Source: Candidatus Altimarinota bacterium | GTDB lineage: Bacteria; Patescibacteriota; Gracilibacteria; BD1-5; UBA6164 | Assembly (NCBI GenBank): GCA_020631575.1 | Contig: JAHDGX010000006.1 | Span: forward strand, 1 to 34,109 | Length of the DNA stretch: 34,109 bases | Direction: 5' to 3' | Shown: positions 1 to 34,109 of the stretch, in pieces | Layout of the letters: every line of letters begins with the position of its first letter | Position numbering within the stretch: the stretch's first letter is position 1 | Position numbers and translations under genes: made by a program | Notes under the pieces: generated by a model | Databases searched by the model: none | Seen by the model: the letters and a program-made list of their open reading frames with translations, nothing else | What the model was told of the DNA's origin: nothing

Positions 1-43
1 ATTTTTTCTACTATGCTAGTATATATTATTAATACTTTGTGTT

Positions 44-1009
44 TTGGAGATTCTAACGCTTATATTTGCTTGAATAGTCTTACTGCTTCCACTTATTTTT
101 TGGATGTATATTTTTATAGTATTTGAACATTTAGGGATTACTCGTAGGGATTTTTTCATCTGAATAGTCGCTGGTGTTTTCACCACTCTTCCACTCGTGT
201 ATAGTGAGTTTATATTTTTTTGACCTCTTATTGAAGAAACATTTTTTCAACTTTCATTTATTGGGAACGATTTTTTTGGTTTTATGTTATTTGGAAAGAT
301 TTTTACTTTTTTTGCTGGTATATTTCTTGTGCTTATCTTACTGAGTAAATATATCCTGCGGAAAAATGTTCGGAAGTTTATATACTCCGCAGCCTGGTAT
401 TCTATGATAATACTGCTGAGCTGTATACTGATATATGTGATCTATTTTTGACTCTTTGATGTATGGGGAGATGCTGATCCTGTATACTCATGAAACCTTG
501 TGTTTTCATGACTTTGAGCAATAGCATGATACTATATCGTTGTATCACTTTTAGAAGAGGGAATGAAGTACTTATGAAACGTGCATTTTCTTACTACTAA
601 AAATACTCAGATACACTTTTCTCGAGTTTTAGTCCTCTCTGCAGTCGTTGCACTCTGATTCTCATTTTTTGAGAATATTTTATATACATATATATATTAC
701 TCAAACTCTGGGACAGATTGATTAGTATCACTTGTCTTTTTTCGTTCGCTTTTCACGGTAAGTCTTCATATACTGTGCTCTATGCTGTTGCTGACAGCGT
801 TTTATATGATACTTGTAATGAGGAAGCAATATAAAAAATCATATATTTTATTTTTTCTTTTCTCGAGTATATCTATTGGAGCACATATGCTTTTTGATGT
901 TTCACTGAGTTTTTGATATACTTTTATGGTATTATTTTATCTCTTTGCTCTCTATATACTCCTGGTTTTTATTAGTAGTCCTGATGAATCACATCAGAGT
1001 ACTTCGTAG
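44..1009 (+). CDS. PrsW-family intramembrane metalloprotease
   Basis: Polytopic membrane protein of about 321 residues, read with TGA=Gly. The four PrsW signatures appear in order: LLEEGMKYL (Glu171-Glu172, Lys175), FSFFEN (Glu210-Asn211), the FTVSLH helix (His242) and HMLFD (His281, Asp285). The family consists of membrane-embedded proteases; Bacillus PrsW cleaves an anti-sigma factor, but the substrate here is unknown. An in-frame TAG at 17-19 means the gene starts inside the window. I chose TTG at 44 because it keeps the first membrane helix; the first ATG is at 104. No Shine-Dalgarno is visible. The last 38 bases overlap the 3' end of the opposite-strand gene. Confidence 0.82.
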
Positions 1010-2009
1010 ATATAATTTTCCAATTTTCATCCTTTTTTTGTAGGAGTTCTAATACTCATGAGAAATGCATAAGTCCGTAGGTGATAAAGATTTTTTCATC
1101 CTCTCTTGCTCGAATTTCTTTTACAAGATGGAGATTTCTATCGTCGAGTATAACAGAAAATATATCTTTGTTTGCTACTTTTTCTATGATCGCGTTTCGA
1201 AGATATTCATGCTTAATGATAAAATTCAATATGGACTGGTTTATGTATCTGAGCACAAGAAGTTCACGCTCTCATAATTCAGAGAGTGTATCAAGGACTT
1301 GAGTATTCATATCATAGACTTTAGAGCTTTTTTTTGTATCTTCTTCTCAAGAATTTATTCATTGTGAGTTTATACGTTTGTTATAGATATCCATTACTCT
1401 GTCGAGTGAGAGGTCTATATTATAGTCTAGATTATTTACAAGTCAGATGAACTGATTATTGTCTTGAGCCTCTACTCAATAGAGTTTTGAAAAATTGTCA
1501 TATATGTTTTGATCAAATTGTATTCAAAGTGCTGTATTGAAATCCTTATTATTTTTTTCACTGCCTGGAAGCACTCACTCATAGTAGAGAACATAACCAT
1601 CTTTTTTATTTGATCGTATATCTTTTTCTACTCAATCGTAGAACTCTTGAGAAGCAATATGACTCATTGCTTGAAAAATAATAGTTTGTTTTCAATTCGT
1701 AATTGTATATTGTGGCATTTTTGCAGGAGAGATAAAATTTTGATATACTACAAAACTTCACACTAGAAGAACTAGAAGTGATGAATAAAAGGCTGCCTTA
1801 TAGAGAAATATACTAAAGAATTCTCAAAAACTATAGGCTGTTTTTGATCTGAGCTTCTTCCAAATTCTGTGGAGAATAAATCATATAATACTGTAAGAAA
1901 ATATTGCAAGAGTACTAGAGAGGAGCTGCATGATGCCATATACATATCCAATAAATACTCACAGACATAGAAAGAAGAGATATCATATTATAAGTCTTTT
2001 TGATTGCAT
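972..2009 (-). CDS. membrane-anchored TraB/GumN (TIKI-like) family protein
   Basis: 345 residues, TGA=Gly. The N-terminal 90 or so residues carry hydrophobic segments (GYLFFLCLGVFIGYVYG and SSLLVLLVGSFVV). The rest resembles the TraB/PrgY/GumN superfamily: an early SHIAS segment (His117), then YYEG (Glu144-Gly145), and near the C-terminus a RN-containing helix followed by ITYGLMHFSGVLELL (His315, Gly318). In the family these His and Glu residues form the putative metal site; TIKI members are metalloproteases and PrgY restrains pheromone activity. The assignment rests on motif order, not overall identity. The gene converges on and overlaps the PrsW-like gene, and diverges from the pilus operon. 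ATG at 2009 is the only good start. Confidence 0.6.
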
Positions 2010-2091
2010 GGAAATAGAGGCTAGAAAATAGGTTTTGCGTTTATCATAATTTATATATACTTTTTTAAAAGTAAATCTTAATATTTTAGCT

Positions 2092-2517
2092 ATGTCGTTT
2101 ATTACAAAAATTTCACTTGTGCTTGTTTTATTTGGTTTCAATATATCAAATGCTGGAGCAGCATTTAGTGATTTTATTAACGGGGGAAGTGCTCCAACAG
2201 TACGATATTGTAATACTGATTGAGAATGTGGTCTAGAGGAAGGAACTCAAGTCATAGAGGGGAGTTTAGATGGAATTGTAAGTGATAGATCAGCTTCAGA
2301 GTATATTCAAGATATCATTATCTATCTACTTGGATTTTTATTTCTTATTGCGGTTATATATATTATTTACGCATGATTCCAAATTCTTATTGCAGCTTGA
2401 GATGAAGAGAAACTAAAAAAATCAAAAAATATTATTATTTACGCATTTATTGGTTTGGTGATAATTTTCCTTGCTTGGTCAATAGTGCGCTTTATGTTTA
2501 ATGTAATTGGTGCCTAG
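2092..2517 (+). CDS. small T4SS-pilin-like membrane protein
   Basis: 141 residues. A signal peptide (about 1-24, ending SNAGAA) precedes a short Cys-containing segment and two hydrophobic helices (about 75-97 and 112-135) joined by a charged turn with GDEEKLKKSKN. This layout matches the small pilin-like proteins (VirB2/TrbC type, Pfam T4SS_pilin) that are very common in Patescibacteria, usually beside type IV pilus or secretion genes. It probably sits in the inner membrane. Three glycines are TGA. It starts 82 bp from the divergent TraB-like gene, with only A/T-rich DNA upstream. The true role of this CPR family is not settled. Confidence 0.7.
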
Positions 2518-2541
2518 AATTATTTCATAAATTAATAAAAA

Positions 2542-3069
2542 ATGTCAGCTGTAGATACAAATTTTTACGAAAAAAAGCGAGCACGAAGTTTTTATGTCTC
2601 TCTTGTTCTATTTTTTATAGTTTTAGCTACAACCCTTGGTTTGTATCTTTACACTAAGAATGTTGAAAAAAATAACATAGAAGTACGATCACAAATTTCA
2701 ACACTTACAAGTTCAATCGAAGAAATAGAGAAAGATAAAAATATACAAGTATATAGTATATATAGTAGACATAAAGAGTTATTAGATAGGCTATGAGAAT
2801 GATCTAAAATTCCTTCTATGATTGTACATCTCAAAAAGATATTTGATATACATGAGATAAAGTATAAATGATTTGCATATTCTGATGGGGTAGTACAAAC
2901 GGATTTGTCGCTTGAAACAAATGATAGCTGATATGCTTTTAAGAAATTATGAAAGTTCTTAACAAATTATAGAGCATTGGATGAAAACGCTCTTTTTGAC
3001 ATAGAACAAATCCCAAATTTTACGTGATATGATAGGATGAATTTTAGTGCTCAATTTAAACTTAAATAG
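2542..3069 (+). CDS. PilN-like type IV pilus assembly protein
   Basis: 175 residues. A short cytoplasmic N-terminus (FYEKKRARSF) is followed by one membrane helix (about 18-38), a coiled-coil stretch rich in E/I/S (about 40-80), and a small alpha/beta domain. This is the layout of PilN, which with PilO and PilM aligns the inner-membrane platform of the pilus machine. The sequence is divergent, so the call depends largely on shape and on position: the next genes are PilO-like, PilC and four prepilins. It has several TGA glycines and ends in TAG, 7 bp before the next start. PilM, PilB and PilT are not in this window. Confidence 0.6.
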
Positions 3070-3076
3070 AAAATAC

Positions 3077-3628
3077 ATGGAAAAAAAATATACTCAAAAC
3101 AACTTTATATCGTATGTAATAGTGCTTTTCTCTTTCTTTGTAATAATTTTTTTTACGAAAAGTTTTTATAATACTCTTCAAATAGAACTTGATATGCAAG
3201 AGACGCTCACTCAAGAAAAACTTACGGCAGAAAAAGAACTGACACGGTTGAATGAACTTCAATCAAAACTAAGCGAAGATGAAAGTGAGATCTTGAAAGA
3301 AATCCAAGGTTTTACAGGAGAGTACTCTGATAAAGCGGTGGTCGACTATATTTATTCGTATGCCCAACAAGTTAACCAGGGGGATGATAGAATTATTATA
3401 AGGAAGCTTGATTTGAGTGATACTAGTGAAAGTGATCTTGGATTTTCTAAAGCACAAGTGAATCTATCAGCTGTAATATCATCAGAAGAAACTCTGTTTG
3501 CTTTTATAAATTATCTCATAAGTCCAGAATCAAGTTATAGATTCTACATAACAAATTTTCAATATGACTTAGGAGAAGAAACTCCTACAATAAATGTTTC
3601 TATCCCTCTCACGCTTTACTATAAATAG
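3077..3628 (+). CDS. PilO-like type IV pilus assembly protein
   Basis: 183 residues with one N-terminal membrane helix (about 11-31: VIVLFSFFVIIFF), a coiled coil (about 35-75) and a C-terminal alpha/beta domain ending NVSIPLTLYYK. PilO pairs with PilN through such coiled coils and ferredoxin-like domains. None of its few glycines uses TGA, so it is one of the few genes here that also reads intact in the standard code. An in-frame GTG at 3047 overlaps the upstream gene; ATG 3077, 7 bp after that gene's stop, is preferred. The stop TAG is one base from the pilC start, so translation is probably coupled. Confidence 0.6.
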   Translation: MEKKYTQNNFISYVIVLFSFFVIIFFTKSFYNTLQIELDMQETLTQEKLTAEKELTRLNELQSKLSEDESEILKEIQGFTGEYSDKAVVDYIYSYAQQVNQGDDRIIIRKLDLSDTSESDLGFSKAQVNLSAVISSEETLFAFINYLISPESSYRFYITNFQYDLGEETPTINVSIPLTLYYK

Positions 3629-3629
3629 T

Positions 3630-4706
3630 ATGAAAAATATAAATTTACCAATCTTCCAAAAGGTTTCTCTTATAGAAAAATTTAACTTCTACGAGTATTT
3701 ATCTGTCATGCTTGATGGTGGGGTAACTATTTCTGAGACTCTTGATTCTGTACAAACTAAAATTAGAAATCCATTTTTTAAAGAAAAAATACGTGAGATA
3801 CAAACCTATGTTTCTTCATGAGATTCTTTTAGTAAGTCTATGAAAAAAGTACCTCAGATCTTTACAAGTGGAGAAGTATCAATTATAGAATCATGAGAAA
3901 CTACTTGAAAACTCTCTTCTTCTCTTGCAAACCTATCTGAAAATCTAAGAAAGAGCCACGACTTAAGATCAAAGATCAAGGCAGCACTGACTTACCCAAC
4001 TATCATTTTTCTCTTTCTGATCCTAGCTATAGTTATAGTCCTGACATACGTTATACCAGCTGTAAGTGAGTTATTCGAGACCTCAGAAGTAGCTTTACCT
4101 GCTGCAACAGTTGCGCTGATTGCAACATCAAACTTTGTGATATATAATTGGGCACTTCTTATTTTATTTATAGCTACTGCCTTGGTACTATTTTACGGGT
4201 ATAAAAATACTGAAAAATGAAGAGCTAATTTAGATTTTTTTCTTCTTTCACTTCCACTAGTAGGAAAAGTATATAAGAATTATCTTCTTGCTTCACTCTC
4301 AACAAATCTGGGGAGCCTTATAGCTTCGGGAGTACCTGTTGTGAAATCTCTTACTTTGAGTGCTAAGTCTCTTGATAACGTTGTGTATGAAACGCATCTT
4401 ATGGAGGTAATGCAAAAAGTATCTTGAGGACAAAAAATAGTTGATTCTATGGCTGAAGTAGATCCAAATCACCATGTTTTCCCACTTGATTTTCTTCAGA
4501 TGCTTTCTGTATGAGAAAAAACAGCTTCACTTGATAGTGTTACGGAAAAACTCACAGCTCAATACACAAGAGAGGTAAATTACTCGCTTGCGAATCTTAC
4601 AAAATGGATAGAGCCAATTGCTATTTTGATTGCTGGAGTTTTCGTACTATGGTTTGCGTTTGCTATATTTGGAGCAATCTTAAAAGTGACTCAAACTGTA
4701 TCTTAA
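3630..4706 (+). CDS. pilC: type IV pilus inner-membrane platform protein PilC (GspF family)
   Basis: 358 residues, close to the family size. Two T2SF/GspF repeats are visible: the first with MLDGGVTISETL (about 28-39) and VSIIESGETTGKL, the second with GSLIASGVPVVKSL and LQMLSVGEKTASL. Each is followed by long membrane helices (about 125-150, 175-195 and 325-350). PilC anchors the assembly ATPase on the inner membrane and passes pilin subunits into the fibre. Several conserved glycines (SGET, SVGEK) are encoded by TGA. The start lies one base after the previous stop and the prepilin gene begins one base after this stop. Confidence 0.92.
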
Positions 4707-4707
4707 T

Positions 4708-5238
4708 ATGAAGAAAACACTCTGACATATAGGGGCTTTTACACTTATAGAACTTATGATTGTTATGACTATAATTGGTATTATTTCACTTGCCACTTAT
4801 ATGCCATATGCGCACCATCAAAAAAAAGTACTAGTAAAACAGTGAGCAAAGCAGTTAAGTCAATCAATAGCTGAATCAAGAAATCTTGCTATTCACTGAC
4901 TTGATACGGGGTCATGAAATGTATATGTTTGAATATATTTTGCATCAGGAGCAACGCAACTTGACTACTACGCTTCGACTAATAATCTCGACATATTAAG
5001 TCTACCAAGCAATCCATATAAAGTAAAGAAGTTGCCTGTCTGAGTTCAAGTAGATTCTATTGCGGGAAGCTCTGATGCGGTACTTATGAGTTTTGCACCT
5101 ATTACGGGCTCATGATACATATCTTTATGAAGCGCTTGAGATGAAATAGATATACAAATTTCATATAAATGAGCAAATTCTCCAGTATTGCAGAAAAATA
5201 TACGTTATTATAGAAAGTCTAATATCTCTGATTACTAA
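4708..5238 (+). CDS. minor prepilin (GspH/FimT-like)
   Basis: 176 residues. It begins with a type III (prepilin peptidase) signal, MKKTLGHIGA followed by FTLIELMIVMTIIGIISL, with the invariant Glu at +5 of the mature protein. The globular part contains the segment QSIAESRNLAIHG, typical of GspH/FimT pseudopilins. Such proteins prime or cap the pilus. More than ten glycines are TGA. It is tightly packed: TAA of pilC, one base, ATG; it ends four bases before the next prepilin. The prepilin peptidase that should process it is at 28583-29743. Confidence 0.85.
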
Positions 5239-5242
5239 TATT

Positions 5243-5836
5243 ATGAAATATAGTAGTTCTACATCATCTGGATTTTCTATTATAGAAGTACTTATTGGTA
5301 TATTTGTTTTTTCGTTGTGACTCGTAGCTGTTTTTGCCTTACTAACATCAGCTCTCAGTGTAAATGATACAAACAAAAATTCTATCATAGCTTCAAATCT
5401 TGCGAGGGAACAAATTGAACTCTATCGAAATATTAGGGATAATAATTATAAAAAACTTAAACTCTGGAATTTAAAGAATCCTGATGGAGTAGATTATTCA
5501 ACTTGAAGTTTATTTCAACCAGGGGAATACTATACTCTTGAAAATAATTATAATAATTGAGTTATACAGGTAGAAAGTATTTCAGATCCTCAAAGTGCTG
5601 GTGCTGGAGTTGTATTTAGTGATACAAATATAGGTTATGGTAGGTTGTGTCTTGATTCAGATAAGAGGTATATGTACTGTACAGGATGATGAGAAAAGCA
5701 GAAATTCGCAAGATATATCTATATTACGGAACTATCTTCATGATCATACCAAGTAACATCTAAAGTTATATGGTACAAGAGATGATATCATGAGTATGAT
5801 ATACAAACTATAGTTACTGATTGGAGAAGAATTTAA
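5243..5836 (+). CDS. minor prepilin (PilV/GspI-like)
   Basis: 197 residues. The type III signal STSSG followed by FSIIEVLIGIFVFSLGLVAV is characteristic of PilV/GspI-type minor pilins. It is followed by a helix (SNLAREQIELYRNIRDNNY) that extends the pilin stem, then a beta-rich domain with two Cys (LCLDSDKRYMYC) that may form a disulfide. Two adjacent TGA codons encode a glycine pair after that segment. Third minor-pilin position in an operon running 2092-7239. No Shine-Dalgarno before the ATG, only TAATATT. Confidence 0.8.
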
Positions 5837-5838
5837 TT

Positions 5839-6459
5839 ATGAAATACACCACTAATAATACATCACCTGCATTTACTCTCATAGAGCTTATTGTAGCTAT
5901 AACAATTTTTGGAGTTATTATGATCTCTGTTATGAGTGTGTTTTTGTTTGCTTCTCAAATGTCTGCGAGGGTAGAGGTGCAACGTATTATGCAAGAAAAT
6001 ATAAAAAACGTAGTGGAAGATATAGCTGAGTGAGTAAGGAAAAGTGGTCTTTCTTGAGTCCTCCCTGACGGGGGAATTGATGCTTGTTCATGATCTTGAG
6101 CATGACTGGTTGGAACAAAGCTCTGTCTCAATAACGGAACTCAATATTCGATTTGATATATAGATAGCTGAATTGGTAGTTGGGTTCGCTCCACTGACAT
6201 AAATGGAGACTGTTGAGATATTAAGTCTAGTTGTCATGTTCTTAAAAAAGACACTGCATGATGATATTATCCTTTATCTAATAGTTTTATTCATTTTGAA
6301 GACATATCTTTTGTTATAGTCAATAGTGAAGTTCCTAAGCTTCTCTTAAATATTACAGTACGTCCTTCGTCTTATAAATCCCTTCCTTCAGCTATAGTAA
6401 AAAACAATAAAGTACACATACAGACAACTTTTTCAGAAAGATTAATAAAAACTTACTAG
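5839..6459 (+). CDS. minor prepilin (PilW/GspJ-like)
   Basis: 206 residues. The type III signal TSPA/FTLIELIVAITIFGVIM starts at about residue 12; the pilin helix continues through SARVEVQRIMQENIKNVVEDIAEG, a segment common in PilW/GspJ proteins. The globular domain has four Cys and a Gly/Ser-rich loop in which most glycines are TGA. An in-frame TTG at 5821 lies inside the upstream gene, so ATG 5839, two bases after the previous TAA, is preferred. Ends in TAG, three bases before the next gene. Confidence 0.8.
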
Positions 6460-6462
6460 ACT

Positions 6463-7239
6463 ATGATTCATACGAATACCACATCACTCCAAGGATATTC
6501 TATTATTGCAGCTGTACTTATGATAGGATTTTTATTGGTTCTAACCACAAGTACACTCAATCTTGTTTTGCAAGAGATGCAGGATTGAAGGGGGAGACAG
6601 GATTATATGAAGGCATTCGCGTGAGCAGAAGGAGCCATGGAGTTATGATTACTTGATATTAAAACAAAATGATATGGCTATGATGATGATACTTATATAG
6701 ATATTGATACTTTTACAGGAAGTATTAAATCACCTCTATTAAGCTATGAGTTTGATAGTAATAGAAATGCATATACTGGTAGCATAGACGCATATGGACT
6801 TGATATTATACCTCTTTTTTCTATTGATAGTTCAGGAGCTATAAATTCTATTCAAGATATCCAGGTAAATATTACTTCGACTCAATTACCGGTTTGGAAT
6901 ATTATAACAGAGACAGCATGATTTTCATGAAAATGATGATTGTCTTATAACGATATAGTGTGAGAGAAGCGTTACGACGAAACTAGCTGAGACTTAGTTT
7001 ACGATACGAGTAGTAGTATCTCATCACTCTTATCTGGAGAAGATTATTTAATACTTCAGAATCTGAGTTGAGACACTATCACATATGAAATACTTGGAAG
7101 TGGATGAGGATTTACTCTGCCAAGAGCAAGCATATCTTCAAGCGCAACTATCTGAAAATATACTCAAAACCTCCAAACGCAGGTAGATAACACAGAATTT
7201 TTATGAATTTTGAAATATTCAATATTTTGATGAAATTAG
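6463..7239 (+). CDS. minor pilin / pilus assembly protein (PilX/GspK-like)
   Basis: 258 residues. The signal is less canonical than its neighbours: LQG/YSIIAAVLMIGFLLVL, lacking Glu at +5, as in PilX/GspK tip pilins. Next comes a helix containing DYMKAFAGAEGAMELGLLD, close to the PilX pattern of an Ala/Glu/Gly-rich helix. The rest is a beta-rich Ser/Thr/Gly domain. Glycine pairs and runs are often TGA-TGA. The protein ends Phe-Gly-Gly-Asn with both glycines TGA before TAG. It is the last gene of the pilus operon; no clear terminator follows before the HU promoter. Confidence 0.7.
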
Positions 7240-7311
7240 CTATTTTGAGCCATTAGATATATTTAAGTTTTTCTCTAAATGGCTTTGCTTAGCAAAAAAA
7301 TAAAAAAAAAC

Positions 7312-7339
7312 TTGTAAAAGACTTTTATAGTGCTAAAAT
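7312..7339 (+). promoter_or_regulatory. promoter of the HU gene
   Basis: TTGTAA at 7312-7317 and TAAAAT at 7334-7339, separated by 16 bp, with the ATG 36 bp further on. A fair sigma-70 match in an otherwise A/T-rich gap of 136 bp. Confidence 0.6.
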
Positions 7340-7375
7340 CTTAATGTTTATTTTATCTAATTAATCTTTTTGATT

Positions 7376-7648
7376 ATGAAAAAACAAGATTTTATTAAAG
7401 CTGTTGCATCTTCTGCTGGACTTTCACAAGATGCTGTAGCAAAAGTACTTGGTGGTATGATTGATACTATCACTGCTGAACTTTCTAGAGGAGGTGAGGT
7501 AAATATTACTGGTTTTGGTGCCTTTAAAGTTGCTCAAAGAGCTGCTAGAAATGGTGTAAACCCAAGAACAAGACAAGCAATTAAAATTCCTGCTATGAAA
7601 TCTCCTGTTTTCAGAGCTGGTAAAACATTTAAAGAAGCTGTAAGATAA
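7376..7648 (+). CDS. hup: HU-family DNA-binding protein
   Basis: 90 residues, the normal HU length. Starts MKKQDFIKAVASSAGLSQ, has the dimer core GGEVNITGFGAFKVA and the DNA-binding arm with RNGVNPRTRQAIKIPA, ending VFRAGKTFKEAVR. HU binds DNA with little sequence preference and compacts or bends it. The gene stands alone between its own promoter and a strong terminator. It contains no TGA: every glycine is GGT or GGA, unlike the neighbouring genes, which fits high expression. A TTG two codons upstream (7370) is possible, but ATG 7376 matches the family start. Confidence 0.97.
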   Translation: MKKQDFIKAVASSAGLSQDAVAKVLGGMIDTITAELSRGGEVNITGFGAFKVAQRAARNGVNPRTRQAIKIPAMKSPVFRAGKTFKEAVR

Positions 7649-7670
7649 TTTTACAATAACTTTCTAAAAA

Positions 7671-7696
7671 GTACCCCATATTTGGGGTGCTTTTTT
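7671..7696 (+). terminator. intrinsic terminator after HU
   Basis: Hairpin GTACCCC / GGGGTGC (7671-7677 with 7684-7690, one G-T pair) around the loop ATATTT, followed directly by six T. A textbook Rho-independent terminator, 22 bp after the HU stop. Confidence 0.93.
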
Positions 7697-7723
7697 GATT
7701 TTTTATATTTTTCATGTTATACT
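7695..7723 (+). promoter_or_regulatory. promoter of the RsbW-like gene
   Basis: TTGATT at 7695-7700 (beginning within the terminator T-run) and TATACT at 7718-7723, with a 17 bp spacer; the ATG is 28 bp downstream. Confidence 0.5.
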
Positions 7724-7751
7724 TTTTGTAGTTTACTATCTAAGTAGCGAC

Positions 7752-8291
7752 ATGCATACTTATTCTCTTGATGATTTTTGAGATATAAACACGCGAGAGG
7801 GGCTTATTACCACTCTTTGTCAGAGTGATAGTATTAATGTGAGTATCCTCTATACATCTGATTTTAGATCTGCGAAGATTCTCAGAGAAGTAGTAGATAG
7901 TATTTGTAAATGATATGGGGTAAATCCTAAGTGGAGAACGAGGCTAGTACTGATTATTGACGAGCTTAATAATAATGCCATTGAATACGGGAGTAAAAAG
8001 TGAGAAGCTAATATATTCAATCTTATCTTAGATTCAAAATCTAAGGAAGGGCTTTATATAGAAGCAAGTGTTACTGATACCGGTAATGGCCCACATGCAA
8101 AAAAAGCATGAGATATGGAAGAATTACGTAACAAACATGCGGAAAAAGATTTTACCAAGCATACTTCAATTAGAGGAAGAGGTTTGTTTCTTATTATTAC
8201 TCAACTAGTTGATAAGCTTTATTTCAAGGATGATAAAGATAAAGGACTTATTGTATGAGTTCAGAAACATCTTCCTGCAGTTGCTGAATAA
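7752..8291 (+). CDS. RsbW/SpoIIAB-like ATP-binding (HATPase_c) regulator
   Basis: 179 residues containing a single GHKL ATPase domain. The N box is LVLIIDELNNNAIEYG (Asp70-Glu71, Asn73-75), the G1 box is VTDTGNGP and the G2 box is SIRGRGLFLI. There is no dimerisation or receiver domain, so it resembles stand-alone anti-sigma-factor kinases (RsbW, SpoIIAB) rather than a sensor kinase. The partner is not visible in the window, although the primary sigma factor gene lies at its far end. Ends in tandem stops TAA-TAG. Its last 44 bases overlap the FtsQ-like gene on the other strand. Confidence 0.8.
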
Positions 8292-9216
8292 TAGATTCTC
8301 AATATATTTCTCTTAGGTTATATTTACAATCAAATTCAGATTCATAAGAGCAAGTAAATACTTTACCATTTATACGCATATCAATATATACGTATTTTTT
8401 TTCACCAATTTTTCCCCTTTCTTTTTCAAGAATAGCTATTTTATTTACTTGATTTTCAATGTTGTCATCAAGGCTAAAGATATAAATTACTCAACCTGAT
8501 AGTATAAGAATCTCTCTTTCAGTGACTTGATATGATATCTTGTCTCAAGAAAAACCAAATATGTTTTTCGTAGCATAACTAAGTAAACTTGAGATTTGTA
8601 TAAGATCTCTAACAGGAAGATTCTTTGAGAAATCTACATAGTTCGTAAGAGGTACAGAAGTATGTATTGTTGGAATATCATTGCTGGGGATGGAATCTTT
8701 ATCTATTACGCTTCCATTTGAAAGTATAATATGTTTGCTTGTTTGAAGAAGAGGGGTATAAGAGCCAAGATTAATATTAAGAGTATTGGGGATGTTGGTA
8801 GAAATTTTAATAGAAGAAATAGAGCTTTGAGCTCTTTGCAAACGAGCAGCAATGTCTTTTGAGTCAATTAAAAATATGTTTTTTCCTCTCAGGTAATCTA
8901 TACTTCCATAAGCTCTATCTATATTTATTATTGGATCTTCACGAAAGATATTAATTTTTTTAACATGAAAATAACTACTTCAAAAAATCCAAAATACTCA
9001 AGCAAATATGATTATAAGACTTACAATTCATATATACAATTTTTTATTTTGGAGCTTCCACAAGTTTCAAATGTAGGGAATTACTATCTGTTTTTTTCTT
9101 CTTTGAAACTTACTTTTTTGATCATGTCAGAAAAAATTGTGTTTTTTCTTATACACTGTCCTTCTCTTCTTGGTAATCTTTCAGTTTCTAAGGCTAGATA
9201 ATATTTTTTGAAACAT
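8248..9216 (-). CDS. ftsQ: FtsQ-like cell division protein (POTRA domain)
   Basis: 322 residues. A long Lys/Arg-rich cytoplasmic N-terminus (about 1-57) is followed by one membrane helix (about 59-80: LYIGIVSLIIIFAGVFWIFG). A POTRA domain then starts at YFHVKKINIF, continues through YLRGKNIFLIDSKDIAARL, and is followed by the FtsQ beta domain (CSYESEFDCKYN near the end). FtsQ bridges early and late divisome proteins at the septum. Patescibacterial FtsQ is poorly conserved, so the call rests on architecture. The gene follows rbfA with a five-base gap. After a TGA glycine at 8299-8301 its last 16 residues run into the opposite gene; see findings. Confidence 0.65.
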
Positions 9217-9221
9217 AAATC

Positions 9222-9560
9222 TTAAATATCAAGTTGCTTAATAGTATCGTATATATGAGAGGCATTTTCTCAACTAGAGTCATAACGAAAACGTATCTTT
9301 GGAACTTTAATAAAAGCAATTTTTTTTCCAAGCATCCTGTGTATAGGATGTGCATGGTCGGAAAGAGATTTCGTTAGTTCATCATGATTGAGTAAACAGC
9401 TTACATGTATATCAATATATGAAGAGTCATTACTTATTTCAACTTTAGTCACGGTTATAATTCCGTGAGATACTGTAAGCTCTTGAAGCTCATTTATGAT
9501 AAACTCGCTAATGAGCTTTTGGCTTATAGACTCGGCTTTAGAGCGTCTTTCTTGTTTCAT
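9222..9560 (-). CDS. rbfA: ribosome-binding factor A
   Basis: 112 residues, the usual size. It begins MKQERRSKAESISQKL, has the KH-like core VTVTKVEISNDSSYIDIHVS, and ends with the family pattern IKVPKIRFRYDSS-G-ENASHIYDTI, where the glycine is TGA. RbfA binds the 30S precursor and helps mature 16S rRNA. It is divergent from rpsU, so two ribosome-related genes share one control region. Confidence 0.9.
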
Positions 9561-9614
9561 TTGTGCGTAGAAAATATAATAGAGAATATACGAGAGTATA
9601 CTACGCGCATTTTA

Positions 9615-9645
9615 TTGTTTGACAAACAAAAAAAAAAGATATAAT
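9615..9645 (+). promoter_or_regulatory. rpsU promoter overlapping a palindrome
   Basis: TTGACA at 9619-9624 and TATAAT at 9640-9645, both perfect consensus with a short 15 bp spacer. The -35 box sits inside the perfect palindrome TTGTTTG-A-CAAACAA (9615-9629). On the minus strand the same palindrome gives TTGTCA, a candidate -35 box for rbfA. Confidence 0.8.
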
Positions 9646-9673
9646 CACTGCACTTTACACAATTACACCAAAT

Positions 9674-9681
9674 AAAGGAGG
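9674..9681 (+). promoter_or_regulatory. strong Shine-Dalgarno of rpsU
   Basis: AAAGGAGG, seven bases before the rpsU ATG. It is the only strong Shine-Dalgarno I found before any gene in the window; other starts follow plain A/T-rich sequence. Confidence 0.9.
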
Positions 9682-9688
9682 TAGAAAT

Positions 9689-9889
9689 ATGATATACGCA
9701 GTAAGAAAAGAAGGAGAATCAAATGAAAAACTCATCTTAAGATATAAGAAGATGTTTTTTCAATCTAGAATCGTTACAAAGCTAAAGAAAGAAAGATATG
9801 CAGTAAAAGACATGAAAAAAAGGAAACAAAGAGAAAAAGCAATTATAACGAATCACTACAGAGAACTAAATTCAAAGGTTTACTTCTAA
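9689..9889 (+). CDS. rpsU: 30S ribosomal protein bS21
   Basis: 66 residues. Starts IYAVRKEGESNEKLILRYKK and continues with the basic helices typical of bS21 (LKKERYAVKD, KKRKQREKA). bS21 sits on the 30S platform beside the 3' end of 16S rRNA, near the anti-Shine-Dalgarno. No TGA is used. The gene is monocistronic, with a consensus promoter, an exceptional Shine-Dalgarno and a strong terminator. That setting suggests high, specifically controlled expression and possibly autoregulation. Confidence 0.93.
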   Translation: MIYAVRKEGESNEKLILRYKKMFFQSRIVTKLKKERYAVKDMKKRKQREKAIITNHYRELNSKVYF

Positions 9890-9892
9890 GTA

Positions 9893-9936
9893 ACATACTA
9901 AAAAATCCCTACTCATGTAGGGATTTTTTAGTATGT
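9893..9936 (+). terminator. intrinsic terminator after rpsU
   Basis: A perfect 19 bp stem (9893-9911 with 9918-9936) and loop CTCATG. The GC core ATCCCTA/TAGGGAT is flanked by an A-run on the left and a T-run on the right, so it could act in both directions. It starts three bases after the rpsU stop. Confidence 0.93.
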
Positions 9937-9949
9937 CAACTTGCTTTAC

Positions 9950-9977
9950 TTTACCCGATCCTTTTTCTTTATACAAT
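9950..9977 (+). promoter_or_regulatory. possible promoter of the fibrinogen-like prepilin genes
   Basis: TTTACC at 9950-9955 and TACAAT at 9972-9977 with a 16 bp spacer, 28 bp before the first ATG. The -35 box is weak. Confidence 0.4.
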
Positions 9978-10005
9978 GCTAGAAATACATATTTATTCAT
10001 AAATA

Positions 10006-11325
10006 ATGAAGCGAAGTTCTTGAGCATTTACATTTGTAGAACTCATTGTTGTGCTCGTAATCATAAGTATTCTTTCTACGGTCTGATTTACGGTATATGA
10101 ATCATATTTAAGTACAGGGAGAGACACTGCAAGAGTTACAAAGTTAAAAGATATTAATACAAGTCTTGGAGTGTATACTACAAAATCTCGAATTCCAGTT
10201 CCTGAAAATGGTATGGAAATTCTTTTGAGTGGATCACTTCTCATGTATCAAGGAGATTTTACAGAAAAAATAGCTAAAACAGTTTGATTTACAGGTATTC
10301 CGTTTGACGATAACTTAAACATCTATCCAACTTTAGCGCTTGAAAAAAATAAAAAAGACTTCCAGGTATTGACGTTTTTAGAGGAGCCTACACTACAACA
10401 GTCTTTTTTTGTACCTACATATGCATCTACAGATTATACATCACTTTACATCATCTCAATTTGAAAGTCATTATGAGTGTTGCTGGACGCTGATACAAAA
10501 CAACCACTTTATACTGACCCATTAATAAATACTTGAAATTATGAAATACTTACTTCAACTGGAGAGGTGCTTATGTACTTTTCTGATGAAAAACTTATAT
10601 ATAGTTCAAATGGGGACACTATTACCGAAATTATTCCAAATAAGAATTGTAGAAAGATCTTAGATTCATGAAAATCTCAATGAAGTTGAAAATATGCTAT
10701 TAATCCAACATGATCAAATGAGGTGATGGTATACTGTGATATGTTCACAGATGGGTGATGATGGACTATACTTGTAAATAATGATAACAAGGATGATGAA
10801 TCTGCAACTACGACTGATTGTAAGCCTAGACTTTCTTGATATAGTGATCATGCGTGTGGATCTATATCTGAGTCGAATGATTTCGTCGTGAATGCTGCTG
10901 GGATAAATTTTACAGAATTAGTATTTTCTTGATATTCATGAAAATTTGAAAATATGAATACGTATCAATATATGAAATGGGAGAGGGCCCAAGAGATACC
11001 CCCAAGTGAAACTTTTGAAACTGATCCAGCAGACTCTTGGGATAACGAACTTAAACTGAAGGGGTGAATTAATGACTTAAGATGTACGAGTTATGATCCT
11101 ATTTATCTTACTCTTCAGAATGGAGCTTGAGTATATGAACCTCACACTGCAATTCAGACTTCTTTATCATGAACAGAAAGAGAGTTCTCGTTCATTGATG
11201 ATTGACCTAGTTCATCAACAAAAAATACCTATGGCTTAGATGACTATCAAGATGGTGATGGTTGTTCGGATTGATGGGGAAATAAGACTTATCGTTGAAG
11301 TAGTGCTTACATTATGGTACGTTAA
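10006..11325 (+). CDS. prepilin with C-terminal fibrinogen-like domain, copy 1
   Basis: 439 residues. A type III signal (SSGA/FTFVELIVVLVIISIL) and pilin helix lead into a middle domain (about 40-225) with the motif NKKDFQVLTFLEE shared by all four copies. The C-terminal domain begins at NCRKILDSG and contains VYCDMFTDGGGWTI (residues 243-255; Gly251 and Gly252 are TGA), followed by Cys-containing loops, CSDGWGNK and the end SAYIMVR. C..IL..G then YCDM..DGGGWT is the opening of fibrinogen-related domains, which in animals bind sugars or acetyl groups. I infer a pilus or pseudopilus subunit displaying a binding domain. First of four tandem paralogues. Confidence 0.82.
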
Positions 11326-11345
11326 TTTACAATTCAAAAATAAAT

Positions 11346-12647
11346 ATGAATACATTAAAAAAATGATTTACTCTTGTAGAGCTTCTCATAGTTGTAGTTA
11401 TACTTTCTATACTTGCAACAGTATGATTTATTTCTTACGAGGATTATCTCATTGATACAAGAGATAGTAAGAGACTATCACAACTTACGTGATTGAGAGA
11501 TGGTCTCCGGTTGGCTACCACAAAATGAAGCCTCCCAAATCCAGATGATAATGTTGAAATTCGCAATAATGGGACAGCATTTTTATATCAGTGATATGCA
11601 GGAAAAAATGTTTTAGAATCAATTTCATATTCTGATACAATTAAGGATCCATCGGATGATATATACTATACGTATCTACTCTCTAGAAATAAAAGGGATT
11701 TTCAGGTGATGGGTTTTTTAGAAAAGTTTAATGGTGATGTTATCTCTCTTTCTGTAAATAATTCCTATGCATGAGAAGACTATTCTCAAAGATTTCCTAA
11801 TGTCTTTGGAAAAAAATTAGGTATAGTTTTAGAAAAACAAACTAATACTCCACTACAAGAAATGTCAGAGTATGCAGGAATTTGATATATGGATTTACAA
11901 GATCCTACTACCAATGAGTTTGACGCGTATATTACAGATACTTTTTTAATATCATGAAAAGAATCAGATCTTACATGAATAATACCATTTACTACATGTA
12001 AAAAGATACTTCAAACATGATGAAGTTTTGGTGATGGGATTTATAACATAAACCCAACCGGCCTAAACCCTTTTACAGTATATTGTGATATGACAATGGA
12101 TTGATGAGGTTGGACCTTGGTTTGAAGAAGTCATACAACAGGATCAGATTTTGATTTTTGATGGTTGAGTAGTAAAGGGTCTGTATATGATGACTCTTCG
12201 GAATATTCTTTATGAGATCAGGTAAGGGAATTATGATTTAGTGAAATTATGGCTACTACTTACACTACTGGAAAAAATATTAACCTTGCAGCAAAGGTGA
12301 GTGTTTCAGATCGAAATTATATAAATGATGAGATAAATTATGCATCTGTATCAGGAAACGGATGATGTGAAGAGGTATATCCATTAAATATTGCATGGAT
12401 TAGTCCGTGTGACCCTATGTGAACAGATGGGAAGAGTACAAACGATAATTCGCTCCTTAAATGGTGATATATTCAATTCATTAATACAACAGAAATTAAT
12501 GATACTCATTTCTTCTTTTATAAATCAGCATCTAATAGTATGAGGACAAGTAAGCTTTGATTAAGGTCGAATTGATACCTGGGCTCAAGCTGAGTTGCTG
12601 GATGGGGGGATATGGCTTATGAACAATGAATGATATTTGTAAGATAA
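11346..12647 (+). CDS. prepilin with C-terminal fibrinogen-like domain, copy 2
   Basis: 433 residues. The signal is KKG/FTLVELLIVVVILSILA, the cleanest of the four. The middle domain has RNKRDFQVMGFLEKF. The fibrinogen-like domain starts at TCKKILQTGG with VYCDMTMDGGGWTLVG (first two Gly of GGG are TGA at 12102-12107) and ends GMIFVR. It has the most complete fold-like features: FGWLSSKGSVYDD, CEEVYPLNIAWISPC and a late SNGYLGSSGVAGWGD segment. About two dozen in-frame TGA glycines. It starts 20 bp after copy 1, without a Shine-Dalgarno. Confidence 0.82.
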
Positions 12648-12652
12648 AATAT

Positions 12653-14068
12653 ATGAGAAAAAATATATCAGCTTTTACCTTTGTAGAGCTTATAGTGGTT
12701 ATCACTATATTAGCTATATTAGCTACTATTAGTTTTGGGACATACCAAAGCTATCTTTCATGAGCAAGGGACTCAAATAGACTTGTGCAGTTAGAGGATA
12801 TGCATGATTGACTCGAGCTTATTAGTGTGAGTCAAAGACTGCCTTTTCCAGAAGACCTTATAGAAATTCAAGCAAATACAGATACATTTGCCTATCAAGG
12901 TTATGCAGGGGAATCAGTGATTAATACTATTTGATATGATTGATGAGGGAAGGATCCTGAAAATGGGAACTATCTTACTTATATGCTAAGTGAGAATCAA
13001 AGAGATTTCCAACTTCTTACCTACTTAAGTGACATATCACTGACAAGTAATAATCAGGTGCATGCTTTTGATTATAGTGATGTGTTTCCTATAACAAGAG
13101 GAAAACCCTTGTGAATTCTGATACAAAAGGATACAAATGCTCCTTTACAAAGCGATACTGCTATTGCTCAAGTAGGAAGCTTTGATATTGTCACATGATC
13201 AGGTAATATTGTTGCGTACCTTACTGATACTAATAGAATAGATACTTCTAAGTGAGAAACTCTTACCTCAATGCATCCATCAAAGACATGTAAGAGAATA
13301 CTTGAGATATGAAGATCAAAGGGAAATGCTGTGTACACTATCTCCCCAGATGGAGTAACAAAATTGAGAGTATACTGTGATATGGAAACAGATGGAGGAT
13401 GATGGACTTTTGCAGGTTTTATAGATAGCACAACTGATACGTGAAACATACGACTTGCAACAGGAATATGACAATATAATAATTCCAGAAAGGATACAGA
13501 TACAGAGTATTTCTTACCAATGGAAAATTTATTACATACTGAAATGATGGTCTCTATCAATACTTCAGATGTTCTTCTTGCGGATTCTACTAATAGGCTC
13601 TTATTTCTTAGGTTTTGATTAGATTCAAATGCCTATCATAGTGATGATCTTTCAGATTGTTCGACATGACCAATGTGAACTTCAGCGAGGGGGCTAGGTT
13701 TACTCGATGGTGTGTATACGAGAGTATGAATATGAGAGAAAGAATATTTTACCTGATCTGCCTGATGTGCATCTTGATGGTATGTACGACCAAATTTATA
13801 TAGTCCAGATAGTCAATGAACTGCTAGCTCTCGACAACCATTTCTTGATGAATTACCGTATACTCAAGCGCAGTATGATTCATTTGCAGCTGCCTGAAAT
13901 TACCCTGTTGGGATGTATCTTTTGAATACTAAAGCAGTTGGCTCTACGTGAACTTTAGGAGCTAGATATTCTTCGGATGCTTGGGTGTGGATGAAGGGTG
14001 ATTGGACCTCTTCTACAGTAGCAGACCCACAGACTTTTTGAAATCAGGCATGGATTTATGTACGTTAA
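12653..14068 (+). CDS. prepilin with C-terminal fibrinogen-like domain, copy 3
   Basis: 471 residues, the longest copy. The signal is NISA/FTFVELIVVITILAIL, with Ala at -1. The middle domain carries SENQRDFQLLTYLSD. The fibrinogen-like domain runs from TCKRILEIG through VYCDMETDGGGWTFAGFID to the end GNQAWIYVR. A long insert with TGA-rich loops (about 355-420) distinguishes it. Five bases separate it from copy 2. At DNA level the GGGWTFAGFID block is nearly identical to that of copy 4, so these two are probably the most recent duplicates. Confidence 0.82.
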
Positions 14069-14077
14069 GATAATTTT

Positions 14078-15364
14078 ATGATAAAAAATATAAAAGCTTT
14101 TACTCTTGTTGAACTGATAGTTGTACTAACTATAGTAACAATACTCTCAACAGTATGATTTGTTGCATATACTGATTATCTTCGATGAGTACGCGATAGT
14201 AGTAGGATACAACAAATGACAGAAATGCATAAGTCATTTGTACTGTATGCAACGAGATCTAGGTTACCAATCCCATCATCATCGGTTTGAGTGGTTTATG
14301 GGAGTTCTCAGGTATGAACACAGTGATATGCAGACTCACAGGTGTTAGAAGTGATTAAGTATTCTGATGGATGATTTGACCCTAAAACAAAATCACCATA
14401 TACTTATTTTATGTCTCAAGATAGAAAATCAGCACAGCTTTTGTGATATTTTGAAGAGAGACAAGTTAATTCTCTACTAACTATGCAATCAGTCCAAGCA
14501 GAACAGATATATGATAGTTTATATCCACAAGTAGTATGAGCAGAGCTTGGTGTCTTACTAGAGCAAGAAACTCAACGACCTATCCATGAGCTCTTATCTC
14601 TACAGGGTATATCGACACTTGATATTGAATCTTATACTTGAGCCTTGATTTCTTATGCGTCAAACTCATCTACTCTCTCATGAACATGAACGAGTCTTGT
14701 TTCAGTTGTACCAAAATTGAACTGTAAGAAACTTCTCTCAGTCCTAGGAAGTGCAGAAAATGGTATATATAAGATCAATCCAACATGAATAAAGCAAATT
14801 GAAGTCTACTGTGACATGGAAGCTGATGGAGGATGATGGACGTTTGCAGGCTTTATAGATAATGATATGGTTTCAGATGACATATCCTTTGTTAACTCAG
14901 TATGAATCTATGATTCAAATAGGGCAGATGATAATATATGATATTTGCTTGATATGGATGAGTTAAAGCATACAGAAATTCTTTGGGTATATAATCCTGA
15001 CATATCAATTGCAAATAATTCAAATCAACTTATACAAGCTAAATACGATATTTGATTTCCATGACTGTATTCATGACCTGTTACTCCGTGCACCTCGTTT
15101 TTTGACTCTACTTGAAATCTCATGTACCGAACTAATGTGAATGATACCTACTCAGTGAGTACAAGAGAAGAATGTAATGCTACTACATGGTGATTTCGTC
15201 CATCAGATAATTCTTCTTTTATATTTCGTCTTAGAAATAGCTTAGACGGTGCATGAATAGGGAGTTGAGCTGCTTATGATTCACGTACATGGGGGATTAC
15301 AAATACCTCAGACCCAGATTATGATGTAAGTTGGTGACATGATGTATGGATTTATGTACGATAA
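14078..15364 (+). CDS. prepilin with C-terminal fibrinogen-like domain, copy 4
   Basis: 428 residues. The signal is NIKA/FTLVELIVVLTIVTIL. The middle domain has MSQDRKSAQLLGYFEE in place of the NKRDFQ motif. The fibrinogen-like domain begins NCKKLLSVLG, has VYCDMEADGGGWTFAGFID (third Gly TGA at 14834-14836), several Cys (PVTPCTSF, EECNATTW) and ends VWIYVR. It closes the four-gene array, which a strong hairpin terminates. All four copies keep the prepilin signal intact, so none looks like a decaying duplicate. Confidence 0.82.
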
Positions 15365-15370
15365 TATATA

Positions 15371-15400
15371 AAAAACTCTCAGATGTATCTGAGAGTTTTT
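15371..15400. terminator. bidirectional terminator between the prepilin array and rpmG
   Basis: Palindrome AAAAACTCTCAGAT-GT-ATCTGAGAGTTTTT. With an A-run on one side and a T-run on the other it can stop transcription from copy 4 (plus) and from rpmG (minus). Confidence 0.9.
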
Positions 15401-15421
15401 TGTAGTTAAGAAGAGTGGTGA

Positions 15422-15604
15422 TTACCCTTTTTTAATTTCTTTCATTTTGAGTACTTCGTGCTTTCTTGTAACTTTATTATATTTTCTAAGTTCTGGACCT
15501 TTTTTCCCAGCTTCAAAATTCTTTTTTTGAATGTTTGTAGTGTGAACCATGTTTCCAGTTTCTGTAGAATAGTATGCTACATATGTTCTTTTCCCTTTTG
15601 CCAT
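15422..15604 (-). CDS. rpmG: 50S ribosomal protein bL33
   Basis: 60 residues. Starts MAKGKRTYVAYYSTETGN and ends HEVLKMKEIKKG. It lacks the CxxC pairs of zinc-binding bL33, so it is the zinc-free form. Its four glycines are all GGN, none TGA. Convergent with the prepilin array. Confidence 0.85.
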   Translation of the reverse strand: MAKGKRTYVAYYSTETGNMVHTTNIQKKNFEAGKKGPELRKYNKVTRKHEVLKMKEIKKG

Positions 15605-15643
15605 AACAGTGAATATTAATAATAATTTTCTAAATTCGCGAGG

Positions 15644-15671
15644 ATTATATAATCTTTTTTATAAAATCCAA
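15644..15671 (-). promoter_or_regulatory. promoter of rpmG
   Basis: On the minus strand, TTGGAT (15671-15666) and TATAAT (15649-15644) with a 16 bp spacer. The -35 box begins only 7 bases beyond the frr stop, so rpmG has its own promoter in the 74 bp gap. Confidence 0.6.
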
Positions 15672-15678
15672 AACTTTT

Positions 15679-16224
15679 TTACACCTTCATAACATCAGCT
15701 TCTTTCACTTTTGTTGCCTCATCAATCTTTTTATTTGCGCTATCTACAAATTTTTGAAGTTCGACTTCTAAGTCTTTTGCTTCATCTTCAGAGATTTCTT
15801 TTTCAGATTTTTGTTTTGAAATTTGCTTATGCGCATCTCATCTAATGTTTCTTACCGATACTTTTGCATCCTCACCATACTTTTTTACGACTTTAGTCAT
15901 GTCTCTTCTTGTTTCTTCAGTCATTTGAGGAACCTTGATGAGTATACTTTCAGCTCCTGCTTGAGGATTGAGTCATATATTTGCAGCCGTTATAGCTTTC
16001 GACATAGTCCCTATGAGTTCTTTATCCCATGGTGAAATAGAAAGGGTTTGAGGATCAAGTATACCGATTGATGCAGAATTCTTTATTGGTTGCATACTTC
16101 CATATTGTTCAATCATGATATCTTCTACTATAGCAGGGTTTGCTCTTCCCATTTGGAGTTTTCCAAACTCACTTTCTAGATGATGTAGAGCTTTGTCGAG
16201 TTGTTGCTGTGCTTGGTCTAGCAT
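15679..16224 (-). CDS. frr: ribosome recycling factor
   Basis: 181 residues (family about 185). Starts MLDQAQQQLDKALHHLESEF, has the conserved GKLQMGRANPAIVEDI, a middle domain with IKVPQMTEETRRDMTKVVKK, and VSVRNIRGDAHKQ. RRF works with EF-G to split ribosomes after termination. Two of its nine glycines (NIG-LNP and IRG-DAH) are TGA. It matters biologically because this lineage ends translation only at UAA and UAG. Confidence 0.95.
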
Positions 16225-16261
16225 ATTTTTATTATATTAAATGTATAAATTATTGTTCAGG

Positions 16262-16289
16262 ATTATATTTCATGAGCGAAAAATAGCAA
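16262..16289 (-). promoter_or_regulatory. promoter of frr
   Basis: On the minus strand, TTGCTA (16289-16284), a 16 bp spacer and the consensus TATAAT (16267-16262), 37 bp before the frr ATG. Confidence 0.6.
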
Positions 16290-16297
16290 GTTTTTAG

Positions 16298-16795
16298 CTA
16301 TAATTCAAGCATACTCATTGTTTTTTCCGAAAGATATTTTTCTAATTTATCTCTTTCTCACTTTTGAATCCAATTTCTAATTTGTGTTGCCGAGATAGGT
16401 ATAATACTTCGAGGTATCTCTATAATACTTATTTCAAAGGGAAGAGATGTTTCAAGTTGTAGGAGTGACTGCACTGCAGAATCATTATCTGTATCTCAGC
16501 AGTATATATTGAGATTTGTGGTGTTTTTAGGAATACTTTTAACGATATTATCACTCCACTGCTCATCTGTTGGAAAATCAGGAAGAGCGGATATAGATAT
16601 ACACTTATCAGGATAGTTTGCATATATGATTTGTTTTCTCATCTCATATGAATATGGATTCTGGAGATCACGTATATTACTTGATCATATCAATACCTGA
16701 GTTATAGGATTATCTTGTAGCGACCTATCTATAAGAAGCTCATGTCATTTATGAAAGGGCTGAAAGCGTCAGATTATGAGTCAAATTTGTGACAT
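16298..16795 (-). CDS. nadM: NMN adenylyltransferase-like nucleotidyltransferase (NadM type)
   Basis: 165 residues. The nucleotidyltransferase signature is IGLIIGRFQPFHKGHELLI (HxGH = His15 and His18; Gly5 and Gly9 are TGA). Near the C-terminus it has ISATQIRNWI (134-143), matching the ISxTxxR motif that contacts ATP. NadM-type enzymes adenylate nicotinamide mononucleotide to make NAD. The length fits (about 165-180). Its ATG overlaps the ppaC stop by one base (TAATG), so the two are translationally coupled; the enzyme releases pyrophosphate, which PpaC hydrolyses. A different nucleotidyltransferase substrate cannot be excluded. Confidence 0.75.
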
Positions 16796-17727
16796 TAGAG
16801 TGAATTATAGTACTCAGTAAGATCTGGAGCAATTTGTTTTTTTCTTGAGAGCCGCGATCAGAGATCAGCGAGATTATCTTTTACTTCACAGTGAAATACC
16901 TTAGAGAGTAGATCACTATCATGACCATCAAGGACGATAGTTGTATTGGACTCACCAAGAATATCTACTATAGAAAGCATGATAAAATCAAGGTTTTGCT
17001 CTTTTTTCAGCTCTTTAAGTCAGCTAAGTATCTCATCTTTTCTTCCAAGACTATATCATGGATTTGTTGTTTCAAGTGTTCCGACTCCTATCTTTTTATT
17101 CCCAAATTCAAAGTTTTTATAATCATACTGTATCAGATCTTTTACTGGCATATCTCATAAGTCTGATTTTGCTTCAAACATTGGCATTGCAAAGTCCTCA
17201 AGATGATCTATTTGAGCTATAGATTGAAGCTTTTGAGCGATATGCCTATCTTCGTGTGTAGTTGTAGGGGATTTCCACAAAAGAGAATCAGACATAATGC
17301 AAGCAAGCATCATCGTTGCAATATCCTTAGAAATTTCAAATCATGACTCGAGATACATCTTATAAAGTATGCTTGCTGTTGAGCAGAGGGGCTCAATTCT
17401 TATGTTGAGGGGAGTACTACTCTCGAAAGCAATTTTATGATGATCAACGATCCATGTTATATTGAGATCTGAGAGATTATTAGGGGCCTGCGAAGACTCG
17501 TTATGGTCTACAAGACATACTTCAGTGTTAGGATCTAGTTTCGTTGTGATTTCTGGTGTTTGTATGTTATATTTTTCTAGTAAATACTGAGTTTCTTTAT
17601 TTAGTCTTCATTGTATGTATGCAGTAGTATTATATCATTTCTTTTTAAGGAAATCAGTCATTATTATCGCTGATAATGTGCAGTCAGTGTCTGGATTTTT
17701 GTGTCAAATAATGGATATTTGAGTCAT
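16795..17727 (-). CDS. ppaC: manganese-dependent inorganic pyrophosphatase
   Basis: 310 residues, the family II (DHH) size. Motifs: IIGHKNPDTDC (His9, Asp13, Asp15; Gly8 is TGA), CLVDHNESSQ, ITWIVDHHKIAF (Asp95-His96-His97), IMSDSLLWKSPTTTHED, and the C-terminal DHHA2 segment ending GSRLSRKKQIAPDL. It hydrolyses pyrophosphate to phosphate in the cytoplasm. It is the first gene of a two-gene unit with nadM. Confidence 0.93.
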
Positions 17728-17761
17728 TTTAAGTTAAGATAAAAAGTAATAATATGTGTAA

Positions 17762-17788
17762 ATTATATGTATTTTTACAACTTTTCAA
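17762..17788 (-). promoter_or_regulatory. promoter of ppaC-nadM
   Basis: On the minus strand, TTGAAA (17788-17783), a 15 bp spacer and TATAAT (17767-17762), 34 bp before the ppaC ATG. Confidence 0.55.
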
Positions 17789-17808
17789 CGTCATTAGAAG
17801 AGAATAAT

Positions 17809-17835
17809 TTGAAAATACAAGTAGAGAGCTATACT
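17809..17835 (+). promoter_or_regulatory. promoter of the Hxs locus
   Basis: TTGAAA (17809-17814), a 15 bp spacer and TATACT (17830-17835), 35 bp before the hxsD ATG. It diverges from the ppaC promoter 21 bp away. Confidence 0.55.
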
Positions 17836-17870
17836 TCTTCGTAAGATACTATTTTTTTACACATCTACTT

Positions 17871-18425
17871 ATGTCTTCTTTTTTACAAGAGAAAATTGAT
17901 GGAGCATGATTTGAACTTCTTATTGATACAAAAATCTTTCCAAAAGATATCATTTTAAAAGCTGCATATAATCATCTAGATACTGGATACTTCTTCTTCA
18001 AATATGATGAGTGAGGCAATATTGCTTTAGAATTTACCCCTAAATCAGATATTAGTGTGGATCCTAGAACTCTCATTTGAGAGTTTTCCGATGAGTTACT
18101 TGATGTATATCTCAGGGATAAGCTTGAAAAAGACAATAAGATTATTAGAGAAACCATTGTTACAAAGGCTATTAATGGTCCTCTTGATATGCAAAACTTT
18201 GTGACGCTCGATACAGATACAAGCAGACAAAATGAAATCGATTTTGATAAAGATATTGATGACATACTCGCAGATATTGAAAATGATCCTGACTTACAAA
18301 TAGATGAGCAAGAAATAGAAAATATCCTAAAAGAGATTGAGGAGGATGCAACACTCAGTAAGCCAAAAGTTACTATAGATTTGGGAGCAGTATGAGGGAT
18401 AAAGGATATGTTTAAGAAAAAATAA
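17871..18425 (+). CDS. hxsD: His-Xaa-Ser system protein HxsD
   Basis: 184 residues. The first 110 match HxsD from memory: IDTKIFPKDIILKAAYNHLD, a beta segment, LIGEFSDELLDVYLRDKLEK and IIRETIVTKAI. HxsD is a small partner protein always found with the radical SAM enzymes HxsB and HxsC and the substrate HxsA; its biochemical role is unknown. Unusual here is a C-terminal acidic extension (about 125-165: DFDKDIDDILADIEND and repeats of Asp/Glu/Ile) ending in a basic KDMFKKK tail. It is the first gene of the locus and is followed, after one base, by a small relative. Confidence 0.75.
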
Positions 18426-18426
18426 T

Positions 18427-18612
18427 ATGGAGAAACAATTTAAGGTACAGAGTGATATATATGATATATCGTTAATTCAGGAAGCTATTTCTGATTTTTC
18501 AGATGTTGCTGATATATCATATAACAATGATGTTCTCAATATATCTTGAGAAACAAAGGAAGATATTGACGAGGTGTTCAATGAGTTTATGAATTATGTA
18601 CTTTCACTGTAA
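18427..18612 (+). CDS. small HxsD-like protein
   Basis: 61 residues, acidic. Pattern: alternating beta and helix, VADISYNNDVLNISGETKED followed by VFNEFMNYVLSL. The helix ending in a FxNYxL motif resembles the C-terminus of HxsD-type proteins, where a helix with the pattern F-x-x-E-L-x-x follows. The single TGA encodes the Gly of SGE. It lies between hxsD and hxsB, with one base upstream and six downstream, so it is almost certainly part of the system. Function unknown. Confidence 0.6.
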
Positions 18613-18618
18613 AAAAAT

Positions 18619-20070
18619 ATGACTTTAGATATACAAGCAATAGATAATAGAAAAACGGGGACGGTATGATTTTTTCGCTTCAAGAAATTTGATTCACAGA
18701 AATACTTAATTACAAGTGATGCATGAAAGTTTCACTTCCTGACTCATGATGATTTTAGACTTTTTTCAGTATGAGATGTGTCAGAACTAGCAAGTTATTC
18801 AGAACTTGTGAAAAAAGGATTTATACAAGATGAACATTATATTCATAAAATGTCTTGTAGTGTAGCATTGAAAAATCATTTTGTGTGAATGGGGCCTGCG
18901 CTTCATATGATAGTAATAACTCTTAGGTGTAATCATAAGTGTAGATATTGTCATGCTGCCGTGGCTCCTATGACAGCAAAAGAGTTTGATATGTCGAAAG
19001 AAACTGCTAAAAAAGTAGTTGATACCATCATGTACACAAATGCCCCAAGTTTTACTATAGAGTTTCAGTGATGAGAAGCTCTCGTGAACTATCCAGTTGT
19101 TCAATATGTGGTGGAGTATGCAAAAGATAGAGCGCAGCATCTCTCAAAACAGATCACTTTTTCTCTTGTTTCAAATCTTACTTTGATGACTGAGGATAAA
19201 CTGAAGTGGCTTCTGGATAACTGAGTAGATATATGTACGAGTCTTGATTGAGATGAAGTCTCGCATAATAACTCTCGAACATGATTTGATGGGAATAGTT
19301 TTGAGAAAGTGACGTATTGGATGAAGCGTGTGGATGAGGAGAAACAAAAACGTTGAATGTGAAAAGTATGAGCACTTCTGACAGCAACAAAGGAGACTCT
19401 TCCAAAGTATAAAAAAATAATTGACGTATATAGATCCCTTGGACTTGATGGGATATTTCTTAGATGGCTCAATCCGTATGGATTTGCTGCTGCTGACCTG
19501 CAAACTCTAGCCTATGAATCAGATGATTGGATTAGGTTTTATAAAGAGTCATTAGACTATATTATTGAGATTAATGCTTCAGGAGAATTTTTTAGAGAGC
19601 AAATTACTTCTGTGTATTTGCAAAAAATATTCAATGAATATGATCCTGCCTTTATGGATATACGAAATCCAAGTGGGATAGCAATAGGTTGAGTTGCGTA
19701 TAATTATGATGGAAAAGTATATGCAAGTGACGAATCAAGAATGCTTGGAAGAATGGGGATAGATGATTTTCTTATGACTGATATGCTCGACTCAGGAGAA
19801 GATACATATAAGGCAATGATGCAGAGTGATATTACAAAAATCGCGGTTCAGTCAAGTACTCTTGATGGCTTACCAGGGTATAATGATCATGTCTATAAGC
19901 CATACTTATGAGTAGATATTATTCATAACTTTAAAATGACAGGGAGTCTGTATGCTCCAATGGAAAAAGATGAAAAAATGAAGTTACAGATTGCTATACT
20001 TGATACCATTTTTGAAAAACTTCAAGATCCAAAAATCGAGAAGATATTTATGAGCTGGATAGGGAGATAA
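18619..20070 (+). CDS. hxsB: radical SAM maturase HxsB
   Basis: 483 residues. An N-terminal 90-residue substrate-binding-like region (FFRFKKFDSQKYLITSDAG) precedes the radical SAM core with CNHKCRYC (Cys104, 108, 111) and FQGGEALVNY (Gly151-Gly152 are consecutive TGA codons at 19069-19074). The C-terminal half keeps HxsB landmarks: IRNPSGIAIGG, YNYDGKVYASDESRML, LPGYNDHVYKPYLGVD. I recall these blocks carrying the SPASM cysteines in other HxsB proteins, but here the C-terminal 250 residues contain no cysteine at all. HxsB acts on HxsA-type His-Xaa-Ser repeat peptides; the exact chemistry is not settled. Confidence 0.85.
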
Positions 20071-20099
20071 GATTATGAGACCTTGTAAAGAGTTCTTGT

Positions 20100-20126
20100 T
20101 TGTAATTCAAGGAAAAGCATTATACT
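20100..20126 (+). promoter_or_regulatory. possible promoter of the precursor-peptide gene
   Basis: TTGTAA (20100-20105), 15 bp, TATACT (20121-20126) in the 90 bp gap between hxsB and the precursor gene, the largest gap in the locus. A separate promoter would let the substrate be made in excess of its enzymes, but the match is modest. Confidence 0.35.
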
Positions 20127-20160
20127 TAGCCTTATAAAGTACATTTAAAACTACTATATT

Positions 20161-20565
20161 ATGAAGAAAAAAGATAAATTTCCAAAACTTAAGAAATCAC
20201 TTAAGAATTTTCTTACAGATGAAAGTGGGAAAATCACAAAAAAAGATGCTTTATGATTATGAATAGGGGCTGCTATGATATGATCGATAGAACAAGTTTC
20301 TGCAGCACATTGTTCATCTTCAGGAGCTCATGGAAATAAAACTTATTCCTCTCCATGAGTATCACATGGAAATGATACTACATGGTGATCTAGAAATTTT
20401 AATATGACAGCCAATGGAATTCAATCATGTCAGCATGGAAGTGGTATTGTAAATGGGCATTACAGCTCCACTCCTTCTGGCCAATGAAATGCTAGATTTT
20501 CGTGACATGCAAATCATGGAAGTCATGGGAGTGGACACTGTAGTTGTTGAAGGGGGTGTTGGTAA
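20161..20565 (+). CDS. hxsA: HxsA-like precursor peptide, His-Xaa-Ser/Asn rich
   Basis: 134 residues in two parts. The leader (1-48) has a basic N-terminus, FLTDESGKITKKDALGLGIG and a hydrophobic stretch ending SIEQVSA, which resembles an export signal. The core (49-134) is rich in Gly, Ser, His, Asn and has five Cys. All nine histidines are in H-x-[S/N] motifs: HCS, HGN, HGN, HGS, HYS, HAN, HGS, HGS, HCS, ending SGHCSCGRGCW. This matches HxsA-family substrates, although classical HxsA has denser tandem repeats. Eight of its 22 glycines are TGA, so it is unrecognisable in the standard code. Likely modified by the radical SAM enzymes around it, then exported. Confidence 0.75.
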
Positions 20566-20582
20566 TTTTTAAAAAAAATATC

Positions 20583-21485
20583 ATGAAAAGCATACATTAT
20601 ATTATTGCAATGATTTTGTGTCTCATTATTGGTTTTTTAGGAGGATACTTTGTTTTTTACAAAAATAGTTTTGATAAGCAGAGCACACCTATCTTTATTC
20701 CTGAAGGGATAGGTGGTATTTCTAGTTCTATAGATAGTAACGTAGATGCAACTGTTATTCTCAATTCTCAATTACAATGAATTTTAGATGAGCAGAAAAA
20801 TACCGATTGAGAGCCTGAGTTAGGGCAAGCATTCTCTAATATAAAATATGCACTTAGAAACGATGCGATCAGTGATCAACATCTAAACTATTATGGAGTA
20901 TGAAACTCACTCTTGTTTTCAAGTATATCACAGCGAGATGAGTGTGATGTGTATCTCGAGAAGATCTCAACTCCTTCTCCTCAAAGATTTTATCAAGAGT
21001 GTATTTTTCAGTATTATCTGAAAAAATTACTAGAAAATAAGTGAAATTATGATGTTCCATCTGTAATTCTTGCGGAATATTCTATACTTAACAGTATATC
21101 AAACAAATCATGTAGTGTAGAGAATGACTTTCAATGTATGCTATTATTCAATAACGAAATGACTCGAGAAAAATTTCTCTCAGACATGCCTCAACTTATG
21201 ATTGATAAGTGATTTACGGTAAGTGATTTTCTCAGAAGTATCTCTCTTGTAAGTTATTGAATATATGTCTTTAATGATGATGTTCGAGATATTGATACGC
21301 TGGAAGAAGCTTTAAATTTATATTATGATGAAGCTCTTATTCAAAAAGCTGTCTATGAAAATCAATCCTCTTATTGTGATGAAATTAACTACGAACCAAG
21401 TCAAAAATATTGTAGAGATATTTTAAATAATGATACGCAAAAATACTTAGAACTTTTCAATAAATTTTATTCTCTCTCTGAATAA
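20583..21485 (+). CDS. single-pass membrane protein of unknown function in the Hxs locus
   Basis: 300 residues. One N-terminal membrane helix (about 4-27: IHYIIAMILCLIIGFLGGYFVFY) and a 270-residue, mostly acidic outer domain with eight Cys that could form disulfides (for example DECDVYLEK, CSVENDFQC and SSYCDEINYEPSQKYC). I do not recognise a family. Mostly helical composition without catalytic motifs. It sits between the precursor and the radical SAM series and could be an envelope partner of the secreted peptide; that is a guess from position only. ATG 20583 is preferred over a TTG at 20544 that overlaps the precursor gene. Confidence 0.6.
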
Positions 21486-21491
21486 GATTTG

Positions 21492-22646
21492 ATGAATACG
21501 GCATTTTACGTACATGTTCCATTTTGCCCATCTTGATGTAGGTTTTGTCATTTCTATATAAATGGGAAAAAACAAGAGTGATATGTAGAACTTCTTAAAA
21601 AAGAGTATAGTCTACGCTTTGGGGATACGGTTCAACAAGTATCATGCATACATATATGATGATGAACTCCAAATCTACTTTCAGAGCCTGAGCTGCAAGA
21701 ACTTCTCTCATTCTTACGCAAGACACTACTCTGATATAAAGAGTTTTCTATCGAACTCCATCCTGCTCTTTGTACTAAAAAGCAGCTAGATATACTCAAA
21801 GCATGATGAATAGATCGTATATCTTTTGGTATTCAATCCCTTGATTCATCGATTCTTGCGCACCATACAAGAGTATCAGGAAATTATGAGAAGCTTCACG
21901 AACTTGTCGCATATGCGAAAGAAATAGGAATTAAAAAGATAAATTTTGATTTCATATATGATCTCATAGGAGATAGCCTAAAAAATATTCAAAGGAATTT
22001 TGATTTTATAGAAACATGTAAACCTTCGAGCGTCTATTATTATAGGCTTAGGAGGTTTACAGAGCATCTAAAAAAGTATCATACATCAAATGAAAAACGT
22101 GCCTTTTGATACTATATGAAAGTGAAAAATAGCTTTCAGAAACTCTGATATACCCGTCTAAATAATGCGGTGTATTATGATCGCAGTCAACTATGATCCC
22201 AAGTCCCATTTTTATATGATGAAATTATATATGCTTCGAGACATAATCTTATAGGTATTTGAACTGCAGCTACATCGGAAATAGAAAACCATTTCACAAA
22301 AAATATATGCTCTTATGAAGAATATCAAAAATCATTATCTGAAAAAAACGTGCTTCTTCTTGATCAAGATTTCTCTATTGCTTCTAGTGCGCGTGTTTTA
22401 AATAGGCTCTATTTTTTCCTGCTTCAAAGATCTCAAGTAGAACTCTCGAGTTTTACCAGTATATTTTGAAATATGCTTGAACTCCAAGATGCTCTAAATA
22501 AGCTGCGAGATCATGATTTAGTTTCTGTCATAGACGAAGGGATATTTCGTCTTACTGAAAAGGGGCATTATTATTTTGATGAAAAGATATGAGATATACT
22601 ATTTAGTGATTATAGGGGGGAGTTTGAATTATTAAAAAAACTATAA
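21492..22646 (+). CDS. HemN/HemW-like radical SAM protein
   Basis: 384 residues. FYVHVPFCPSGCRFCHFY gives the cluster motif CxxxCxxC (Cys12, 16, 19) in HemN style. HIGGGTPNLLS has all three glycines as consecutive TGA (21657-21665). RISFGIQSLDSSIL, NFDFIYDLIGDSL and a C-terminal HemN_C-like domain (LNRLYFFLLQ) complete the pattern. The family includes coproporphyrinogen dehydrogenase, the heme chaperone HemW and methyltransferases. Its place inside a peptide-modification operon and its divergence make a role in this pathway more likely than heme synthesis. Six bases after the previous stop; the next gene starts immediately. Confidence 0.8.
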
Positions 22647-23246
22647 ATGAATTGTGATATTGTAGATTTTGATAGGTTTCTAAGCTCATGGATAGCAAAA
22701 AAGTATACTTCTACAAGTCTAGCTAAATATATTTTAGAAGAAAAAAAGCTATATCAGCGAATTACAACAGAGAAGGTAAGTCCAAATGGACCGGTACTTT
22801 CTAAAAATGATACCCACTTTTTAGATGTTATTGAGCCATGAGTTCGTGATATGGTGTTATATTTCATAGAATCTTTATGACTTATTACATATTGTTCTTG
22901 CCAGTGACACCAACACCTGTCATCACAAGAGAAGTGATATATTGATGAACGTTATATTAAGGTATTATTTCTTTCAAAAGATTCACGTGACACTATACAA
23001 AAAATCTTCCAACATATTATCGATACATATCCCTGAGATACTTCTATTATTCTTCCAAAAGTTTTAGCTTTTGATGAAAAATATAGTTGAAAACTTCTCT
23101 CTCAAGATAGTATTTATTGCCTTCAAATTAATTTTTCATCTGAAAAGAATAATGTGATTAAATATTTTGATGCAATAGAAAACGTGTATAATGAATTTCT
23201 AGATTACATGAAGATCTTTTTTGATACAAGGAAATGAAAAGAGTAA
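22647..23246 (+). CDS. unknown protein with a CxCxGH motif
   Basis: 199 residues, no membrane segment. I do not recognise a family. The most distinctive part is LITYCSCQGHQHLSSQEKGY (about 88-107), with two Cys and two His close together, a plausible metal site; RYIKVLFLSKDSRDTIQKIF follows. The C-terminus is a helix ending FFDTRK, a TGA glycine, then KE and TAA. Its start abuts the upstream stop (TAA-ATG). It overlaps the next gene by 13 bases, so it belongs to the same translationally coupled series. It may be a peptide-binding or accessory factor for the radical SAM enzymes. Confidence 0.6.
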
Positions 23247-24292
23247 ATCTATTTTTATGAATCAATGAATGGTGCAACCTAGATTGCAGTTATTGTAATG
23301 TTGTAAAATCACAAAAACAGCTCACTTTTGAAGACTGCAAGAAGGCATTTGTATATTACATCAAATTTTTCCCAGATGCTGAAGGGTATAATGTATTTTT
23401 TATGTGAGGAGAACCAATGTTGTCATACTCAGATATTCAAAAAAATATACTCTATCTTCGAGCACTCTGAGAAAGGATAGGAAAGCCAATTGATACCTTT
23501 ATGCCAACCAATGGAACCCTCCTATCAGAATCGCGATTAGATTTTTTTCGAAAATATAATCATCAAGTTTCTCTCAGTATCGACTCACTTGATCCAAGTT
23601 ACGATTATAGAAATATTCGTGATAGGGAAGATATCTCTTCGGTACCGGTACTGCTTAAGAATTTAAAACTATTTCAAAACTATAGTGATATACTCCGAGT
23701 AAAAATAGTAGTTATGCCAGATATGGTAGAGGGAGTCCTACATACATTTAATACTCTCAGAGAGTTATGATTCTCATTTATTAATATACAACCAGCGCAC
23801 TGAGTTTTATGGACTCAGGAAAGACAGAAAGCATACATAGGAGTATTACTTCAAACCAAGTTTATAGCTTCTGGAATTGAGAATCTGAAATCAACAACCT
23901 TAAAGTGATCTCATAGGAATGAAGATGATGGACCAAGGTTTATATGATGTGCTAAGTGAAGAAGTGAGATATTTATCGATTCTTATGGAGAAATATATGT
24001 ATGTGATGCTTTTCTCGCATACCCTTATGAGAAAAGGAAGAAATATGCACATGACAATTTGTTCAAGCCAAACTTTAATCAAAAAAAATTTGAAGAATAT
24101 CGTGACTGGAAATACTGTAATAATACGATTTTATGAGATGATAGTGATATTACTCACTGTGAAATCTGTGACGAAACAAAGTCTTGTTCTACTCTTTGTA
24201 ATGCGCTTCCAAATAATGATAGCGACTATGACAGAGATATACTAATGTCTAATTTTCACTTATATCGTAAACTTGATATGTTATGAATATAA
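23234..24292 (+). CDS. radical SAM protein with SPASM-like C-terminus
   Basis: 352 residues. The N-terminus NLFLGINEWCNLDCSYCN (Cys14, 18, 21) is a classic radical SAM site, then FFMGGEPMLSY (first Gly TGA), MPTNGTLLS and QVSLSIDSLDP. The C-terminal part has RFIGCAKGRSEIFIDSYGEI, VCDAF, and CEICDETKSCSTLCNA, enough cysteines for auxiliary iron-sulfur clusters as in SPASM peptide maturases. This is the best candidate in the locus for a full sactionine/AnSME-like modifying enzyme. The ATG lies within the 3' end of the previous gene and overlaps a TGA glycine codon there. Confidence 0.82.
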
Positions 24293-24996
24293 AGAAGAAA
24301 TATCAGATAATAGAAGGTATAGAAGAATTTTTTTTTAAGGAAGTAGAGGTCTTATTGATTCAAAAAGTTAAGGTATTACTAGAGAATACGATACACGATT
24401 ATGATGTGGAAGTGTGTATTTTTTATAGAGATGGATTACTTCACCCAAAATGTAAATTTCAAATTTTTACTGATAGTGAAGAATTACTCACTCAACTATT
24501 GCGACTTATAAGTATTGAAAATTATGATTTTCTACGATGAAAAAATCCCCTTAAATGAATCCAATTTGTTTTTAATAAAAATGGAAACATAATTGAATAT
24601 GCACTCAATCATGTTTCTTATACTAATGAAACAGTCATAGATATTTCCTATAAAACATTTATTTGAGAGCAGAGCTTAGTAAGAGAATACATACATAGAT
24701 TCCCAAAGAACTATATAAATGATATAGCTATCACAAGATTTCGAGATGTATTTTTGATTAAAGATATTATTCTTCTTCAAAAGAAATTTTTTGAGGAAAA
24801 AATCTCAAGCTGTTATTTATTTTTTGTCAGTAATTCTTATTTTCCTGATATATTTGAAAAAGAATTTGATATTGTGATCCCAGATTTCATAAAGTGATAT
24901 AATATGAAATGCTTTTGTATATGTATGAATAAAGCAGAACTGACGAGTAAAATACCAAGCAAATTTTCTCTCTACTTTTGAACCTATTGAATGTAA
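24283..24996 (+). CDS. unknown protein in the radical SAM operon
   Basis: 237 residues. No recognised domain. Helical N-terminus (EEFFFKEVEVLLIQKVKVLL), then mixed alpha/beta, with CFCICMN near the C-terminus. The gene overlaps both neighbours: ten bases with the upstream radical SAM gene, and its TAA shares an A with the next ATG (TAATG). The strict packing implies a stable stoichiometric role with its neighbours. It could be another peptide-recognition or scaffold subunit, but nothing in the sequence proves this. Confidence 0.55.
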
Positions 24997-25898
24997 TGCT
25001 GAACATATTTTCTACTAAAAAATGAGCAATCATAAAGATAGTCTATGGATGTAATCATAGATGCTATTTCTGTCATGAACGAGAAAATATATATTCGTAT
25101 AATTTTAAAAATATACATCTAAGTGACTTAGATACTATATATGAGTGGATCAGAGAAAATGAGTTTGATTATATAATTATTTCGTGAGGAGAGCCAACAC
25201 TTCATCCTGATCTAGTGAAGATTATCTTGTATTTTCAGGAAAGAGATATACACATAGTTATGGTAAATAATGGGAGCCGATTGCATACTCATGATTTTTC
25301 AAAAGTAGATCCAAATAAAATGACTTTTTATATATCATATCATGGCTTAGAAGAAGAGTATAATGATATTACTGAGAGCACAGACTTTCAGCAAGTCAGT
25401 GAGAATATAAGTCTTATTTCAAAACAGTTCCCAGAAGTGATTTTGAGGTATGTAGTAAATAAAAAAAATACTCAGACCTTCCATGAATATACTCGTTATG
25501 TTTTTGAAAATTTCCCAGATGTATATTTAGAATATGTACTGGTTGAAGATTTGAGATATTCACATGTACAAGAGACGTATATTCCACTTACAGAGTTTTA
25601 CAAGCTAGTGTTTCAATATATAAAACATGATAAAGTACTTCTAGATGGTTGAGCAGCTTGCTTCTCTCCATACCTTTTTCAGCATGCACGTAATAAATTT
25701 GATCCTCTTGTAAATACGATGCTTGGACTAGTTAAAAAGACAAAACAGGGAGAGCTAGTATATAACATAAAGCAGATACTTTCTGATGAGAATATAAAAA
25801 GTCATTGGAAAAAATGTAAGAGCTGTGTACAGTATGATTATTGCCATGGATTTGATACAGATTATATAAATAAACACTCATGAAACGACTCGGTTTAG
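24996..25898 (+). CDS. radical SAM protein with C-terminal Cys cluster
   Basis: 300 residues. Core motif VYGCNHRCYFCHE (Cys19, 23, 26), then IIISGGEPTLHPDLV (the first Gly of GGE is TGA) and VMVNNGSRL. The C-terminal region has GGAACFSPYLF and, further on, WKKCKSCVQYDYCHGFD, a C-x2-C-x5-C arrangement suited to an auxiliary cluster (twitch/SPASM-like). The closest kind appears to be small peptide-modifying radical SAM enzymes; the substrate is presumably the locus precursor. After HS a TGA glycine and NDSV precede TAG. The next gene starts inside this tail. Confidence 0.78.
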
Positions 25899-26683
25899 AT
25901 ATAGAACTCACTAACATATGTAATGCTACATGTGCTATTTGTGATAGAAAATCTATGGAACTTCAGGGACTCTGAACTATGACAGATGAGGTATATGATG
26001 CTATACTTAAAAAATGAGTCCCATATCTTAAAATTATGAGTTTTTGATGAATTTGAGATCCTTTTCTAGATAAAAATTTTTGGTCACGAATTTCTCTGCT
26101 TCTTCAAGAAGTAGAGAAACAATGAAGAAAGTATGATCTCCATATCTTTGTGTATTCTAAAATGCAAAATATGTCCGAAACAGACTTTTTGCAAATAAAA
26201 GAAATCCAAGATTTAGGATATAATTTTACTTTTTATTTATCAATTTTTACCTTTCGTAGGAAATACTATAGCATGCTAACAGGGTTATCGTATGATCAAT
26301 TTCAAAAGAATTTTGACCTCTTGAGAAAATCATGAGTCAATTATAAGATTAACTTTACTCTTACAAAGTATGGAGTAGATGAACTTCCATATCTTATAAA
26401 AAACTTTTCGAACTATCAAATAGAGACTATTCATGATTTTAGATGAGAGATAGATACCGATGCATATCTTTTTGAGAATATGAAAGATATAGATTTTTCA
26501 GCTCGTCAGAGCAATGTTCCTAATGATTTGTTAGTATCTTCTTTTTCTATTACACATACTGGAGAGTTTCGGTATACTGATGAGGACAGTAGAAGAGATG
26601 TAAAGATATGAAACATTACAGAGATAGATTTCAAACAAGCAGCAGATATATATGCTAACCTTGCCTCAAAATGAGCAGCATAA
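25880..26683 (+). CDS. radical SAM protein, short form
   Basis: 267 residues. LDIELTNICNATCAICDR (Cys14, 18, 21) opens the protein and FGGIGDPFLDKNF takes the place of the GGE motif, as in several radical SAM subfamilies with GG-x-G-[ED]-P. The protein ends soon after the barrel with a segment (TGEFRYTDEDSRRDVKIGNI) resembling the strand before a SPASM domain, but without its cysteines, so it probably has only the SAM cluster. Overlaps the gene before by 19 bases and the gene after by 13. Its stop follows a TGA glycine by two codons. Confidence 0.75.
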
Positions 26684-27645
26684 TAGATATACAAACCTTA
26701 GAATTTGATGTTTCAAATAAATGCGGGAATACCTGCCAGGGATGTTATCATAATAAAATTATAACAGAAAATACTACCTCTCCAGAACATTTCAGCACAT
26801 ATATATCAAAGTTTTTTGAAATAAATCAGAGAGAAAAACTCGATAGTTTCGCTCTATACTGATGAAACATACTTGAAAATAATAATCTCATAGAATACTT
26901 ACGGGTACTTCAAGATTATAATCATAGTATCTCAGAGTATTTGTTCTCGACAACGTTTTGAGAGTATACACTGGCTGCAAAAGCAAATCAAAAATATCTC
27001 TTGGGAGAATTCTTTTCATGAAAGAAGTTTATTTTTCAGTACTTTTTTCATCCTGATTATGTTGAATCGTACATAGAATCTTGCAGGGATCTCATATCTC
27101 ATCAATATCAGACTCATATATTTTTTTCTGTGCAGCTTGTTGAAGTTGAGAAGCAGTATATAGTACACTTGTGTAAGTCTCTGAGGAAATTCTTTGTGAG
27201 TATTGGATGTAAGAGAAAAGAAGATTTAGAATCTATAGAACGCTGCGTTGTATCTGCCATACGTGACAGGACAAGAACAGAAAATTTAGAAATTTCTATA
27301 GGAAGTTATACGTTCCTCATTATGGTGCTTCACCCTGTCAAAAAAGAGCAGTGACGTATCAGCTCTGTATGTGGAGATTCATGCTCTTTTTATAGCTCAT
27401 CGTCTATCCTATCAAATAATATGTTTACTTCGAGCATGCTGTCTATTGAGTATGATGGAGCAATAAATTTTCACAATCCTAATTGTATTGCGAGCTTACA
27501 AAAAATATGTAATATTATGGAAGATGATGATCAGATTTCAGAGAAACTTCATAAGTTTTACTGATTTCTAGGTCAAAATGTGAGAGATAATCCCAAACTC
27601 ATAGATGCATGTAATGGCTGTTTGAAACATAATCTAAAAAAATAA
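26671..27645 (+). CDS. divergent radical SAM-like protein
   Basis: 324 residues. The cluster motif is intact: FDVSNKCGNTCQGCYH (Cys18, 22, 25). However, the usual GGE is GGN (ALYGGNILEN, both Gly TGA), and later barrel motifs are hard to trace. The C-terminal half is Cys-rich (SSVCGDSCSFYSS, NPNCIASLQKICN, ACNGC), suggesting further metal binding. It may be an active but unusual enzyme, or a non-catalytic subunit. The intact CxxxCxxC argues against simple decay. It starts inside the previous gene at ATGAGC. Confidence 0.7.
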
Positions 27646-27649
27646 TATA

Positions 27650-28615
27650 ATGCAAAAAACAGCGTACTTACAACTTCATAGAATCTGTGATCAAGATTGT
27701 ATTTTTTGTGCGCAGCCTACTAATGGAAAATATCTGAATTTTTCTGAGATTAGTGATCAAATTGATTATTATATTTTACAGTGATATACGGGGATAATAT
27801 TTTCTGGGTGAGAACCTACTATGAGTCCGTATTTTTTTGATACTATTTCATATTGTAGAGAAAAAAATATTTCTATGCGAATACTTACAAACGGCCATAT
27901 GCTCGCAGATGCAGATTTTGCTCGCAGGTCTATTGACGCGTGACTGAGCTCTTATCATATTTCTCTTCACTCTCATGTCGAGACTATACATGACGCAATG
28001 GTAAAAAAGTCATGAAGTTATCGCAGAAGTCTTGAAGCCATGACAAATATCCTTCGTCTAGGATGAGACTTAACAATTAATATAACAATTAACAGTTACA
28101 ATGTAACATACTTTCCTAAAATGATCTCTTTCTTTCTTAAAAACTTTCCAAAGATAGACGGATTTATAGTAAATAATCTAGAAACATCGCAAATAACAAG
28201 CACTTACTTTTGAGTTATTGCAGATTTACAGGATATCAAGAAGATAATTATACCAACACTTGATTTAATTGTTGCATCATGAAAGGAGGTTCGTGTTGAA
28301 CGAGTGCCGATGTGTTATATGAGATGATACGAACACTTAAGCGTTGACGTAGAGTATACCATTTTAGGAGACGAGAAATACCTACACTATCTCGATGATA
28401 CGACAACTTCAGGAGTCTTAGATAGTTCTACTCATAGCGCTGATTACACGTATTGATCAGCATGTAAAGCATGTGATCTAAAAAAAATCTGTTCAGGTAT
28501 TGTTTGAATTTGAACTCACTATAAGGAAAGTGATTTATATACTCAAAAAGTTAGCAAAGATGAGCTAGACTCCATCATATTTCTATCAAAGAAATATCTT
28601 CACAGATCTTACTAG
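27650..28615 (+). CDS. radical SAM protein, possible HxsC counterpart
   Basis: 321 residues. LQLHRICDQDCIFCAQPTNG (Cys13, 17, 20) followed by IIFSGGEPTMSPYF (second Gly TGA) and ILTNGHMLADADFARR, then SLHSHVETIHDAMVKKSG and ITINSYNVTYFPKM. The CxFCxQP opening, the TNGhxxAD segment and the HD-containing loop are features I associate with HxsC, the second radical SAM enzyme of His-Xaa-Ser systems. A C-terminal SACKACDLKKICSG may hold an auxiliary cluster. It ends the plus-strand series with TAG; its last 33 bases overlap the prepilin peptidase gene on the other strand. Confidence 0.75.
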
Positions 28616-29743
28616 GTACTGTATTGGAGTATCTTGAAATGCTACTGTTATAAGAAATCATCACAGTATATACGGTCAAAATGAAAAGGTTTCCCGCACA
28701 TACACTTCAGAAATCTTGTGCTTTTTGAGGAGTTTGATATCGCTTTTTGTAAGGCAACGATGAATCTTCTTATAAATTTCAGCAGGGAGTTGAGAAGATT
28801 TCTTTTCTATGACCATTCATTTTTTTATTTTTTTTATAGGAATAAGTATACTCTCAGCTTGTAGGCAAAATGAGTGATACATAGCAATTAAAAGTCGAAT
28901 TAGTAAGTATATACATAAGTAAAGAGTAAGAATTTTTTGTATATGCTGTAGAAATATATCTTCTAACACGCGGTATTCTAGATACAGAAAACTTGAGAGT
29001 AAGGCTATTGAAGCAAAGCGAATTATAAGTCTATTTTTTCCATCTCTTATATATTTATTTGTAATAGTATGGTACATGGGATGTCGAAGTACGTACAGGA
29101 CAAGTCATATAAGTAGTATGATTCAGATGCTTCCTCCTATGACTATAGGAGAACGTAATAGTGACCATGATATGTCTACGCTTCATAAATATTCGATAAC
29201 ATATATACGAACAAATCTTATGACACTAAAAAATAGTAAAAAGTAGAGTACATATGTACTGAGCTGAAACATGGCTCGTGAAATACTCTTCCCTTGTAGC
29301 AGGAGCATATAATTTTCTTTTGAAAAGTAATTGGTACAGCTCTTTATACTTCATATTTTTTTACACCAAAATAATCAAAACCCTAATGCTATCCATAAAA
29401 TTGTAAGAAGAAATGTATTGAGAATGAACCAAAAAAAGGATATATGTGGTATGAATAAACTTAAGACGAGAATATACTTTGTATCACCGGCTCCCCACAC
29501 CCTAAAGTGAAACAACCAGAACCCAAAAAATGCGACGCTGAGAAATTGTAGAGTAAAGTACATAAAAGATATAGCATCTCATGCTCAGTTCAGGTGAAGT
29601 GTGTGCCATGCTAGAGGAGAGATAAGTATTAAATATAATAACTCTTTGTTAGGTATTTTTTGATACCGCATGTCACTAAGAACTATTTTGTAATTTATGT
29701 AGCAGAATCATAAGAGTCATATGATTCATATAACAGTATTCAT
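28583..29743 (-). CDS. prepilin peptidase (type IV leader peptidase, A24) with long C-terminal extension
   Basis: 386 residues. The two catalytic aspartates are Asp24 in VLSDMRYQKIPNKE and Asp87 in the VWGAGDTKYIL (GxGDxK) motif, among several membrane helices. The N-terminal methylase domain of PilD is absent. After the peptidase part (about 1-130) come more helices and a basic tail (about 245-386) of unknown role. The enzyme should cleave the eight prepilins in this window after Gly or Ala. It is isolated, inverted and inserted between the radical SAM operon and the HEXXH gene. Several TGA glycines lie in the last 25 residues. Confidence 0.8.
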
Positions 29744-29813
29744 GTGTTGTTAAATATTGTAAATGGTGAAAAATGAAAAAATATACAAGTGTCTGTATAT
29801 ATTTTCATTTTCT

Positions 29814-29843
29814 TTGAAAAAAAATATACTTCTAGAGTATAAT
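29814..29843 (+). promoter_or_regulatory. promoter of the HEXXH gene
   Basis: TTGAAA (29814-29819), an 18 bp spacer and the consensus TATAAT (29838-29843), 20 bp before the ATG. The leader would be very short. Confidence 0.55.
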
Positions 29844-29863
29844 TATTTATATATTAAAATGCA

Positions 29864-30949
29864 ATGTCATACCATACAGTTTTAGGGTACAGAGATAATA
29901 CTCTTTTAGATCAGTATAAAGAAAAATACTTTATATATCTGTATAATCAGGTTTTGAATTTTTTTCATAAATCTGCTTGGCTCATAGATTTTAAAGCTTT
30001 AGATAAAAGTGTATTACGAGAGTTCTTGCTTCACCCAGACAATTCTTCTCTTATTCAAGAGATATGATTATCTTGAGATACAGATTCTAGAGATAGGTTT
30101 GAAATAGAATGTAGTAACATAATTTCTTGAGAGAATGAAAAATTAACAGCCTTACTCGGAGATACGATACCTGGTACAGAAATCAAACTGACTCTGTATG
30201 ATAATAATCCTCAAAATATGCAGGTATGACATCCTGATCATGATCAAAATGGTATGCTTGGCTGGGGAGATCGAGCTGAGAGTGAGTGGCTTAGGGTATT
30301 TTCAGATTCGTTTACTCTCCTGAAACATATTGACGAGGATTTTTTTCTTGAAATGAATAGTATGATTCAAAAGATTGTTCCTATGAGAACTTCAGTTGAT
30401 GTTCATAATTCATGCTCATATAAGGAATGCATAGGGACACTGTATTTATGATACACTATAAATGCTCAGCAGCCCGAGCTGAGTATTCTAGAGGCTCTTA
30501 TTCATGAATCGAGCCATAATAAGCTTAATCTGATTATGCAATCAGAAAAATTACACATTAATGACTATTCTCTTAGGTATTATTCTCCTTATAGACCTGA
30601 TGCTCGTCATATTCAATGAGTACTGCTATGAGTACATGCCATAGTTCCAACCGTATATATACTCTTACTCGGAATAGAGAAGTGACATATAAGAAATAAT
30701 AATTGGTATGAAAAAGTACTATTGTATCATATGAAAAATAAGCTTGGCTATAGAGTCTTAGAGCGTCACGGCAAATTTACTACAATTTGAAAGAAGATTT
30801 TTGATGATATGTGAGATGTTATGAAGCTTTGTGATGTTCTTATCAAAAATAATTCTCATCTTCAGGCTATAGATTTTTCTTCAATCCAAGCTCGAGCGAA
30901 AGAACACTTTATTGAGGTACGAAATAATTATCCATATTTGCAATACTAG
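29864..30949 (+). CDS. HEXXH-motif putative peptide-modification protein
   Basis: 361 residues. The centre is ILEALIHESSHNKLNLIM (HEXXH = His214, Glu215, His218), followed by YYSPYRPDARHIQGVLLGVHA (the segment from YY to HA is split by a TGA glycine). This order matches the mod_HExxH family (TIGR04267), zinc-site proteins found beside radical SAM peptide maturases in natural-product loci. Whether such proteins cleave or chemically modify the peptide is not established. The N-terminal half is unrecognised. Presence here, next to the Hxs locus but across an inverted prepilin peptidase, supports a shared pathway. Confidence 0.78.
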
Positions 30950-30952
30950 TTT

Positions 30953-30981
30953 TTGCGATTTTCTCATATATGTGATGTAAT
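30953..30981 (+). promoter_or_regulatory. promoter of the large secreted protein gene
   Basis: TTGCGA (30953-30958), a 17 bp spacer and TGTAAT (30976-30981), just after the stop of the HEXXH gene. Confidence 0.45.
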
Positions 30982-30995
30982 ATAAGTGGATAAAT

Positions 30996-31009
30996 ATATT
31001 TGCAAATAT
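30996..31009. repeat. 14 bp palindrome before the large secreted protein gene
   Basis: ATATTTG-CAAATAT, perfect and without a spacer, 15 bp after the proposed -10 box and 5 bp before the ATG. It could be an operator or an mRNA hairpin at the ribosome-binding region; A/T content makes chance occurrence possible. Confidence 0.45.
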
Positions 31010-31014
31010 TACAC

Positions 31015-33738
31015 ATGAAGAAAATCTGTATTTTTTTAATATCAATAGCAATATTTACAGGATCTGCTGACGCTAGGTGGTACTGACCTTCTGGTGGAAC
31101 TGGCCCACTTGTATATAATGGGTTTTTTATAGAGAGTAAATCATATAATTCTGGTGGACCTAGATGGTGTACTGAGGACAGTGATACTACTTCACCTCCG
31201 ACAGCAATTACTCATGCTGCATTTCCTTGAGTCTCAGCATGATCATATACACATGATTCTCGAGTAATATCAAGTGTTAATAGCACTCAGATGCGTTGCC
31301 AAAGATGGGATAATTTAGCTCCAAGTATTTCTTTTGGGCTTGTATCAAACAGTAATCCATTAAGTAATGATACATGGACGAGATTTGATGTAACTTCTTC
31401 AGGAAATTGTTCAGACACTGGTTGATCATGATGTAATAATGGAAGTATGCAGTATCGAATTGAAAATAGTCCATTTTCCTGTAATAATTGAGGATCTTGG
31501 ACCACATGACCTTCATATCCCCATACTACCCCAAATAATACAGTAAAAATAGAATACATATGTTATAGAGTAAGAGATTTTGCGGGGAATGGCTACGCTT
31601 ATAGCTCAGTTGCAACGATTAAAATTGATAAACAAGTTCCAACATTAGCAGATGTAATAAATAATAATGATCCTGATTACCTTGCAGTAAATGGCCAGAA
31701 CTATGAGATAGATATTAATGCAAATGGGTGAGCCCCTATAGACGATGTAGAATATACTTACGAAAATACAATTGACGAGTCTCAATCAAGCACTAACTAT
31801 GCTACGAGTGTACCGTTTGATTTTGCATGGAATATCAGCAATGTAGATGGACCAAGTAATAACTTTCGTAAAGCAAATGGATGACGAGAATATACTTTTC
31901 GTTTAAGGAGTATATGTGACCAAGCCGATAATTGTTGGACATGAAATGAACCATATAATCATGATGTATTCGCAAATACTACTTCTATTACTGCTTCAAC
32001 TCCAACTAATAATTTGTCATCACAAATAGTTGCGGATGGGACTGTTAAAAACATAACTGTAAATTTAGTCGATCAATATGGGAATGGTATAGTTCCAGCG
32101 AGTGGGATATCAAGAACAGTTGATATAAATGTAAGAGGGAATAACCAACTACGAAGAAATCAATATTTAAATAATGGAACTGATTCAGCAATATTTGTTG
32201 ATGGAACTACTCTAGCGTTACCAGTATCTCCTACAGCTCTTAGATCATTGGATAATAGAGCTTCTACAGATGGGAATTATACTATACCGTTCTATATTTA
32301 TGGACCAACAAGCAATGCAAATTCCCTAATGCCATGAAGTGCAAATATAACAGTTCACTATGATATAAATGGTTCACTTGGGGTCACATGAGACACACCT
32401 CAAAACGAACTTATTTGATGAACTAGTACTACAATAAATGCTCTTCCTCTCTTTAACACTGTGATTTCTTGAAGCGTTGCGACTCAATGATTTTTAGAGT
32501 GAACAGCTCAAGATATAACTATCAATGTGGCTCCAGCTAACGGCACAAGTACGAGTTCACGTTCTCTTAGGGGAGAATTTGGTGATGTGTCAGGATCCAA
32601 TAATATTGCTAACACAAGGTATGGGTTTGCTATTTCTGGAAATTCAATACAGGAATGACAACAAACTGGCTGGGCATGAACTACGCAGTTAAACTCAAGC
32701 CTTAGCTCTTTGAATAACGCAAGCACATTTATGACGCAAGATGGTCCTGTAGGAAATCAAACATTTTCATATCTTGCAAGTATTGTAAAATATAGTAGAT
32801 CAGGAAAGACAATAGTATATCCTTGAGATATTATCTGAAAAACGAGTTATCATGGTGCAGTCTGAGGAAATAATTCATACCAAGAGGGAATTAAAATTAT
32901 CTGAAATACAAGTTCACAATGAACAGGGGAACTTGTAGTAGATCAATTTGATGATGATGTGCGTATTTTAGGAAAACTCACTAAGTCTACTTTTCGACGA
33001 GATATATCAGAAAATGTGTATGAAGTAACTAGATTTTATACAGGTTCTACTATTTCATGAAATGTAAATACACTTTCTAGTACTGTAAGTAATCCATGAG
33101 AATGGAATAATTCCTCATGACTTAAGTTGTTTTGAAATAAAGTTCTATTTTATAAAAATCCTGCCTGATGAAGGGTAGATGTTTCTGGAGGAATAGTAGA
33201 GGGACAAAAGACTCTTGTTGTCGAGAGCGGAGATGTTTATATCAATGGGAACATAAGAAATGATTCAAGTAGTGATATGTTATGAATTATTGTTCTTGAT
33301 GGTAATATCTACATTGATAGTACCGTTAGTGATGTAGAGGCTGCATTATATACGAATGAATCAATTCTTTCTAGTATAGCCTGAAATCCAGTTACAACAT
33401 CTACAAATACAGCATCTAATTTAGAAAACCAATTGTATATTAGAGGATCAATCTTTAGTGAAAATACTATTTGAGGATCCAGAGCAAGTCCAATAAAGTG
33501 TCCATATAATATTTCAGCTACTTGTGATAGAGATGAAGCTCAAAAATATGACTTAAACTACATGAGAAGATACTATATCTATGATAGTGATAGTAATGGA
33601 TCTCCAGATACAGCGAGTTGAGATCAATCATTTGCTAACACTGGAACAAGATGAAGTAGGTCGGACATAGAAAGTTTTCCTGTTATAATTGAATATAATC
33701 CTATAATTCAACAAACTCCACCACCGTTTTTCGATTAA
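31015..33738 (+). CDS. large secreted surface protein, pilus-associated type
   Basis: 907 residues, one of the longest genes here. Signal peptide about 1-20 (KKICIFLISIAIFTGSADA). The body is beta-rich, full of Asn, Ser, Thr and Gly, and resembles strings of Ig-like or adhesin modules: paired Cys in the first 300 residues (CRQRWDN-like and CYRVRDFAGNG segments), then repeated strands with TINALPLFN and DITINVAPANG, and a region with GDVYINGNI, LDGNIYIDSTV and LYIRGSIFS suggesting a beta-helix-like turn pattern. The end, FPVIIEYNPIIQQTPPPFF, resembles C-termini of large pilus-linked proteins I associate with Patescibacteria. Likely on the cell surface or pilus tip; exact role unknown. Confidence 0.65.
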
Positions 33739-33742
33739 TACA

Positions 33743-33774
33743 AAAAAAGACTTCTCATGTGAGAAGTCTTTTTT
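33743..33774. terminator. bidirectional terminator between the surface protein gene and rpoD
   Basis: A perfect 15 bp stem AAAAAAGACTTCTCA / TGAGAAGTCTTTTTT with a two-base centre, between convergent genes. A-run and T-run allow function in both directions. Confidence 0.9.
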
Positions 33775-33776
33775 AA

Positions 33777-34109
33777 TTAAAAGAATTTTATTTTATCTGC
33801 ATTTGGATGTTCTTTGAGTTTTTCCAGCGTTTTTGCTTCGATTTGTCTGATACGCTCCCTGGTTACTCAAAACTCTTTTCATACTTCTTCGAGTGTATGT
33901 ACATCTCATCCTTCAAGACCAAATCTCATTTGTATGATTTTTCTTTCTCTAGGAGTAAGAAAATCAAGCATCTCTCAAAGGTTATCTTTAAGAAGGTTCA
34001 TATTTGTTTGTTCGTCTGGTGCGAGTGTTTTATCATCTTCAATAAAGTCTCCAAGAGAAGTATCTTCTTCTGATCCAACTGGAGCGTCAAGAGAAAGTAT
34101 ATCTTGAGA
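33777..34109 (-). CDS. rpoD: primary sigma factor RpoD, C-terminal part (incomplete at window edge)
   Basis: 110 codons are visible; the 5' part lies beyond the window. Region 3.2/4 is clear: ILSLDAPVGSEEDTSLGDF, MLDFLTPRERKIIQMRFGLEG, TLEEVGKEFGVTRERIRQIE and AKTLEKLKEHP. Region 4.2, the helix-turn-helix that reads the -35 box, is complete. Four of eight visible glycines, including both in EVGKEFG, are TGA. This matches the TTGACA-like -35 boxes seen in the window. Confidence 0.95.

Follow-up and report, generated by a model that had tools for sequence, protein, structure and literature searches.

Why should a single gene be preceded by a strong Shine-Dalgarno (SD) sequence in a genome whose other genes start behind A/T-rich leaders? 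The question is raised by rpsU in the window, that is, the whole stretch of 34,109 nucleotides analysed here, which is contig C38 of a draft genome (1.06 Mb, 87 contigs). A first-pass annotation had noticed this SD and had proposed that the logic of Flavobacterium, where bS21 helps to hide the anti-SD of 16S rRNA, may have evolved in this lineage too. Autoregulation of bS21 (rpsU) through ribosomes that lack bS21 is proven in Flavobacterium johnsoniae and is described for other Bacteroidota as well (Jha et al. 2021; McNutt et al. 2023, PMC9976891).

The rpsU locus and its surroundings

The window belongs to a genome of the code-25 Gracilibacteria; its reading frames stay open only with TGA read as glycine, as an ORF check showed. 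The product of rpsU scores below the curated cut-offs when searched singly (17.2 of 27 bits for Pfam, 16.4 of 28.95 for NCBIfam), so that the gene name needed further support. A profile built from 17 orthologues matched only bS21 chains in the PDB, 7jil among them, with a best E-value of 6.7e-9, and judged by these matches the product is bS21. The Pfam model PF01165 found the gene in 0 of 60 relatives, the family being too diverged for it, and a protein search was therefore used instead, which recovered orthologues in 81 of 99 relatives.

With a terminator-like hairpin right after it, rpsU appears to be monocistronic, and the position of the promoter-like TTGACA/TATAAT pair would give it a 5′ UTR of roughly 35–40 nt (Table 1). 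The combination TATAAT-N(2-6)-GCACTTTA has its sole occurrence in this genome at rpsU; elements resembling GCACTTTA also stand just upstream of rpsU at four further loci (L032, L045, L073 and L189).

Two other regions of the window deserve mention in their own right. Four tandem genes at 10006-15364 (+) fuse the N-terminus of a type IV pilin (N_methyl) to part of a fibrinogen C-terminal domain and possibly encode adhesive pilins. A peptide-modification cluster of the Hxs (His-Xaa-Ser) type extends over 17871-28615 (+), in which the precursor-like gene precedes several more genes for radical SAM proteins, including two related to HxsC; such a cluster is surprising for a reduced CPR genome.

Table 1. 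Features of the window, with position, strand and basis of assignment (a single number is the position given for that feature)
Feature	Position	Strand	Basis or remark
rbfA, 30S maturation factor, divergent neighbour of rpsU	9222..9560	-	Pfam RBFA 3.9e-18
Promoter-like TTGACA - 15 nt - TATAAT	9619..9645	+	consensus match only, read from sequence
TGCACTTTA, GCACTTTA-like element 5′ of rpsU	9649..9657	+	recurs in both related families
Extended Shine-Dalgarno AAGGAGGTAG	9675..9684	+	complementary to 16S tail CUAUCUCCUU
rpsU, ribosomal protein bS21, 66 aa	9689..9889	+	ORF; orthologues; PDB profile matches
Terminator-like hairpin AAAAAATCCCTAC-TCAT-GTAGGGATTTTTT	9900..9929	+	directly 3′ of rpsU, read from sequence
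HxsD	17871	+	His-Xaa-Ser cluster
HxsD-like	18427	+	His-Xaa-Ser cluster
HxsB radical SAM maturase	18619	+	459 bits
HxsA3-like His/Gly/Ser-rich precursor, weak	20161	+	His-Xaa-Ser cluster

A single strong Shine-Dalgarno among SD-less starts

The motif AAAGGAGG lies at 9674-9681 (+), 7 nt 5′ of the ATG at 9689, where the first-pass annotation had placed it, but the pairing block in fact extends further. The extended SD forms 10 bp with the 16S tail, nine Watson-Crick pairs and one G-U, and ends 4 nt before the ATG, with its AGGAGG core 7 nt before; its TAG, left uncounted in that first reading, pairs with the lineage-specific CUA of the tail. By itself, AGGAGG is not uncommon across the window, where 8 occurrences were seen against 6.4 expected. 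Among the 35 window starts under code 25, rpsU reaches −14.6 kcal/mol, the next start −3.9 and the median −0.7, so that the lone strong SD of the window is indeed that of rpsU.

The genome-wide survey covered 1.05 of 1.06 Mb and 962 starts under code 25, which came from a simple home-made gene finder with imperfect start choice, the rpsU start being set by hand. At −14.6 kcal/mol rpsU again ranked first, followed at −10.9 by a gene with a gapped match, and its contiguous pairing run of 10 compares with 8 in the next three genes. Many equally strong SDs elsewhere would have spoken against the proposal of the first-pass annotation, and this ranking favours it; moreover, no SD at all was found in 25 leaders of ribosomal-protein operons (those of secY and of 24 ribosomal proteins), the lowest of which lies at −4.9. 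The word AAAGGAGG is under-represented in the genome (28 occurrences, 61 for the reversed word), and besides rpsU a single plausible ORF starts just behind it, encoding a 168-aa membrane protein on contig C39 at ~4702 (−), with −8.7 kcal/mol. The local G+C of this ORF is 0.43 versus 0.33 genome-wide, and the gene was probably acquired with the SD of its donor kept. In the complete genome CP042461 (G024), of which ~30% with 334 starts was covered, rpsU was likewise first, at −16.4 kcal/mol, while a few other genes in that portion reach −10 to −12.7.

The leaders as a class show no preference for SD pairing, their mean being −1.87 and that of shuffled leaders −2.02; the positive control, annotated starts of E. 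coli K-12, gave −6.8, compared to −5.4 after shuffling and −4.0 in an upstream mock window. SD-like pairing at −4.5 or stronger was counted 93 times at starts and 211 times in the mock window, a comparison in which the leaders are also more A/T-rich. Over positions −20 to −1, G makes up only 5–12% with no SD peak, and positions −11 and −3 are enriched in A. A search of 48 genomes of the family for AAGGRGRTAG-ATG returned 67 matches, 24 of them rpsU, and 56 for the reversed control; matches outside rpsU are thus at background, indicating that this is not a general signal. Together, these observations support the view that genes of this lineage are generally SD-less.

Could the resemblance of the rpsU leader to an SD have arisen simply by chance, given how A/T-rich the genome is? 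An exponential fit predicts 0.25 genes at −14.6 kcal/mol in one genome, and runs of at least 10 are expected ~0.1 times among 962 shuffled leaders of one genome. The energy of rpsU alone is therefore not extreme within a single genome, and it is conservation that carries the argument.

Conservation and co-change of leader and 16S tail

A match of 9–11 bp is present in the rpsU leader of 34 of 39 same-family genomes and 16 of 19 genera, at −12.9 to −16.5 kcal/mol and ending 4–7 nt before the ATG. The recurrence of an SD at the same gene throughout these 16 genera already refutes a chance origin, the probability of which we consider practically nil.

The 16S of this genome is absent from its assembly, as searched with a generic 16S stretch joined to the observed lineage tail, and the tail was assigned to it from the 16S of genus-mates. 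In these (G002, G004, G006), as in all other same-family genomes with a 16S, the rRNA ends in GGACTATCTCCTTA. The tail of the lineage is changed, reading ...GGACUAUCUCCUUA in place of ...GGAUCACCUCCUUA; in E. coli numbering the changes are U1532C, C1533U and C1535U, which convert the anti-SD core CCUCC to UCUCC and alter two positions upstream of it. A canonical anti-SD had been our initial assumption and was ruled out by these 16S ends. The 16S 3′ end, whose degeneration would have spoken against the first-pass annotation, has thus not stayed canonical, but the outcome is still in its favour, since rpsU compensates: its SD AAGGAGGTAG matches the altered positions, and departures of the leaders from the perfect complement of the tail, TAAGGAGATAG, are in 29 of 35 cases A>G opposite U, by which the pairs are kept. 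Elsewhere in the class the 16S ends in GGATCACCTCCTT in some families, and tails are canonical or differently changed; some rpsU leaders there carry canonical-type SDs, such as AAAGGAGGTGAT.

The exceptions within and around the family bear on the same relationship. Two genera of the family, represented by G009 and G020, lack the rpsU SD, and that of genus g9 carries a single mismatch (G>A at position 4), which predicts a compensating change in the 16S tail of the genus; a search for the 16S of g9, G009 and G020 found none. The g9 leaders (G015, G031 and G062; loci L251, L041 and L042) read AAGAAGATAG or AAGAGGATAG. In related families, six genomes with the tail CUAUCUCCUU have a recognisable rpsU SD (G038, G040, G041, G043, G045, G047), and the SD is absent in six with the decayed tails CUAUCUCUUU or CUACCUCUUU (CUCUUU; G036, G037, G046, G052, G055, G056). 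The genomes with decayed tails fall into a single group on the 16S tree (support 81/54), leaving only one independent pair, so that we count the joint loss of tail and SD as one event and claim no significance for it. Another altered tail occurs in genus g33, as CUAUCUCCAUU in G072, and G058 of the same genus is also without the rpsU SD.

It has to be considered whether the purine block could be a site for a protein, or for RNA or DNA other than the 16S tail, its SD likeness being incidental. The block is long and conserved, and it adjoins another recurring element, GCACTTTA, which speaks for such a site. However, its variation consists almost wholly of the pair-preserving A>G changes, its spacing to the ATG is 4–7 nt, it matches those 16S positions that are specific to the lineage, and it is missing where the tail has decayed, rendering this explanation quite improbable. 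Because the strong SD stands alone, is conserved and matches the changed tail, SD pairing at rpsU that is sole, extended and co-adapted appears well supported by the comparison of leaders and tails.

A putative bS21 feedback and its relation to known systems

The best explanation, with a probability of roughly 60% in our estimate, would be autoregulation by bS21 as in F. johnsoniae. Translation in Gracilibacteria would generally begin on leaders rich in A/T and poor in G, with no SD pairing, the exception being the rpsU mRNA, which would bind the 16S 3′ tail, 5′-CUAUCUCCUU-3′, through its extended SD of 9–11 bp. We infer that bS21, when seated on the 30S platform, would make the tail unavailable to mRNA, that 30S subunits without bS21 would have a free tail and initiate preferentially on rpsU, and that newly made bS21 would close the loop. 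Alternatively, the pairing may be real without being regulatory, an ancestral strong SD being kept for high rpsU translation with no bS21 feedback. The feature may well be inherited, since AAAGGAGG-type SDs also precede rpsU in several further families of the class whose tails are of the canonical type, and a monocistronic gene with a short leader would be compatible with this account. Yet the other ribosomal-protein genes that were checked need high output too and none keeps an SD, whereas the feedback model predicts an SD far beyond the needs of efficiency on the one protein that adjoins the tail; we therefore regard the non-regulatory account as rather unlikely. Building on bS21 feedback, we suggest tentatively, and with somewhat less than even confidence, that selection may maintain the anti-SD for the sake of essentially a single mRNA, that of rpsU, as a means of sensing ribosomes without bS21, that the feedback may have arisen or persisted independently of Bacteroidota via a different platform contact, and that the anti-SD may decay where the rpsU SD is lost.

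If true, self-regulation by bS21-poor ribosomes would be a recurrent solution rather than a quirk of Bacteroidota, reached here through another anti-SD and another surface of the protein. It would account for a pairing-competent 16S tail in a lineage that abandoned SD-led initiation, and would make the 'lost anti-SD' of candidate phyla a single-gene system open to testing. What makes the case interesting is its apparent independence in a distant phylum, together with the idea that a single mRNA keeps an anti-SD alive; among open-licence papers we found no earlier report linking rpsU to SD scarcity or anti-SD loss in Patescibacteria or candidate phyla.

That candidate phyla are SD-scarce and in places lack CCUCC is already known (PMC10783764). 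Class iv of that study comprises SD-scarce organisms without CCUCC, including Absconditabacteria and other candidate phyla, which the survey treats as anti-SD losses. Our lineage resembles this class in its scarcity of SDs, its changed anti-SD and its relation to candidate phyla, but differs in that a single gene has kept its fit to the changed tail. In this it is like the Chryseobacterium type, cited in PMC9976891 and PMC8710568, which has an alternative anti-SD, UCUCA, with a compensating rpsU SD; here, too, an altered core is matched 5′ of rpsU, although in another lineage and by other substitutions (1532, 1533 and 1535, E. coli numbering).

The closest counterpart is the system of Bacteroidota. 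There, in F. johnsoniae, the 16S tail is held by bS21, bS18 and bS6, an SD is missing from most genes, and ribosomes without bS21 preferentially translate rpsU, the only gene with an exceptional SD (9–13 bp across Bacteroidia); in Flavobacteriales, this sole-SD pattern goes with a threshold of about −13 kcal/mol (PMC9976891). Shared with our lineage are the SD-poor genome with rpsU as its only gene with an exceptional SD, a pairing beyond about −13 kcal/mol (−14.6 here, −16.4 in G024) and a 16S tail change matched in rpsU. Of the sequence-level features compared, all were found except Y54 of bS21: this residue of the Bacteroidia tail-binding pocket aligns with I/V53 here, with a conserved Y57 nearby; this counts against the reading, although bS21 of Chlorobia also lacks Y54 (PMC9976891). 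The proposal of the first-pass annotation is supported in part, namely for the generally SD-less genes, the lone SD conserved across genera and its co-change with the tail, whereas hiding of the tail by bS21 and a preference of bS21-poor ribosomes for rpsU mRNA are its putative parts. The present lineage further differs in belonging to the Patescibacteria, a distant phylum, in its tail, CUAUCUCC and not UCACCUCC, and in that tail sequestration and feedback are putative here. On these features, the rpsU SD described here resembles the bS21 self-regulation proven in Flavobacterium and seems to have been arrived at independently.
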